Positions 1 to 64,000 of a stretch of DNA of 64,000 nucleotides are shown here, in pieces (position 1 is the stretch's first letter; the number at the start of each line of letters is the position of its first letter). This stretch comes from Undibacterium pigrum (GTDB lineage Bacteria; Pseudomonadota; Gammaproteobacteria; Burkholderiales; Burkholderiaceae_D), in contig NZ_QJKB01000001.1 in the NCBI RefSeq assembly GCF_003201815.1, positions 1,116,001 to 1,180,000 on the forward strand, written 5' to 3'. The notes below the pieces were generated by a model. That model searched no databases, was not told the DNA's origin, and saw only the letters and a program-made list of their open reading frames with translations. The translations under genes were made by a program, and so were the position numbers.

Positions 1-1004
1 GCCTGGACATAGAAGCCGCATTCAGCCAGGGCTTGCCAAATACGCCTATGGCACATTCTGCGATCCGTATCATTTCAGGCAATTTTGTCACAGCCAAGCC
101 TATAGGCATCGTTGGCGGTGTGGACTTCCAACTGACCGGTATCGCCCGTAAAGTCGCTTATGACACCATACACCGCATTCTTGATGCAGGTAATCTGGTC
201 TTGCTTGGGCCTCTGGGCTTCTCCCCCACAGGCGAAGCATTCAATCTGACGATGGAAGACGTTGCCGTATCTGCGGCCACCGCCTTACGGGCCGACAAAC
301 TGATTTTCATTTCCGAAACACCGATGATGGTGGACCAGGATAATGATGAAATCCGCGAACTGTCTTTCATGCAGGCAGAACTGGAATTAAAAGCAGGCTA
401 TCTGCCCCTGGATTCAGCGTTTTATCTGGAGCATGCCATCAAGGCCTCACGCGGTGGTGTGCCGCGTATCCATATCGTCCCCTACAAGATGGACGGTTCT
501 GCGCTACTGGAATTGTTTACCCATGACGGCGTGGGTACCATGGTGTCTTCAGAAAACCTGGAAAGCCTGCGCGAAGCCACGATTGAAGATGTAGGCGGCA
601 TTATCAAACTGATAGAACCACTGGAAGCCGACGGCACCCTGGTCAAACGTGGCCGCGAACTGATAGAGCGCGAAATCAATTACTTCTCAGTCATTGAGCA
701 TGATGGTGTGATTTTCGGCTGTGCTGCGCTATATCCCTTCCCGTTCGAAAAAATGGCAGAGATGGCTTGCCTGACCGTCAACCCGGACGTGCAAAGCCAG
801 GGCGATGGCGAACGCATACTCAAACATATGGAAAAACGCGCACGTCGCGCTGGTTTCCATAGCCTGTTTGTATTAACAACACGTACGGCACACTGGTTCC
901 TGAAACGTGGTTTTGTCAGCGCATCAGTCGATGATTTGCCGAAAGACAGGCAAAAAATGTATAACTGGCAACGCAAGTCTTTAGTCCTGATCAAGCAACT
1001 CTGA
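1..1004 (+). CDS. argA: Amino-acid N-acetyltransferase (N-acetylglutamate synthase), 5'-truncated
   Basis: Catalyses acetyl-CoA + L-glutamate to N-acetylglutamate, the first step of arginine synthesis in the cytoplasm. The reading frame is open from base 3 to the window edge, so the gene starts outside; the visible 333 codons compare with about 440 residues in the full family. The first part is the C-terminal half of an amino-acid-kinase-like domain (GPLGFSPTGE near visible residue 70). The last ~140 residues are a GNAT domain with the acetyl-CoA-binding stretch QSQGDGERIL. The TTG at 33 is an internal Leu codon, because the protein similarity continues upstream of it. The fusion of both domains marks the classical ArgA type rather than a short ArgO/ArgJ form. 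Confidence 0.93.
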   Translation, partial: LDIEAAFSQGLPNTPMAHSAIRIISGNFVTAKPIGIVGGVDFQLTGIARKVAYDTIHRILDAGNLVLLGPLGFSPTGEAFNLTMEDVAVSAATALRADKLIFISETPMMVDQDNDEIRELSFMQAELELKAGYLPLDSAFYLEHAIKASRGGVPRIHIVPYKMDGSALLELFTHDGVGTMVSSENLESLREATIEDVGGIIKLIEPLEADGTLVKRGRELIEREINYFSVIEHDGVIFGCAALYPFPFEKMAEMACLTVNPDVQSQGDGERILKHMEKRARRAGFHSLFVLTTRTAHWFLKRGFVSASVDDLPKDRQKMYNWQRKSLVLIKQL

Positions 1005-1059
1005 GCCACTGGTCGTATAATTCAGCCTGTTTTCAAGATTTAATATTAAGGAGCACCAC

Positions 1060-1332
1060 ATGGCCCGTACGGTCCACTGCATTAAATTAGACAAAGAAGC
1101 CGAAGGCTTGGACTTTCCACCATATCCAGGTGAATTGGGCAAACGCATTTATGAAAGTGTTTCCAAAGAAGCCTGGGCTGCCTGGCTCAAGCACCAGACC
1201 ATGCTGGTGAACGAGAATCGCCTGAATCTGGCAGACACACGCGCCCGTAAATATCTGGCAACGCAAATGGAAAAGCATTTCTTTGGCGATGGCGCAGATG
1301 CTGCTACTGGCTATGTCCCGCCAACAGAATAA
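1060..1332 (+). CDS. yggX: Probable Fe(2+)-trafficking protein YggX
   Basis: Small cytosolic protein of 90 residues, the normal length for the YggX family, which is linked to iron handling and protection of Fe-S clusters from oxidants. The conserved N-terminal Cys7 (ARTVHCIKL) is present, as are the characteristic [14 protein letters not shown] and [11 protein letters not shown] stretches. An AAGGAG ribosome-binding site sits 7 bases before the ATG. It follows argA by 55 bp in the same direction and ends before a strong hairpin at 1382, so it may be transcribed with argA or from its own promoter in the short gap. Confidence 0.95.
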
Positions 1333-1381
1333 TGAGTGCGCATTAACGCTTCATTAACTGCATACCAGCTACATAAACAAT

Positions 1382-1403
1382 AAAGCCCGCATCTGCGGGC
1401 TTT
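1382..1403. terminator. Bidirectional rho-independent terminator
   Basis: Inverted repeat AAAGCCCGC / GCGGGCTTT with a 4-base loop, lying between the convergent yggX and carbonic anhydrase genes. T-rich stretches follow the stem on both strands, so it can serve both transcripts. Confidence 0.85.
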
Positions 1404-1424
1404 ATTGTCAGGAAACAGACTAGC

Positions 1425-2171
1425 TCAATAAAAATCGATCTTGCCAGTTTCTACATCCAGCATGGCACCGACGATTTTGATCTGGCCCTTATCTGCCATT
1501 TCTTTCAGCACCACACTTTTTTCTGTCACTGCCTTGACCGTCATTTTGACATTCATCTCTGCCACTGCATCAACAAAATGGTGATTCTTCGATGAACGGT
1601 CACTACCATGATTATCTGGTGTCGCCTTCACAGCCGGCATGATCTTGGCCACCAGTTGCGTCAGGTTTCCCAGATTGGCATTATCACAAGCACCTTTCAC
1701 AGCACCACAGTGAGAATGACCAAGGATGATGATGACTTTGGAGCCCGCGACCTTGGCCGCATATTCAAGACTGCCGAGTATGTCTTCATTAACGATATTG
1801 CCTGCCACCCTGGCTGTAAACAAATCGCCTATACCCTGGTCAAATACCAGCGCCGGATCAGAACGTGAGTCTATGCAACTGACGATGCTGGCAAACGGGA
1901 ACTGACCATCTCTGCCACTGGTTTTCACTTGCGCAGGCAAATCGCGCTTGAGCATGCTGCCAGAAATAAAGCGCTGGTTCCCCTCTTTCAGCATCGTGAT
2001 GGCAGCATCAGGGCTGATTTTGGCCTGCATAGCCTGCGTCATTGCCACATTGATGGGAGGCTGGCTGGCCGTAGGCGACTGCGTAGCGCAGGCTGAGATC
2101 AGCAAAGCTGCCGTCAGTGTGACAAAGAAACTTAATGACGTGACCGTTTTTTTATTTGTATTCGTGTTCAT
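1425..2171 (-). CDS. Beta-class carbonic anhydrase with lipoprotein signal
   Basis: Predicted to interconvert CO2 and bicarbonate. Zinc-binding residues of beta carbonic anhydrases are visible: Cys99 with the Asp101/Arg103 dyad (CIDSR) and His152/Cys155 in HSHCGA. The N-terminus is unusual: a basic start (MNTNTNKK), a hydrophobic segment and a lipobox I-S-A-C at Cys28 followed by Ala. This predicts an exported lipoprotein that would be sorted to the outer membrane. The start at 2171 is chosen because GAGGAG lies 9 bases upstream; the longer frame to 2249 has no ribosome-binding site and would bury the signal. Next upstream gene is rpiA, same strand, about 100 bp away. Confidence 0.9.
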   Translation of the reverse strand: MNTNTNKKTVTSLSFFVTLTAALLISACATQSPTASQPPINVAMTQAMQAKISPDAAITMLKEGNQRFISGSMLKRDLPAQVKTSGRDGQFPFASIVSCIDSRSDPALVFDQGIGDLFTARVAGNIVNEDILGSLEYAAKVAGSKVIIILGHSHCGAVKGACDNANLGNLTQLVAKIMPAVKATPDNHGSDRSSKNHHFVDAVAEMNVKMTVKAVTEKSVVLKEMADKGQIKIVGAMLDVETGKIDFY

Positions 2172-2270
2172 TTGCATCATCTCCTCATAAAATTGAACAA
2201 CGGATGACTTCTGATTCACCTGCGATTGCACAGATTTACAGCAGACCAACTGGACATTTCCTTGCTGAAC

Positions 2271-2942
2271 TCAGAATTGCAAGGTTTTAACACCTTCCGC
2301 AGTCCCCAGCAGGCAAACATTTGCACCCTGACGCGCGAACAAACCGACCGTCACCACTCCCACGATATTATTAATCTCAGCTTCCATCGCCAGCGGATCA
2401 TGGATTTGCATGCCATGCACATCCAAAATCATATTGCCGTTGTCAGTCAGCAGTGGCTGCCCATCCTTGATACGCAAACGCGCCTCACCGCCCAGTGCAT
2501 TGAGCTTGCGTGCCACGACTGCATGTGACATGGGAATCACTTCTACCGGCAAAGGAAACTTGCCCAGCACATCCACCAGCTTGGAACCGTCGGCGATACA
2601 GATAAATTTTTCAGCGACAGATGCAACGATCTTTTCGCGCGTCAATGCTGCACCGCCACCCTTGATCATGGCTCCTTGCGGCGTAATTTCATCTGCGCCA
2701 TCGATATACACTGGCATGGACGTCACTTCATTCAAATCCAGCACGGTAATACCATGAGAACGTAACCGTGCCGCCGTCACCTCGGAAGAGGCAACAGCCG
2801 CTTTGATTTTGTGTTTGATCTTGGCCAGCTCATCGATAAAAAAGTTCGCTGTAGAACCTGTACCTACACCAACTATTTCACCTTCTACTACATAAGCAAT
2901 TGCCGCCTGGGCGACGGCAAGTTTCAATTCATCTTGAGTCAT
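2271..2942 (-). CDS. rpiA: Ribose-5-phosphate isomerase A
   Basis: Interconverts ribose-5-phosphate and ribulose-5-phosphate in the non-oxidative pentose phosphate pathway. At 223 residues it is full length. Family motifs seen in order: [17 protein letters not shown] near residue 26 (phosphate-binding loop), [10 protein letters not shown], the catalytic-region DGADEI near residue 82, and [14 protein letters not shown] near residue 94. It lies upstream of the carbonic anhydrase gene on the same strand. No overlap with neighbours. Confidence 0.97.
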
Positions 2943-3033
2943 GGTGCATTTCCATCATAGTTTAAAAATTGGCGGGATTTTACAGTAAGGCCTGACTTAT
3001 TAGCAATTTGATCAAAACATCACAAAAACAGTA

Positions 3034-4077
3034 TTAAATTTGCCACAGTGGTGCTTCATCCATCAAGGCAACCTGTTCGCGCAATTCAAGTATGCGGTCT
3101 TGCCAGTAACGCTGGCTGTTAAACCAGGGAAAGGCTGCCGGAAAAGCCGGGTCGCTCCAACGCTGCGCCAGCCAGGCGGAATAATGGATCAACCTCAAGG
3201 TTCGCAAGGCTTCTATCAAATATAGCTGGCGCGGCTCGAATTCAAAGAAATCTTCATAGCCCACCAGGATATCGGTCAACTGGCTTTGCATTTCGCTGCG
3301 CTCACCTGATAACAGCATCCATAAGTCCTGTATACCCGGCCCCATGCGGCTGTCATCAAAATCCACAAAGTGCGGGCCTGCCTCAGCTCCGGACTCCAGC
3401 CATAAAACATTTCCAAGATGGCAATCACCATGCAGGCGCAGTTGCGGCACATCACCCGCTCTGTCATAGCAAGCCTGAATACCATCCAGAGCTTGCTGGC
3501 TAACGCTGGTATAGGCAGCCAGCAGGTCTGGTGGAATAAAATCATTTTCCAGCAACCAGACACGTGGCAAGACACCAAAACTTTGAGGATTCAGCGCTGG
3601 CCTGACTGCGTAGCTGGCAGTAGCCCCGACTGCATGTATGCGTCCTATGAAACGACCCAGCCACTCCAGTGTCGCTGGATCACCAGTTTCAGGTGCACGA
3701 CCACTCTGGCGATTAAACAAGGAAAAACGGAAGCCCTGATAATGCCGCAGGCTCTTGCCATCTTCCGTTTGCAGGGCTGCCAGCACGGGAATCTCATGCG
3801 CCTGCAATTCACGCACGAAATCATGTTCTTCCTGTATCGCCTCGTCCGACCAGCGCAAGGGCCGGTAAAACTTGGCAATAATCGGCGAGGCATCCTCTAT
3901 ACCTATCTGGTAAACGCGATTTTCGTAGCTGTTCAGGGCCAGCATGCGGCCATCGCTGCGCAAGCCACTGCTTTCTACGGCATCAAGGACTAATTCGGGT
4001 GTCAGCCCGGCGAAGGAATCTGGGGGAGTAAAATCTGTCATCCCGCTATTGTACGTGGCTGCCAGTACATTCGACAT
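3034..4077 (-). CDS. srkA: Stress response kinase A (YihE/RdoA-type Ser/Thr kinase)
   Basis: APH-fold protein kinase family whose E. coli member SrkA protects against stress-induced death. The 347-residue product has the phosphotransferase loop [12 protein letters not shown] near residue 217 (catalytic Asp) and the metal-binding DFD motif ([10 protein letters not shown]) near residue 239. The start at 4077 is preferred because AGGAG lies 4 bases before its ATG. A start at 4041 (MTDFTPPD) is possible, and the frame runs open to 4101. The gene is divergent from the YecA-like gene, with about 75 bp between start codons that must hold both promoters. Confidence 0.9.
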
Positions 4078-4152
4078 AAAACTCCTGTGCAGCCAGCACA
4101 CAAAGCGCTAAACTTCCGGTATTTTCATACTTATCTTTTGAAGAGTCACGAC

Positions 4153-4854
4153 ATGCATCTCGACGAACCACTAAGCGACAAAGAATTCAATGAACTCGAC
4201 AAATTTCTGATGTCGGACAAAGTCGGCGACGATGGCATGACCATGGATGCCCTCCATGGCTTCCTGACTGCCATTGCCCTTGGTCCAGAAATGATACCGA
4301 TGGCTGAATGGCTGCCACTGGTATGGGGTCTGCCTGAAGAGGGCGAACCCAAGTTCAAGAATGAAAAGGAAATGCAGCGCGTTACCAGCCTGGTAGCCCG
4401 TTTCATGAATGAAATCCAGATCACCTTTGAAGTAGCGCCGCAAGAATACGAACCCCTGTTTTGCGTCATGGAACAAAATGGCAAGGAATTGATTGATGGC
4501 GAAACCTGGGCCTGGGGCTTTTGGGAAGGCATGCAATTGCGCGAAGAAGCCTGGGAAGCTGCCTGGGAATCGGAAGAAATTGGCCCGCTGCTGCAACCTA
4601 TCTACCTGCTGGGTGCAGAAGAGATAGAAGAAAGTGAATTGAAATTCGTTGATACGCCAGAGAAATGCCATGAACTGGCATTGACACTGGAAGCGTCCAT
4701 TCCTGCGATACGTCGTTTCTGGGCCCCCTTGCGCAAGTCTGGCGTTACCACGGTCAAGCGTGAAGCTCCAAAAGTAGGCAGAAATGACCCCTGCCCTTGC
4801 GGCAGTGGCAAAAAGTATAAAGTCTGCTGCGGCGCTGAACCTACCCTGCATTAA
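4153..4854 (+). CDS. YecA/UPF0149 family protein with C-terminal SEC-C motif
   Basis: Protein of 233 residues made of an acidic, helical UPF0149/YecA domain (residues about 5-180) and a C-terminal SEC-C zinc-binding motif, [16 protein letters not shown], of the kind found at the SecA C-terminus. YecA-family proteins are known to bind metal and contact ribosomes or SecA-type partners; the exact role here is unknown. The start at 4153 is chosen over the longer frame from 4087 because MHLDEPLS fits the family N-terminus and the upstream 22 codons overlap the divergent srkA promoter zone. The stop codon lies within a 16-bp tandem duplication. Confidence 0.85.
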
Positions 4855-4881
4855 TCATCTGCAAAATTAATCATCTGCAAA
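4850..4881. repeat. Perfect 16-bp tandem duplication
   Basis: The 16-base unit ATTAATCATCTGCAAA occurs twice head to tail (4850-4865 and 4866-4881). The first copy contains the stop codon of the YecA-like gene. It looks like a replication-slippage duplication and has no evident function. Confidence 0.9.
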
Positions 4882-4925
4882 CCATCGGCGCTGGAGGGAA
4901 ACCTCTAGCGCAAAACTGCCCTGCC

Positions 4926-4948
4926 AGCATGTCTTCATGCTATTTTTG
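4926..4948 (+). terminator. Weak hairpin with T-run
   Basis: AGCATG / CATGCT stem (6 bp, 4-base loop) followed by ATTTTTG, between the YecA-like and acyl-CoA-binding genes. The short stem makes termination uncertain. It could be a partial terminator allowing read-through. Confidence 0.35.
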
Positions 4949-4977
4949 CGCTTCTCAATAACATGCTGGAGACTTCC

Positions 4978-5232
<255 letters not shown>

Positions 5233-5255
5233 GTCCCTATCATTAAGGCGGTAGC

Positions 5256-6227
5256 TTAAGCTGGAGGGTTAAGCCAATCCCTGGGCTTACCCTCAGTCAG
5301 ACCTGCAATCAAATTATCTGCCGCCCGGTTTGCCATAGCCCTGCGGGTTGCCTCTGAGGCGCTGGCGATATGCGGAGTCAGTACGACATTGCTCAAGCCC
5401 AAAAAGTCTGGATGAAATTTAGGTTCATTCTCAAACACATCCAAACCTGCTGCCGCAATCCTGTGTTCACGCAAGGCTGCGATCAGGGCCTGGTCATCAA
5501 CAATACCACCGCGTGCCAGATTCACCAGGGTTGCGCCAGGCTTCATCATTGCCAACTCTGCCGCAGCGATGGTGTGATGTGAGGCTACTGAGTATGGCAG
5601 CACCAACACCACATGGTCAGCCTGTTGCAGCAATTCTTCCTTACTGACGTATAGAGCATTATTTGCATAGGCCTCCTGTTCAGCGCTGAGGCGTGAGCGA
5701 TTGTGATACACGACCTTCATATCAAACCCCATGGAACGCCGCGCTATGGCCTGCCCTATTCTCCCCATACCGATAATACCCAGGGTGGCTCCATGCACAT
5801 CTGCCCCCAGAAAAGAGTCATAGCGCCATTTGGTCCAGTGACCGGCGCGCAACCAGTGCTCAGACTCTGTCACCCTCCTGGCTGTCGCCATCAGCAAAGC
5901 CCAGCCAAAATCGGCGGTAGTCTCGTTCAAGACTTCTGGCGTGTTGCTGGCCATGACACCATGTGCAGTACAGGCTGGCACATCAATATTGTCGTAACCT
6001 ACGGCCATGCTGGCGATCATTTTCAAACCCGGCACCTGCTGCAGCAACTCAGTATTGATTCTTGCACTGGCGGTTGCCAGAGTGCCGACTTTGCCCTTGA
6101 GCCTGGCAGCCAGCTCAGTTGGTGAAAAAATAATATCGTCCTGATTCGACTCGACTTCAAAATACTGTTCCAGCTTAGTCAGCACTTCAGGAAAAATGGC
6201 ACGTGTTACCAGGATTGCAGGCTTCAT
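5256..6227 (-). CDS. D-2-hydroxyacid dehydrogenase (glyoxylate/hydroxypyruvate reductase type)
   Basis: NAD(P)H-dependent reductase of the D-isomer-specific 2-hydroxyacid dehydrogenase family, 323 residues. The Rossmann dinucleotide loop GMGRIGQAIARR lies near residue 153. The catalytic-site segments NLARGGIVDD (Arg) and PHIASASEATR (His) near residues 236 and 285 are present. The closest functional class by motif is GhrB/glyoxylate reductase, but substrate cannot be settled from sequence. It is read on its own, convergent with the ACBP gene and divergent from fdxA. Confidence 0.88.
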   Translation of the reverse strand: MKPAILVTRAIFPEVLTKLEQYFEVESNQDDIIFSPTELAARLKGKVGTLATASARINTELLQQVPGLKMIASMAVGYDNIDVPACTAHGVMASNTPEVLNETTADFGWALLMATARRVTESEHWLRAGHWTKWRYDSFLGADVHGATLGIIGMGRIGQAIARRSMGFDMKVVYHNRSRLSAEQEAYANNALYVSKEELLQQADHVVLVLPYSVASHHTIAAAELAMMKPGATLVNLARGGIVDDQALIAALREHRIAAAGLDVFENEPKFHPDFLGLSNVVLTPHIASASEATRRAMANRAADNLIAGLTEGKPRDWLNPPA

Positions 6228-6634
6228 GTCTGGCCTTAATTAAAATGATATGTAAATTAGCAAATGCTTGAATTGCCCATCCATCTGATGATGAACAGGC
6301 TGGATGCTGCATGATACCGTTTCTATGCTGAATTTTCCTGCAGCCTTATAGCAGTTCAACAACTTTCATCCTGGCTATCATTCCTGCAAGAAAATTCATG
6401 CAAATGATGCAAATCAAGCCAGCTCATTGCTAAGTGGCATACAATTGCTCATTAAGGCAGACTTCAGGAGCAAAGTGACTTGATTCGCTTGTATTTGCTT
6501 ATGCGCAAACTATATAAGCCTGATTTGTGAGAACTGCCAAATTGCCTTAAAATACAAGGCTTTGCAGCCCTGAGCCTGTTTTTTGCGTTCAGACTGCGCC
6601 TAAATCCCGAATTTTTAGTTTAGATTGGACTGTT
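6228..6634. other. Intergenic region between divergent genes
   Basis: About 400 bp with no convincing gene. It must hold the promoters of the reductase (minus) and fdxA (plus). Apart from one sigma-70-like promoter for fdxA I see no strong repeat or operator. Confidence 0.6.
6489..6516 (+). promoter_or_regulatory. Candidate sigma-70 promoter of fdxA
   Basis: TTGTAT (6489-6494), 16-base spacer, TATATA (6511-6516). It lies about 120 bp before the fdxA start codon, leaving a moderately long 5' leader. Found by eye only. Confidence 0.4.
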
Positions 6635-6958
6635 ATGACCCACGTTGTGACCGAATCCTGCATCCGCTGCCGCTATACCGATTGCGTGGATGTGTGCCCG
6701 GTGGACTGCTTCCGTGCTGGCCCGAATTTCCTCATCATTGATCCAGACGAATGCATCGATTGCGCCGTGTGCGTTGCAGAGTGCCCGGCTAACGCCATTT
6801 TTGCTGAAGAAGATGTTCCTGCAGATCAGCAGCAATTTATCAAGATCAATGCAGAACTGACCCGCAAATGGCCGTCGATTACCAAGACAGTTGCCCCATT
6901 GTCAGATGCTGACGACTGGAAGGACGTCAAAGACAAATTGCAATACCTGGAAAGATAA
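6635..6958 (+). CDS. fdxA: Seven-iron ferredoxin FdxA
   Basis: Cytosolic electron carrier of 107 residues with one [3Fe-4S] and one [4Fe-4S] cluster. The first cysteine set is CIRCRYTDCVDVCPVDC (from Cys9) and the second is CIDCAVCVAECP, followed by the long C-terminal extension typical of FdxA. The ferredoxin-NADP reductase gene begins 75 bp downstream, so the two probably form a redox pair in one transcript that ends at the hairpin at 8122. Confidence 0.96.
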   Translation: MTHVVTESCIRCRYTDCVDVCPVDCFRAGPNFLIIDPDECIDCAVCVAECPANAIFAEEDVPADQQQFIKINAELTRKWPSITKTVAPLSDADDWKDVKDKLQYLER

Positions 6959-7033
6959 GTATCAGGAAAAGCAATACGGGCTTTTTGCTAATCGGCTCAA
7001 ACAAATCCGCAATATCAGGAATCAACTCGTCGT

Positions 7034-8104
7034 ATGGAAAACAAACAAACTACCACGGCCCAGGCCGTCATTGAAGCAGATGCAGTCATCATTGGTGCCG
7101 GCCCTGTTGGCTTGTTCCAGGTGTTCGAACTTGGCTTGCTCGAAATCAAAGCACACGTTATTGACTCCCTGGCAGTCGTCGGCGGCCAATGCGTAGAACT
7201 GTATCCAGACAAACCTATCTATGACATCCCTGCCGTGCCCGTCTGCACAGGCCAGGAATTGACAGACAATCTGTTGAAACAAATTGAACCTTTCGAACCA
7301 ACTTTCCATCTGGGTCAGGAAGTGACTCTGGTCGAGCGCCGCGAAGATGGCCGCTTTGATCTGGAAACATCGACAGGCACACGCTTCATCACCAAAACCA
7401 TTTTCATCGCTGCCGGTGTTGGTTCCTTCCAGCCACGTACTTTGAAGGTTGAAGGCATAGAAGCATTTGAAGGCTCGCAGGTGTTCTACCGTGTCAAAGA
7501 TCCTACCCAGTTCCACGGCAAAAACCTGGTGATCTGTGGTGGTGGTGACTCGGCACTGGACTGGGCATTGAACCTGGTTGGCAAGGCTGAATCCGTGGTG
7601 GTATTGCACCGCCGTGAAGACTTCCGCGCTGCGCCTGCTTCCGTCGCCAAGATGAAAGAACTCTGCGACAACTATGAAATGCAACTGACCATAGGCCAGG
7701 TCACAGGCATAGAAACTAAAGACGACGTATTGTCTGAAATCAAGGTCACTGGTGCTGACGGCGTCACCCGTCGCATGCCACTAGACACTTTGCTGGTCTT
7801 CTTCGGTCTCTCACCAAAACTCGGCCCTATCGCCGAATGGGGTCTGGACATCGAGCGCAAGCAACTGAAGGTCGTGAATACTGAAAAATTCGAGACCAAT
7901 GTGCCTGGCATTTTTGCTGTAGGTGATATCAACACCTACCCTGGCAAGAAAAAACTTATCCTGTCTGGCTTCCATGAAGCTGCACTGGCTGCGTTTGGTG
8001 CTGCACCGTATATTTTCCCTGACAAGAAAATCCACATGCAATACACCACTACTTCGCCAAAGCTGCACAAAATCCTGGGTGTGGAAACACCAGTTTTCGA
8101 TTAA
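7034..8104 (+). CDS. Ferredoxin--NADP reductase, thioredoxin-reductase-like type
   Basis: FAD flavoprotein of 356 residues that moves electrons between ferredoxin and NADP(H). The FAD-binding loop GAGPVGLFQ is near residue 21 and the NADP-binding loop [13 protein letters not shown] near residue 168; the C-terminal FAD contact GIFAVGDI is near residue 293. The CxxC redox pair of true thioredoxin reductases is absent, which points to the TrxB-like FNR class. It directly follows fdxA, its likely partner. Confidence 0.92.
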
Positions 8105-8121
8105 TCCGGAAACCACTCAAA

Positions 8122-8155
8122 CAAAAAAGCGCAAAGATATCTTTGCGCTTTTTTG
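8122..8155 (+). terminator. Rho-independent terminator after the fdxA/FNR operon
   Basis: AAAAAAGCGCAAAG / CTTTGCGCTTTTTT, a long stem with a short ATAT loop and a T-run. The stem is symmetrical enough to act also for minus-strand transcription from 8238. Confidence 0.9.
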
Positions 8156-8237
8156 TTTTCAGAGACAATTAGCTTTGCCAGCTATATGCTCGTTATGTGG
8201 TTACGACATAGCAAGCACATAGCCATTTCTTAGCTTC

Positions 8238-9362
8238 TTAATTCACAGGCACATGCGAATCTGATTCCTTGAATTGATTGGCAATCTGCCGGAACTCTTC
8301 CGTGATTTCCAGGAAAGCTTCAAGGATATCCGGATCAAAATGTGTCCCACTACCTTTGCGCATGATGCTGATAGCTTCTTCATGCGAAAAAGCTGGTTTA
8401 TAGACGCGACGTGAAATCAGGGCATCATAAACGTCTGCTATGGCCATCAGACGCGCAGACAGGGGAATGGCGTCTCCCATCAGGTTTTCAGGATAACCTG
8501 AACCATCCCATTTCTCTTGATGGGAATAGGTGATTTCACGTGCAAAGCGTAAAAACTCATTACTTTCACCCAGGTATTTTTCAACCGAGATAATGGTTTC
8601 ACGCCCATACACGGTATGCAGCTTCATAACTTCAAATTCTTCAGAAGTCAGCTTGTCCGGCTTCAACAAAATATTGTCGGGAATCCCTACCTTGCCTATA
8701 TCATGCAGCGGCGCTGATTTGTACAACAAGTCTATATTTTCATCGGTCAATAATGCGCTGAAGCGAGGATGGTTTTTCAGTTTTCGCGCCAGTGCAGCAA
8801 CATAATTCTGGGTGCGGCGTATGTGATTACCAGTTTCATTGTCGCGGGTCTCGGCCAGTGAAGCCATGGCCATGATGATGGCATCCTGCATCTTGGCCAG
8901 CTTGCGGGTTCTGTCCTGTACCAGGCTTTCCAAATGCTTGTTCTGATCCTGCAACAGATGACGCGCGCGAACCAGATTCAGTTGAGTTGCCACTCTCGCC
9001 AGTACAATGGGGGGACTGATGGGTTTGCTGATGTAGTCAACAGCGCCCAGACGCAGGCCCATTTCCTCATCCTGCACCTGGCTCTTTGCTGTCAGGAAAA
9101 TAATTGGTATGTCTGAAGTGGCCGGGTCAGCCTTAAGGCGACGGCACGTCTCATAGCCGTCCATTTCGGGCATCATTACATCCAGCAAGATCAAATCAGG
9201 ACCTGGCAAGCTGGAGGCAATCTGCAGCGCTTTTAAGCCATTGGTGGCAATCTTGATTTTGTACTGGTCTTTTAACAATCCGGACAAGAGTGAAATATTG
9301 TCTGGTGTATCATCTACTATCAGCACAACCTGCTTGGCATTTTGATCGAATACCTCACTCAT
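8238..9362 (-). CDS. Response regulator with HD-GYP phosphodiesterase domain
   Basis: Two-domain protein (374 residues). The N-terminal receiver domain has acidic Asp17/Asp18 and the phosphoacceptor Asp61 in LILLDVMMPEMDG. A helical linker (about 125-165) leads to an HD-GYP domain with HD at 220-221 (HDIGKVG) and HxxKWDGSGYP at 281-291, so the metal and GYP residues are intact. HD-GYP domains hydrolyse c-di-GMP to pGpG or GMP. It lies 71 bp downstream of the large hybrid histidine kinase on the same strand, its probable phosphodonor, giving a sensor-to-c-di-GMP route. Confidence 0.93.
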   Translation of the reverse strand: MSEVFDQNAKQVVLIVDDTPDNISLLSGLLKDQYKIKIATNGLKALQIASSLPGPDLILLDVMMPEMDGYETCRRLKADPATSDIPIIFLTAKSQVQDEEMGLRLGAVDYISKPISPPIVLARVATQLNLVRARHLLQDQNKHLESLVQDRTRKLAKMQDAIIMAMASLAETRDNETGNHIRRTQNYVAALARKLKNHPRFSALLTDENIDLLYKSAPLHDIGKVGIPDNILLKPDKLTSEEFEVMKLHTVYGRETIISVEKYLGESNEFLRFAREITYSHQEKWDGSGYPENLMGDAIPLSARLMAIADVYDALISRRVYKPAFSHEEAISIMRKGSGTHFDPDILEAFLEITEEFRQIANQFKESDSHVPVN

Positions 9363-9433
9363 AGATCACCCCGATAAGAAGTAACTGCCCCACATACCTG
9401 TGGATGCCATGCATGGAACTGGATTTCATCAAA

Positions 9434-12400
9434 TCAAAGTATTTCATAACCGAGGTTTTTCGCACTATTGCTTAATAAATTCAAGGCTGCATCATAGTCA
9501 AACTGTCTGACTGCACGCATGATTTGCTTTTGCACATCGACACCAAATGCATTGGCGATCATGTCACCTGACTCTAACAGCAAGTCTACCGCTTCGCCAT
9601 CGTAATCACGCAACAGGTTACAGCATTTTACAAGCAAATCCTGCATGAGCTCATGATCAACAGGCACCAGATCAAGTGCCTTGACCTCAGTTTTGTTCTG
9701 CGATTTTTCCAGTATCAATACCTGGTCTATGGCATTGACGATGATCTGCATGGCTTGCGCGCATTCAATAAGTACTGGCTCAAGCTCTGCCAAAGCTGCC
9801 TTATCGTGCAATTTTGTTTCCAGTACTGCAGCAAACGGCTGTATGGTTTTTGCACCTATCAAACCAGCCACGCCCTTCAGGGTGTGCGCCAGGCGTTCGG
9901 CCAGCAAATTATCCCCCGCATCCACCGCTGTGCGGATATGCTCCACGACATGGCGCTGGTCATCACAAAAGCGGGACAGCAATTCCAGGTAGAAAGAGCG
10001 GTTACCCAAAGTACGGCTCAAGCCCTCTTCCACATCAATACCATCAATCTGCAAACTATTGCTGATGTCCTGTATGGGGAGTTGCACATTATCAAAATTG
10101 CTGCCCGACACATGCGCCGGACACCAGTGTGAAATGGCGTGGTACAACTCTTTTGGGTTAATGGGTTTGGCAAGATGGGCATTCATGCCTGAGGCAAAGC
10201 ATAATTCGCGCTCTTCAACCATGGCGTGTGCCGTCATGGCGACTATCGGCAAACCATCAAAACTCTGGTTTGCACGTATCAGTTTGGTGGCTTCGTGCCC
10301 ATCCATTTCTGGCATTTGCACATCCATGAATACCACGCCATAGTAATCGGGTCCGGTCTTATTCACCATGTCGACCGCTATTTTGCCGTTGCCAGCAATA
10401 TCAACGGTTACGCCTGCAGCTTCCATCAGTTCACGGGCGATTTGCTGGTTGATTTCATTGTCTTCCACCAGCAAAACCCGCAAATCAGTATATTTGGGAA
10501 CCAGTACGCCGTGGCTACTCGGGATGGCATAACTGGTACTGGAAAACAGTTCAACCAGACAATCCACCAAGGTGGATGCATTGACAGGCTTGGTCAAGAA
10601 CCCATCTGGCAAGGCAATGTCATCCCTATAACTGACTTCTTCACGCCCATGTGCGCTGACCAGCACCGTCAAGGGTGCTGGCTGCAAGGAGCCGTCGCGC
10701 TTCAGATAGGTAATCAGTTCCAACCCATCCATCTCGGGCATGCGCAAATCTGTAAAAATCACACCGTAAGGCTGAACAGGATTGCAATCCATGACCGCCT
10801 GCAAGGCAGCTGCGCCACTATTAACAATATCAATATCAACTGGCAACTCGGATAATATTTCCTGCAAAATCTCGCATGCAGCCGGATTATCATCAACGAT
10901 GAGCAAACGCATGCCATTGATGGCACCAGGTATCACCTGACGCTGTACGACTGGCTGAGCGATCCCGAACCAGCCAGTAAAAAAGACCTTGGTGCCATGC
11001 CCTGCCTCACTACGCAAGGCGATTTCCCCTCCCATCAGCTCGACCATGGCCTTGGAAATAGAAAGGCCCAGACCGGTACCGCCAAATTTCCGGGTGGTTG
11101 ATTCATCAGCCTGGCTAAAGGGTCGGAACAATTTATCCGACTGCTCTTCTGACATACCTATACCAGTATCGCGCACTTCAAACCTGAGTTTGACCCTGCC
11201 AGCCACCATCTCCAGCATCTGGCAGGTGACGTAGATCTCGCCTTGCTCTGTAAATTTAATGGCATTGTTGATCAGGTTAATCAATACCTGCCCCAGCCTT
11301 AAAGGGTCGCCATTCAGATAGCGTGGTATATCTGGCGGGGCGCGAAACAGAAACTCCAGACCCTTTTCATCCGCCTTATCACTCGTCACCGCAGAAATAT
11401 TATTTAGTACATCATCCAGATTAAAATCCACCTGCTCAATATTCAGCTTGCCAGCCTCAATCTTGGAAAAATCGAGAATATCATTGATGATACCCAACAG
11501 GGAAATCCCAGCCTTGTGGATTTTTTCTACATAATCTTTTTGCTTGGGATTGAGTTCTGTTCTTAGTGCCAGATGCGCCATGCCGATGATGGCATTCATC
11601 GGTGTGCGGATTTCATGACTCATGTTCGCCAGGAACATGGATTTGGCTTCCGTCGTTTCTTCTGCATGACGACGCGCCATTTCAGCTTCCTTCAACTCAT
11701 TTTGCATTTGCAGTGTTTGCAGACGTATCTGCTCTGCCATACTTTCCTTGAGCTGGCTTTCCAGCAGCTTTCTCTGTGTAATATCTGACACGAAAGACAG
11801 GGTCGCGGGACGTCCTTCCCAATCTATCATGACGGCAGACAACTCTACCCAGATGATGGACTGGGTTTGATGATTTTCTATACGGAAGTGGTAATACTGC
11901 TCGACCTCTTCACCACGTAAGCGTCTGGTATGATGGTCTATGACCATGGGCCTGTCATCAGGATAAATAGCGGTGATGAAAGACATTTGCGACAGCTCAT
12001 CAGCCTTGTAACCAGTCAGGCTTTGTACGCGCGGATTGGCAAATACGATGCGTCCATCCTGCACCACCAGTATACCTTCAGTGACGTTGTTGATAAGCTG
12101 CCGGTAATGCTGCTCAGACTTGCTCAAGTCTTCTTCGAGCTGACGGCGGGTAGAAATATCCATGACGACCCAGACCGTGCCATGGGTCAGATTGGTTTTA
12201 TCAACAGCACGTCCGGAAAAATGCACCCAGAATACAGTGCCATCGCTGCGCCTCATCTTCAGCTCAGCCTCATAAGCCTCACCGCGCAAAACTGACTGAT
12301 TGACTGCTGCACCTGACTCCAGATAAGCCTCACGCGACTCATAAAAAGGTTCCAGCGAAGAACCCAGTACTGTCTCGCGTTCCACACCAAATATCTGGCA

Positions 12401-13726
12401 CAAAGGTGTATTCACCCACTGCACTCGCCCCTGGTTGTTCAGGAAAACCATACCCACGATGGAGTTTTCCAGCACGGTTTCACGTTCAGCCAGCATGCGC
12501 TTAAGTTCGTCCTCAAGCTGACGGCGCTCGACCATGGCACGCTCGGCCATGCGCCTGGCCAGTTCGGCTTCTTTTAATTCATTCCGGATATGCAGGGTTT
12601 GCACATGGACACGGGTAGCCAGGCCCTGCGCCTTGGCAAACAAGTCCAGGTAACGCTTTTGTTCGTTATAGGCTTCTTGCCATTCACCGAGTTCAGTAAA
12701 TATCTCTGACAGCTCCTTGAGTGCCCGCAATGGCATGTAGATATAGCCATTGCCACCGACTTCATCGACACCGCGGCGCAAATCGCGTATGGCTTCAGGA
12801 TAACGCTTGTGAATGCGATGCAGATGGCCGCTGACCCACCAGCTATACGGTTTCAAATGCTTGTCTTCAAAGCTGTCCAGCAGCTTCATGGCAGCATCAC
12901 TGAGCTTGTCTGCCTCTTCTACCTGTCCACGCATGGCAAGTGTATACGCAGCCACTGACAGGCAAAATGCCCTGCTGGAATTATCTGAATTCTCGCCGCT
13001 CTTGATGCCACCTATGTAGGAAGCAATAGCCTGGTAAGCCTCTTCGTATTTATCCAGCGACACTTTACACAAGGCCAGCATGGTCGATACAAAAGGTGCC
13101 AACCAGCGCTCACTGGAATTGACGGCAATATCCCGGGCTTCCTGTAATAGCACTTCTGCATCTTCTGCATTGCCACTGACATAAAAAATCTCGCCCAGAT
13201 TAGCTGTCACCTGGGCTACGCGATTGGGTATCTGCAACGCGCGGGCATCATTCAATGCAGTGTAAAAATGACGTATGGCCTCTTCGGTATATCCCAGCTC
13301 CTGTGACAATATCCCCAGCGTGTTATAGACCACGACAGAAATGCGGCTGACCCTCATGCGCAATGCGGGCACAATGCGTGAATGACACAGAGAATAAGCT
13401 TCTTGCACTTTACCCCGGCGACGCCAGACGGCAACTGTACCAAACAGTGCAAATGCCATGCCCTCATGTTCGTCTACCGACTCAAACAGGGTTGCTGCGC
13501 GTTCAAAGACGGGGGCGGCCTGCTCCATGTGATCATCAAAATAATCAGCAAAGGCATCCACCAGGTCTGCTGCAATCAATACGGCGGGATGAGATTTATC
13601 AGCTCCGCTCTGACGCATGCTGGCGGCAATCTTGCGGCCATCTGCCGGGTTGTCACGCATCAGGTCCAGGGCATCCAGGCAAAGCTCGCGCCAATGGATT
13701 TCTGCTAGAGAACTATCTTTACTCAT
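9434..13726 (-). CDS. TPR/PAS hybrid sensor histidine kinase with two receivers and Hpt
   Basis: Giant cytosolic sensor of 1430 residues; no membrane segment is evident. In order: about 380 residues of helical TPR-like repeats, a short coiled coil (about 380-410), two PAS domains (about 415-530 and 540-660), a second coiled coil, HisKA with His704 in MSHEIRTPMNAIIGM, a HATPase domain with the DTGIGM and GGTGLGLSIS boxes, receiver 1 (phosphoacceptor Asp993), receiver 2 (Asp1135) and a C-terminal Hpt domain with His1281 in AHTLKGVAG. All phosphorelay residues are present. It heads an operon with the HD-GYP regulator. The input signal is unknown; the TPR array suggests protein or peptide recognition. 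Confidence 0.93.
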   Translation of the reverse strand: MSKDSSLAEIHWRELCLDALDLMRDNPADGRKIAASMRQSGADKSHPAVLIAADLVDAFADYFDDHMEQAAPVFERAATLFESVDEHEGMAFALFGTVAVWRRRGKVQEAYSLCHSRIVPALRMRVSRISVVVYNTLGILSQELGYTEEAIRHFYTALNDARALQIPNRVAQVTANLGEIFYVSGNAEDAEVLLQEARDIAVNSSERWLAPFVSTMLALCKVSLDKYEEAYQAIASYIGGIKSGENSDNSSRAFCLSVAAYTLAMRGQVEEADKLSDAAMKLLDSFEDKHLKPYSWWVSGHLHRIHKRYPEAIRDLRRGVDEVGGNGYIYMPLRALKELSEIFTELGEWQEAYNEQKRYLDLFAKAQGLATRVHVQTLHIRNELKEAELARRMAERAMVERRQLEDELKRMLAERETVLENSIVGMVFLNNQGRVQWVNTPLCQIFGVERETVLGSSLEPFYESREAYLESGAAVNQSVLRGEAYEAELKMRRSDGTVFWVHFSGRAVDKTNLTHGTVWVVMDISTRRQLEEDLSKSEQHYRQLINNVTEGILVVQDGRIVFANPRVQSLTGYKADELSQMSFITAIYPDDRPMVIDHHTRRLRGEEVEQYYHFRIENHQTQSIIWVELSAVMIDWEGRPATLSFVSDITQRKLLESQLKESMAEQIRLQTLQMQNELKEAEMARRHAEETTEAKSMFLANMSHEIRTPMNAIIGMAHLALRTELNPKQKDYVEKIHKAGISLLGIINDILDFSKIEAGKLNIEQVDFNLDDVLNNISAVTSDKADEKGLEFLFRAPPDIPRYLNGDPLRLGQVLINLINNAIKFTEQGEIYVTCQMLEMVAGRVKLRFEVRDTGIGMSEEQSDKLFRPFSQADESTTRKFGGTGLGLSISKAMVELMGGEIALRSEAGHGTKVFFTGWFGIAQPVVQRQVIPGAINGMRLLIVDDNPAACEILQEILSELPVDIDIVNSGAAALQAVMDCNPVQPYGVIFTDLRMPEMDGLELITYLKRDGSLQPAPLTVLVSAHGREEVSYRDDIALPDGFLTKPVNASTLVDCLVELFSSTSYAIPSSHGVLVPKYTDLRVLLVEDNEINQQIARELMEAAGVTVDIAGNGKIAVDMVNKTGPDYYGVVFMDVQMPEMDGHEATKLIRANQSFDGLPIVAMTAHAMVEERELCFASGMNAHLAKPINPKELYHAISHWCPAHVSGSNFDNVQLPIQDISNSLQIDGIDVEEGLSRTLGNRSFYLELLSRFCDDQRHVVEHIRTAVDAGDNLLAERLAHTLKGVAGLIGAKTIQPFAAVLETKLHDKAALAELEPVLIECAQAMQIIVNAIDQVLILEKSQNKTEVKALDLVPVDHELMQDLLVKCCNLLRDYDGEAVDLLLESGDMIANAFGVDVQKQIMRAVRQFDYDAALNLLSNSAKNLGYEIL

Positions 13727-14244
13727 TCTGCTCAGCTCTTCAGAAAGAAATGATGCATTGAAATATCAAAATGACCTGGAACATGGTTTTGCTTTCAGGG
13801 TCTTCTGTCCAGGTACGACACTCTTTTACCAAACGCCCGTCAGATTCAGTACGAGCGTGATCTGACACATACGACAATATTAATGCCAGAGACTGACTTA
13901 TGGATAAACATTGCCATTAACTGTGTCTTTTAACTGAATAAATGAACAAATCAAACACTATTCAATTTCATCATCACAAAGGAATCGGGTAATTCTTGAA
14001 AAATAACTTAATTTTCAACATTTCCACAAGAAATCATTGCATATCAATCAATAATTTAACATTAATTCACACCAACAAGTTATGCAAATCCTTTGCTCAG
14101 CCACAAATTTTAAAAACTGGTTTATGATGCATTGCAACAGTTTGATTAAGTGTTTTTTCTAAGCCTGTTTCGCCCTGTGTCATTTAGTCACGGCTATCCC
14201 GTTATGACTGATGAGTGCATGGCCCCCTATTTGAAAGATTCACT
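13727..14244. other. AT-rich divergent intergenic region
   Basis: About 500 bp between the hybrid kinase (minus) and phaZ (plus). It is distinctly AT-rich from about 13900 to 14120 and contains no convincing gene or RNA. An imperfect inverted repeat at 14125-14139 is listed separately. Confidence 0.6.
14125..14139. promoter_or_regulatory. Imperfect inverted repeat upstream of phaZ
   Basis: TGATGCA-T-TGCAACA, half-sites matching at 6 of 7 positions, 105 bp before the phaZ start. It overlaps a TATGAT that could be a -10 element. TGCA-rich inverted repeats are the kind of site bound by PhaR regulators of PHB genes; that link is an inference from memory. Confidence 0.3.
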
Positions 14245-15480
14245 ATGCTTTATCAATTTCATGAGCTCAATCGCGCCTTTCTGAATCCACTGACTCAATG
14301 GGCAGAAGCATCTTCAAAACTGTTCACCAATCCAGTGTCGCCACTGGCGCATACGCCCTACTCACAGCGTATTGCTGCGGGCTATGAACTCTTGTTCCGC
14401 CTGGGCAAAGATTATGAAAAACCAGAATTTGGTATTACCTCCACCACGATAGACAAACAGGAAGTGGAAATTGCGCAAAGCACGGCTGTCATCAAGCCTT
14501 TCTGCAAATTGCTGCACTTCAAAAAAGTCTTGGGTGACAAGGAATTGGCGAAACTGAACCAGCCCAAGGTATTGCTGGTCGCGCCGCTGTCTGGCCACCA
14601 CGCAACCTTGCTGCGCGATACTGTGCGCGGTTTGTTGCCAAAGCATGATGTGTACATCACTGACTGGACAGATGCACGTATGGTGCCCTTGTCTGCCGGA
14701 CCTTTCCATCTGCATGATTATATTTATTACGTCCAGGACTTTATCCATTATCTGGGTGCCGGTACACATGTGATTTCCGTGTGTCAACCGACTGTGCCGG
14801 TATTGGCTGCAATTTCCCTGATGGCGACTGCCAAAGATCCCCTGCTGCCCAAGACCATGACACTTATGGGCGGCCCTATTGATCCGCGTAAATCACCGAC
14901 CCAGGTCAATAATCTGGCGACGGAAAAGAAATTCTCGTGGTTTGAAAATACTGTGATCTACAGTGTGCCAGCAAATTACCCTGGCTATGGCCGCAAGGTC
15001 TACCCTGGTTTCTTGCAACATACCGGCTTTGTTGCGATGAACCCAGACCGTCATGCACAAAGTCACTGGGACTTTTACCAACACCTGATACAGGGTGATG
15101 ATGAGTCCGCTGAACAGCATCGTAAATTCTACGACGAGTACAATGCGGTATTGGATATGCCTGCCGAGTACTATCTGGAAACTATTAAATCAGTGTTCCA
15201 GGAGTTCCGTCTGCCTACTGGCACCTGGGAAGTTGAAGGCAAACTAGTCAGGCCACAGGATATCAAGAATGTAGCCCTATTCACTGTAGAAGGTGAACTC
15301 GATGATATCTCCGGCCCTGGTCAAACCCAGGCAGCCCATGATTTGTGCAGCGGCATTCCCGCCAGCATGAAGCAAGACTATGTGGCGCCTGGCGCAGGCC
15401 ATTACGGCATTTTCTCTGGCCGTCGCTGGCGCGATATCATTTGCCCTAAAATCGGCGAATTCATCAAGCAGCATTCCTGA
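14245..15480 (+). CDS. phaZ: Intracellular polyhydroxyalkanoate (PHB) depolymerase
   Basis: Hydrolyses stored poly(3-hydroxybutyrate) in granules. The 411-residue product matches the length of the Ralstonia PhaZa1-type intracellular family. The nucleophile region reads HVISVCQPTVPV with Cys180, the Cys-instead-of-Ser nucleophile of this family; the C-terminal GAGHYGIFSGRRWR carries the probable catalytic His. There is no signal peptide, consistent with an intracellular enzyme. The ATG at 14245 is chosen (GAAAG just upstream); a GTG at 14215 would add ten residues. It is monocistronic, ending before a strong hairpin. Confidence 0.93.
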   Translation: MLYQFHELNRAFLNPLTQWAEASSKLFTNPVSPLAHTPYSQRIAAGYELLFRLGKDYEKPEFGITSTTIDKQEVEIAQSTAVIKPFCKLLHFKKVLGDKELAKLNQPKVLLVAPLSGHHATLLRDTVRGLLPKHDVYITDWTDARMVPLSAGPFHLHDYIYYVQDFIHYLGAGTHVISVCQPTVPVLAAISLMATAKDPLLPKTMTLMGGPIDPRKSPTQVNNLATEKKFSWFENTVIYSVPANYPGYGRKVYPGFLQHTGFVAMNPDRHAQSHWDFYQHLIQGDDESAEQHRKFYDEYNAVLDMPAEYYLETIKSVFQEFRLPTGTWEVEGKLVRPQDIKNVALFTVEGELDDISGPGQTQAAHDLCSGIPASMKQDYVAPGAGHYGIFSGRRWRDIICPKIGEFIKQHS

Positions 15481-15507
15481 TCTGCCAGCAATCTGTAAGT
15501 ATCAGAC

Positions 15508-15543
15508 AAAAGCCACGACAGCAAAAGCGTCGTGGCTTTTTGG
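15508..15543 (+). terminator. Rho-independent terminator of phaZ
   Basis: AAAAGCCACGAC / GTCGTGGCTTTTT stem with a 9-base loop and T-run just after phaZ. Confidence 0.9.
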
Positions 15544-15608
15544 TTTTCAGACTCTGATAGACTCTGATTGTAGACGCTGGTGTTTAGGGGGATAATCACG
15601 GCTCTTTA

Positions 15609-16325
15609 TTGTCTTATGCAAACACCGTGTCAGATTCTCTCGCAGACCTGTTGGAAAACGCCCTGCCGCAAACCCAGTGCACCAAATGCGGCTATCCAGC
15701 CTGTCGCCCGTATGCTGAAGCTATCGCCACTGGCGCAGCCAATTACAATCAATGTCCGCCAGGTGGCCAGGAAGGTGTGGCACGGCTTGCCCATATACTG
15801 AGCAAGGCAGTCATACCACTGGACATCAGCCACGGACATGAGCGCGAAAGACAAGTAGCAAAGATAGAAGAAGCGTATTGCATAGGCTGCACCCTGTGCA
15901 TACAAGCCTGCCCTATTGACGCCATTATCGGTGCGCCCAAGCAGATGCACAGCATCATCAGCGAACTGTGTACCGGCTGCGATCTCTGCGTTGCCCCATG
16001 CCCTGTCGATTGCATCAGCATGCTGCCCGTCACCACAGGCAAAACTGGCTGGGACGCCTGGAGCCAGGAACAGGCAGATCATTCCCGCCAGCTATACACT
16101 TTACGCAATCAGCGCCTAATCCGTGAGAAACAGGAAAATGATGAGCGCCTTGCCGCCAAGGCCGCGGCCAAACTCATTGCGCTGGAAGCAGAACCAGCAT
16201 TGAGTGCAGAAGAAATTGCCAGCAAAGATCGCAAGAAAGCCATCATTGCTGCAGCCATAGAAAGAGCGCGCCTGAAAAAATTGCAAGCGCAATCCGAAAA
16301 TCAAGCAGAAGGTGACAAGCAATGA
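15609..16325 (+). CDS. rnfB: RnfB-like ferredoxin, soluble orphan form
   Basis: Fe-S protein of about 238 residues. It has the RnfB four-cysteine motif CTKCGYPAC followed by NQCPPGG, then two [4Fe-4S] motifs CIGCTLCIQACP and CTGCDLCVAPCP, and a charged Lys/Ala-rich tail. The N-terminal membrane helix of E. coli RsxB is missing, so the protein should be cytosolic. No in-frame ATG exists: TTG at 15609 or GTG at 15627 must be the start, with an in-frame stop at 15585. It overlaps nth by 4 bases. No other rnf/rsx genes are present in the window. The electron partner is unknown. Confidence 0.88.
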   Translation: MSYANTVSDSLADLLENALPQTQCTKCGYPACRPYAEAIATGAANYNQCPPGGQEGVARLAHILSKAVIPLDISHGHERERQVAKIEEAYCIGCTLCIQACPIDAIIGAPKQMHSIISELCTGCDLCVAPCPVDCISMLPVTTGKTGWDAWSQEQADHSRQLYTLRNQRLIREKQENDERLAAKAAAKLIALEAEPALSAEEIASKDRKKAIIAAAIERARLKKLQAQSENQAEGDKQ

Positions 16326-16969
16326 ATGCAACCAAACGCCAGGCAATTTTTGAACGACTGCGACAGCAGAATCCACATCCGACGACGGAGCTTGAATACA
16401 CGACACCCTTTGAATTGCTGATTGCAGTTTTATTGTCAGCACAGGCCACTGATGTATCCGTGAATAAGGCTACGCGCCTGCTTTATCCAGTCGCCAATAC
16501 ACCAGAAAAAATTCATGCTCTCGGCGTTGATGGACTTATCCCTTATATACAGACCATAGGATTATTCCGCACCAAGGCCAAGAATGTCATCGAGACTTGT
16601 CGCATCCTCATGGCCGAACATGGCAGTGAAGTGCCACGCCAGCGCGAAGCACTGGAGGCCTTGCCCGGCGTTGGCCGCAAGACCGCCAATGTAGTCATGA
16701 ATACCGCCTTTGGCGAACCAACTATTGCGGTAGATACGCATATATTCCGTGTATCCAACCGCACTGGCATTGCACCTGGCAAGAATGTCGATATTGTCGA
16801 ACAAAAATTAATGAAGTTTGTGCCAGCAGAATTCAGGCAGGATGCCCACCACTGGCTGATATTACATGGCCGCTATACCTGCATCGCCAGAAAACCTAAA
16901 TGCTGGAATTGTATGATTGCCGACTTATGTGAATTCAAGCAAAAGACGCCCTTGCCGGATTCGGTTTAA
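16322..16969 (+). CDS. nth: Endonuclease III
   Basis: Base-excision repair glycosylase/AP lyase for oxidised pyrimidines, 215 residues. The helix-hairpin-helix LPGVGRKTANVV (with the catalytic Lys) is near residue 115 and the catalytic Asp lies in VDTHIFRV near residue 138. The C-terminal cluster C-x6-C-x2-C-x5-C (CIARKPKCWNCMIADLC) holds a [4Fe-4S]. Its start overlaps the rnfB stop by 4 bases, implying translational coupling; E. coli also has nth at the end of its rsx operon. Confidence 0.96.
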   Translation: MNATKRQAIFERLRQQNPHPTTELEYTTPFELLIAVLLSAQATDVSVNKATRLLYPVANTPEKIHALGVDGLIPYIQTIGLFRTKAKNVIETCRILMAEHGSEVPRQREALEALPGVGRKTANVVMNTAFGEPTIAVDTHIFRVSNRTGIAPGKNVDIVEQKLMKFVPAEFRQDAHHWLILHGRYTCIARKPKCWNCMIADLCEFKQKTPLPDSV

Positions 16970-16981
16970 AAACATTCACGC

Positions 16982-17013
16982 AAAAAAAGCCTGCATTTTT
17001 GCAGGCTTTTTTT
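16982..17013. terminator. Bidirectional terminator between nth and the nitroreductase
   Basis: AAAAAAAGCCTGCA / TGCAGGCTTTTTTT stem-loop, symmetrical, between convergent genes. Confidence 0.9.
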
Positions 17014-17031
17014 AACAGAGCATCTAGAGAT

Positions 17032-17613
17032 TCAGACTATCTTGCACGCTTCATCAAAACTCAAACGCGGGGAACGTGGGAACAATTGCTGTGCATCGCC
17101 ATAACCGAGATTGCAGATGAAATTGACTTTAACCGTCGTGCCGGCAAAAAAGACGGCATTGAGCTTGTCCGCATCAAAACCCGACATAGGACCACAATCC
17201 AGGCCCACAGCGCGTGCGGCGAGCATGAAGTATGCCCCTTGCAGCGATGAGTTACGGAAGGCTGTCGCATCGATGTTGGCCTGGTTGCCAGCGAACCATG
17301 AACGGGCATCTGCATGCGGGAACAATTGTGGCAGCTTTTCAAAAAACTCCATATCCATGCCGATGATGGCTGTGACTGGCGCAGTTTTGGTTTTTTCAAA
17401 ATTGCCTTGGGAAACACAGCCCAGCAATTTTTGTTTTTCAGCATCAGATCTGACAAACACGATACGCGCCGGGGAACAATTGGCAGAAGTGGAACCCCAC
17501 TTCATCAAATCATATATTTCTTGCAATTGCGCATCAGTAACCGGCTTGTCCAGCCAGGCATTATGAGTACGTGCATTTGTAAACAAGGTATCGAGAGCGT
17601 CTTTGGATAACAT
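17032..17613 (-). CDS. Nitroreductase-family protein (RutE/HadB-like, putative malonic semialdehyde reductase)
   Basis: FMN-dependent nitroreductase-fold protein of 193 residues, the length of the RutE/HadB subgroup. Family-type stretches are [18 protein letters not shown] near residue 37 and [26 protein letters not shown] near residue 122. RutE-like enzymes reduce malonic semialdehyde in pyrimidine breakdown, but no rut genes are nearby, so the substrate here is not known. Single gene, convergent with nth. Confidence 0.88.
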
Positions 17614-17722
17614 GGTTTCCCTTTCAAATAATCGGTGGATAATAACTCAAGTCGTCAAAAGCTTCAGGGCAGCAAAAGAAAATACCTTTTACAATAGGCG
17701 CACTTTTTAATTTGGACCCGCC

Positions 17723-18151
17723 ATGTTCACCCCTAGCCAGCACGATGTACGCCGTTTTTTTTGTGAAACCTTCAGGAAAACCCGAGAAAATCTGGTGCTG
17801 ACACCACTTGAGATCATTGCTTCTGACTGGATCAGGCAGCACCCTGAATATGACCATGACCTGGCTGATGTAGAGCAAGCCTTGCAGGCAAACTATAGCG
17901 TGGACCAAGGTCAGACCAATCCATTTTTGCATTTATCCATGCATTTATCGATAGCCGAGCAAATCTCGGTCGACCAGCCTCCCGGCATCAAGCAGGCATT
18001 TCAGATACTGGCCAGAAAACACCAGTCCGAGCATGAAGCACACCATGAAATCATGGAATGCCTGGGGGAAATGATATGGAATTCACAAAGGACAGGCTTG
18101 CCACCAGATGGGCAAGCCTATATTGAATCTTTGAAGATGCGCTGCAGCTGA
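17723..18151 (+). CDS. DUF1841 family protein
   Basis: Conserved betaproteobacterial protein of unknown function, 142 residues. It starts MFTPSQHDVRRFFCE and has a central His-rich helix (HLSMHLSIAEQ) and a second one (KHQSEHEAHHEIMECLGEM), suggesting a helical, possibly metal-binding fold. No signal peptide or membrane segment. It is followed by a symmetrical terminator shared with bamC. Confidence 0.82.
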   Translation: MFTPSQHDVRRFFCETFRKTRENLVLTPLEIIASDWIRQHPEYDHDLADVEQALQANYSVDQGQTNPFLHLSMHLSIAEQISVDQPPGIKQAFQILARKHQSEHEAHHEIMECLGEMIWNSQRTGLPPDGQAYIESLKMRCS

Positions 18152-18191
18152 CTTTGGCAATACTTGGCTTAATTACATAAACATAAAAAGC

Positions 18192-18222
18192 AAAAAAGCG
18201 AGGCCAGAGACCTCGCTTTTTT
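18192..18222. terminator. Bidirectional terminator between DUF1841 gene and bamC
   Basis: AAAAAAGCGAGG / CCTCGCTTTTTT stem with a 7-base loop, between convergent genes. Confidence 0.9.
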
Positions 18223-18237
18223 ATTGATGCATGCAGC

Positions 18238-19407
18238 TTATTTCAGTTGATCATTCAACAATTGCAGGATTTTCTCTGCCACTGGTGAAGAGTCTACTTT
18301 GCCATCGCTATTGTGTACCGACACCAGGCTGATGTCGCCACTGGCGGCATTCTTGACCTGGATACGGTATTTCTGTGCATTTTTTGTCGCATCGCTGGAA
18401 GAACCGAACGAGAACAGGCGCGAGAAGAAGCCTTCGCTTGCACCTTTGGTCTTGGCATCAATGTCCTGGTCAACATAACGGACAAAATACAAACCTTGTG
18501 AGCGGTCACGGTCTTCCACTGTAAAGCCTATGCGATCCAGCGCCAGACCTACCCTGCGCCAGGAGCGGTCAAATGCCTCATCGACTTCAACATAGGTTTT
18601 GCCATCGTTTTTCAGCAATTGCGAACGAGCCTTGCCAGGTGCACTAGGCGCAGCCACTGCAGTTTTTGCTTTTTCACCGTCACTACCCAGGCGTACCATC
18701 AGGCGGGACAGGAATTCTGCTTCCAGGCCAGGATCAACTGCACGAGGTGTCCAAACCGTACCATCTTTTTGTGCACCAACCAGCACTTCTTGCGCGCCGC
18801 GATGGCTGATGTAGATTTCTACCTCGCCATTTGCACCACGTTCAAGACGGGTACGGAATTTATCCCGTTCGCCTGTGGAATACAGAGAGTCAAGTACTTT
18901 GCCCAAGGTATTGCGGATGATGTCCTGAGGGATTTTGGCGCGATTTTCTGCCCAGTCGGTTTCCATGACACCAGCTTCCTGATTTTCTACATTGATCAGG
19001 AAACCCAGCTCTTGCCAAAAGTCTTTCAACTGTGGCCACAGAGATTCAGGCGTGTCTTTTACCACCAGCCAGCGAGTCGTGCCATTACGCTCTATGCGCA
19101 TGTTCTGGACTTGCTTGGCAGCGACTACGCCGCTATTGCCACTGCTGGCAACTTTATTTCCTTTTTCCAGATTGTAACTGGATGCTGTAGCACTGCTTTT
19201 GTTTGCTTCAGGGATGGAAAAACGATTATCGCGACGAATTTGCGTCAAATCAGGTGGCACCTCCAAAGATGCCGACGTTGTTTTACTGGCGCTTCTATAG
19301 TCGATCTTGTTAGGTTCGAGAATATTGCCTATTGAACTACAGCCAGTCAAACCTGCCAGCGCTAATGCGCCTATGATGCCGTTTTTAGCAACAAAGCTTT
19401 TTGCCAT
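18238..19407 (-). CDS. bamC: Outer membrane protein assembly factor BamC
   Basis: Lipoprotein subunit of the BAM complex that inserts beta-barrels into the outer membrane. The product starts MAKSFVAKNGIIG and has lipobox L-T-G-C at about residue 22. An unstructured stretch follows, including NKIDYRS of the BamD-binding lasso, then two helix-grip domains (about 100-220 and 265-385). The start at 19407 follows AGGGAC by 6 bases; the longer frame to 19434 is unlikely because it would extend the signal n-region. It lies downstream of dapA on the same strand, the same dapA-bamC order as in E. coli. Confidence 0.92.
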   Translation of the reverse strand: MAKSFVAKNGIIGALALAGLTGCSSIGNILEPNKIDYRSASKTTSASLEVPPDLTQIRRDNRFSIPEANKSSATASSYNLEKGNKVASSGNSGVVAAKQVQNMRIERNGTTRWLVVKDTPESLWPQLKDFWQELGFLINVENQEAGVMETDWAENRAKIPQDIIRNTLGKVLDSLYSTGERDKFRTRLERGANGEVEIYISHRGAQEVLVGAQKDGTVWTPRAVDPGLEAEFLSRLMVRLGSDGEKAKTAVAAPSAPGKARSQLLKNDGKTYVEVDEAFDRSWRRVGLALDRIGFTVEDRDRSQGLYFVRYVDQDIDAKTKGASEGFFSRLFSFGSSSDATKNAQKYRIQVKNAASGDISLVSVHNSDGKVDSSPVAEKILQLLNDQLK

Positions 19408-19484
19408 GTGAAAGTCCCTACGAATTATTATCAATTAAAACTGCGTGAAGCAAACGTGCGAGTTACCTAGCCGTTCAAAGGAAG

Positions 19485-20369
19485 TCATTGTAATACACCA
19501 GCTTCACGCATCGCTGCGCGAACGGTTTCATGATATTGCTCAGCCATCGTCACCAAAGGCAAACGCAGACCGGTTGGTATCAAACCCATTTCCACCATGG
19601 CCCACTTCACTGGCAATGGATTGGGTTCAATAAACAATTTATTGTGCAAGGGAATCAGGCGGTTATTGATGGCAATGGCTTCCTTGACATCACCACGCAT
19701 GGCGGCCGCACACAATTCATGCATGGCTTTGGGAGCTACATTGGCTGTCACCGAGATATTACCCTTGCCGCCGTACAGCATCAGCGCGACTGCCGTTGCA
19801 TCATCACCGGAATAGACGGCGAACGAAGCTGGTGCCAGGCGTATCAGGTCGGTACCACGGGCAATATTACCCGTTGCATCCTTGACACCAATAATGCCAG
19901 GAACTTGCGCCAGACGCAGTATAGTCTCATTCGACATGTCTGCCACTGTACGACCAGGAACATTGTACAAAATGACAGGAATATCAACAGATTCAGCAAT
20001 TTTCTTGAAGTGCTGGTACATGCCTTCCTGGGTAGGACGGTTGTAGTAAGGCACGACTTGTAAAGAGGCATCAGCACCAGCCTGTTTCGCGAACTTGGTC
20101 AGGGCAATGGCTTCTTCAGTGGAGTTACCGCCAGAACCGGCGATGATAGGGATACGTTTATTGGCATGCTCAACAGCCACGCGTATCAGTTCACAATGTT
20201 CCTCAACAGTAACAGTAGGTGATTCACCTGTCGTGCCAACGATCACGATGCCATCTGTACCTTCGGCAATATGCCAGTCTATCAATTTGCGCAAACATGG
20301 CAAATCAAGACTGCCATCTGCATGCATGGGGGTTACGATCGCAACCAGACTACCCTGAATCTTTGTCAT
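19485..20369 (-). CDS. dapA: 4-hydroxy-tetrahydrodipicolinate synthase
   Basis: Condenses pyruvate and aspartate semialdehyde, first committed step of lysine and diaminopimelate synthesis. It is 294 residues, the standard TIM-barrel length. GTTGESPTV near residue 46, [15 protein letters not shown] near residue 110 with the active-site Tyr, and GVKDATGN near residue 163 with the Schiff-base Lys are all present. It is upstream of bamC in the same direction, 77 bp apart, probably one transcript. Confidence 0.97.
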
Positions 20370-20468
20370 GTTAATGCAAGAAAAAAGTAAAACCCTGATT
20401 GTAGCGGATACACTGCTGGTCGGGGCGCAAATAGCTGGAATAAGCCTCTAAACTTGTAGGCATTTGCT

Positions 20469-21062
20469 TCAAAGCTTATCCAAAGCACTGATTTTTCCAG
20501 CTTTTCTGGCACAAATACGCTGCACCATGGCTGGTTTGGGCTGCTCTACATAGCCATCCTCGTAAGCGATAATGCTCATCTCCACCTGGGGATTAGACTG
20601 CATTTGCTCAAGAAGTTCGCCGGGGCGTAATAAAAAAGCAGGATTAGAGGGTTTACCAAAATTTTCATTGCCAGCAGCAAAGGTTTCGTAAATCAGTATG
20701 CCGTCCGGCTTCAAACTGCTGAGCAAGTGCGGAAATAATTGGCGGTGCAGATAATTGCAGACGATGATGGCAGCAAAACTATGCTCAGCAAATGGCCAGT
20801 CATAACCGACCTCGCCATACTCCAGATCATGTAGCTGTGTTTCTATGCCAGCCGCATGCAAGGCCAGGAAGCCCTGATCACTTTTATCCAGACCCAGAAC
20901 AGACAGCCCTGAGTCATGCAGGTAAAAGCTATTTCTGCCGCTACCACAGGCCAGATCCAGTACTTTCCCATTCTGCGCCTTCAACAAATGAGAAAACCGC
21001 TTTAACCAGAGAGAAGGCGTAGCAGCCTGATGCACACCACTCTCATCATGTTTCACCTGCAT
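20469..21062 (-). CDS. Class I SAM-dependent methyltransferase, TehB-like
   Basis: Methyltransferase of about 197 residues. Motif I VLDLACGSGRNSFYL lies near residue 35, an acidic post-I residue in GLDKSD follows, and the motif IV region is IIVCNYLHRQLF. The C-terminal part (FLLRPGELLEQM) is typical of the tellurite-resistance TehB-like group, whose natural substrates are mostly unknown. The start at 21062 is chosen because a G-rich Shine-Dalgarno sits about 9 bases upstream; an ATG at 21071 abuts it. It follows the degenerate site-2 protease gene on the same strand. Confidence 0.8.
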   Translation of the reverse strand: MQVKHDESGVHQAATPSLWLKRFSHLLKAQNGKVLDLACGSGRNSFYLHDSGLSVLGLDKSDQGFLALHAAGIETQLHDLEYGEVGYDWPFAEHSFAAIIVCNYLHRQLFPHLLSSLKPDGILIYETFAAGNENFGKPSNPAFLLRPGELLEQMQSNPQVEMSIIAYEDGYVEQPKPAMVQRICARKAGKISALDKL

Positions 21063-21090
21063 CGTCAACATCCCCCCTAAAACCGCAGAC

Positions 21091-21750
21091 TCAAGTCAGC
21101 AAGGCGATAAAAGGTGATGCCAGCAACTGCAAAACATAGCTGCCCACAGTCATCAAAGGAACCATCCAGTACTGCAAAACATGAAGCAAGGCCAGACCTA
21201 TGAGGATAAAGAAACAGTAAGGCTCTATCTTTGCATACTTATAGGCCTGGGCATGAGGCAACAGGCTCAATATAATCTGTCCGCCAGCCAGAGGTGGGAT
21301 AGGCAATAAATGAAACGCAAACATGGCGAGGTTGGTCAGCACACCCGCACGTGCCATTTTTGAGAAAAACGGTTCTTCGACAGACAGTGCGACAAGCAGG
21401 ATGGACAACAACATCCATGCAAAACCCATGAGCAGATTAACTGCAGGACCAGACAAGGCTATCCATTTCAAATTCTTTTTTGGATCGCGCAACATGGAGT
21501 AATTGAGTGGCATGGGTTTGGCATAACCAAACAAGAATGCGCCCTGCGTCACCAGATAAAGAACCACAGGTATGACCAGCGTACCCATGGGATCGATATG
21601 CACCATGGGATTAAAACTCAAGCGCCCTTGCGCCTGCGCGGTTGTGTCACCAAAGTAGCGCGCCGCATAGCCACGCGCCGCCTCATACAGGGTAATGGCA
21701 AAAACAACGGGCAAGGCATAAACCAGGACGGTTTGTATCAGTTCATTCAT
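21091..21750 (-). CDS. Site-2 protease (M50) homologue lacking the zinc ligands
   Basis: Polytopic inner-membrane protein of 219 residues with the layout of small bacterial M50 proteases: membrane segments around 7-25, 55-75, 95-120, 135-150, 170-190 and 195-215. The metal-binding HExxH is replaced by Y-E-A-A-R at residues 22-26 and the usual PPLDGG aspartate is Ala155 (IPPLAGG), so all three canonical zinc ligands are gone. The rest of the fold (HIDPMG, LSGPAVNLLMG, LLPIPPL) is conserved and the frame is intact, suggesting a retained pseudoprotease. It sits between yciO and the methyltransferase, a place where active site-2 proteases are often found in related genomes. Confidence 0.82.
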   Translation of the reverse strand: MNELIQTVLVYALPVVFAITLYEAARGYAARYFGDTTAQAQGRLSFNPMVHIDPMGTLVIPVVLYLVTQGAFLFGYAKPMPLNYSMLRDPKKNLKWIALSGPAVNLLMGFAWMLLSILLVALSVEEPFFSKMARAGVLTNLAMFAFHLLPIPPLAGGQIILSLLPHAQAYKYAKIEPYCFFILIGLALLHVLQYWMVPLMTVGSYVLQLLASPFIALLT

Positions 21751-21824
21751 GTATCAGCTCTATTTGTTCTAAGTGGTTAGAATGCAAGAAAATTTTCAGT
21801 TGCACTATCGGTCGAACTGAGGGA

Positions 21825-22448
21825 TTACAGCCCAAACAAGGCAACGTCACCGCGTCCCTGGCGCACCAGCCCAGGTGCATCCCCGGTCATATCGATCACC
21901 GTGGTTGGCACCAGGCTGCAGGCACCACCATCAATGACCAGATCGACGAGCTTCGCCAGCCTGTCCCTGACTTGCTCAGGATCAGTCAAAGGCTCTTCTT
22001 CATCTGGCAGTATCAGTGTCGTACCCAGCAAAGGCTGCTTCAACTCTTCCAGCAAGGCGTGGGTGATGGAATTTTCAGGCACGCGCAGGCCTATGGTCTT
22101 GCGTGATGGATGACTCAGGCGACGCGGCACTTCCTTGGTCGCTTCGAGTATGAAAGTGTACGGCCCTGGCGTTGCCGCTTTCAACATGCGGTACTGGCGA
22201 TTGTCGACCTTGGCATACAGAGAAATTTCTGACAGGTCGCGGCACAGCAAGGTCAGATGATGTTTTTCATCGACACCACGAATTTTGCGCAGGCGCGTAA
22301 CCGCATCCTTGTCGTCCAGGTGACATACCAGGGCATAACAAGAGTCAGTAGGCAAGGCAACGATGCCGCCATTATCGATAATCTGCACTGCCTGCTTGAT
22401 CAGTCTCAGTTGCGGATTATCAGGATGAATTTGAAAAAATTGGCTCAT
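21825..22448 (-). CDS. yciO: YciO-type Sua5/YrdC-family protein
   Basis: YrdC-fold protein of 207 residues. The N-terminus MSQFFQIHPDNPQLRLIKQA and the block LLCRDLSEISLYAKVDN closely resemble E. coli YciO as I remember it, rather than TsaC/Sua5. True threonylcarbamoyl-AMP synthases make the t6A37 precursor; YciO proteins have only weak or uncertain activity of this type, so t6A synthesis should not be assumed. It follows htpX and the hairpin at 22450 on the same strand. Confidence 0.85.
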   Translation of the reverse strand: MSQFFQIHPDNPQLRLIKQAVQIIDNGGIVALPTDSCYALVCHLDDKDAVTRLRKIRGVDEKHHLTLLCRDLSEISLYAKVDNRQYRMLKAATPGPYTFILEATKEVPRRLSHPSRKTIGLRVPENSITHALLEELKQPLLGTTLILPDEEEPLTDPEQVRDRLAKLVDLVIDGGACSLVPTTVIDMTGDAPGLVRQGRGDVALFGL

Positions 22449-22449
22449 A

Positions 22450-22481
22450 AAAAGAAGAAAGGCGGTAGCTCTGCTACCGCC
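22450..22481 (-). terminator. Rho-independent terminator of htpX
   Basis: GGCGGTAGC / GCTACCGCC stem with a 3-base loop; on the minus strand it is followed by TTTCTTCTTTTT. It lies between htpX and yciO and ends just before the yciO start codon. Confidence 0.8.
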
Positions 22482-22501
22482 GCAAAATTAATTACCGAAA
22501 A

Positions 22502-23377
22502 TTAACGCATATTTTGCAATGCGGCAATACGTTGTTCCAGCGGAGGATGGGTAGAAAACAAAGCACTCCAGCCTGATTTATCACTAATGCCTGATGCTGC
22601 CATGGATTGTGGCAATGCGCCCGGCTGCATACCCCCCAGCCTTGCCAAAGCGTGCATCATGGGTTGGCGGTTGCCCAGCAATTTGGCTGAACCCGCATCT
22701 GCACGAAATTCTCGTTGACGCGAAAACCAGGCAACAATCAAAGAAGCAGCGATCCCGAACAGTATCTCACATACAAATACGGTGATCATATAGCCTATGC
22801 CAGGCCTGTCGTCATTACCATTGCGAAATACTGCTTTATCGATAGCATAACCAACCACCCGCGCCAGGAAAACCACAAAAGTATTCACTACACCCTGTAT
22901 CAAAGTCATGGTCACCATGTCGCCATTGGCGATATGGGCAACTTCATGCCCCAGTACAGCTTCCACTTCTTCCCGCGTCATACCTTCAAGCAAACCGGTG
23001 GAAACAGCTACCAGGGCAGAATTTTTAAAAGCGCCGGTGGCAAAGGCATTCGCTTCACCATTATATATCGCCACTTCTGGCATACCGATGCCAGCTCTCT
23101 CAGAGAGAGTTTTCACAGTATTCACCAGCCAGAACTCTGTCGATGTAGAGGGTGACTCTATCACCTTGGCACCAGTTGACCATTTTGCCATGGGCTTACT
23201 GATCAACAGGGAGAAAATGGCACCAGTAAAACCAACTACCAGAGAAAATACCAGCAGGGTCGACAGTTGCAGCCCATTAGCCGTTAAAAACCGGTTAACG
23301 CCCAGTAAAGACAAGACCACGGACATGACGGCAACAACCGCCAGATTTGTCAGCAAAAACAGGACTATACGTTTCAT
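22502..23377 (-). CDS. htpX: Protease HtpX
   Basis: Zinc metalloprotease of the inner membrane (M48B) that degrades damaged membrane proteins. It has 291 residues with two N-terminal membrane segments (about 5-23 and 33-57), the active-site [10 protein letters not shown] near residue 145, two further membrane segments (about 160-178 and 192-217), and the third zinc ligand Glu in [12 protein letters not shown]. The first gene of the following terminator-bounded unit is yciO. No CpxR or sigma-32 site was recognised. Confidence 0.96.
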
Positions 23378-23440
23378 GAAGACCTCCCTTGGAGAATTAC
23401 ACGATTAATGCCCTGTTAAATATGGCTTAAGCCAGCGTTT

Positions 23441-24295
23441 TCAAGGCAGCGACCATTGTTCCCACACTGGTTTTGCCATTTTTGGTAAAGCTGGCAAACG
23501 ACCTATGTCGACTTCTGCATCCTGCGGAGAATGAAAGTCCGAGCCACGTGAAGACAAGAAACCGTAATGAGCAGCAATCCTGGTGTACTCATCATATTGA
23601 TCGACCGAGTGACTTCCTGTGACGGTTTCTATGGCAATGCCGCCAAGGTTTTTAAATTCAGTGAAAAAGGCATCATATGCCAGCGGGCTAAGGTCATAGC
23701 GTCCCGGATGCGCCACCACGGCCACGCCACCAGCACCGCGTATCCAGCCCACTGCCTCACTCAGGCTAGCCCAGCGGTGTGGCACGAAACCAGGCTTGCC
23801 ATCTGCCAGGTAATGTCTGAAGACATCGGATACTGTCGCGCAGACACCGATCTCAACCAGGTAACGGGCAAAATGAGAACGTGAAATCAAATCTGGATTG
23901 CCGACGTATTTAAGCGCGCCCTCATAGCTGTTCTCTATCCCAGCCTTGCTTGACAGTTCGGCAGCCATATCCCGCGCCCTGCGCTCACGGCCAGAGCGGG
24001 TTTGTGCCAGGCCATTGACCAGATCAGGATTGGTTTCGTCGAGATTAAGGCCGACGATGTGGATAGTCTTACCAGCCCAGGTGATAGAAATTTCTACACC
24101 AGGAATATAAATCATCCCCAGGTCAAGAGCCGCTTCGCGCGCCTCGGGAATGCCACGCACTTCATCATGATCAGTTAAGGCCCAGACATCGACACCATTG
24201 GTTTTGGCGCGTGCGGCAAGTTGAGCTGGTGCCAGCACGCCATCAGAGACGATGGAATGGCTATGCAAATCGGCATTTAATTCTGGAGATAACAT
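23441..24295 (-). CDS. PHP-domain phosphoesterase (3',5'-nucleoside bisphosphate phosphatase / RNase AM type)
   Basis: Metal-dependent phosphoesterase of about 285 residues, related to E. coli RnmA (YciV/TrpH), which removes 5' nucleotides from small RNAs and dephosphorylates pAp. Metal ligands are visible in ADLHSHSIVSDG near the N-terminus, LTDHDEV, PGVEIS, VAHPGRY and the C-terminal GSDFH. The start is uncertain: 24331 would add a hydrophobic 12-residue leader that is odd for a cytosolic enzyme, so the internal ATG at 24295 (MLSPELNADLHSHS) is preferred, although neither has a clear ribosome-binding site. Confidence 0.85.
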   Translation of the reverse strand: MLSPELNADLHSHSIVSDGVLAPAQLAARAKTNGVDVWALTDHDEVRGIPEAREAALDLGMIYIPGVEISITWAGKTIHIVGLNLDETNPDLVNGLAQTRSGRERRARDMAAELSSKAGIENSYEGALKYVGNPDLISRSHFARYLVEIGVCATVSDVFRHYLADGKPGFVPHRWASLSEAVGWIRGAGGVAVVAHPGRYDLSPLAYDAFFTEFKNLGGIAIETVTGSHSVDQYDEYTRIAAHYGFLSSRGSDFHSPQDAEVDIGRLPALPKMAKPVWEQWSLP

Positions 24296-24409
24296 GATGA
24301 ATACGATGAAAATCAGGCTGACGGTCTTCATCTTTCCCCGGACTGCCTGTTTTAGCCAGGAATTACTTGCCTATGCACCGCCTTATGCAAGTATTGTACT
24401 CTTCGTGAC

Positions 24410-24435
24410 AGGATCGTGCTGCACTGCACGATCCT
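24410..24435. terminator. Stem-loop downstream of the TonB-receptor gene
   Basis: AGGATCGTGC / GCACGATCCT, a perfect 10-bp stem with a 6-base loop. The T-rich side is on the plus strand. On the minus strand, where the receptor gene ends 19 bp away, no clear T-run follows. Confidence 0.5.
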
Positions 24436-24453
24436 TTGTATTTATGGCATGAC

Positions 24454-26769
24454 TTACAGTTTCATCTCTACACGCAAAGTCCAGGTGGTGTAGGTTTTGG
24501 ATGTGTTGTAATCAATACGGTTGAGTGAGTCAGAGTTAATGATACTGCCGCTCTGATAATCATTAGCCCGCAGATTATTGGCAGACAAACGCACTTGCAA
24601 GTTCGGGCTGAATTTCCACAAACCATACAGATCAAGCTGGCGCTTTATACCTGTCTGATTGATCTGGATATTGCTGCTTTGTATCTCATAGGCAGGCGTC
24701 CAGTTGATATTGCCACCTACCGTCAGCGGAATCCCTGCTGGACGATAATCGAGGCCAAAATTGGCAGTTTGCGTAGGCTGCTGGTCAAGGCGATTATTCG
24801 GTCCCTTGATGTCATCCACACTGGACCAGAAATGACTATAGTTGCTGCGTACATCAATAGCCGGGCCATCCGGGAAGAATTCCTGCAATTGAAATTTCGC
24901 TTCCAGTTCTATGCCTTTGGTCGTTGCGTGACCAATGTTCACGGGCTTGGACACTTGACGCGGTTTGTATTTACCATCAGTCGTATCCAAAACTTGAACT
25001 TCCTCTGTGTTTCTGCGAATCAGATTATCAATATTTCTGACAAAAAAATTGGCACTGACTATACCCGCCCGTGTCAGGTAGTGTTCATAGGCGATATCAA
25101 TACCCTTGGACAGCTCTGGTTTCAAATATGGATTACCAGTACGGTCAGGACGAAAAACACTGTTCTGATTGGAAATACTGGTCACAGCGATCAAATCATT
25201 CAATGCTGGCGCGCGATAACTTTGCGTCAGGCTGGCCCTGATCTGGTCTTTGCCAGCGCCAGGAATACGCCAGACACCATGCAGGACCGGGCTCCAGACA
25301 CTGCTGGTATTTTCTATTGCCTGCCCTGCAACGGTGCTGCTGGTTCTGATGCCTTCCCAGCGCAAACCTGCGTAGGCAGAAAACTGTGCATTGATATCAA
25401 ACTCATCTTGCGCAAAAACTGCCAGGCGGCGGGTATTTGCATCCAGATTATCACCTGACTCTGCAAACTGCGCCTTGCCATTATCCAGCGAAATACGGGT
25501 CTGGCTGCGCTTGCCCATTTCCAGATCCCAGCCCGCCGCCAAAGTATGGCCTTCACCATAAGGCATGGTGAATTTACCACCAGTATTGATACTGCTGTCC
25601 CGGGTATTGTTGACGTCGCTGATCACGTCTATCTGCTTGCCATCCTTATCAAACTGGTAGCGCAAGGAATTGCTTTCCATCTTGCCGAGACCACCGCCAA
25701 ATCTGATATTCAGCTTCGAGTTATCTTCGAACTTATGCTGCCAGTTACCAAAACCGCGCAAGAACGTTGTCTCTGCACGAGCAGATCCGGTTGCCACTGC
25801 AAAATCATCAACAGTTTTCATGTCAGGGTCTGTTTTAGGAGTGCGATAAATTTCGCTCACCGTGCTTTGAGTACTGGAATCACTGCGTGAATTCATCAGG
25901 AATGGTTGCACCATCAAGGTGTCACCATTTTCAAACTTATAATTGAAACGCGGTGTCAGATGAATGCCCGTCGTTTTCCTATTGGTTTGATCATATTGAT
26001 TCTGTATCAAAGTCTGAGCGGGACGCTCAGCACCGTGGTCATAAGAATTGGTAAAAGTACTCCCTTCATCATGCTGACGATTCTGAAAAACAGAACCACT
26101 CAGTGCGTACGACAAGCTACCAATTTCACCAGGCACTGTCAGCGATACATTTGGTGCCAGCCTGCCCTCTTCATAAGCCAGCGACAATTTCAGATCGATA
26201 TCTTTTTGCTTGTACTCTTCACGCAAGACGATGTTGATGGTGCCGGCAATTGCCTGGGTACTGTATTCTGCAACTGAACCCCTGATAATTTCTATGCGTT
26301 CTACCTGATCAGGTGTCAGGCTGTCCATGGAAAAACCACGGGGCGCTCTTTCACCATTGAGTAATATCTGGGTATAGCCATTGCCCATGCCGCGCATGCG
26401 TATGTCACCACCACGGCCAGGACGCCCACCAACAGTAACGCCAGGCAAGCGCTTGAGCACTTCACCCAGGCTACTGTCGCCATTACGGTCCAGTTCTTCC
26501 CTGCCGAAAATAATCTTGGCGGCGGTGGATTGGCGGCGCTCTTCCTGGTCGCTACGGCCACCACTGATGGTGACTTTCTGTATTCCGTCGTTCGCAGGCG
26601 CTACTGCCTTCTTGTCCTCAGACTTGGCTTTAGGCTTGACGTTCTGCGTATTTTCTTCAGAATTTTTGGCAGGCTCGGATGAAGTCGTTTGCGCATAAGC
26701 AAATGAACTTACCGAGAAAACACTGGCGACTGCCAGTGTCAGAGTACGCAATCTTAATTGTGGATACAT
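24454..26769 (-). CDS. TonB-dependent outer-membrane receptor
   Basis: Outer-membrane active transporter of 771 residues. It has a cleavable signal peptide ending SSFAYAQ, a low-complexity Glu/Lys-rich spacer (about 35-65) and the sequence GIQKVTISGGR, probably the TonB-box region. A plug domain follows (about 75-190) with DIRMRGMGNGYTQILLNGERAP and VERIEIIRGS, then a long beta-barrel ending in a C-terminal aromatic-alternating strand (TTWTLRVEMKL). Substrate unknown; the plug resembles siderophore/haem-type receptors, but no Fur box or siderophore gene was seen. The ATG at 26769 is chosen over 26799 because it starts the signal peptide. Confidence 0.9.
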   Translation of the reverse strand: MYPQLRLRTLTLAVASVFSVSSFAYAQTTSSEPAKNSEENTQNVKPKAKSEDKKAVAPANDGIQKVTISGGRSDQEERRQSTAAKIIFGREELDRNGDSSLGEVLKRLPGVTVGGRPGRGGDIRMRGMGNGYTQILLNGERAPRGFSMDSLTPDQVERIEIIRGSVAEYSTQAIAGTINIVLREEYKQKDIDLKLSLAYEEGRLAPNVSLTVPGEIGSLSYALSGSVFQNRQHDEGSTFTNSYDHGAERPAQTLIQNQYDQTNRKTTGIHLTPRFNYKFENGDTLMVQPFLMNSRSDSSTQSTVSEIYRTPKTDPDMKTVDDFAVATGSARAETTFLRGFGNWQHKFEDNSKLNIRFGGGLGKMESNSLRYQFDKDGKQIDVISDVNNTRDSSINTGGKFTMPYGEGHTLAAGWDLEMGKRSQTRISLDNGKAQFAESGDNLDANTRRLAVFAQDEFDINAQFSAYAGLRWEGIRTSSTVAGQAIENTSSVWSPVLHGVWRIPGAGKDQIRASLTQSYRAPALNDLIAVTSISNQNSVFRPDRTGNPYLKPELSKGIDIAYEHYLTRAGIVSANFFVRNIDNLIRRNTEEVQVLDTTDGKYKPRQVSKPVNIGHATTKGIELEAKFQLQEFFPDGPAIDVRSNYSHFWSSVDDIKGPNNRLDQQPTQTANFGLDYRPAGIPLTVGGNINWTPAYEIQSSNIQINQTGIKRQLDLYGLWKFSPNLQVRLSANNLRANDYQSGSIINSDSLNRIDYNTSKTYTTWTLRVEMKL

Positions 26770-26946
26770 AGGCTTCAAACAAAAAACACAACACTGCATG
26801 AGCGCAAGCTAGTCCTGCGCTCTCATGCCAAGATTGTATTTTTAAGCAAGCCTGAATACCAGCGACGGCCGCCCGATATTTGTATGGAATTGAAACAGCA
26901 AGTCCATACCAGTTACTTTGCGATACCAGACAAGAACTGTGGTTAA

Positions 26947-28293
26947 TCAGTTTTTACGAAACCGCCATAGTGCTATGACACCAAAAACAGCCGCAAAAGC
27001 CAGTTGCACACCTACCGCAGGCAAGGCTGCATCCAGCCCCAGTCCACGCCATGTCATGGCATCCAGACCATCCACGGCCCAGCGCGTGGGCACGGCCAGT
27101 GTCGCCGTTTGCAGCCACTGCGGGAACATGAAAGATGGCATCCAGGCACCACTCAGCATCACCATGATCAGGGTCGCGAATACAGAGATGCCACGCGCTG
27201 CCTCAGGTGTTTTGCCAAAGGCGGCAATCAATAAACCAAAGCTCGCTGTCATGAGTGAGAATGAAATGACCACAGCAATAAACCCAGGCAGGCTACCTGC
27301 AATATGCACTTTAAACACCAGAACAGCGACCAGGAAGATGAAACACATGAGAAAGCAGGCTATCAGCGCACAAGACAAGGCCCTGGCTATCAATACGGTA
27401 TTCAAGCCTACCGGGGCCGCCAGCAGGCGATTCCACAAACCCAGTCGCCGCGCCATCAATACACCTATCCCTGCATCAATCGCCATGAACAAAATAAACT
27501 GCACACTCATGCCTGCAAATGAATGAGCATAGCCATTGTATTTATTGGCAGCGGGGTCGCCTGCGGTCATTGCCTGATCCCTGGTGACGAATGGCATGCT
27601 CAGTCCAGCATTTGCATTGCCAGCATTTGTATTTCCAGCGTTTGCATTTTCTGCCGCAGCTGAAGCACTTGCCGCGCCAGCGCCCTTGGCTGTCTGTTGA
27701 CTCAGCTGGAATTTTTTCAGGCTGCCAAGAAAATCATGCAATTCCCCTGCTTCCTTATTACTCTTATCCACCTTCTCCAAATCTTGCAAAGTCTGGTCAA
27801 CAAAATTGCTTCCGCTTTTACCGTTGAACATTTCAGCACTAACGCTTTGCATGACTTGCTGCGTCAGCATGCCCTTGACCATCGCCAGCACAGCTGTTTG
27901 CGAAGGGTCATAGAAAATGGCGAGTTCAGGTTTTTCCTTACCACCAAATAATGCCCCACCTGCACGTTCGCCAAATTTCTCAGGTATCAGCACTGCCATG
28001 TTGAGCTTGCCCTTCAATACCAGAGCCTTGGCCTCTTCCAAGGGCAGTTCTTTGACCAGCAAAGTGGGTTCGTCTTTCAAGCCTTTTACTATTTTCTGGC
28101 TGATGACATGATTATCCTGGCTGATTACTGCGATCTCTATCTTTGCTGCGTCTTTTGTGTCCTTGCCACCAGTGACAAATCCAAAGAAAGCCCCCAGCAA
28201 GATGGGCATGACCAAATTGAGCAACAAGGCACGGCGGTCTGCCAAAAACAGTATCAGGTCTTTCCGTATCAATGCAATCAAGGCGGTCATCAT
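26947..28293 (-). CDS. ABC-2 type transporter permease
   Basis: Export permease of 448 residues with the ABC2_membrane_3 layout. One membrane segment lies at about 20-40, a large extracytoplasmic domain at about 45-265, then five membrane segments at about 270-445. The extracytoplasmic part contains an Ala/Gly/Asn-rich linker (around residues 205-230) encoded by a 15-bp triplicated repeat. It follows the ATPase gene by 50 bp, and the pair forms a two-gene exporter of YhhJ/NatB-like type. The cargo is not evident. Confidence 0.88.
   Translation of the reverse strand: MMTALIALIRKDLILFLADRRALLLNLVMPILLGAFFGFVTGGKDTKDAAKIEIAVISQDNHVISQKIVKGLKDEPTLLVKELPLEEAKALVLKGKLNMAVLIPEKFGERAGGALFGGKEKPELAIFYDPSQTAVLAMVKGMLTQQVMQSVSAEMFNGKSGSNFVDQTLQDLEKVDKSNKEAGELHDFLGSLKKFQLSQQTAKGAGAASASAAAENANAGNTNAGNANAGLSMPFVTRDQAMTAGDPAANKYNGYAHSFAGMSVQFILFMAIDAGIGVLMARRLGLWNRLLAAPVGLNTVLIARALSCALIACFLMCFIFLVAVLVFKVHIAGSLPGFIAVVISFSLMTASFGLLIAAFGKTPEAARGISVFATLIMVMLSGAWMPSFMFPQWLQTATLAVPTRWAVDGLDAMTWRGLGLDAALPAVGVQLAFAAVFGVIALWRFRKN
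27605..27649 (-). repeat. 15-bp repeat, three tandem copies, inside the ABC permease gene
   Basis: Three copies of a 15-base unit (plus-strand CCAGCATTTGCATTG with 2 or 3 substitutions between copies) encode NANAG-NTNAG-NANAG in a periplasmic linker. Because the unit is a multiple of 3, copy changes keep the frame. Confidence 0.85.
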
Positions 28294-28343
28294 ATTCCCT
28301 CAGTCATTCACAGTCTTACGGCATCGTTTTAAGCAAGCTGATT

Positions 28344-29291
28344 TCAATCGCGCAAACTACGTCCGGTCAGCGTCAGGAATACTGCTTCGAGATTGGTCTT
28401 CGCAGTCGCAAAATGGCCAGTCTTGTAACCTGCCTTGGCAAGCCAGTTGAGCAGACCCACCGCCACTTCATGTTCAGTCAGCGCCACATCCAGATGCTTG
28501 CCTTGATCAGACATATGCACGCTGTCCACACCGGGCAAGATACTCAGGGCGGCAACATCAGTCTCTGCAATTGCAGTCAGCAAATCCAGCCTTAATGCCG
28601 CTTTTGCGGGCAGGCGGCGATACAGGTCTGCCGGGGTTTCATTGGCGATGACTTTACCATGATCGATAATCACGATATGGTCAGCCAGTCGCTCGACCTC
28701 TTCCATGTAATGACTGGTATAGATCAGCGTACGTCCTTGTGATTTCAAAACATCCAGACTATCAAAAATCGCATTGCGACTTTGCGGATCAACACCTACT
28801 GTCGGTTCATCAAGTATCAATAATTCAGGGTCATGTAACAGTGCTGCCGCGATATTCAGACGACGCTTCATCCCACCAGAAAATGTCGATGGCTTGTCAC
28901 CTGCCCTGTCGAGCAGATTAACCAGATCAAGCACGGCATCGCAACGCTGCTGCAACTTGCCACCAGAGAGTCCGTACAAGGCACCGAATAATTTCAGATT
29001 TTCTCTGGCTGACAGATCTTCATATAGCGCCAGATCTTGTGGCACCAGGCCAATCTTGAATTTGACGGCATTATTACCCGCGCCCATGGTTTGTCCATCC
29101 AGCAACACCTTGCCCTGATCTGGCTGCAGCAAGCCACAAATCATGCTGACCGTGGTTGACTTGCCTGCACCATTTGGCCCCAGCAAACCCAGCGTCTGGC
29201 CCCGCATGACAGAAAAGGAAACATCATCAACAACCTTGCGTGCAGCATAAGCCTTGGTCAAATGTTGAACATCCAGCAGCGCGCTTGTCAT
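28344..29291 (-). CDS. ABC transporter ATP-binding protein (ABC-2 exporter)
   Basis: ATPase of 315 residues that should drive the adjacent permease. Walker A GPNGAGKST is near residue 38, the signature FSGGMKRRLNIA near residue 138, Walker B LLILDEPTVGVDP near residue 158 and the switch His in TSHYMEEVE near residue 192. The C-terminal ~90 residues form the extension typical of CcmA/NatA-type exporters. First gene of the two-gene unit; the intergenic region to purF (29292-29536) holds only the purF terminator. Confidence 0.93.
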   Translation of the reverse strand: MTSALLDVQHLTKAYAARKVVDDVSFSVMRGQTLGLLGPNGAGKSTTVSMICGLLQPDQGKVLLDGQTMGAGNNAVKFKIGLVPQDLALYEDLSARENLKLFGALYGLSGGKLQQRCDAVLDLVNLLDRAGDKPSTFSGGMKRRLNIAAALLHDPELLILDEPTVGVDPQSRNAIFDSLDVLKSQGRTLIYTSHYMEEVERLADHIVIIDHGKVIANETPADLYRRLPAKAALRLDLLTAIAETDVAALSILPGVDSVHMSDQGKHLDVALTEHEVAVGLLNWLAKAGYKTGHFATAKTNLEAVFLTLTGRSLRD

Positions 29292-29457
29292 GGGAATGCC
29301 TTTATTGAAGAAGCAGTGTCAACAATGGTAGTTCAAACAATGCTTTTACGGCAAACAAGTCGGCAAACCTGGAACCAGATAGCAACAAATATCGCCGTTA
29401 TGGCACTAAATTTATAGAAAAATTACGGATTTATCGTTTTTTCGCACGCCTACAATA

Positions 29458-29493
29458 ACAAAAGCCTGCGCGCTCAATGCGTGCAGGCTTTTG
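29458..29493 (-). terminator. Rho-independent terminator of purF
   Basis: AAAAGCCTGC / GCAGGCTTTT stem; the minus-strand copy ends in TTTTGTTATTG after the purF stop, so it closes the trpF-purF block. Confidence 0.8.
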
Positions 29494-29536
29494 TCGCCAT
29501 GCCAATTACTATTAACAGTTTAGCTTAGGTTGCTCT

Positions 29537-31054
29537 TCAATCTGCAGCAGCCAGATTCAAATTCAACTGTGAACGCAGCAAATCTTCAGTATCCGGGCGC
29601 GGGCTATTGCGTGCCGTTTCCAGCTTGTCTAGATAACCTGGTGTGACATCGCCTGTAATATAAAAACCATCAAAGCAGGAAGCTTCTATGTTTTTCAACA
29701 ATGGATTCACATCAGAAATCGAACGCTTCATGGCAGCGACATCCTGATAAACCAGAGCGTCTGCCGTGATTTCGCGACAAACTTCTTCTTCACTACGGCC
29801 ATAAGCAATCAATTCACTACGGGTAGGCATGTCGATACCGTAGACGTTAGGGAATTGCACTGGTGGTGCAGCAGAAGCAAAAATCACGCGCTTGGCGCCA
29901 GATTCACGTGCCATTTGCACGATTTCACGGCTGGTAGTGCCACGAACGATAGAGTCATCGACCAGCAAAACGCTTTTGCCCTTGAATTCAGAACCGATGG
30001 CATTGAGTTTCTGACGCACAGATTTGCGACGTATCGCCTGGCCTGGCATCATGAAAGTACGGCCTATGTAGCGATTCTTGATAAAGCCTTCGCGATAATC
30101 CAGGTTCAGTTTCAGTGCCAGTTCCATCGCTGATGGACGGGAAGAATCAGGGATAGGCATGACCACATCAATTTCACCATCGCGGAATTGATTACGTACT
30201 TTCTCGGCCAGGTATTCCCCCATTTTCAGGCGTGTCAGGTAAACCGAAGCACCATCGATAATGGAATCAGGACGAGCCAGATAGACATATTCAAATGCAC
30301 ATGGATTCAGACTAGGATTGTCCGCACATTGCTGGGTATGCAGCTTGCCATCCATGTCGATGAACAGGGCTTCACCCGGTTCAACATCACGCAGGAACTT
30401 GAAGCCCAGGCCTTCAAGGGCAACAGATTCGCTGGCGATCATGTATTCAGCACCGTTGTCAGTTTGTGAAACACCGACGCACAAAGGACGGATACCAAAT
30501 GGATCACGGAAAGCCAGTAAGCCATAACCAGAGATTTGCGCAACAACGGCATAGGAGCCACGCACGCGCCTGTGCAGCATGGATACCGCACGGAACAGGC
30601 CTTCAGGGTCCAGCGAATAACCACTGGTGACTTCCTGTATCTGATGCGCGAGGATATTGAGCAAGACTTCAGAGTCAGAATCTGTATTCAGATGACGGCG
30701 GTCATTCTTGAACAATTCTATCTTCAGTTCTACCGCATTGGTCAGGTTACCATTGTGTGCCAGCACGATACCAAACGGTGCATTGACATAAAACGGTTGT
30801 GCCTCTTCTTCGCTGGTAGAACCGGCAGTTGGATAACGCACCTGACCAATGCCGACATTACCCGGCAGAGAACGCATATTGCGGGTACGGAAAACGTCAC
30901 GCACCAGACCATTCGCTTTATGCATGGCAAATTTATTGCCATGATTTGTTGCGATACCGGCTGCATCCTGACCGCGATGCTGCAACAACAGCAGCGCGTC
31001 ATAAATCAATTGATTGACAGGATTATTTGAAAATACGCCTACGATGCCACACAT
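29537..31054 (-). CDS. purF: Amidophosphoribosyltransferase
   Basis: First committed step of purine synthesis: PRPP + glutamine to 5-phosphoribosylamine. It has 505 residues. Cys2 (MCGIVGV) is the N-terminal nucleophile of the glutaminase domain, LLQHRGQDAAGIAT follows, and the PRPP loop LLVDDSIVRGTTSREI is near residue 360. It is preceded by cvpA by 22 bp; the purF-cvpA link is widely conserved in proteobacteria. Confidence 0.97.
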   Translation of the reverse strand: MCGIVGVFSNNPVNQLIYDALLLLQHRGQDAAGIATNHGNKFAMHKANGLVRDVFRTRNMRSLPGNVGIGQVRYPTAGSTSEEEAQPFYVNAPFGIVLAHNGNLTNAVELKIELFKNDRRHLNTDSDSEVLLNILAHQIQEVTSGYSLDPEGLFRAVSMLHRRVRGSYAVVAQISGYGLLAFRDPFGIRPLCVGVSQTDNGAEYMIASESVALEGLGFKFLRDVEPGEALFIDMDGKLHTQQCADNPSLNPCAFEYVYLARPDSIIDGASVYLTRLKMGEYLAEKVRNQFRDGEIDVVMPIPDSSRPSAMELALKLNLDYREGFIKNRYIGRTFMMPGQAIRRKSVRQKLNAIGSEFKGKSVLLVDDSIVRGTTSREIVQMARESGAKRVIFASAAPPVQFPNVYGIDMPTRSELIAYGRSEEEVCREITADALVYQDVAAMKRSISDVNPLLKNIEASCFDGFYITGDVTPGYLDKLETARNSPRPDTEDLLRSQLNLNLAAAD

Positions 31055-31076
31055 GGTGGACTCCTAAAAAAAACAA

Positions 31077-31565
31077 TTAAAACTTTACATGCTCCGAAAC
31101 CGAGGTCGGCAACAGCGGTATCACTGTGCGCGCTGCAGCTTCTGCGAGCGGACTGAGCCAGGCTTCAGTCCAGAATGTCTGCTGGGGTATGGATGTCATC
31201 CCGCATACCAGAACGCCAGCCAGCACCAGAATACAACCCCGTGCCAGGCCAAACAGTCCACCCAGACCGCGGTCTGCCAAGGTCAGGCCACTGGCCTTGA
31301 TCAGGGCATCCACCGCCAGCATGATGAGCGCCATGATCAGGCGCACCCCAATGAACAGTGCAATGAAGGCCACGATCAGGCGCAACATTTGTCCGGGCAC
31401 TACAGACGGCAACCAGGTCGCCAATACATCACTATAGGCATTGGCAATCACAAATGCGACTATCCAGCTGACCAGTGACAAAATTTCTTTAATTAAACCG
31501 CGCAACGTACTGATCACGATAGAACAAACCAGGATCAGGAGCACGAGATAATCAAACAAGGTCAC
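31077..31565 (-). CDS. cvpA: CvpA family membrane protein
   Basis: Inner-membrane protein of 162 residues with about four membrane segments (5-22, 28-45, 62-85, 100-120). CvpA is needed for colicin V production in E. coli and for resistance to bile-type stress, with an unclear molecular role. Its place between the SPOR-domain gene and purF is conserved and supports the call. No unusual residues were noticed. Confidence 0.92.
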   Translation of the reverse strand: MTLFDYLVLLILVCSIVISTLRGLIKEILSLVSWIVAFVIANAYSDVLATWLPSVVPGQMLRLIVAFIALFIGVRLIMALIMLAVDALIKASGLTLADRGLGGLFGLARGCILVLAGVLVCGMTSIPQQTFWTEAWLSPLAEAAARTVIPLLPTSVSEHVKF

Positions 31566-31584
31566 GCCAGATATTCCTTACTTA

Positions 31585-32622
31585 CTAGTTAGGCGGCAAG
31601 CTGGCACTCAAACCCAGCTTGCTCAATTTGGCGCGCATTTTATCTGCCTCTTCCTTTGATGCAAAGGGGCCAACCCTGATTCTTGTCACTTCGCCATTCG
31701 TCGTGATGATTTTTTGTGTATAGGAACGGATATTGGCAGCATTGAGTTTCGCTTGCACTTCATCGACTTTGGACTGAGTAGAAAATGCACCCGCCTGCAC
31801 TGTATAAGATGATTTTTCAGCTGGTTTTTCAGCAGATTCAGGCTTGCTGACAACTGGCTTGGCTACCGGAGGCGCTTTACCTTCAAGTATGGCCAAAGCA
31901 CGGGCAGCTTCGTCATCGCCGCTGCCAGGTTTGGCAACAGCAGGTTTTGCTTCAGTCTTGACTGGCTTGGCTTCGGCTTGCTTTGCTTCAGGTTTAATTT
32001 CAGCTTTAGCCTCGTTTCTTGCCGTCACGACTTCCTTCTCCACCGGCTTGGAAGGAGTTTGTATGGGCTTTACCTCAACTTTTGGCTCAGGCTTGGCTTC
32101 CACTTTTGCAAGCGGCTTGGTTTCTGTTTTTATTTCAGGTTTATTCGGGACAGTAGCGGGCGCAACTGTAGTCGTGGCCGTTTTTATCTGTCTGTCCGCA
32201 TTCTCATTTGCGGCAACTTTGTTTTTTGGCAAAGCTGGCACTTCTATGATCTCTTCTGGTGGCTCAACTGGCAGCGAACTCCGGGTTTTGGGCGCTACAA
32301 CATCCGCCGCATCTGCCACTTTGTCCTTGGACGGGATACGGATGCTGATATCATCAGCCAAAGGCTTGGGGTCAGAATCCAGTATCATGGGCAAACCTAT
32401 GATGGCAGCCAATGCCAGGGCAACTGCGCCTATCAGGCGACGCCTGGCGCGTTTTTTTTCTGGCAGTATGGGATCATTGACCTTGGAGCGCCTTCTGGGC
32501 TCGGCCTTTTTTGTCCTGGAACGAGTTTCAATACTCTCTTCTTCGGCGCGGGAACGGAATTCGCCACTGTCCTGAGTATCGGAAGTTTCTTGCTTCTGTG
32601 TAAAACGCGAGAGCAAACCCAT
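31585..32622 (-). CDS. SPOR-domain cell-division protein (DedD-like)
   Basis: Single-pass inner-membrane protein of 345 residues. It has a short cytosolic basic N-terminus, a membrane segment at about 66-86 (RRRLIGAVALALAAIIGL), a long periplasmic linker rich in Lys/Pro/Glu/Ala repeats (about 150-250) and a C-terminal SPOR domain (about 265-345; YTVQAGAFST to RVGPFASKEEADKMRAKL). SPOR domains bind denuded septal peptidoglycan. Position between folC and cvpA matches dedD in other proteobacteria. ATG at 32622 is preferred to TTG at 32628. Confidence 0.9.
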   Translation of the reverse strand: MGLLSRFTQKQETSDTQDSGEFRSRAEEESIETRSRTKKAEPRRRSKVNDPILPEKKRARRRLIGAVALALAAIIGLPMILDSDPKPLADDISIRIPSKDKVADAADVVAPKTRSSLPVEPPEEIIEVPALPKNKVAANENADRQIKTATTTVAPATVPNKPEIKTETKPLAKVEAKPEPKVEVKPIQTPSKPVEKEVVTARNEAKAEIKPEAKQAEAKPVKTEAKPAVAKPGSGDDEAARALAILEGKAPPVAKPVVSKPESAEKPAEKSSYTVQAGAFSTQSKVDEVQAKLNAANIRSYTQKIITTNGEVTRIRVGPFASKEEADKMRAKLSKLGLSASLPPN

Positions 32623-32684
32623 GTGCAAATTTCTGGTTAGTTAGCCAAGGGGCTTGTCATCAACAAACCCTCTGGCAAAAAACA

Positions 32685-33974
32685 TCAATGGAGTGCCGAA
32701 CGGCGGGCGGGCATCACACCTGCAACCGTCAGGAAAGATCCAAAGACCACTATTCTATCATTTTCGCCCGCTTTGCTGATGGCTGCCGCATAAGCCTGCT
32801 CTGGTGTATCAAAACCAGTGACAGTTTTTTCGGTATCTGCCAGCACTCCGGCTGCAATCAATTTGTCTTTCAACACCTCAATTGGGGCTGCCCGCGGCAA
32901 AGGCAAGGCCGTGATGTACCAGTGATCAACTTTATCTTTCAGTTGAGCAATCACGCCATCGATATCTTTATCCAGCATGGAACCAAATACTGCATAGGTA
33001 TAGGCATGAAAGCCCATATTGTCGAGATTTTGCGCCAGCGTAGCCGCTGCGTGCGGATTATGCGCCACATCCAGCACCACGGTCGGGCGACCAGGCATAA
33101 CCTGGAAACGCCCCGGCAAATCTACCATGACCAGACCAGTACGCACTTCTTGCGCGCCAACTGGCAATTCCAGCTTCAGGGCCTCCAGCGCAGCCAGTAC
33201 AGCAGACGCATTCAAGAGCTGATTGGCGCCACGCAGACTGGGGTAGCCGAGGGAATTACGGCGCTGGCTGCGGCCTGCAAAATTCCACTGTTGCTTGTCA
33301 CCGTTATAGTTGAAATCTCGTCCAAACAGCCATAGATCAGCACCTATGGCATTGGCATGATCGATCAGGGACTGAGGCGGCAAAGGATCGCCACAAATCG
33401 CAGCCTTACCCGGACGAAAGATGCCAGCTTTTTCAAATCCTATCTTTTCTCGGGTATCGCCAAGGTAATCAATATGATCGATATCGATACTGGTGACGAT
33501 GGAGACATCGGCATCAATGACATTCACCGCATCCAGGCGACCACCGAGGCCAACTTCAAGGATGACCACATCGAGCCTGGCATCAGCCAGCAATTTGCAA
33601 ATTGCCAGGGTAGTAAATTCAAAGTAAGTCAGCGAGATATCACCACGTGCCTCTTCAACGGCATTGAAAGTGGAAATGAAAACATCATCCTTGACCATCT
33701 CGCCATTGATGCGGGCACGTTCATTGAAGTCAAGGAAATGCGGCTTGCTGTACAGGCCAACACGGTAACCAGCCTGCATCAGCACCGCTTCCAGCATGGC
33801 GCAGGTAGAACCTTTGCCATTGGTGCCCGCGACCATGATGACAGGACAATCATAGTGGATGGCCAGTTTGTTCTTGACCGCAGCAACGCGGTCCAGGCCC
33901 ATATCAATTTCTTTGGAATGGCGGGTTTCGAGTACGGCCAGCCAGTCAGCCAGGGTGGCAGGTAAATTTGTCAT
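32685..33974 (-). CDS. folC: Bifunctional folylpolyglutamate synthase / dihydrofolate synthase
   Basis: Adds glutamate to dihydropteroate and extends folate polyglutamate tails, using ATP. It has 429 residues. The Mur-ligase P-loop GTNGKGSTCAMLEA is near residue 48, and SIDIDHIDYLGDTREKIGFEKAGIFRPG near residue 165 carries the Mg and carbamylated-Lys region. The C-terminal domain starts around 290 (PGRFQVMPGRPTVVLDVAHNP). It is separated from upstream accD by a hairpin at 33979. Confidence 0.96.
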   Translation of the reverse strand: MTNLPATLADWLAVLETRHSKEIDMGLDRVAAVKNKLAIHYDCPVIMVAGTNGKGSTCAMLEAVLMQAGYRVGLYSKPHFLDFNERARINGEMVKDDVFISTFNAVEEARGDISLTYFEFTTLAICKLLADARLDVVILEVGLGGRLDAVNVIDADVSIVTSIDIDHIDYLGDTREKIGFEKAGIFRPGKAAICGDPLPPQSLIDHANAIGADLWLFGRDFNYNGDKQQWNFAGRSQRRNSLGYPSLRGANQLLNASAVLAALEALKLELPVGAQEVRTGLVMVDLPGRFQVMPGRPTVVLDVAHNPHAAATLAQNLDNMGFHAYTYAVFGSMLDKDIDGVIAQLKDKVDHWYITALPLPRAAPIEVLKDKLIAAGVLADTEKTVTGFDTPEQAYAAAISKAGENDRIVVFGSFLTVAGVMPARRSALH

Positions 33975-33978
33975 AAGA

Positions 33979-34010
33979 TAAAAAAAGCCCGAACAAAATG
34001 CTTCGGGCTT
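33979..34010 (-). terminator. Rho-independent terminator between accD and folC
   Basis: Minus-strand stem AAGCCCGAAG / TTCGGGCTT followed by a run of seven T. It lies 20 bp after accD and 5 bp before the folC start, so it probably reduces transcription into folC. Confidence 0.8.
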
Positions 34011-34029
34011 ATTGGATATTCACTATAAA

Positions 34030-34905
34030 TCAGGAGGATACTGCTTCAGCGGGCTGGTTTTGCAACAGCGCCAGCAAACGCGCGATTTCTTCACGCATTT
34101 TGCGACGGTCAACGATCATGTCAATTGCGCCCTTTTGCAGCAGGAATTCAGAACGCTGGAAGCCTTCCGGCAATTTTTCACGCACAGTATTTTCAATCAC
34201 GCGCGGGCCAGCAAAGCCGATCAAAGCCTTGGGCTCGGCAATCACCACGTCACCCAAAAAGGCGAAAGAAGCGGAAACACCACCCATGGTAGGGTCAGTC
34301 AGCACAGAGATGAAAGGCAGTTTCTTTTCAGACAGCTTGGTCAGCATGGAAGTGGTTTTTGCCATCTGCATCAGGGACAACAAGCCCTCTTGCATACGTG
34401 CACCACCAGTAGCGGTAAAGCAGATGAAAGGTACTTTTTGTTCCAGCGCGGCTTGCGCGCCACGCACGAAGCGCTCACCAACAACAGAACCCATGGAGCC
34501 GCCCATGAATTCAAATTCAAAGCAAGCTGCCACCACAGGCACGGCCATGATGGAACCACCCATGACGACCATGGCATCAGTCTCACCTGTAGTTTCCAGC
34601 GCATCTTTCAAACGGTCAGGGTATTTTTTGCTGTCTTTGAATTTCAGCGTATCGATAGGCAAGACTTCCTGGCCGATTTCATAACGGCCGCCTGCATCGA
34701 GCAAGGCATCCAGGCGCTCACGTGCACCTATGCGCAAATGATGGCTGCATTTGGGGCAAACATGGATATTGGCTTCCAGATCAGAACGGTAGAGCACCGC
34801 TTCGCAAGAGGGACACTTGACCCACAAACCTTCAGGAATCGACTTACGATTTGCAGATTCCGAGCGTTGTATGCGCGGTGGTAACAGTTTTTCTAACCAA
34901 CTCAT
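34030..34905 (-). CDS. accD: Acetyl-CoA carboxylase carboxyltransferase subunit beta
   Basis: Subunit of the carboxyltransferase that makes malonyl-CoA for fatty acid synthesis. It has 291 residues. The N-terminal four-cysteine zinc ribbon (CPSCEAVL...CPKCSHHL) is near residues 34-56, and the crotonase-like core includes [14 protein letters not shown] near residue 165 and [16 protein letters not shown] near residue 206. AAGGAG precedes the ATG. It stands between trpA and folC, as in many proteobacteria. Confidence 0.97.
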
Positions 34906-34990
34906 GTTTTCTCCTTATGGCCGCCAGGCTGTCTTTTTAACAACCCAGCATCAGGTTCATTCTGGTAAAAGAACCAGTCAGGCGCGTATT

Positions 34991-35797
34991 TTACTCGTCC
35001 AAAGCCTGTCTGACACCAGAAATAAAGCTTTTCACTGCAGCAACTGCGGCAACTATGTCTCCACGCGGGGTATTTTCCAGTTCCTGGATGATACGCGAGC
35101 CTATTACCACGGCATCCGACACTGTGGAAATGGCTCTCGCCGTCGCTCCGTCACGTATGCCAAAGCCCACGCCCACCGGCACGCTGACATGCTTTTTGAT
35201 ACGCGGAATCATGGCGGCAACCGCATCCAGATCCAGCGCACCAGAACCGGTGACACCTTTCAGTGACACATAATACACATAACCACTGGCAATTTTACCA
35301 ACTTGCGCTATACGCTCATCAGTTGATGTAGGTGCCAGCAGGAAAATAGTATCCATCCCCTGTTGCTGCATTTTACTTGCAAATTCTTCACATTCTTCCG
35401 GCGGGTAATCTACTACCAGCACACCATCCACACCAACTTCAGCAGCCTTGGCGATGAATGCATCCTGTCCCATGCGCTCTATGGGATTGGCATAACCCAT
35501 GAGCACAACCGGTGTCTTTTGATTACTTTGCCGGAATTCGCGGACGAATTGTAATACATCCCGCAAGCCAACTCCAAATTGCAGCGCTCTTTCAGAAGCG
35601 CGCTGAATGACGGGACCATCTGCCATAGGGTCAGAAAACGGCACGCCCAGCTCAATAATATCGGCGCCGCCCTCGACCAGAGCATGCATTAAAGGCACAG
35701 TTAATTCAGGTGCAGGGTCACCTGCGGTGATGAAAGGGATCAAACCTTTTTTATTGCTTGCCGCCAAAGCAGCCATGGTATTTTGAATTCTTGACAT
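34991..35797 (-). CDS. trpA: Tryptophan synthase alpha chain
   Basis: Cleaves indole-3-glycerol phosphate to indole, channelled to the beta subunit. It has 268 residues in a TIM barrel. The catalytic Glu is in [17 protein letters not shown] near residue 50 and the catalytic Asp in [10 protein letters not shown] near residue 130 of the DGVL strand. It follows trpB after a gap of 138 bp, longer than usual for this pair, in which I see no gene or hairpin. Confidence 0.97.
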
Positions 35798-35935
35798 CTT
35801 GTTGGTCCTTATTTGATGCGCTATACGCTGTCCAGGACTTCATTCCTGCGATGGCATCAGTCTCAATTCTTAATAGGGAAGACATGCAGGTCGCACTCCT
35901 ATATGTATGCGCCCGCATGTATGCTCAAAGGCGAA

Positions 35936-37204
35936 TCAGAACTTCAACCCGGCACGTTCGGCCACGGTATGCATGTCCTTGTCACCACGGCCAGACAGAT
36001 TTGCCAGGACGATCTTATCCTTAGGCAAAGTCGCTGCCAGCTTAGCCGCATAGGCAAGAGCGTGGCTGGATTCCAGCGCAGGGATAATGCCCTCTATACG
36101 GCAACAGTCATGAAAAGCCTTGAGTGCCTCATCATCAGTAATGGTCACGTATTGCGCACGACCACTTTCTTTCAACCATGCGTGTTCAGGACCTACGCCT
36201 GGGTAATCAAGACCCGCCGACACAGAGTGCGTTTCGATGACCTGGCCATTTTCATCCTGCAGCAAGTAAGTACGGTTACCATGCAGTACGCCTGGTGAGC
36301 CGGCAGTCAAAGAAGCGGAATGCTTTCCACTGTCCAGCCCCTCGCCTGCAGCTTCCACACCGATGAGCCTGACTTGCTGATGATCAATGTAAGGATAAAA
36401 AATACCCATGGCATTTGAGCCACCACCTACGCAAGCCACCACATGGTCTGGCTGGCGGCCGGTTTGCTCAGGCATCTGCCACAGGCATTCTTCCCCTATC
36501 ACCGACTGAAAATCCCTGACCATCATGGGATAAGGATGCGGGCCAGCCACAGTGCCTATGATGTAAAAAGTATTATCGACGTTCGCGACCCAGTCACGCA
36601 TGGCTTCGTTCAGCGCATCTTTCAGGGTCTTGGAACCGGACTCTACCGGCACTACAGTCGCACCCAGTAATTTCATGCGATATACATTTTGCGCCTGGCG
36701 CTTGACGTCTTCCGACCCCATATACACCACGCATTCCAGACCAAAACGGGCGCAGATGGTGGCAGTGGCCACGCCGTGCTGGCCTGCGCCAGTCTCGGCA
36801 ATCACACGCGGCTTGCCCATGCGCTTGGCCAACAGAGCCTGGCCGATCACATTGTTAATCTTGTGCGCACCAGTATGATTCAAGTCTTCACGCTTGAAAT
36901 AGATTTGCGCCCCACCCATCAGATCAGACCAGCGTTTGGCGTGATACACAGGAGATGGACGACCGACAAAATACTTCAATTCATTGCGAAACTCTTCCAG
37001 AAACTCAGCATCATGCTGGAATTTGGCGTAGGCTTCTTTAAGCTCCGTCAGCGCATGAGTCAGCGTCTCGGACACGAAAGTGCCGCCGAACTGACCAAAA
37101 TGACCACGTGAATCGGGTAAATGATATTGAGCTGACTGGTAAATTGCCTGACCGGCGATAGACTGGCGCTCGAACTGAGCATCCAAAGGCTGGAGTTCTT
37201 TCAT
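35936..37204 (-). CDS. trpB: Tryptophan synthase beta chain
   Basis: PLP enzyme that condenses indole with serine to tryptophan. It has 422 residues. The PLP lysine is in [11 protein letters not shown] near residue 109, and the phosphate-binding loop [13 protein letters not shown] is near residue 258. There is an N-terminal extension of about 20 residues compared with E. coli TrpB. AAGGAAAG precedes the ATG. It lies between trpF and trpA. Confidence 0.97.
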
Positions 37205-37263
37205 TTTCTTTCCTTCAAACTGGCTTGAAAGCGATGCAATGGGCAGCTACCCAAGCGACATCA

Positions 37264-37941
37264 CTATTCCTGATTGTCTGCCAGACGCACCGCAGCAATA
37301 AACGCGCGCACGCTGGCCTCATCCTTGATACCCTTTGCCGCCTCGACACCACTGCTGATATCAACCGCAAACGGGCGAACCTGACTAACTGCGCCAGTCG
37401 CGTTCTGTACGCTCAAGCCACCACTTAAAACGACCCGAGGCGCGAGCTCTTTTGGAATGAGAGACCAATCAAAAACCTTTCCACTACCGCCATACCCATC
37501 AACATGGGTATCTAGCAATAAACCACTGAATAAAGGACTAGCCTTACGATAAGACTGCTCACATTCTAGCAAATCCTCAGGCCTTGTGTCAGCTTTGACG
37601 CGATAAGCACGAATAAAAGGACGATTGACACTGGCCGCCAGGCTGGCACATTGCTCAGGCGTTTCATCGCCGTGGAATTGCAGCAGTTGCACGGGAGCCT
37701 TGCTAATGACATCTTGCAAGCCTGCTTCATCGATATTGACGAACAGGCCCACCGACATGACGAAAGGAGGCATTCCGCTTAGCAAAGCTCCGGCGGTATC
37801 AGGTGCGACATAGCGCGGACTGGGTGGATAAAAAACAAAACCCAAGGCATCAGCCCCAGCCGCGACAACGAATCGCACATCTTCTGGTCGGGTTAAGCCG
37901 CAAATTTTGATTCTTGTTTTGTGTTGCATATTGTGTTGCAT
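37264..37941 (-). CDS. trpF: Phosphoribosylanthranilate isomerase
   Basis: Amadori rearrangement step of tryptophan synthesis. About 225 residues. The catalytic Cys is in KICGLTRPEDV near the N-terminus and the catalytic Asp in VDISSGVEAAKGIKDEA near the C-terminus; GGSGKVFDW is the phosphate-binding stretch. The ATG at 37941 is chosen because GGTGG lies 5 bases upstream. An in-frame ATG at 37929 lies in a short direct repeat (ATGCAACACA) and could also serve. First gene of the trpF-to-purF minus-strand block. Confidence 0.95.
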   Translation of the reverse strand: MQHNMQHKTRIKICGLTRPEDVRFVVAAGADALGFVFYPPSPRYVAPDTAGALLSGMPPFVMSVGLFVNIDEAGLQDVISKAPVQLLQFHGDETPEQCASLAASVNRPFIRAYRVKADTRPEDLLECEQSYRKASPLFSGLLLDTHVDGYGGSGKVFDWSLIPKELAPRVVLSGGLSVQNATGAVSQVRPFAVDISSGVEAAKGIKDEASVRAFIAAVRLADNQE

Positions 37942-38062
37942 GGATGCCACCGATTTTTAGTTTGCTTTATTTTACCTGCTTAATCCATTTACTCCTCATA
38001 CCCTGAACATTTCCGTACATCTCTTATGCGATAATTAATTTACCACTTCAGCCATACAAATC

Positions 38063-38854
38063 ATGAATTCAACAGCGACACATCTGCTCATTACCCGCCT
38101 GTTCGGATTGGATATCTGCAATATGCGCTTTGCAGATGCCAATCAGCATTTGCTGGAAGTTGCCAGCAGCCGTGATCATGCCAGCCGCGTGGTGGTGACG
38201 CCAAATGTGGATCATATGACCAAGCTCGAATATGAGCCTGAGTTCAAAACCCTTTATGCAACTTCAGATTATATTTTTGCCGATGGCATGCCGATTATCT
38301 GGGCCAGCAAAATGTGCGCCCTGCCCTTGCCGGAGCGCGTGACTGGTGCGGATTTGTTTGTGTCTCTATGCCGAGGCTGTATAGAAAAGGATTTGTCGAT
38401 TTTTGTTTTAGGCGGCATGCCGGGGCAAGAAAGCCTGTTGCTGGAATCTTTTGCCAGGACTTACCCTGGCCTCAAGGTTGATATTTTTTGCCCGTCCATG
38501 CAATTCACTGCCGACGGCGCTGAAAGTGATCAGGCAATACAGCGCATACAAGCTGTAAAACCAAATATCCTTTTCATTTGCCTGGGTATGCCCAAGCAGG
38601 AAAGACTGGCGTTTCGCTATCGTGCGCAATTCACTACTGATAATGTGCCGTTGATATTGTGCGTAGGTGCAGCTATGGAATTTGCATTGGGACAGAAAAA
38701 ACGTGCGCCCCTATGGATGCAAAAGATAGGCATGGAATGGTTCTGGCGTCTGGCCAGCGAACCGCGCCGCCTATGGCAAAGATACACAACGCAGGCTTGG
38801 CGCTTTGTCGGACTCTTGCTGCGTGAGAGAAAAATACAAAAGCAAATGCGCTGA
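38063..38854 (+). CDS. WecG/TagA/CpsF family glycosyltransferase
   Basis: GT26-family enzyme of 263 residues that transfers an N-acetylhexosamine-type sugar to a lipid-linked acceptor at the membrane. Motifs are TPNVDHMTKLEYEPEF near residue 46 (with the putative catalytic Asp), FADGMPIIWASK near residue 72, VTGADLF near residue 92 and FICLGMPKQERLA near residue 172. A basic amphipathic C-terminus fits membrane binding. It stands alone between trpF and aceA, about 5 kb from the rest of the polysaccharide genes, and may or may not belong to the same pathway. Confidence 0.9.
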   Translation: MNSTATHLLITRLFGLDICNMRFADANQHLLEVASSRDHASRVVVTPNVDHMTKLEYEPEFKTLYATSDYIFADGMPIIWASKMCALPLPERVTGADLFVSLCRGCIEKDLSIFVLGGMPGQESLLLESFARTYPGLKVDIFCPSMQFTADGAESDQAIQRIQAVKPNILFICLGMPKQERLAFRYRAQFTTDNVPLILCVGAAMEFALGQKKRAPLWMQKIGMEWFWRLASEPRRLWQRYTTQAWRFVGLLLRERKIQKQMR

Positions 38855-38903
38855 ATTCCAAAAAAATTCCAGCAAACTGTACTCTAAGTTTGGGTAAAAC
38901 GAT

Positions 38904-38941
38904 AAAAAAACCGCACAGATAACAATCTGTGCGGTTTTTTC
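38904..38941. terminator. Bidirectional terminator between the WecG-like gene and aceA
   Basis: AAAAAAACCGCACAGAT / ATCTGTGCGGTTTTTT stem with a short loop, between convergent genes; T-runs on both strands. Confidence 0.92.
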
Positions 38942-38962
38942 TTGGGAGATTACTTTAAATAC

Positions 38963-40261
38963 TTATGCCACTTTTTTTGCATCGAAGAATTGCTCATCTT
39001 CCGTAGATCCATGCAAAGCTGTCGTGGAAGACTTACCTTGCTGGATAGTTTGCGTCACAGCATCAAAGTAACCAGTACCAACTTCACGTTGATGTTTGAC
39101 GGCTGTAAAGCCTTTTTCTGCTGCTGCGAATTCAGCTTCTTGCAATTCAACGAAAGCAGACATCTGGCGACGTGCATAACCATGCGCCAGGTTGAACATG
39201 CCGTAGTTCAATGCATGGAAGCCTGCCAGTGTGATGAACTGGAATTTGTAGCCCATTGCGCCGAGTTCTTTCTGGAATTTGGCGATCGTTGCATCGTCCA
39301 GGTTTTTCTTCCAGTTGAAAGAGGGTGAGCAGTTATAAGACAGCAATTTACCTGGGAACTTGGCGTGGATAGCGTCAGCAAATGCTTTAGCAAATTCCAG
39401 ATCTGGTTTGCCAGTTTCGCACCAGATCAAATCAGCATATTCTGCATAAGCCAGGCCACGGGAAATCGCTTGTTCCAGACCTGGTTTGGTTTTGTAGAAG
39501 CCTTCAACCGTGCGCTCACCTGTGCAGAAAGGCTGATCGTTAGGGTCAACGTCAGAAGTCAGCAAATCAGCCGCTTCAGCATCGGTACGGGCCAAAATCA
39601 CGGTAGATGTACCCATGATGTCAGCAGCCAGACGTGCTGCATTCAGTTTTTCAATCGCTTCACGGGTAGGAACCAAAACCTTGCCGCCCATATGGCCACA
39701 TTTTTTAACAGAAGCCAGTTGATCTTCAAAGTGAACGCCAGATGCGCCTGCTTCGATCATGGCTTTCATCAGTTCAAAAGCATTCAATACGCCACCGAAA
39801 CCGGCTTCAGCATCCGCCACGATAGGGGCGAAGAAATCGATGTCGTCTTTGCCTTCAGACCATTGGATCTGGTCAGCGCGTGTCAGTGTGTTATTGATGC
39901 GCTTAACAACCAGTGGTACAGAATTGGCTGGGTACAGGGATTGATCAGGATACATTTCGCCGGCAACGTTGGCGTCACCTGCAACTTGCCAGCCAGACAG
40001 GTAGATGGCTTTCAAGCCAGCTTTAACCTGCTGCATGGCCTGATTGCCAGTCAGCGCGCCCAGAGCATTGATGAAAGGCTCGTTATTCACCAGATCCCAC
40101 AATTTGATCGCGCCGTTTTTGGCGATAGTGTGCTCAACCTTCATGGAGCCGCGCAGGCGAACCACGTCTTCTGCCGTGTAATTACGCTTGATACCGTTCC
40201 AGCGTGGATTGGTATCCCAGTCTTTTTGCAATTCTGCTACTTGTTGTGCGCGAGTTGTCAT
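38963..40261 (-). CDS. aceA: Isocitrate lyase
   Basis: Splits isocitrate to glyoxylate and succinate in the glyoxylate shunt, needed for growth on acetate, fatty acids or released PHB monomers. It has 432 residues. The active-site loop KKCGHMGGK lies near residue 190, with [11 protein letters not shown] and the C-terminal [10 protein letters not shown] also present. The ATG at 40261 has AGGAGAG at the right distance; the frame open to 40357 is not needed. Malate synthase is not in the window. The upstream region holds two types of inverted repeats. Confidence 0.96.
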
Positions 40262-40341
40262 ATTTCTCTCCTGTGGGCAAATCAAATGAAAAGGTGCATC
40301 CGTTGAGAGAAATAATAGAGTATTTTTTGCGGAGCAACAAG

Positions 40342-40355
40342 GTCTTATATAAGAC
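40342..40355. promoter_or_regulatory. Perfect palindrome GTCTTATATAAGAC
   Basis: A 14-bp perfect palindrome about 80 bp before the aceA start codon, overlapping a plausible minus-strand -10 element (TATAAG). The form is typical of GntR-family operators in betaproteobacteria; the specific regulator is not known. Confidence 0.6.
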
Positions 40356-40408
40356 ATATGACAAATATTTAATCGTTTAAAATCAAATACTTAAAATTCA
40401 TTTTTTGC

Positions 40409-40495
40409 GATGTGAAATTATATTTCTTAGAATGAGAAAAATAATTTGTGCAGCGAGTCAGTATTTTTCACAATGTGAAAAATTGATTTCACATC
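40409..40495. promoter_or_regulatory. Cluster of four TGTGAAA half-sites upstream of aceA
   Basis: The core is a perfect 9-1-9 inverted repeat TTTTTCACA-A-TGTGAAAAA at 40464-40482. Flanking copies GATGTGAAAT (40409-40418) and ATTTCACATC (40486-40495) are mirror images of each other. The arrangement suggests cooperative binding of a dimeric regulator 150-235 bp before the aceA start. Confidence 0.6.
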
Positions 40496-40645
40496 ATAAA
40501 ATTTGGCAATTCAGTTTTTTGCACAAAGAAAATTAAGTTTCAAATTCTCTCGGGAAACTGCAAATTTCTTATGCAGAATCCTTGTTGCAGCAACATCACT
40601 CCAGTTTCTTCAAGCTAAGCACTCAAAAATATTAGTCCGAAGGAA

Positions 40646-43039
40646 CTACTCCAGCACAAGCTCATACCATGGCGACGGAAAGTCAAAAGCCAGCTCAAAG
40701 CCTTCTGCTTTTTTCTTGACTGCACCATCCGGCAAAGCCTTCATGCGCACACCATTGCCGTCCAGAGGATAGACCGTCATTTTTTTACTTTTACTGGCAT
40801 GGAATAATGTGACGGGCAAACGTTCCAGCCAGGCTGGCGCAGTGCCATCCAGTGAGCCTGAAGGTTTTGTCGCAGTTGCCAGATCTGGCTCCAGCGTCCA
40901 CCAGGCAGCCTGCCCTTCGTAATTAATCAACTGCTTGGGTCTTTCGGGTTGCACCCCTGGCTGTGTACTTGCAGTTGCGCCACTGAGCACCAGCAACATG
41001 TGACGACTATCTTTGAGGGGCAAGGTGTCACGACTGGTCAACATAATGACGCCGTATTGCCGGCCTTTTTCTGCGAATGCCGGCAAGAATTTATCTATAT
41101 CCAATACGGCCTGAACTGGTGCCTTGCGCCCGGCAAAAATACGCGTATAGCTGGTTTCTGCCGCCAGCCAGGGGCCAGACTCGCTGTAACGCAGTTGCCC
41201 GCCAGGGGCGGACCAGAGCATTTCCTGCTCATTCCAGAGTTTGGCTGTATGCCCTGCTGCCCCCAGTGGCCTCGGCTGCGAGCCATACAACATGGCTACG
41301 CGTGTATGGAAAGCATGTTTGTAGTCAATTGCATATTGCGTCTGCAAATAGGCAGGCAGGCCACCGCCGCTGACACCATCACGCAATGCGCCCAGCATGG
41401 TACGCTCTTCCGGTGCAAGCGTAATATTCATCTGTGTTGGCAAAGGCTGCACCTGGAATTGCCTGAACATGCTTGCTGCCATGCCATTGACCACCAATTG
41501 GCCGCTATGCCCACTCAAGCCAAAACTATCAGGCACAGAAAGCCAGCGGTCGCCATCTATATACTGGAATAAGAACAGACCATCCCAATCCTGGGCACTG
41601 GCGACTGCGCTCATGACAGGCAGTATCTCTGCCGACTGGCGGTTCGGAAATGCCTGATTGAACTCACTGACCACAAAGGGCTTGCGCGCATCTCGCACAA
41701 AAGCGCGTTGCAACAACGACTGCCAGCCCTCGCGCAAGACTGAACTATCGCGGATACGCCAGTCATTCCTGTCCCATTCCTTACGGGGAAAATCATAATG
41801 ATCAACATAAAAATGTTCATCAACATAATCCATCTGCTGCTGCGCATCAGCAAGTGCAACACCACCGAAATACATCTGCGTGCCTGTCACTGGCAGCAAA
41901 TCCCCCGCCTCCTGCCTGACTGTTTTACGCAAAAGATTCAGATACTGCTGGTCCAGTTCAGACAAAAAACGTACATAATCCAGCACCCTGCGCCCATTAC
42001 CCTTTTGATGCGGCAGGTATTGCGGCTGCAGTGACTCTGGCGTATCCCAGCCCAGCTTATTGATAGCACGGCGCGAAAAGCGCTGCATGCCAGCGACCCA
42101 GCCTTCACCGTATTCAAGTATGCCGCTTTCTGATGACTTGACATTGATGACACCCTTGCGTGTATATGAACAACTATCCCAGAGCTTACAGGCATTATCA
42201 GCACTGCCATGCTGACGCAACACCCATTTTTGCCATAGCTGTTGCAAGGACCTTTCATATTCACCTGTCAAACCATCCAATTGCTTGCGTTGCCATGCAC
42301 CAAGCAGTGACGATTCATTATTGATTTCCACCATGGCCAGGGCAGGCTCATCCTTGAGAGCCAGCCTGCGCATCAATTGCTGCACATATTCTGCCTGCAG
42401 ACTGATCATGCGCGGTTCGAACAAATGCAGGGGGTGACTGGCAAAAGGCATCTTCTCGCCCGCCATCAAGGGTGTGATCTGATCAACGGCAGGACGGAAC
42501 TGATAGCCCACATGCAGGTTCAGGTTGATGTATAAGCCCTCAGCCTTGAGCGCATCAATAAAGACGCGCAAGCGCCTCAAGGAGGTTTCATTGAAGCTGG
42601 GATAGGCTGCTGTCGTCAAAATACCACGAGGCTGGTCCAGGCTGTCGCTCAGTATGCTGTCGAGATGATGCAGGCGCACGGCATTGAAACCCAGTTTACG
42701 CAAGCGACGGGCAATTTTTTGTGCATCTTTTTCTTCTGGAAAATTGGCTGCACTGGAAAAACTGATGCCAAAGAAGCGCACCCGCGCATCGTCTTTGGTG
42801 CCCGGCCTGCCATCTGCCCCCACTCTGAAAAAATGGCCTTCCTTGACGAATATCCTGTCACTGCCATCCAAAGTGTGATTCAGGCCAGCAAAACTCACGA
42901 CTGGCGACAAGGCATCTTCATTGACTTCAAAGCGATACCAGGCAATATCACCTGCAAGGGCGAAAGACATATGCAAACAGGCAAGGCTCAACAGCACCAA
43001 TCTGATGGCAAAAAGGGCTGGCAATTGAAAATACTTCAT
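40646..43039 (-). CDS. Secreted glycoside hydrolase, clan GH-A (cellulase-like)
   Basis: Exported protein of about 797 residues with a signal peptide (MKYFQLPALF to SFALAG). A TIM-barrel glycosidase domain spans about residues 80-480: NAVRLHH on an early strand, the acid/base Glu242 after the Asn in VEINNESSLL, and the nucleophile candidate Glu459 in PFVVSEFNQAF. The C-terminal ~300 residues look like beta-rich accessory domains. The substrate is unknown; its position at the end of the polysaccharide locus, back-to-back with the polymerase gene, suggests trimming or release of the same polymer. The start is uncertain (43039, 43069 or 43090); 43039 begins the signal peptide. Confidence 0.8.
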   Translation of the reverse strand: MKYFQLPALFAIRLVLLSLACLHMSFALAGDIAWYRFEVNEDALSPVVSFAGLNHTLDGSDRIFVKEGHFFRVGADGRPGTKDDARVRFFGISFSSAANFPEEKDAQKIARRLRKLGFNAVRLHHLDSILSDSLDQPRGILTTAAYPSFNETSLRRLRVFIDALKAEGLYINLNLHVGYQFRPAVDQITPLMAGEKMPFASHPLHLFEPRMISLQAEYVQQLMRRLALKDEPALAMVEINNESSLLGAWQRKQLDGLTGEYERSLQQLWQKWVLRQHGSADNACKLWDSCSYTRKGVINVKSSESGILEYGEGWVAGMQRFSRRAINKLGWDTPESLQPQYLPHQKGNGRRVLDYVRFLSELDQQYLNLLRKTVRQEAGDLLPVTGTQMYFGGVALADAQQQMDYVDEHFYVDHYDFPRKEWDRNDWRIRDSSVLREGWQSLLQRAFVRDARKPFVVSEFNQAFPNRQSAEILPVMSAVASAQDWDGLFLFQYIDGDRWLSVPDSFGLSGHSGQLVVNGMAASMFRQFQVQPLPTQMNITLAPEERTMLGALRDGVSGGGLPAYLQTQYAIDYKHAFHTRVAMLYGSQPRPLGAAGHTAKLWNEQEMLWSAPGGQLRYSESGPWLAAETSYTRIFAGRKAPVQAVLDIDKFLPAFAEKGRQYGVIMLTSRDTLPLKDSRHMLLVLSGATASTQPGVQPERPKQLINYEGQAAWWTLEPDLATATKPSGSLDGTAPAWLERLPVTLFHASKSKKMTVYPLDGNGVRMKALPDGAVKKKAEGFELAFDFPSPWYELVLE

Positions 43040-43107
43040 AGTTTGGGTCGCAACAGACAAGGTAGCCATTAGAATATCGCACAAACACATGACATTAGTA
43101 TTGAGAA

Positions 43108-44427
43108 ATGCAAAATTTGCCCGTACTGCCCGGCAATACCAGCCTGAACTTGCTGGAAACCAGAATCGTCAAACTGATGATCATTCTGTTCGTTGTTTTT
43201 TCCCTGTTACCTTACGGCATTTCCTGGGATTACACAGGCTCGTCTGCACTGACCATGGAAGGCTCATTGACCACGAAATTGCAATGGGGCGGCCTGTTCC
43301 TTTTAGCCTCATTTATCCTGTACCGCCACATACCTGAAGCCTTGCAGGATCTGCGGGCGATGAACCCCTTTCTTGCTTTCGTGCTGATCTGGTGCCTGGC
43401 ATCCAGCATCTGGTCACCCTTGCCAGCAACTACCTTCAAACGCGCCATACAACTCTATGGCCTGGTCATGATAGGTTTCAGCATACAACTGGCTGAGCAA
43501 CCGCTGAAAATGATGGTGAATTATGTCTTGTATACCCTGACGGGCATGCTGATACTGTCCTTTTTCATGGCAGTCGCTGTCCCCAGCATAGGTATAGATT
43601 ACGACCTGGGCGGCGCCTGGCGCGGGGCGCTATCGCAAAAAAATGAGCTGGGCCAGGTAGCTGCTCTCAGTATCTTATTATGGCAAATCAAGGCTTGCAT
43701 AGAAACGGTGGGTATAAGAAGCCTGGTACTGGGGATATTGTTTTCCTTCTTTATGCTGGTCATGAGCAAGAGCTCAACCAGTATGATCATCACCTTGCTG
43801 ACCTCTGGCGTTTTTCATCTGCTACGCAAGCGGCATATTTCATCCTCTTATTCATTGACGCGCGCCAGCCTCGTCATCATTTGCCTGCTCACTGTCGCCA
43901 TCTATATCTTCTTCATGCAAGAGTCGCGCTTGCCTACCTGGCAAGAAGCAGCCTCCCCTATCGCTGGCTTGTTTGGCAAAGGCACAGACCTGACTGGTCG
44001 TACCGATGTCTGGCAACTGGTAGAGATGGAAATCAACAAACACTATTTATTCGGCCTGGGATACGGCGCATTCTGGCTGGGACCTGACAGCCTCTCACAA
44101 TTTGTCATTGATGCCCTGCACTGGATACCTTTGCAGTCTCACAACGGGTATCTGGATATTTTGAATGAACAAGGCCTGGTCGGGCTGATACTGGTCGTAC
44201 TCACTTTGTTGATGCAGGCAAAAATGTTGATTACCTTGTCCCACCTGGACAGGCAGCAGGCAGCATTCTGGTCAGCCATGCTGGCTGTTGTCGTGATTAC
44301 CAATTTCACAGAGAGCAGCCTGTTTCGCGGCTTCGTTTTCCAGAATGTTTTCTTTATCTTCAGCCTGATTGCGGTCAGTTCATCTTCCCGCCGTCTGAAA
44401 ATGGCACAGCAGACTTCACAGCATTAG
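43108..44427 (+). CDS. O-antigen ligase/polymerase family protein (Wzy-like)
   Basis: Polytopic inner-membrane protein of 439 residues with about ten membrane segments and a large periplasmic loop around residues 275-340. That loop contains GKGTDLTGRTDVWQ and the SHNGYLDIL stretch, signature sequences of the Wzy_C/O-antigen ligase superfamily. In an EpsE/F/G-type locus it is most likely the polysaccharide polymerase that joins repeat units on undecaprenyl diphosphate at the periplasmic face. It is the only plus-strand gene in this part of the locus, and its last 12 bases overlap the convergent acyltransferase gene. Confidence 0.87.
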   Translation: MQNLPVLPGNTSLNLLETRIVKLMIILFVVFSLLPYGISWDYTGSSALTMEGSLTTKLQWGGLFLLASFILYRHIPEALQDLRAMNPFLAFVLIWCLASSIWSPLPATTFKRAIQLYGLVMIGFSIQLAEQPLKMMVNYVLYTLTGMLILSFFMAVAVPSIGIDYDLGGAWRGALSQKNELGQVAALSILLWQIKACIETVGIRSLVLGILFSFFMLVMSKSSTSMIITLLTSGVFHLLRKRHISSSYSLTRASLVIICLLTVAIYIFFMQESRLPTWQEAASPIAGLFGKGTDLTGRTDVWQLVEMEINKHYLFGLGYGAFWLGPDSLSQFVIDALHWIPLQSHNGYLDILNEQGLVGLILVVLTLLMQAKMLITLSHLDRQQAAFWSAMLAVVVITNFTESSLFRGFVFQNVFFIFSLIAVSSSSRRLKMAQQTSQH

Positions 44428-45465
44428 CTTGCGCCCCAGGTTCTGGAAAGTCTGCTCAATATAACGATATGAGAGATGGGCTGACAGCAAAGACAATAGC
44501 GTGATCAGCACAATTCTGGGCAAGGTTGCCAGCTCAGGTAGAAAATGTGCAACGCTGTGCGTTACCAGCCAGTGATACAGATACAGGGAATAACTGATGC
44601 GCCCCACATAGACAACAAGCGGCAATTGCAGAAGACTGCTCATCCTGTTTTTGCTATAGACCAGGGTCGGGAACATGCAAAACAGAGCGATACCCTGCAA
44701 GGAATAACGCAATGACTCTCTGAATTCTTCATTGCGTATTGCCAGCGTCAGCAACAACAGGAATGCCCCCAGGAAGAAGACACGCCAGCGTGACAATTGC
44801 CGGGCAAGCTCAGGATAGCGAGCAAATACCAGTGACAAGGCGACCCCATACAGAATGGAATCAGCACGGGTATCGGTTGCGGTGTAAATCCTGTAATGCG
44901 GTAAATTATCCAGCCCCATAGCCAGCACGAGGTACACGCGCCAGGCTAACATCGCCAGCAGAATTGTCGTTATCAAACCCAAAAACTTTTTAGGCAGGCT
45001 GACAAAACCCATGAAAAGAAAAGGGAAGATAAAATAAAAATGCTCTTCCACCGCCAGTGACCAGGTAATTGCCAGAGGCTGCTTGATCAGATCGCCACTG
45101 AAGCTGGAGTAAATGCCATAGTAATTCGCAAAATAAAAAAAGACCGAGGCAACTTCTTCCCACTTCCAGCCATCCCCCGCCACTGACATCAACACCAGCG
45201 AGATAAATACAAATACCAGCAAAGCGGGGGTCAGTCTGAATATCCTGCGCACATAGAAATTACGTATGCTCACGCTGCCAGTGGCATCCCACTCGGCCAG
45301 CATCAATTTACTAATAATGAAACCGCTGATAAAAAAGAAAATGGTCACACCCAGGCCACCAGGAAACAAATGACCAAATCCTATGTGCGACATGAAAACA
45401 AAAGCGATGGAGACAGCGCGCAAGCCATCCAGAGCCTGCAAGCGTTGTGATTGATGGGTTGTCAT
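44416..45465 (-). CDS. Acyltransferase family 3 (OafA/YrhL-like) membrane protein
   Basis: Inner-membrane acyltransferase of 349 residues with about ten membrane segments. The N-terminal LDGLRAVSIAFVFMSHIGFG carries the conserved Arg and His, followed by GVTIFFFISGFIISKLM and the VRRIFRLTPAL motif; the later SLAVEEHFYFIFPFL has the conserved Glu. Such enzymes add acetyl or other acyl groups to polysaccharide sugars. It starts 3 bp after the GT2 stop, so it is the last gene of the epsE-left operon. It probably decorates the exopolysaccharide. Confidence 0.92.
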   Translation of the reverse strand: MTTHQSQRLQALDGLRAVSIAFVFMSHIGFGHLFPGGLGVTIFFFISGFIISKLMLAEWDATGSVSIRNFYVRRIFRLTPALLVFVFISLVLMSVAGDGWKWEEVASVFFYFANYYGIYSSFSGDLIKQPLAITWSLAVEEHFYFIFPFLFMGFVSLPKKFLGLITTILLAMLAWRVYLVLAMGLDNLPHYRIYTATDTRADSILYGVALSLVFARYPELARQLSRWRVFFLGAFLLLLTLAIRNEEFRESLRYSLQGIALFCMFPTLVYSKNRMSSLLQLPLVVYVGRISYSLYLYHWLVTHSVAHFLPELATLPRIVLITLLSLLSAHLSYRYIEQTFQNLGRKLML

Positions 45466-45468
45466 GGA

Positions 45469-46434
45469 TTATTTCTTTGCTGGCTGCTTGCCATAGGCAT
45501 GACTGGCGCTACCCCAGAAATAACTGAGTTTGCCCAATTGTGATGCAGCGACCCTGAGCCAGCTAAAACTGCGCAAGTATTTAAGCGGCAAAAGCAACAA
45601 TGCAAATAGAAGGGCCAGGAAAAACTGCAGGCAAGCACGCGCACCAAGCATCAAGGCGGCAGCGATTTTCTTACCGCCCTCCTGCATCGCCAGTTCAGTA
45701 CGGATGAATAACTGCCCGGTGCGGTAAGACCTTTGTAGCAGCCATTTTGCTGTTGCCCTGTCTGCCGGGATGAATTCATTTGCTGGCGCTTCATCACACC
45801 AGACCATGACGGCGCCCAGCTTATCAAGGCGGCGAAACAGCATGGTATCTTCACCGCCGGTCGTACCAAAAGCCGGGTCAAACGGGCCTTCACCACCTGT
45901 CTGAGTCGCGGAAATGGATAGTAAAACAGAGCGGCGTATCAACACATTGCCACTGCGGGCATCCTTGTGATCTATTTTCGTGCCGGTAGGCATGCGACGC
46001 CGGTCAAAATAACCGCCTTCGCGTATCCAGGCTGGTGTGGTTGCAGAATATTCCGGTAATACAGGTGCAAACACCACATCGGCCTGTTCAGACTTTTGTA
46101 CTTTCAGCAGTTGCTCCAGCCAATCTGGTATTGGAACTTCGTCGTCATCGATCATGACTATCCATTGTCCGCTGGCCGCAGCAATAGCTGCATTCCTGGC
46201 CAGGGAAATATTTGAATTTGCCAGATTTAATGCCTTGAGTCTTCCATCGAAACTGACTGCCATTTCTGCCAGCACTGTCGAAGCCGATTGCAGGCTGTCA
46301 TTGTCGACCACAACAACTTCAATCTCTGGCCCATTTGGCACACCATGCAAACTTTGCGTCAGGATGGCTTGCAACAGGCGTCGCAATAATTCTGGTCTTT
46401 TGTAAGTACAAATGCAAATGCTCAACTCAGCCAT
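45469..46434 (-). CDS. Glycosyltransferase family 2
   Basis: Membrane-associated GT-A enzyme of 321 residues. The N-terminal SICICTYKRPELLRRLLQA binds nucleotide sugar, VVVDNDS is near residue 47, and the metal-binding IDDDEVPIPDWLEQL is near residue 95. One hydrophobic segment near residues 265-285 (FFLALLFALLLLPL) may anchor it. It follows epsG by 6 bp. Donor and acceptor sugars are unknown. Confidence 0.92.
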   Translation of the reverse strand: MAELSICICTYKRPELLRRLLQAILTQSLHGVPNGPEIEVVVVDNDSLQSASTVLAEMAVSFDGRLKALNLANSNISLARNAAIAAASGQWIVMIDDDEVPIPDWLEQLLKVQKSEQADVVFAPVLPEYSATTPAWIREGGYFDRRRMPTGTKIDHKDARSGNVLIRRSVLLSISATQTGGEGPFDPAFGTTGGEDTMLFRRLDKLGAVMVWCDEAPANEFIPADRATAKWLLQRSYRTGQLFIRTELAMQEGGKKIAAALMLGARACLQFFLALLFALLLLPLKYLRSFSWLRVAASQLGKLSYFWGSASHAYGKQPAKK

Positions 46435-46440
46435 GAGAAC

Positions 46441-47379
46441 TCAGCTTTTTCGCCGGAACAATCTGGACAGCAAACGAATCGCCCAAGTAAATGGCGCAAA
46501 ACGGGCTGCACCGGCAGACTCATATTGATTGAAAATTGTACCCAATACCTCGACACCAGCAGCCTGCATGTCGGCCTTGGCCTGGCGCAGCTCATCTACA
46601 TAGGTATGGTCTTTTCTAGCGACCAGCAAGACACTGCCAGTCTGATGAGCCACCATTTGTGCATCAGAGGCCAGCGTCGCTGTATGTGTATCGACGACAA
46701 AAGCATCAAACTGCTCAGAACAGGATTCCAGCAACTCGCGCATGCGTGGCGCACGTAAAATCTCCAGCGGATTTGGCGGCTGCGGCCCTGCTGGCAGGAA
46801 ATGCAAGTTAGGCATGAGCTGTATCAGGGCATCGCTTGCCGTGATACGACCAGCCAGCACGGATGACAAGCCATCTGGCTTACCCAGCGAAAAATATTCA
46901 TGCAAACTGCCGCTGCGCAGATCAGCATCAATCAGCAAGGTTCGCTTGCCAACTTGCGACAAGGCGATGGCCAGGCTGGCTGCCATGTAGGATTTGCCAT
47001 CACGGCGTGCGGGGCTGACCAGCGTGATCTTGATTTTATCTTGCCCGCTGAATTTCAAGAGCAATTCACTGCGCAGGCGGCGAATTTCTTCCGCCTCTTT
47101 ACTGAAGGGAAAATAGAAAAATTTCAGGGATTTATCGGCACTGCCATTGATCAGGTCCTTGGTGGAATAACCGAATTGCTCTCCCAAAGCCTGGTCAAGC
47201 TGAGTCTGACTCAGGTAACCAAGCGCCAGGGCAGCATCACCAAACCTGAGTTTTTTTTCTTTTTGCAGCTGGGCGATTTGATCAATTTGCTCAGGCGTGA
47301 GCAAACCTTTTTGCAGGAACAACTCACCGAGTCGCCCAATCTTTGAGGTGGACGGATTGCGCGGCTCAGGTACTTGCAT
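46441..47379 (-). CDS. EpsG-like polysaccharide tyrosine-kinase-family ATPase
   Basis: Cytosolic P-loop ATPase of about 312 residues that partners the chain-length protein EpsF. The first ~75 residues form a T2SSE/MshEN-like module (LGELFLQKGLLTPEQIDQI, then GYLSQTQLDQALGEQFGY). The BY-kinase core follows: Walker A SPARRDGKSYMA near residue 124, Walker A' LLIDADLRSG near residue 149, and Walker B FVVDTHTAT where most relatives read DTPP. The C-terminus is basic (LSRLFRRKS) without a tyrosine cluster, so autophosphorylation of the usual type is doubtful. ATG at 47379 has AGGGTGG upstream; 47397 is possible. Confidence 0.87.
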   Translation of the reverse strand: MQVPEPRNPSTSKIGRLGELFLQKGLLTPEQIDQIAQLQKEKKLRFGDAALALGYLSQTQLDQALGEQFGYSTKDLINGSADKSLKFFYFPFSKEAEEIRRLRSELLLKFSGQDKIKITLVSPARRDGKSYMAASLAIALSQVGKRTLLIDADLRSGSLHEYFSLGKPDGLSSVLAGRITASDALIQLMPNLHFLPAGPQPPNPLEILRAPRMRELLESCSEQFDAFVVDTHTATLASDAQMVAHQTGSVLLVARKDHTYVDELRQAKADMQAAGVEVLGTIFNQYESAGAARFAPFTWAIRLLSRLFRRKS

Positions 47380-48796
47380 GTAAGCCACCCTGTCCATTGC
47401 CTGTCAATTTCTCATCAAATCCAATTTTAGCCATCACAGGTTCATCAAATTCACGTTCCAGATCTTCCAGGCAGCGTACGCGGCGGTTGATCAGCTCCAA
47501 CAAGAAAGCCAGACCAAAACCGAATACGACGCCAGCCAGCAAACCAAATACCAGGTTATTGCGCAACAAAGGCTTCGCATGTTTCTCGGGCAGTTCGGCC
47601 CATTGCATGACCGAGGCATTCGAGATCGCGACATTACTGGTCATCAGCAATTCATCAAATTTTTGAATCGCGGCATTGTAGATTTTTTGCACGCTATCAA
47701 GCTGACGTTGATAAGAGCTGATCACGTCCCTGTGTATCTTGTTTTCAAAAGTCTTTTTCTGGTAACTGGCGATTTCTGTTTCTATGACTTTTTCCTGCTG
47801 AGTCAAGCGCCCCTCTGCGGCACCCAGCATGTCGAATGCAGTAGCAGACTCTCTTTTTAATTTGTCCAGCAGGGCCTGACGTTCATCATTGATCGCCATA
47901 TATTTGGGGTGCCGTACACCCAAAGTGATTTTGGCATTGGCCAATTGGGTATCCAGCGAAATCAAGGCGGCTTTCAAGCCGGATATATGCCCTATGCCAG
48001 CAATCTCAGGTATGTCCGATTCAGGGCTGCCTTCCCTCACCAGTTTCTCCAGCGACTGACGCTTGGCTTGCGCTTCCACTTTTTGCAGTTGCACATCGAT
48101 CAGGCGCACACTCAAGGCATTCATTTGCTTGGATTCGATATCTGCTCTTTCATCAACATCAACGATCTGGTGCTGTTGCTGATAAGCAGTCAGTTTTTTC
48201 TGCAACTCATCTATCTGCCTGCTCATGGATTCAAGTTGCGCATTATATTGATCACGGCGCGCACGGGCAGGCGCATTCATCATTTCCAGTGACAAGTCTA
48301 TATAAGCCTTGACGACGGCGTTTGCCACATCCTTGGCATGCTTGGGGTCACCAGATGAATACTGGATTTCTATGACGCGGCTATTTTTATGCGGCGCCAC
48401 ATCGGTATTCCTGACGATAGTCTCTGCCAGGGCACGCAAACCACGCTGTTCGCCATATTTTTGGACAAAGCGCTTGGCCTCAGGCGTAGCTTGCAAGCCC
48501 AATGCCTGTATCACACGCTCAGCCACCTGCACGCTTTTGATGACGTCAAACTGGGTCTGCAGATAGCTTTCATCCTGCATGGGGTGAAACTGCCTGCCGC
48601 CAATGGGGTCATTGACACGATAGTCAATAAAAATATCAGCAACTGCGACATAGGTCTTTGGCAAAATCAAGCTGGCGACGGCAGCTCCGGTGACTGCCAC
48701 GATCATGACTACGGCAATCAGCACCTGGCGGGCGCGCAGCATGGCGCCAATTTGTGCGAAGGATAAGACCAATTCACTGGGGGAGGTTTTTATCAT
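47366..48796 (-). CDS. Exopolysaccharide chain-length determinant (EpsF/Wzz family)
   Basis: Polysaccharide co-polymerase of 476 residues in the inner membrane. The first membrane segment lies at about 25-48, a periplasmic domain with long coiled coils at about 60-395, and the second membrane segment at about 410-435 preceded by the Pro-containing AELPEKHAKPLLRNN. It regulates polymer length together with the EpsG-like ATPase, whose gene overlaps its 3' end by 14 bases. It follows the outer-membrane export gene by 5 bp. Confidence 0.92.
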   Translation of the reverse strand: MIKTSPSELVLSFAQIGAMLRARQVLIAVVMIVAVTGAAVASLILPKTYVAVADIFIDYRVNDPIGGRQFHPMQDESYLQTQFDVIKSVQVAERVIQALGLQATPEAKRFVQKYGEQRGLRALAETIVRNTDVAPHKNSRVIEIQYSSGDPKHAKDVANAVVKAYIDLSLEMMNAPARARRDQYNAQLESMSRQIDELQKKLTAYQQQHQIVDVDERADIESKQMNALSVRLIDVQLQKVEAQAKRQSLEKLVREGSPESDIPEIAGIGHISGLKAALISLDTQLANAKITLGVRHPKYMAINDERQALLDKLKRESATAFDMLGAAEGRLTQQEKVIETEIASYQKKTFENKIHRDVISSYQRQLDSVQKIYNAAIQKFDELLMTSNVAISNASVMQWAELPEKHAKPLLRNNLVFGLLAGVVFGFGLAFLLELINRRVRCLEDLEREFDEPVMAKIGFDEKLTGNGQGGLHAST

Positions 48797-48801
48797 ACGC
48801 G

Positions 48802-49779
48802 TCAGAATATTCTTTCGTTGATAAACACCACATCACCTGGCTGCACCTTGTCGGCAATGCCAGCTGAAATTTCGCGCAATTCACCGCTCTCAGTTTTACG
48901 GTGAATAATGATACGCCTTATTGATCCTCTTTCTGTCACCCCACCACCTATGGATAAGACCCGCATGACATTCAAATCTTCTTCCATTGGATAAATACCC
49001 GGGCGGCGCACTTCACCATAGACATAAAAATTCTTTTGCTGTGGTACAAACAAGACATCATTGGGCTGTATTTTCTGCGCCAGTTCTGGCGGCAACGTGC
49101 TGGCATCCAGCTCCAGTTTGATCGAGGCATATTCTTGCAACTCAGAAGTCGGCTTGCCAGGTTCACGACGCAAGATACGCAGGCTTTTCTCTGCCTTTTG
49201 CGAAACGCCGCCAGCCAGGCTCAAGGCTTCCAGAATACTGATTTGTCCCTGCAATGGATAACGACCTGGTCGCAATACCTCTCCCAGCACAGAGAAAGTC
49301 CTGCTAAGCTGTTGTATGACCTTGATGGAAACCCGGGGATTTTTGATGTACTGCCCCTGTTCCAGTTTTTTTGCGAAGATGGAGGCAATTTCCAGTGCGG
49401 TTTTGCCCTTGACTTCTACCGTACCTACCAGGGGTAAAGTGATAACGCCACTCTCACCGATGGTGACGTCAGCTGTCAGGTCAGGTTGGCCAAAAACAGT
49501 AACCAGTAATTGATCACCCTCACCGATCACATCGGACGCAGCGTCATTTGCAGGCTCATCACCAGTTGTTTTAGCTGGAATTAATGTTTTTTCTGTTTGT
49601 TGTACTGTTGATGCATGAGGCAATTGTAAAAGCTGGCCTTCAAGCTTCATGCCATTGACAGGGATAGTCGTGACTTCTTGTGCATGTAATTGCCCGGCCA
49701 AAGTATACACCAGCACTGCACTAAGCAGCTTGCAGGCGGTTATTGTAGAGTGGGCAGAGAATTTGGACCAAATTGTCAT
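48802..49779 (-). CDS. Outer-membrane polysaccharide export protein (EpsE/Wza family)
   Basis: Periplasmic/outer-membrane export protein of 325 residues with a signal peptide ending GQLHAQ. The Poly_export domain starts near residue 85 (IGEGDQLLVTVFGQPDLTADVTIGESGVI) and is followed by two SLBB domains (about 165-240 and 250-320; FSVLGEVLRPGRYPL and FYVYGEVRRPGIYPM). The signal lacks a lipobox Cys, unlike Wza. First gene of the minus-strand secretion operon. Confidence 0.93.
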   Translation of the reverse strand: MTIWSKFSAHSTITACKLLSAVLVYTLAGQLHAQEVTTIPVNGMKLEGQLLQLPHASTVQQTEKTLIPAKTTGDEPANDAASDVIGEGDQLLVTVFGQPDLTADVTIGESGVITLPLVGTVEVKGKTALEIASIFAKKLEQGQYIKNPRVSIKVIQQLSRTFSVLGEVLRPGRYPLQGQISILEALSLAGGVSQKAEKSLRILRREPGKPTSELQEYASIKLELDASTLPPELAQKIQPNDVLFVPQQKNFYVYGEVRRPGIYPMEEDLNVMRVLSIGGGVTERGSIRRIIIHRKTESGELREISAGIADKVQPGDVVFINERIF

Positions 49780-49812
49780 CTGACTTCAGACATTTCATGG
49801 AAAGAACTTCAT

Positions 49813-49842
49813 TTTATATTGCAATAGTAAGAATAGATGCAA
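49813..49842 (-). promoter_or_regulatory. Candidate sigma-70 promoter of the epsE-like operon
   Basis: On the minus strand TTGCAT (49837-49842), an 18-base spacer and TATAAA (49813-49818), about 35 bp before the start codon. The -35 box is weak; assigned by eye. Confidence 0.35.
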
Positions 49843-49897
49843 ATTTTTGTCAGGACAACAAAACTCTGCAGCAATGCTTTGCAAGCAACAATATCAT

Positions 49898-49940
49898 TGC
49901 TCTTTAATAACAAAAATTAACCTTTATTGAATTGTGGGCA
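49898..49940 (+). promoter_or_regulatory. rRNA-leader-like element (boxA-like plus GTGGGC block)
   Basis: TGCTCTTTAATAACA at 49898-49912 resembles the boxA antitermination element (TGCTCTTTAACA), and AATTAACC then TTGTGGGCAACTC follow about 20 bases later, in the same order as in the leader of betaproteobacterial 16S rRNA genes. It lies 47-90 bp before the glycosyltransferase start codon. There is no 16S gene here. An antitermination role is inferred. Confidence 0.45.
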
Positions 49941-49986
49941 ACTCAAAGCTCAGTTAACATTCAACTAAAAGTAAGAAAGATAAACT

Positions 49987-50913
49987 ATGTCCAGTCTGAG
50001 CCCATCACCCGCAGAGCCATTAGCCGCATCCACAAAAGTGGTGCCTCTGGTCATCATTGCGCCAGTGCGTGATGAAGCAGACCTGATCAGGCTGACTCTG
50101 GACTCCATGGTTGCGCAAACCCTCAAACCAGTCGAATGGATCATTGTTGATGATGGTTCGCAAGACGGAACGGCGGACATTGTGCGCGAATATGCAGACA
50201 AATATCCCTTTATCAGGCTGGTGAAGCGTCCCGACCGTGGTTTTCGCAAGGTAGGTGGCGGTGTAGTCGCAGCCTTTAAATTTGGCATTACCCAAATTGA
50301 ACATCAGGAATACGAATACATCGCCAAGCTGGATGGCGATATGTCATTTGGGCCCAGGTATCTGGAATGCATGTTTGAACAATTTGCTCTTGAACCAAAA
50401 CTGGCAGCAGTGTCTGGCAAGGTTTATCGCGAAGAAGAAGGCCAGAAGATAGAAGAAATCATCATCGATGAACATGTAGCCGGCCAGTTCAAACTCTACC
50501 GCAGGACGGCATTTGAAGAAATTGGCGGCTTTGTGGAAGAAGTCTTGTGGGATGGCATAGACGTCCACACTGCCCGAATGAAAGGCTGGACGACCAAAAG
50601 CTTTTTGCATCCTGACGCCATACTCATGCATCACCGCCTGATGGGTTCGTCCGACAAGAATGTCTATCGCGGTCGCCTGCGCTGGGGTCGTGGCATCTGG
50701 TTCATGGGTTATCACCCCCTGTATGCACTGGCATCTGGCATTTTCCGCATGCGAGAAAAGCCATTTGTCATTGGTGGCTTGCTCATCATTGCTGGCTACC
50801 TGGGTGCGGCCGTCAAGCGAGCCCCAAGATACGAAAACATGGAATTTCGCCAGCATTTGCATCGCTGGCAGCTAGGACAAATCAAGAATCTCTTTTTTGG
50901 CAAAAAGAACTAA
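49987..50913 (+). CDS. Glycosyltransferase family 2
   Basis: GT-A enzyme of 308 residues. The nucleotide-binding start is VPLVIIAPVRDEADLIRL, VEWIIVDDGSQDGT is near residue 50 and the metal-binding AKLDGDMSFGPRYLE near residue 115. The C-terminal half has the basic RLRWGRGIWFMGYHPLYAL, and a hydrophobic stretch near residue 260 may touch the membrane. First gene of the right arm, 50 bp upstream of the initiating phosphotransferase. Sugar specificity is unknown. Confidence 0.92.
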   Translation: MSSLSPSPAEPLAASTKVVPLVIIAPVRDEADLIRLTLDSMVAQTLKPVEWIIVDDGSQDGTADIVREYADKYPFIRLVKRPDRGFRKVGGGVVAAFKFGITQIEHQEYEYIAKLDGDMSFGPRYLECMFEQFALEPKLAAVSGKVYREEEGQKIEEIIIDEHVAGQFKLYRRTAFEEIGGFVEEVLWDGIDVHTARMKGWTTKSFLHPDAILMHHRLMGSSDKNVYRGRLRWGRGIWFMGYHPLYALASGIFRMREKPFVIGGLLIIAGYLGAAVKRAPRYENMEFRQHLHRWQLGQIKNLFFGKKN

Positions 50914-50963
50914 TTCAACAAACCAGCGATATTACGAGTAAATAAGCGAAAAGTCTCCAAACC

Positions 50964-52382
50964 ATGGTCAATGCCTCACGCGTCTCGAATACTTCACAAT
51001 CAGCACAGCTATTGGCTGCGCTGACAGGTGTCGCATTTGGCATAACAACTTACCTGACATTGCTTGGCATCGTCCTGTACTCCAATCATACCGACCCGGA
51101 GATTTTTGGTGTACGCATGCTGATTGCCTGTCTCACCAGCATCATCCTGTTCTCCAGCCAGCAATTATTGGGAACAATGCAAGAAAAACATATTTTTGCC
51201 GCCTTCCCCAGCATCACCGCACGCTGGTTTGTGGTGTTCATGGTAGTTTTGCTGAGTGCCTATGTCGACAAATCAACCGAGCGCCTGTCACGCGCCGTCA
51301 TGCTGATCTGGCTGTTCAGTACACCTTTTACACTGATGCTGACCGCTCTCATCATGCGCAAGCTGGCTGTACTGTACTACTCCAATCCTACAAGAAGGCG
51401 CAAGGCCGTGCTGATCTGGTCAAATTCGGCCTGTGCCGACCTGGTGGAATCTTTACGCAACACGCCGCTGGCAGCAATAGATTTTGTGGGTTTCTTTGAC
51501 AACAGGAATGAATCACGCCCACCCAGCAACCTGGAAAGGCTGGGTGACTTGAGTGATGCAGCTGAATGGATAGTTGATTCAGATACTGGACGCGTCAATG
51601 TCGATGTCGTTTTCATCGGCCTCAACACCAAAGAGCCACCTGAACTGGCAGAAATCATCGCCATCCTGGAAGATAGTACTGCATCGACCTATTTCGTTCC
51701 TGAATCGTTGATCTTTGGCATGCCAGGCATACAATTGCGTGAACTGGCCGGCCGCCCCGTCCTGGCATCCACAGAAACTCCATTCATAGGCCTGGCTGCT
51801 TTGCCTAAGCGCATACTGGACTTGTTCGGTTCTTTCTTTGGCCTGATTGCCCTCTCCCCGATTTTGTTGCTACTGGCAATAGGTGTCAAACTGAGCTCTC
51901 CCGGTGCTGTGTTTTTCAAACAGGTCAGGTATGGGATTGCTGGTCGCCCTATCAATGTCTACAAGTTCCGCAGCATGCGTCAAAGCAATCCAAATGAACG
52001 AGTGGTACAGGCCACTGTTGGCGATCCACGCGTCACCAAATTTGGCCGATTCCTGCGCCGCTCTTCACTGGACGAATTGCCCCAGTTATTCAATGTACTC
52101 AAGGGTGAAATGAGCCTGGTCGGGCCACGTCCACATGCTGTTGAGCACAATGAACTCTACCGCAAACTGGTCAGCGGCTATATGTTCCGTCACAAGATCA
52201 AACCTGGCATTACTGGCTGGGCGCAAGTCAATGGTTTGCGTGGCGAGACCGAGACTCTGGAAAAAATGGAAGAACGTGTTGAATACGATCTTTACTATAT
52301 CCAGCACTGGTCTGTCTGGCTGGATATCGTCATTATCTGGCGCACCATCAAAGTTGTACTTGGTGACAAAAACGCTTATTGA
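50964..52382 (+). CDS. Undecaprenyl-phosphate sugar phosphotransferase (EpsB/WcaJ type)
   Basis: Initiates exopolysaccharide synthesis by moving a sugar-1-phosphate (probably glucose-1-P) to undecaprenyl phosphate. It has 472 residues: four or five N-terminal membrane segments (about 15-135), a CoA-binding-like central domain (about 145-265), another membrane segment near 280-300, and the catalytic bacterial sugar transferase domain with INVYKFRSMR near residue 330 and SSLDELPQLFNVLKGEMSLVGPRPH near residue 368. Overlap with neighbours is nil; it ends convergent with the FemAB-like gene. Confidence 0.93.
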   Translation: MVNASRVSNTSQSAQLLAALTGVAFGITTYLTLLGIVLYSNHTDPEIFGVRMLIACLTSIILFSSQQLLGTMQEKHIFAAFPSITARWFVVFMVVLLSAYVDKSTERLSRAVMLIWLFSTPFTLMLTALIMRKLAVLYYSNPTRRRKAVLIWSNSACADLVESLRNTPLAAIDFVGFFDNRNESRPPSNLERLGDLSDAAEWIVDSDTGRVNVDVVFIGLNTKEPPELAEIIAILEDSTASTYFVPESLIFGMPGIQLRELAGRPVLASTETPFIGLAALPKRILDLFGSFFGLIALSPILLLLAIGVKLSSPGAVFFKQVRYGIAGRPINVYKFRSMRQSNPNERVVQATVGDPRVTKFGRFLRRSSLDELPQLFNVLKGEMSLVGPRPHAVEHNELYRKLVSGYMFRHKIKPGITGWAQVNGLRGETETLEKMEERVEYDLYYIQHWSVWLDIVIIWRTIKVVLGDKNAY

Positions 52383-52394
52383 TCGATGTTTATC

Positions 52395-52422
52395 GCGCCA
52401 GACTCATTTTGTGGCCTGGCGC
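52395..52422. other. Stem-loop over the 3' ends of the phosphotransferase and FemAB-like genes
   Basis: GCGCCAG / CTGGCGC, a 7-bp stem with a 14-base loop, between and partly inside the convergent genes. No T-run; terminator function is doubtful. Confidence 0.35.
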
Positions 52423-53459
52423 AATTTGCGCAAATGTTGTCCCAGACTGGATGCCTTCAACATTTGCTTGCCATGATAAAGTCCCGCCTGTACCAGGCTC
52501 AAGATGGCGGGAGAACTGATAGCACCTTCACATAGCTGCTGGGCACCCGTAGCAAATCGCAGCTTGTAAGCCTGATCTCCCCTGCCCAGGTCTATCAAGC
52601 TGATGCCTGCTTGCGCAGCATGCCGCGCACATTGCGCCAGCAAGACCAGGCCTGGTGAATACTCGGCATAGTCGGTGTGATACCAGGGAAACCAGTAATG
52701 CATGACCTTGCTTGAACGCATGCCAAAATGTGCTGCAATCAGCGTATCCCCAGCATATAGAGTAGATACCATACCGGCAAAATCAGGCGTATCTGTTATT
52801 CTGATTTCATCGACGACTTTCCTTACCCAGTCACGCTTGAAGATATCATGCTCCGCCCCAACCGTACGCTGATACTGATCACTTTTACCTGCCAGCAAAG
52901 CTGCAAAATCGGCATCGCTGGTGCTTTGTAATTCAAAACGCAAATCGCCATACTTCTTGCTGAGTTTGCGCTCGTTGGTTGCCACTTTTTTCAATAATGT
53001 AGCATCGCGTTTTTCTGTCAGGCGCTGTGCATAAGCTTCAAAGCCACCGGTCAGATCAAGAGTATGCGACTGGCTTTGCACCCAGGCATATTCGCTAAAT
53101 TTAGCCAAATCCAAAGGCATGTGGTTATAGGAAAAATAGCGGCATTGCATGGCACGTAGAGCATTTCCAAAGTCCAGATCAATGGATGCTTTACATATCG
53201 GCCCCTGATAATCTGCCAGAAAATCGCCTATGGACACTGCACGGGAATTGCTCAATGCATGAAATGGCCAGATACCCGCTACGCTGCCAGCATCTTCACA
53301 TAGCAGGATACGGGCGTCCTCCCTGGCGCTGGCGATAATGGACGTAAAGGCTGGAGCATAGTAAGGACTATCGTAAACCACGTTTTGACCGCGCAAGTCT
53401 GCCCAGTGCGCCATGATGGACGCATCAAGTTCTTTAGCCCTGATCAAGCGAAATTTCAT
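52404..53459 (-). CDS. FemAB/CelD-like GNAT-fold protein
   Basis: Protein of 351 residues in the Acetyltransf_6 (BcsL/CelD, FemAB) group. The N-terminal half has LRGQNVVYDSPYYAPAFTSIIASAR and the second GNAT domain spans about residues 155-310 with LYAGDTLIAAHFGMRSSKVMHYWFPWY and LIDLGRGDQAYKLRFATGA. Members are common in exopolysaccharide loci of betaproteobacteria and are thought to transfer acyl or aminoacyl groups; the substrate is unknown. Its start abuts the YihY stop without a gap, so it is co-transcribed with that gene. Confidence 0.85.
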   Translation of the reverse strand: MKFRLIRAKELDASIMAHWADLRGQNVVYDSPYYAPAFTSIIASAREDARILLCEDAGSVAGIWPFHALSNSRAVSIGDFLADYQGPICKASIDLDFGNALRAMQCRYFSYNHMPLDLAKFSEYAWVQSQSHTLDLTGGFEAYAQRLTEKRDATLLKKVATNERKLSKKYGDLRFELQSTSDADFAALLAGKSDQYQRTVGAEHDIFKRDWVRKVVDEIRITDTPDFAGMVSTLYAGDTLIAAHFGMRSSKVMHYWFPWYHTDYAEYSPGLVLLAQCARHAAQAGISLIDLGRGDQAYKLRFATGAQQLCEGAISSPAILSLVQAGLYHGKQMLKASSLGQHLRKLRQATK

Positions 53460-54713
53460 TTAAGCTTGCCCCGCCGGATAAAAATAAGTCTGCAGGTTCT
53501 GTTGTAAACCATTTTCTATACTTTGCACAACCAGACTGGATAGTTGGCTCTGGCGTGTTGTATCAAAGACGAACAAACGATAAATATCCGACAAGCGCAA
53601 ACTGGCAGGGTTGATCAGCATGATCCACAGCTCAGCACCAGCTTCTTTTTTTCGCAACCAGAAGCGGCTGCGTGAAGCTGTGGTATTCACATTCACTCTG
53701 GCGACCCAGCCAGTTTCTGACATGCGTTCCAGCAAACCTTCAATTTCATCTATGCCCAGCCTGGTTTCAGTGCGTATGGTATTGACACTGACGGCGGCAT
53801 TAGCGTCTGCCAGGCGTGCATCAACCAGTATCTGCAAAATACAGACGGCATCTTCAAAAGCACTGCCAGGAGTAGGCACATGCCACCAGCGTTCAAATTT
53901 GACGACAGGCAAGGCCGCAGCGATGATGGCGCCAATCAGGATAATCAACCACGAAACATAAATCCAGACCAGGAACAGTGGCACGGCTGCCAGGGCACCA
54001 TACACGATGGTATAAGTCGGAAATTGAATCACAAAGCTGGCGAATATACGCTTGGCAATTTCAAATGCCACCGCAGCAAACAAACCACCCCAGGCAGCGT
54101 CACGCCATTCAACCGAACGATTTGGCACTACCAGATACAGCAAAGTAAAAGCACCCGTTGTAAAGGCAATTGAAGTCAGGGTATAAAATAGCGCACCCAG
54201 GAATGGCACAGCACCCACCACACCACTGGTGGCAGTAAACAAATAAGACGTGCTGGAGATGGAAACACCCACCAGCAAAGGCCCCAAAGTGACAATGGCC
54301 CAGTACACCAGCAGCCTCTGCAGGGCCGGACGAGAGCGTTTCACCTGCCAGATCTGGTTGAATGACTTGTCTATCATTGCCATAGTAGTAATGGCAGTCA
54401 CCATCAAGGCTACACCACTGATGGCAGAAACCCGGGTAGCCTTGGTGGCAAATTGCGTCAGATAGCCCAAAATCGTATTGGAAATCCCCTTGGGCATCAG
54501 ACTTTGAATAAAATACGCCTCCAGCGAAGTGCGGAAGGTATTGAATAGCGGGAAAGCCGTAAATATGGCAAAAGCCACGGTCAGAATAGGTACCAGGGCC
54601 AGTACCGTAGTAAATGTCAGGCTACCAGCAACCTGAGGCAAGCGGCCTTCCTGCAGGCGCTGCAGGGCAAATTTGAAGAGATTGAGTATTTGTTTCCACG
54701 ACAGACCACGCAT
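53460..54713 (-). CDS. YihY/BrkB family inner-membrane protein
   Basis: Membrane protein of about 417 residues with six predicted membrane segments between residues 25 and 285, the family core starting VAGSLTFTTVLALVPILTVAFAIF in abbreviated form, plus a C-terminal cytosolic winged-helix-like domain (about 300-400; AVSVNTIRTETRLGIDEIEGLL). The old name RNase BN is wrong; the family function is unclear. The ATG at 54713 is preferred although no strong ribosome-binding site is seen; the open frame to 54785 begins with TTG and would overlap the divergent wrbA promoter. Confidence 0.88.
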   Translation of the reverse strand: MRGLSWKQILNLFKFALQRLQEGRLPQVAGSLTFTTVLALVPILTVAFAIFTAFPLFNTFRTSLEAYFIQSLMPKGISNTILGYLTQFATKATRVSAISGVALMVTAITTMAMIDKSFNQIWQVKRSRPALQRLLVYWAIVTLGPLLVGVSISSTSYLFTATSGVVGAVPFLGALFYTLTSIAFTTGAFTLLYLVVPNRSVEWRDAAWGGLFAAVAFEIAKRIFASFVIQFPTYTIVYGALAAVPLFLVWIYVSWLIILIGAIIAAALPVVKFERWWHVPTPGSAFEDAVCILQILVDARLADANAAVSVNTIRTETRLGIDEIEGLLERMSETGWVARVNVNTTASRSRFWLRKKEAGAELWIMLINPASLRLSDIYRLFVFDTTRQSQLSSLVVQSIENGLQQNLQTYFYPAGQA

Positions 54714-54751
54714 AGTTTTTGCAGCTAGAGATATAAATGTCTCGATTTTAA

Positions 54752-55797
<1,046 letters not shown>

Positions 55798-55801
55798 TGA
55801 A

Positions 55802-57229
55802 ATGACTGAAGTCGACATCATGCGAACAGAATTTCTCGCCAATTGCATCAATATTCTGGGAAATGATTTCGTCATCACAGACGCAGCAGACCAGCAGCCC
55901 TACCTGACAGACTGGCGTCGACGTTTTGTGGGCAAGGCGCTGGCCGTATTGCTGCCACAATCCACAGATGAAGTAGCCAGTCTGGTGCGACTGTGTGCAG
56001 CACATCATATCGCCTGTGTGCCTCAGGGTGGCAATACTGGCCTGGTCCTGGGCAGCGTACCTGACCAGTCAGGCCATGCTGTCGTCATCTCTCTAAAACG
56101 TATGAACCGGGTGCTGGCTATTGATGTCGCCAACAACACCATCACTGTAGAAGCTGGCTGCCTGCTGGCACAGGTACAGGATACTGCCAGTGCAGAGCAA
56201 AGATTATTTCCTCTGTCTCTGGCATCAGAAGGCAGTTGCACCATAGGTGGCAATCTGTCGACAAATGCTGGCGGTACTGCCGTACTGCGTTATGGCAATA
56301 CCAGGGAATTATGCCTGGGGCTGGAAGTGATCACAGCTCAGGGTGAAATCTGGAATGGCTTGCGCGGCCTGCGCAAAGACAATACTGGTTATGATCTGCG
56401 TGACTTGTTTATCGGTGCCGAAGGCACACTGGGCATCATCACAGCAGCCGTGTTGAAATTATTTCCACAGCCACGCGCACAAATCACCGCATTCACGGCA
56501 CTGGAAAGTCCAGACGCTGCGCTGGATTTACTCAAATATAGCCAGGATGCACTAGGCCCGACACTGACTGCATTTGAACTGATTTCTGACTTCAGCCTGC
56601 AACTGGTACTCAGGCATTTCCCGCAACTCCAGCATCCATTCGGGCGCAGCTATCCCTACTATGCATTAGTGGAAATGTCTGACCATGAATCAGAAAGCCA
56701 TGCGATTGCGCTTATGGAGCAAGTCCTGGAACAGGCCATGAATGATGGTCACGCCGCCGACGCCGTCTGCGCGACGTCCATCAGCCAGTCCAAATCCCTG
56801 TGGAAATTGCGCGAACATATTTCGGAGGCACAGGCCAAAGAAGGCAAGAATATCAAGCATGATATCTCTATCCCGGTTTCGCAAATCCCACACTTTATAC
56901 AAATAACAGATGCCGAATTAAGCGCCGCATTTCCAGGCTGCCAGATTGTCTGTTTTGGTCACATGGGGGATGGCAATTTACACTATAACGTCTCAGCGCC
57001 AGTTGGCAGCAGCGATGCCGAATTCATCCTGCAACAGACTGCCATCAACCGCATAGTCCATGACAATGTGCATCAGTTCAAAGGCTCAATTTCTGCCGAA
57101 CATGGGTTGGGTATGTTGAAGCGGGATGAAATCAAACTGTATAAATCCGAGCTGGAATTATCCATGATGCGTGCCATCAAGGTGGCGCTGGACCCACAGA
57201 ATTTAATGAACCCTGGCAAGGTCCTGTAG
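55802..57229 (+). CDS. FAD-linked oxidase (D-2-hydroxyacid dehydrogenase, GlcD/D2HGDH-like)
   Basis: Flavoenzyme of about 475 residues that oxidises a D-2-hydroxy acid such as D-lactate or D-2-hydroxyglutarate. The PCMH-type FAD domain has CVPQGGNTGLVLGSVPD near residue 75 and GSCTIGGNLSTNAGGTAVLRYG near residue 145. The C-terminal FAD-oxidase domain has CFGHMGDGNLHYNV near residue 385 and SAEHGLGMLKRDEI near residue 435. The start is uncertain among 55772, 55802 and 55820. It is the third gene of the wrbA unit; the substrate is not resolved. Confidence 0.9.
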   Translation: MTEVDIMRTEFLANCINILGNDFVITDAADQQPYLTDWRRRFVGKALAVLLPQSTDEVASLVRLCAAHHIACVPQGGNTGLVLGSVPDQSGHAVVISLKRMNRVLAIDVANNTITVEAGCLLAQVQDTASAEQRLFPLSLASEGSCTIGGNLSTNAGGTAVLRYGNTRELCLGLEVITAQGEIWNGLRGLRKDNTGYDLRDLFIGAEGTLGIITAAVLKLFPQPRAQITAFTALESPDAALDLLKYSQDALGPTLTAFELISDFSLQLVLRHFPQLQHPFGRSYPYYALVEMSDHESESHAIALMEQVLEQAMNDGHAADAVCATSISQSKSLWKLREHISEAQAKEGKNIKHDISIPVSQIPHFIQITDAELSAAFPGCQIVCFGHMGDGNLHYNVSAPVGSSDAEFILQQTAINRIVHDNVHQFKGSISAEHGLGMLKRDEIKLYKSELELSMMRAIKVALDPQNLMNPGKVL

Positions 57230-57234
57230 ATAGC

Positions 57235-57258
57235 CTCAATGCCAGTCATGGCATTGAG
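57235..57258. terminator. Stem-loop between convergent FAD oxidase and chemotaxis genes
   Basis: CTCAATGCC / GGCATTGAG, a perfect 9-bp stem with a 6-base loop, 6 bp after the oxidase stop. No T-run on either side, so rho-independent termination is only possible, not clear. Confidence 0.45.
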
Positions 57259-57271
57259 ACAAATGCAGAGC

Positions 57272-58888
57272 TTAGTTAGCTAGTTGCCTTGGCGTATAGC
57301 GTCGTGCTTGCGGGCCATCCACCTCAACAGCCTGCATATGTTGAGGTAATTGGAAGACACTCACTGCACGCGCCAATTCAACTGCCTGTTCTTCCATGCT
57401 TTCTGCGGCTGCCGCTGCCTGTTCAACCAAAGCTGCATTTTGCTGCGTCATTTCATCCATTTGCGTAATGGCCAGGTTCACTTGTTCTATGCCTGAACTT
57501 TGTTCCTGACTGGCCGCGGTGATCTCGCTCATGATGTCGGCCACATGCTGGACACTGGTGACGATTTCATCCATGGTCTTGCCAGCTTCATCCACCAGCT
57601 TACTACCCTGATCGACTTTGTCTACCGAATCACTGATGAGTGACTTGATTTCCTTGGCGGCGCTGGCCGATCTCTGTGCCAGATTACGCACCTCCGCTGC
57701 CACCACCGCAAAGCCACGGCCCTGCTCGCCTGCCCTGGCAGCTTCTACCGCTGCATTCAAGGCCAGGATATTGGTCTGGAAGGCAATACCATCGATGACA
57801 CCGATAATATCGACAATCTTGCGTGAACTCTCCTTGATAGAGCCCATAGTATTCACCACTTGCCCGACCACTGCTCCACCCTTCACCGCAACACCAGATG
57901 CAGAAACCACCAGTTGATTGGCCTGGCGTGCATTGTCAGCATTTTGCCTGACTGTGCTGGTCAGCTCTTCCATGGAACTGGCAGTTTCTTCCAGTGAACT
58001 GGCCTGCGATTCTGTACGGCTGGAAAGATCTGCATTACCAGATGCGATTTCCTGTGAAGCGACTGTGATGGTCTCTGTACCTGTTTTGATCTTGGAAATC
58101 GTATTCAAGAGATTTTCCTGCATCATTTTCAGTGAATGCAGCAAATCACCAATTTCATCCGTGCCGCTGGCTTCTACTGGCTTGCTCAAATCACCATTGG
58201 CAATTTGATCGGCGATGATTGCTGAACGCTTGATCGGTCCGGCAATCGTACGGGCAATCAACCATGCTGCCAGTGAGCCTATGACGATAGTCAAAACCCC
58301 AATCAGCAACATGCCCATTCTGGCATTCTTGTAATTCGTCAGAGACTCATCATAGGCAGTCTTCATGGCCTTATGCTGTTGCTGCGCCAGTTCACTCAGG
58401 GCCAGCATCCATTTTTCGTTTGGCGCATTAAAATCTGTTTGCAATACCGAAGCTGCATCAAAATAATTGCCCTCACCAACCAAACCTTTGATCTTATTGG
58501 CGATCGTCAGTACTTGCCGTTTTTGATCGACAGAATTTTGTAGCGTATCTTTACCTTCTTTGTCATCGATCAGTTTTTTTGCTGCCACTTCTGAAGCCTC
58601 ATAAGATTCCAGAATCCTGGCCAGTTTTTTGGTCTCACGTTCTGCCTCAGCCATATCGCTGGGTGCTGTCATTTTTCGCAATACCAAGGCCAGAGCACGA
58701 CCCTGCTCACGCATATCGGTAGCAGCATCAAGGCTGGCAACCTTGGTATTGAAAATATAATCTGTAGATGCCTGTAACTGACTTAGCCTGAATAAACCAA
58801 GTACCAGTAAACCACAGGAAAACAGAATGACCAGACCAAAACCCAAAGCCAGACGAGCACTAATCTTTAACCGCGACAATTGATTCAT
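57272..58888 (-). CDS. Methyl-accepting chemotaxis protein
   Basis: Inner-membrane chemoreceptor of 538 residues. A first membrane segment (about 12-32) and a second (about 190-212) flank a periplasmic four-helix-bundle domain (4HB_MCP type, about 35-188). A HAMP domain (about 213-265) leads to a long signalling domain with the hairpin tip [22 protein letters not shown] in shortened form near residue 385. The C-terminus (TPRQLAN) lacks the NWETF-type tether for CheR/CheB. The ATG at 58888 has AGGA at a fitting distance. A long inverted repeat lies 46 bp upstream. Ligand unknown. Confidence 0.93.
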
Positions 58889-59260
58889 ATATTTTCCTGA
58901 GCATCCTAAAAGCACGGAGAGTGGACATTAGTTTGGCACAGGGATATAAAACAAGACTTACTATCCTGTGCCAGGCAATTAATTGTTTTCAATACGAAAA
59001 TCTTGAAAGAAACCCTGCTTCAACATGCCATGAGTAATGGCATGCTGACTATGTCTGCCTTTGAGAATCAGGATGAAATTCCCAGCAAAACAAGACGTGA
59101 TGCTTGTTCAGAGTATAGCCTGAAACATCGACAGCGCAATCAAGTCATAGTGACGAAATGCAACATCAAATAACAGGCCACTTCAGTTGAGGCGCATGAT
59201 TTTCTTAGTCAGTAAAAAAGAAAAATGACAAGATTTAACAGTTCACCATCACGACATTTT
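58889..59260. other. Intergenic region upstream of the chemoreceptor gene
   Basis: About 370 bp. Contains the inverted repeat at 58934-58973 and a second hairpin CATGCCAT / ATGGCATG at 59024-59044 without a T-run. No gene recognised. Confidence 0.6.
58934..58973. promoter_or_regulatory. Long inverted repeat upstream of the chemoreceptor gene
   Basis: TGGCACAGG at 58934-58942 and CCTGTGCCA at 58965-58973, a perfect 9-bp match that extends by ATA/TAT if one G is bulged. The centre-to-start distance suits an operator or a structured leader. The regulator is unknown. Confidence 0.5.
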
Positions 59261-60337
59261 TTATGCTGACCCGGCATCAGTCTCCAGAAACGCATCGGTA
59301 GACACCACATGACCATCATCAAACTGCAAACTACGTTCGGGCCAACGCAAGGCTGCCAGCTTGTAGCTGGATGCAGAGATGTGCTGGTTCTTTCTTGCAA
59401 CCCAGCGGCCACCAACAGAAAAATCTATGCAATATACATTGCCATGCTTGCCATGCCATGCACAGGGATTGATCTCTTCAAATAAATCTGTATCACCTTT
59501 ACCAACCTGGGCACGATCAAAAGCATCATAGCGCCGCCAATAATGCCCAACCACTACCGGAACCCGCCCTTCATACTCATCCCACCATGGCACACGGCCA
59601 ACAAAGCGCCATTTACCACCAGAATAAAAAGTACCATGCCATTCCCGCTCAACGCCAGAGGTCAGGACTCTCAAAGGATTATGCATTTGCATCATCACAT
59701 CATGGCGAGCATGAGCCGGCATGAAGGGAGGCTGATGCTGCGGATCTTCCAGGCCCGGCGGGTGCGTCTCCAGTTCCTCAAGCATTGCAGCCTTTAATTC
59801 CGACGCCTGTCTGTGTGTCGCCTCATTCCATTGATTATCATGGTCAATCAAGCTGCCAGCAGGCAAAGTACGTATAGCCTGAATATGCTTTTCCATCCAG
59901 GCCGCATGTACCACGCGCAAATCTTCACGCTCCAGGCCAATTGGCAAGGACAATAGGAACTCAACGAGCTCTTCTTTTTTTTCAGCTGCCAGACGCTGAA
60001 ATGGCGCGTACTTGGGTGCATCCCAAGCCTGTCTTTCATCAAAAAACCAGCCTGATCCATCTTTGGCACTACCGCGCAAGAGATTCATTTCATGGTTGCC
60101 TAATACCGCCATCGCCTTGCCAGCCCTTATCAGTCGCTCAACCAGGGCCAATACCGCCGGGCTATCTGGCCCCCGATCACAAAAATCACCGACAAAAACC
60201 AGAGTACGATCTTCCGGATGATTACCCTCTGTGTCATACCCGAGATGCTGCAACAAATTGCTAAGCGCCTCATATTCACCATGGACATCACCAATGATGT
60301 CAAGTGGCCCCGGAGGAAGTTGTTGTATCAGACTCAT
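59261..60337 (-). CDS. Metallophosphatase (ApaH/PP2A-like calcineurin fold)
   Basis: Dinuclear-metal phosphoesterase of 358 residues. Motifs appear in order: IIGDVHGEYEA near residue 15, FVGDFCDRGPDS near residue 49, VLGNHEMNLL near residue 78, then later His residues (VVHAAWMEKH, and VVGHYWRRYDAF near residue 265). This resembles symmetrical diadenosine tetraphosphatase or Ser/Thr phosphatases, but the protein is about 80 residues longer than ApaH. The substrate is open. The ATG at 60337 has AAGGA 5 bases upstream. Divergent from the WYL regulator gene, with a shared 130-bp control region. Confidence 0.85.
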   Translation of the reverse strand: MSLIQQLPPGPLDIIGDVHGEYEALSNLLQHLGYDTEGNHPEDRTLVFVGDFCDRGPDSPAVLALVERLIRAGKAMAVLGNHEMNLLRGSAKDGSGWFFDERQAWDAPKYAPFQRLAAEKKEELVEFLLSLPIGLEREDLRVVHAAWMEKHIQAIRTLPAGSLIDHDNQWNEATHRQASELKAAMLEELETHPPGLEDPQHQPPFMPAHARHDVMMQMHNPLRVLTSGVEREWHGTFYSGGKWRFVGRVPWWDEYEGRVPVVVGHYWRRYDAFDRAQVGKGDTDLFEEINPCAWHGKHGNVYCIDFSVGGRWVARKNQHISASSYKLAALRWPERSLQFDDGHVVSTDAFLETDAGSA

Positions 60338-60385
60338 CATTATCCTTTTACAGTTATCTATTGCCGTTTAGCTGATTTGCAAAGC

Positions 60386-60446
60386 ATCGAATCAATTTGA
60401 TCGCTTACAAACTATAGCATCAAAATGATTCGATGATAAAATGATT
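60386..60446. promoter_or_regulatory. Operator-like repeats in the phosphatase/WYL control region
   Basis: ATCGAATCA (60386-60394) is the inverted copy of TGATTCGAT (60426-60434). A direct repeat AAAATGATT occurs at 60422-60430 and 60438-60446. The sites surround and overlap the predicted minus-strand promoter at 60411-60439, as expected for a repressor. Confidence 0.5.
60411..60439 (-). promoter_or_regulatory. Candidate promoter of the metallophosphatase gene
   Basis: Minus-strand TTATCA (60434-60439), 17-base spacer and TATAGT (60411-60416), about 75 bp before the start. The spacer contains one arm of the inverted repeat. Confidence 0.45.
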
Positions 60447-60470
60447 TATCAAACCAGATAATTATTTCCC

Positions 60471-61370
60471 ATGCATACAAACCTCTTGACTGAATTGCCA
60501 GCCGCCCAGCGCGAACGTCTGGCCTTCATCGAATTCCGCCTATGGTTTCTGGGTAAAGTGACACGCAAGGACGTCATGGAGCGCTTTGATATTGCCTCTG
60601 CCGCTGGGACACGCGATTTGGTGCTATATAGAGAGCTGGCTCCAGGCAATACCTGCTATGAAGGCAAGATGTATCACTATCGCGACAGCTTCCAGCCCCT
60701 GTTTCAACACAAGGCAGACAGGGTATTGTCAGCACTTTGCGCAGGCTTTGGCGATGGCGAACGCAGCATGGGTGAAGCCCTGCTACAACACGATATCCCT
60801 GCCAGACTGAACCAACCCAAGCTCGCAGACCTGGCGACCATCACCCGCGCGATCCAAGGTCAATATCCGCTTACCCTGACCTACCATTCCATGAAGACCG
60901 GCCCATCACAGAGAGAAATAGTCCCTCTGGCTCTGGTCGATTCAGGCTTGCGCTGGCATGTGCGCGCCTATGACAGAAGCAAACGGGAGTTTCGTGATCT
61001 GGTGCTGACACGCGTGGAGCACATGATAGAAATCAAGTCCGGCTCCAAAAACCTTTTAGTGCAAGAATATGAACAACTCGCTGCCGATGAACAATGGCAA
61101 AACATGATTGATATTGAGTTACATCCACACCCATCCCACCCCTACCCAGAATCCATCATGCGCGACTATGGCATGAACAAAGGTAAGCTGGAAGTCCGCT
61201 TGCGCGCGGCAGCTGTGGGTTACGTACTACGCCAATGGCAAGTTGATTGCTCAGCCAATGGACACCTTGACGGCAGGAATTTCAGACTGAAACTTGCCAA
61301 CTTGAGTGTGCTTGATAAAGTAAAAAATGCAGTATTGGCACCTGGTTACAAAAAATTGGCGGCAAATTAA
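60471..61370 (+). CDS. WYL-domain transcriptional regulator (BrxR-like layout)
   Basis: Putative DNA-binding regulator of 299 residues. An N-terminal winged-helix-type region (about 15-75; RLAFIEFRLWFLGKVTRKDVMERF abbreviated) is followed by a WYL domain (about 120-195; LTLTYHSMK, VPLALVDSGLRWHVRAYDRSKREFRDLVLTRV in part) and a C-terminal WCX-like domain (about 210-295). WYL regulators often respond to nucleotides or nucleic acid ligands, and this domain order is that of BrxR/CapW defence regulators, but no defence genes are present in the window. No Shine-Dalgarno is evident before the ATG. It is divergent from the metallophosphatase. Confidence 0.82.
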   Translation: MHTNLLTELPAAQRERLAFIEFRLWFLGKVTRKDVMERFDIASAAGTRDLVLYRELAPGNTCYEGKMYHYRDSFQPLFQHKADRVLSALCAGFGDGERSMGEALLQHDIPARLNQPKLADLATITRAIQGQYPLTLTYHSMKTGPSQREIVPLALVDSGLRWHVRAYDRSKREFRDLVLTRVEHMIEIKSGSKNLLVQEYEQLAADEQWQNMIDIELHPHPSHPYPESIMRDYGMNKGKLEVRLRAAAVGYVLRQWQVDCSANGHLDGRNFRLKLANLSVLDKVKNAVLAPGYKKLAAN

Positions 61371-61466
61371 TTGCGATCAACGGATCTATCTGAAGATGGA
61401 ATTCTTTTAAATCCGGCACAATTTTCTAAACCTGCTTGCACCGTACCGTTAAGCTACTCCAGAAAA

Positions 61467-61494
61467 GAAAAAGCCCGGAATTTTAATCCGGGCT
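61467..61494 (-). terminator. Rho-independent terminator of tRNA-Arg
   Basis: Minus-strand stem AGCCCGGA / TCCGGGCT followed by TTTTTCTTTT, 17 bp after the tRNA 3' end. Confidence 0.85.
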
Positions 61495-61510
61495 AAGTCT
61501 GTAAATCCGT

Positions 61511-61587
61511 TGGCCTGTCCAGCACGAATCGAACGTGCGACCCCGAGCTTAGAAGGCTCGTGCTCTATCCAACTGAGCTATGGACAG
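61511..61587 (-). tRNA. tRNA-Arg (anticodon TCT)
   Basis: A 77-nt cloverleaf on the minus strand. The acceptor stem CTGTCCA pairs perfectly with TGGACAG, the discriminator is G and CCA is encoded. The D-arm is GCTC...GAGC, the anticodon stem CGAGC/GCTCG encloses loop CTTCTAA with anticodon TCT, and the T-arm GCACG-TTCGATT-CGTGC is intact. It reads AGA codons. A terminator follows it. Confidence 0.97.
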
Positions 61588-61699
61588 TCTTGTTCATGGG
61601 TGGCAAAACAAATGTTTGCTAGCCCAAAAACTGAAGGCTGAATAGTACATGGTATCGCCGCCAGATTCAAGAATGAAAAGCATCTGGCAGCGAATTTAC

Positions 61700-63046
61700 T
61701 TAGATTGCAGGTGGAATGCAATCTGCCAGACGACGGGCACTGGTTGATGCCTGTTCAGCATCTTCTGCTTCGACCATGACGCGCACCAGTGGCTCGGTGC
61801 CTGAGGCACGTATCAATACCCTGCCCTTGTCTGCCAGTTCTGCTTCTACCTTCTGTTTTTCGGCTACGAGCTTTTCATTTTTCTGCCAGTCAAAACCGGC
61901 AGGTACTTTGATATTCAATAAAGTCTGGGGGAACAATTGCAGATCGTCAAAACAGGCATCCAGGCTCTTGCCGTTACGTCTTAGGGCAGACAATACCTGC
62001 AGGGCTGAGACTATGCCGTCACCTGTCGTATGCTTGTCCAGGCACAGCAAATGGCCTGAGCCTTCGCCACCCAGCAGCCAGCCGCGCTCATACATTTGCT
62101 CAAGCACATAACGATCACCAACTTTCGCACGGGCAAAGCCCACACCCAGTTTCTTGAATGCCAGCTCAACTGCCATATTGGTCATGAGTGTGCCAACCAC
62201 ACCTTCGACTTCACCTATGGCCATGCGGTCCAGCACCATCAGGTACAAGAGTTGGTCACCGTTATAGATCTTGCCGTGTTTGTCGACCATAAGCAGGCGG
62301 TCAGCATCGCCATCAAGGGCAATACCCAGATCAGCGTGATTGGCGCGCACGGCCAGGGCCAGCGCGTCAGGCGAGGTAGCACCAACCTTGTCATTGATGT
62401 TCAAACCGTTTGGCTGATTGCCGATGGCGATGACATCTGCTCCAAGCTCATGGAATACATGGGGGGCGATATCGTAAGCTGCGCCGTGGGCACAATCGAC
62501 AACAATTTTCAGGCCGCGCAAATCCAGCTCTGCCGGGAAGGTACTTTTACAAAATTCTATATAGCGTCCATTGGCATCACTCAGGCGGCGAGCCTTACCA
62601 AGTTTCTCAGAACTGACGCACTGCATGGGGCGCTCAAGTTCGGCTTCTATCGCCAGCTCAACTTCGTCCGGCAGTTTATTGCCATTTGCAGAGAAAAACT
62701 TGATGCCATTATCATCAAAAGGATTATGTGATGCAGAGATCACGACACCTGCAGATAGTCGCAAAGCACGCGTCAGGTAAGCCACTGCTGGCGTAGGTGC
62801 GGGGCCGGACAACATAACGTCAACACCAGCGGCGGCGAAACCAGCCTCCAGCGATGCTTCCAGCAGATAACCGGAAATACGGGTGTCCTTGCCTATCAAG
62901 ACGGTAGGTCGTGCATCACCAACAACATTCGCTTGTGCCAACACTTTGCCGGCGGCAAAACCCAGGCGCATGACAAAATCAGGGGTGATTGGGGCAACGC
63001 CAACTTTGCCGCGTATGCCATCTGTACCAAAATATTTTCTACTCAT
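61700..63046 (-). CDS. glmM: Phosphoglucosamine mutase
   Basis: Converts glucosamine-6-phosphate to glucosamine-1-phosphate for UDP-GlcNAc, peptidoglycan and LPS synthesis. It has 448 residues. The N-terminal YFGTDGIRG, the phosphoserine loop [17 protein letters not shown] near residue 100, the Mg-binding [12 protein letters not shown] near residue 242, the sugar loop [10 protein letters not shown] near residue 325 and the phosphate loop [12 protein letters not shown] near residue 410 are all present. ATG at 63046 has AGGAAG upstream. It follows folP by 14 bp, the same order as in E. coli. Confidence 0.97.
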
Positions 63047-63060
63047 ATACTTCCTGCTGT

Positions 63061-63900
63061 TCAACGGGACAGTGCATCCCAGACTTTGTATGCATCGACA
63101 GTTTCTGCCACGTCGTGCACACGGATTATGTTTGCGCCCATTTGCTTTGCTGCCAGGGCTGCGGCTATGCTGCCTGCCAGGCGTTCTGGTGCTGCTCTGC
63201 CCGTCAATCCACCTATCATGGATTTGCGCGAGACGCCCACCAGCACGGGCAAACCCAGTTCTCGCAGCAACTCAGGCAAATGCCTGAACAAGGCAATATT
63301 ATGCGCCAGGGTTTTACCAAAACCAAAACCTGGGTCGAGACAAATGCGCTCGGCCTCTATACCTGCCTGCTCAAAAGCAGCCAGACGCTCACGCAAGAAT
63401 ACTTTCACTTCTTCATTGACATCAGCATATTCAGGGCTGAGCTGCATGTCCACTGGAGTATTTTGCATATGCATGGCACACAAGGCAGCATCTGCGTTTT
63501 GTACTGCTGCAATAGATTCTGGTGAACGAAAACCCTGGATATCATTGACCATGTCTACCCCGGCGAGCAATGCTTCTCGCATGACTTGCGGCTTGTAAGT
63601 ATCAATGGATAAAGGCTTACCACAATCACGCAAGGCATAGATGACGGGCATGACGCGGCCCAGCTCTTCATCCAGTGGCAAAGGAGCAGAACCTGGGCGG
63701 CTGGACTCACCACCTATATCGATGATATCAACACCGTCTTCTATCATCTGTTCTGCACGGGCGATGGCACTTTCCAGGTGCAGGTATTTGCCACCATCGG
63801 AAAAAGAATCAGGTGTGATGTTGAGGACACCCATGACCAGGGTTCTGGATTGCGCTCCGCTTAAAGGATAGCGAAAACGGCCACATTGGAAATATTTCAT
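63061..63900 (-). CDS. folP: Dihydropteroate synthase
   Basis: Joins p-aminobenzoate to dihydropterin diphosphate in folate synthesis; target of sulfonamides. It has 279 residues. [15 protein letters not shown] near residue 24 (diphosphate-binding loop), [14 protein letters not shown] near residue 58 and the C-terminal [15 protein letters not shown] are all canonical. No insertion of the kind seen in sulfonamide-resistant alleles was noticed. It is co-transcribed with glmM. Confidence 0.97.
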
Positions 63901-63914
63901 TTTTCAAAAAGACT

Positions 63915-63940
63915 AAGGGTGAGGAATAATCCCCACCCTT
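63915..63940 (-). terminator. Rho-independent terminator upstream of folP
   Basis: Minus-strand AAGGGTGGGG / CCTCACCCTT stem with one mismatch, then AGTCTTTTTG. It would end the preceding gene, expected from conserved order to be ftsH; a possible 3' end (codons for T-A-P-A-stop, 63986-64000) is too short to confirm. Confidence 0.6.
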
Positions 63941-64000
63941 GTACAAGAAATTCAAAAATTAATTGTGTGTTTTTTGTACGTCAGCTCAGGCTGGCGCTGT

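Follow-up and report, generated by a model that had tools for sequence, protein, structure and literature searches.

A probable site-2 pseudoprotease of Undibacterium and its exchange with intact alleles

The 64,000-nucleotide stretch of Undibacterium pigrum DNA analysed here (the window) carries a gene for a site-2 protease (S2P) homologue in which all three zinc ligands are replaced. We consider it probable (roughly 0.6) that this protein is a maintained pseudoprotease and that it binds a membrane target without cutting it. According to this reading a domain-less S2P, encoded at a conserved locus between yciO and a methyltransferase gene followed by dapA, would have become catalytically dead and have been kept as such.

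The locus and the former active site

The gene order PHP gene - htpX - yciO - S2P - methyltransferase - dapA - bamC (Table 1) was kept in most of Undibacterium and partly outside the genus, htpX being missing from the locus in some Undibacterium. The nearest named relative of the source genome was U. umbellatum (95% identity). Between the two the methyltransferase was 82% identical, whereas the measured neighbours reached 91-99%. The yciO-dapA gap measured 2.2-2.8 kb at eight outgroup loci, against mostly 1.4-1.6 kb within Undibacterium. The trpS gene that the initial annotation mentioned as a neighbour in related bacteria would account for the longer outgroup gap.

Table 1. Positions in the window of the S2P-like gene, its altered motif residues and the neighbouring genes.
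Feature	Position	Strand	Basis or remark
S2P-like gene, candidate pseudoprotease, 219 aa	21091..21750	-	ORF with ATG start; weak PF02163 match; best PDB folds are S2Ps
Degenerate HExxH, codons 22-26, Y-E-A-A-R	21673..21687	-	Alignment to intact congeners
Codon 155, Ala replacing the LDG zinc-ligand Asp	21286..21288	-	Alignment
Codon 147, His replacing Asn of the extended LDG motif (N147H)	21310..21312	-	Fixed in 8/8 YEAAR species; also in U. squillarum
Codon 158, Gln replacing Arg after DGG (R158Q)	21277..21279	-	Fixed-difference comparison
yciO/TsaC-type gene, conserved upstream neighbour	21825..22448	-	TIGR00057; synteny
htpX (M48 membrane protease), adjacent gene, absent from some degenerate genomes	22502..23377	-	PF01435
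Class I methyltransferase, downstream neighbour	20469..21071	-	Fast-evolving, omega 0.182 in 8 species
dapA, flanking control gene	19485..20369	-	PF00701
bamC (NlpB/DapX lipoprotein), flanking control gene	18238..19434	-	PF06804

The motif changes described in the initial annotation were all found: residues 22-26 read YEAAR in place of HExxH and residues 150-157 read PIPPLAGG, with A155 in place of the aspartate of PPLDGG, while the segments HIDPMG (residues 51-56) and GPAVN (residues 101-105) are present. Aligned with 24 intact orthologues from the genus, the protein has Y22, R26 and A155 at the two histidines and the aspartate of HExxH/LDGG. The 219-aa protein has neither the HExxH of an active S2P (peptidase M50) nor the LDG aspartate that acts as the third zinc ligand. 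Two further changes in the catalytic motifs, N147H and R158Q, go beyond those noted before. Mutations of the HExxH and LDG motifs are reported to lower S2P activity (PMC10202637). Judged from its residues, the window protein is probably unable to bind catalytic zinc or to hydrolyse; other residues might bind a metal, E23 being still present and invariant throughout the YEAAR set.

A comparison of the eight dead proteins with 22 intact congeners (rows G305 and G234 were left out of this count) gave 11 fixed differences, five of them inside the catalytic motifs. Fixed change is therefore concentrated at the former active site, and the rest of the protein is constrained. The two sets had 68 invariant positions in common, including E23, N105, N140 and the PPLxGG frame, and the most variable parts were two short inter-helix loops and the last helix. 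Sequencing error or an isolated mutation is rejected as the source of the substitutions because they recur in seven further species (eight in all).

Of 43 Undibacterium genomes, 35 gave a match at E <= 1e-5. One of these matches, in G308, was distant (31% identity, with TAG) and was left out of the gene trees, so that 34 orthologues remained: 24 intact (HEAAH/DGG), eight YEAAR/AGG, one HEGAR/AGG and one CEAAK/DGG. The frame was open in all eight YEAAR species. A search at the same threshold found no second copy of the orthologue in any Undibacterium genome. At the locus itself the S2P gene was absent from G176, G299 and G308 (loci L143, L147 and L145), where the yciO-dapA gap was 693-792 bp and held the methyltransferase; these three formed one group in the tree of flanking genes (96/89). 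Because the gene is absent there, its function is dispensable in some backgrounds.

Whether the Y/R/A pattern marks a conserved clade had been named in the initial annotation as a point to check, and in the gene tree the pattern does fall within one clade. The YEAAR sequences were joined there by the HEGAR sequence of U. squillarum with support of 100/99. The U. squillarum allele has nine of the 11 fixed differences and has kept H22, and could be either a reversion or an intermediate stage; a tree in which the YEAAR sequences are monophyletic without it was not rejected (p-AU 0.29).

The source genome also holds other M50 genes. Three with HExxH (L003, L004 and L007) bear on the earlier question of whether a second, active M50 gene is present, and L001 is a full-length M50 match, presumably RseP. 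A separate degenerate M50-like protein of 216 aa (L002; contig C21, 1492-2142; Pfam M50 score 44.4 bits) has HLPTI for HExxH and FNGT in the LDG region, and a relative in U. hunanense (L101) is likewise without the motif (HIMSI, FNGW).

Predicted fold and family membership

The AlphaFold2 model of the window protein, built with 38 sequences, had a mean pLDDT of 87.0 and consisted of six long helices and a short helical stretch at residues 155-174, in agreement with the six-segment membrane protein proposed in the initial annotation. The intact orthologue of U. aquatile was predicted with nearly the same elements (pLDDT 84.3). When the window model was used for a structure search the nine best entries were all S2Ps, with Z scores of 8.1-11.8 against 6.7 for the best other row; Z scores below about 13 may reflect an arrangement common in helical bundles, but the nine S2P entries still stand apart. 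The core fold was like that of Escherichia coli RseP (PDB 7w6x, Z 11.8 over 163 residues), Methanocaldococcus jannaschii S2P (PDB 3b4r, Z 10.6 over 152 residues) and Bacillus subtilis SpoIVFB (PDB 8vjl and 8vjm, Z 8.1-8.9). RseP and the M. jannaschii enzyme are active zinc proteases, which the window protein with its degenerate site probably is not, and SpoIVFB is active too. Foldseek alone returned 3b4r at E 1.6e-3 (probability 1.00) and no match below 0.001. By sequence SpoIVFB was the only S2P match, at a non-significant E of 0.37.

The window protein narrowly missed the curated cut-off of Pfam PF02163 (26.4 bits against 27.2), which the intact U. aquatile orthologue (L018) passed well with 43.8. 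Its orthology to intact S2Ps is seen in 53-65% identity to the intact congeners and in the same syntenic place. The catalytic residues have thus been lost within a protein of predicted protease fold.

SpoIVFB carries a CBS domain and in this respect differs from the window protein. The CBS domain is assigned to S2P Group III, and RseP belongs to a PDZ-bearing group, from which the window protein also differs (PMC10202637). Groups II and IV are described as having neither PDZ nor CBS, like the window protein, a likeness of domain content; according to the same source no member of these two groups is extensively characterised (PMC10202637).

Selection on the dead form

Across the eight YEAAR species the S2P gene gave an omega of 0.066 (codon model, codon-tree length 6.4), and subsets of five and three of the species gave 0.074 and 0.039; since synonymous sites are saturated between the deeper species, omega rests mainly on the close pairs. 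Four intact sets gave values of 0.028-0.058, each slightly below that of the dead set, the set of G304, G154 and G085 gave 0.056, and the control genes yciO, dapA, PHP and bamC in the same eight species ranged from 0.037 to 0.067. Pairwise dN/dS in the dead set was 0.010-0.075 in the four pairs with dS below 0.8 and 0.101 in the single deeper pair computed. Purifying selection on the dead form is strong and only slightly weaker than on the intact alleles, as expected of a pseudoprotease. Such constraint could instead come from integration into the membrane, or from a new role that has nothing to do with binding a substrate.

The initial annotation had argued for retention instead of decay and had proposed dN/dS as a check for purifying selection. 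The open frame in eight species, the low omega and the pLDDT, which is no lower than that of the intact orthologue, bear this out. It had also named a combination that would speak against a retained function, namely HExxH in close relatives together with relaxed selection on this copy. The first part holds for some close relatives, a mixture of dead and intact forms that is due to allele exchange, but selection is not clearly relaxed.

Exchange of dead and intact alleles

In contrast to the gene tree, the tree of four flanking genes scattered the YEAAR species: the label needed four changes, each of them required by starred branches. By its flanking genes U. rivi, with a dead allele, had as nearest neighbour U. 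aquatile, with an intact one, a pairing that the S2P gene data rejected (AU p 2e-56). The flank clade of the window sequence with G282, G296 and G300 was rejected by them as well (AU p 1.6e-4). Around the locus the DNA of U. rivi and U. aquatile was 85-100% identical (in 60-base steps), yet the two carry opposite alleles. Along this DNA U. rivi resembled U. aquatile (87-100%) as far as the beginning of the gene, agreed with U. hunanense across the gene itself and then returned to U. aquatile. The switch points lie near nt 35-56 and 722-752, counted from the ATG, in codons 12-19 and some 60-90 nt past the stop codon. The difference between the two species is thus a tract of roughly 0.7 kb with sharp breakpoints.

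Counts of quartet sites gave the same picture. In the S2P gene nine sites joined U. rivi with U. aquatile and 65 joined it with U. hunanense, while the six neighbouring genes had 42-88 sites for the first pairing and 2-9 for the second. A second quartet (the window genome G000, G282 and G253) gave 15:66:15 in the S2P gene; its flanks were weaker and partly undecided (15:18:19 in htpX, 17:15:8 in dapA).

Some of the pairs used for breakpoints and quartets had been picked for a known conflict. An unpicked version is the scan of all 17 close congener pairs, those with a median core dS of up to 0.9, in which a gene was called an outlier when its dS was more than double the median of the other core genes and more than 1.3 times their highest value. 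The S2P gene was an outlier in eight of the 17 pairs and the six control genes in 0, 0, 0, 1, 1 and 2. PHP was an outlier as well in G104/G063 and G154/G304, two of those eight pairs, at much lower dS (0.56 and 0.47). The outlier pairs include the CEAAK allele (G304) compared with the intact one of G154. In the near-identical genomes G282 and G296 (loci L076 and L077) both alleles are intact, and here the S2P gene had a dS of 0.93 against 0.05-0.14 for the core flanks. The dS of the methyltransferase was also high in this pair (0.68), which suggests that the exchange tract spans both genes.

Homologous recombination at the S2P gene has swapped dead and intact alleles for one another. A hidden paralogue with differential loss is rejected as the main account, since each gene-bearing Undibacterium genome has a single copy and a breakpoint lies inside the gene. 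In the wider family two matches were found in each of three genomes (G203, G208 and G238).

Repeated loss in the wider family

The intact DNA pattern HEAAH[AG][YF] was present in 249 of 294 family genomes. The 45 genomes without it comprised eight Undibacterium (seven degenerate, one without the gene), seven others without an orthologue match and 30 whose loci were read, 25 of them intact but with a different spelling of the motif or of the residues after it and five degenerate. At least 13 of the 286 family genomes with a match are degenerate; this is a lower bound, since an intact pattern contributed by a paralogue can mask a degenerate orthologue, the case in G253. In a second genus (g19) each of 62 genomes had one match. 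Among the best 30 of these 62 loci, 17 read HDxxQ, four HNxxQ and nine were intact, and five more genomes that were read were intact.

A family tree of 105 rows was built without the 12 motif and fixed-difference columns and without MAG_beta, which is identical to G297. Thirty-three rows were degenerate, a number that is not a frequency because the set was enriched for such rows: loci had been ranked by similarity to a degenerate query, and genomes lacking the intact pattern had been added. Starred branches forced five changes between intact and degenerate, namely YEAAR/HEGAR, CEAAK, H[DN]xxQ, HDAAK (g9) and REAAT (g30); to read all five as losses is to assume that the common, intact state is ancestral. 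Three of the losses are firmly placed, including that of a 21-species clade of g19. We call only these three firm because the g9 and g30 losses are single long-branch rows that were flagged by the tree program. Both are single degenerate orthologues that kept the aspartate motif, L157 (G074, g9) with HDAAK/DGG and L178 (G029, g30) with REAAT/DGG. The idea that the motif alone holds the YEAAR/HEGAR clade together is rejected: with the 12 columns dropped the sequences still grouped (SH-aLRT 82, not starred) and five changes were still forced.

The second zinc histidine was gone in all 33 degenerate rows, replaced by R in nine, K in two, Q in 21 and T in one. Of the 12 degenerate proteins outside g19, 11 had R or K as the replacement, and these 11 cover three of the four origins.

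No allele exchange was seen in g19. Degenerate and intact rows were separate in both gene and flank trees, and omega was 0.134 for nine HDxxQ genes and likewise for four HNxxQ genes (13 of the 21 degenerate ones) compared with 0.133 for six intact genes. In this genus the dead form is therefore inherited vertically.

What the protein may do

Swapping of dead and live forms between related species suggests that cutting is not the sole job of the protein. As a maintained pseudoprotease it would still bind the partner or transmembrane segment recognised by its intact relatives, and would act by holding, shielding or presenting this client instead of cutting it. Such a non-catalytic role would be common to the intact protein, which would explain why dead and intact alleles can be swapped. 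As a structural guess, of weaker standing than the foregoing, the R or K at the position of the second histidine may substitute for the zinc as a positive charge next to the acidic residues that remain, which might keep the buried core stable. A more far-reaching version, which we put forward tentatively and think somewhat less likely than its opposite, is that catalysis is optional throughout this domain-less bacterial S2P family: intact and dead forms would be interchangeable alleles of a single chromosomal locus that recombination moves between species, the core function non-proteolytic, and proteolysis an add-on that was lost several times.

A different explanation could lie in escape from recognition. 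A phage, a bacteriocin or a contact-dependent toxin might exploit the protein, so that diverse alleles, dead ones among them, were kept and swapped. This would fit the observation that the S2P gene is conspicuous in at least four separate comparisons of species, also between two intact alleles (G282/G296). Enterocin K1 is reported to target RseP and to require for this an Asn of the extended LDG motif (PMC10202637), and the Asn that is fixed as His in the window protein is presumably its equivalent. We nevertheless regard this explanation as unlikely. We know of no such exploiting agent in Undibacterium, omega is low without an excess of amino-acid change, the variable regions (the two loops and the last helix) vary less among the eight dead proteins than among the 22 intact ones, and g19 inherits its dead form vertically.

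It is less likely still that the S2P and the neighbouring HtpX belonged to a shared membrane-proteolysis pathway that was dropped, leaving an inert S2P which now serves another purpose. Locus-type HtpX (at least 69% identical) was missing in 14 of 29 genomes with a degenerate S2P, in none of 25 with an intact one and in one of three without the S2P gene (G303). The htpX label needs four changes on the g19 tree, all within the degenerate clade, but only two of these are forced by starred branches. Eight of the 14 genomes, all from g19, still carry a more distant HtpX paralogue (62-68%) at another place, and the assemblies of G342, G324 and G074 are incomplete (83, 87 and 90%). Moreover, several other genera lack HtpX although their genomes contain the intact HExxH pattern, and in g9 the genomes G008 and G050, both with the intact pattern, are without HtpX as well. 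The link to HtpX is suggestive, a lead only, and not a rule in the wider family.

That the protein is still an enzyme, its rebuilt site (Y22, E23, R26 and H147) binding another metal or working metal-free, is very improbable: E23 is invariant and the new His147 is fixed beside the site, but all three known zinc ligands are gone and the other degenerate lineages differ in their residues (HDxxQ, HNxxQ, CEAAK, HDAAK and REAAT), which is not what a single alternative catalytic design would predict. That the gene was recently inactivated and is on its way out, as its absence from the locus in some congeners might hint, is hardly credible given the open frames, an omega of 0.066 over so long a codon tree and the equal omega of degenerate and intact genes in g19.

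Relation to known pseudoproteases

The maintained pseudoprotease that we favour has a counterpart in EGY3, an S2P homologue of Arabidopsis chloroplasts without the zinc-binding motif, which is classed as a pseudoprotease and reported to stabilise other chloroplast proteins (PMC10978774). EGY3 is eukaryotic and resides beside active paralogues in the same organelle, whereas the Undibacterium gene is bacterial, orthologous by position to intact S2P genes, and its genome has no active duplicate of it. The inactivation of EGY3 is expected to be of separate origin, since the dead clades described here nest inside intact bacterial ones. The iRhoms are likewise described as inactive, conserved and functional relatives of an intramembrane protease (PMC3149277, PMC6451368), and the rhomboid superfamily as a whole, inactive as well as active members, is reported from almost every domain of life (PMC12615303). 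The iRhoms differ in that they belong to a superfamily of serine proteases, occur in animals and have gained new domains. CspC of Clostridioides difficile resembles the window protein as a bacterial pseudoprotease with a reported role, but is soluble (PMC7985256). It does not belong to the intramembrane proteases, and its fold is unrelated.

Among the matches listed, no bacterial pseudo-S2P was named in open-access titles or the beginnings of abstracts, which is weak evidence of absence, and no open-access paper was found on an Undibacterium site-2 protease or on YwhC. Intramembrane pseudoproteases are thus already known from plants (EGY3) and animals (iRhoms), while a bacterial S2P that has died several times and whose live and dead alleles are exchanged was not found in the open-access literature among the matches listed.

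Repeated death of an S2P, strong selection on the dead form and its swapping with a live allele amount to a natural experiment, as in the pair of U. rivi with its dead allele and U. aquatile with its intact one, bacteria that are not known to be pathogenic. With it, what domain-less S2Ps do besides cutting becomes directly testable.
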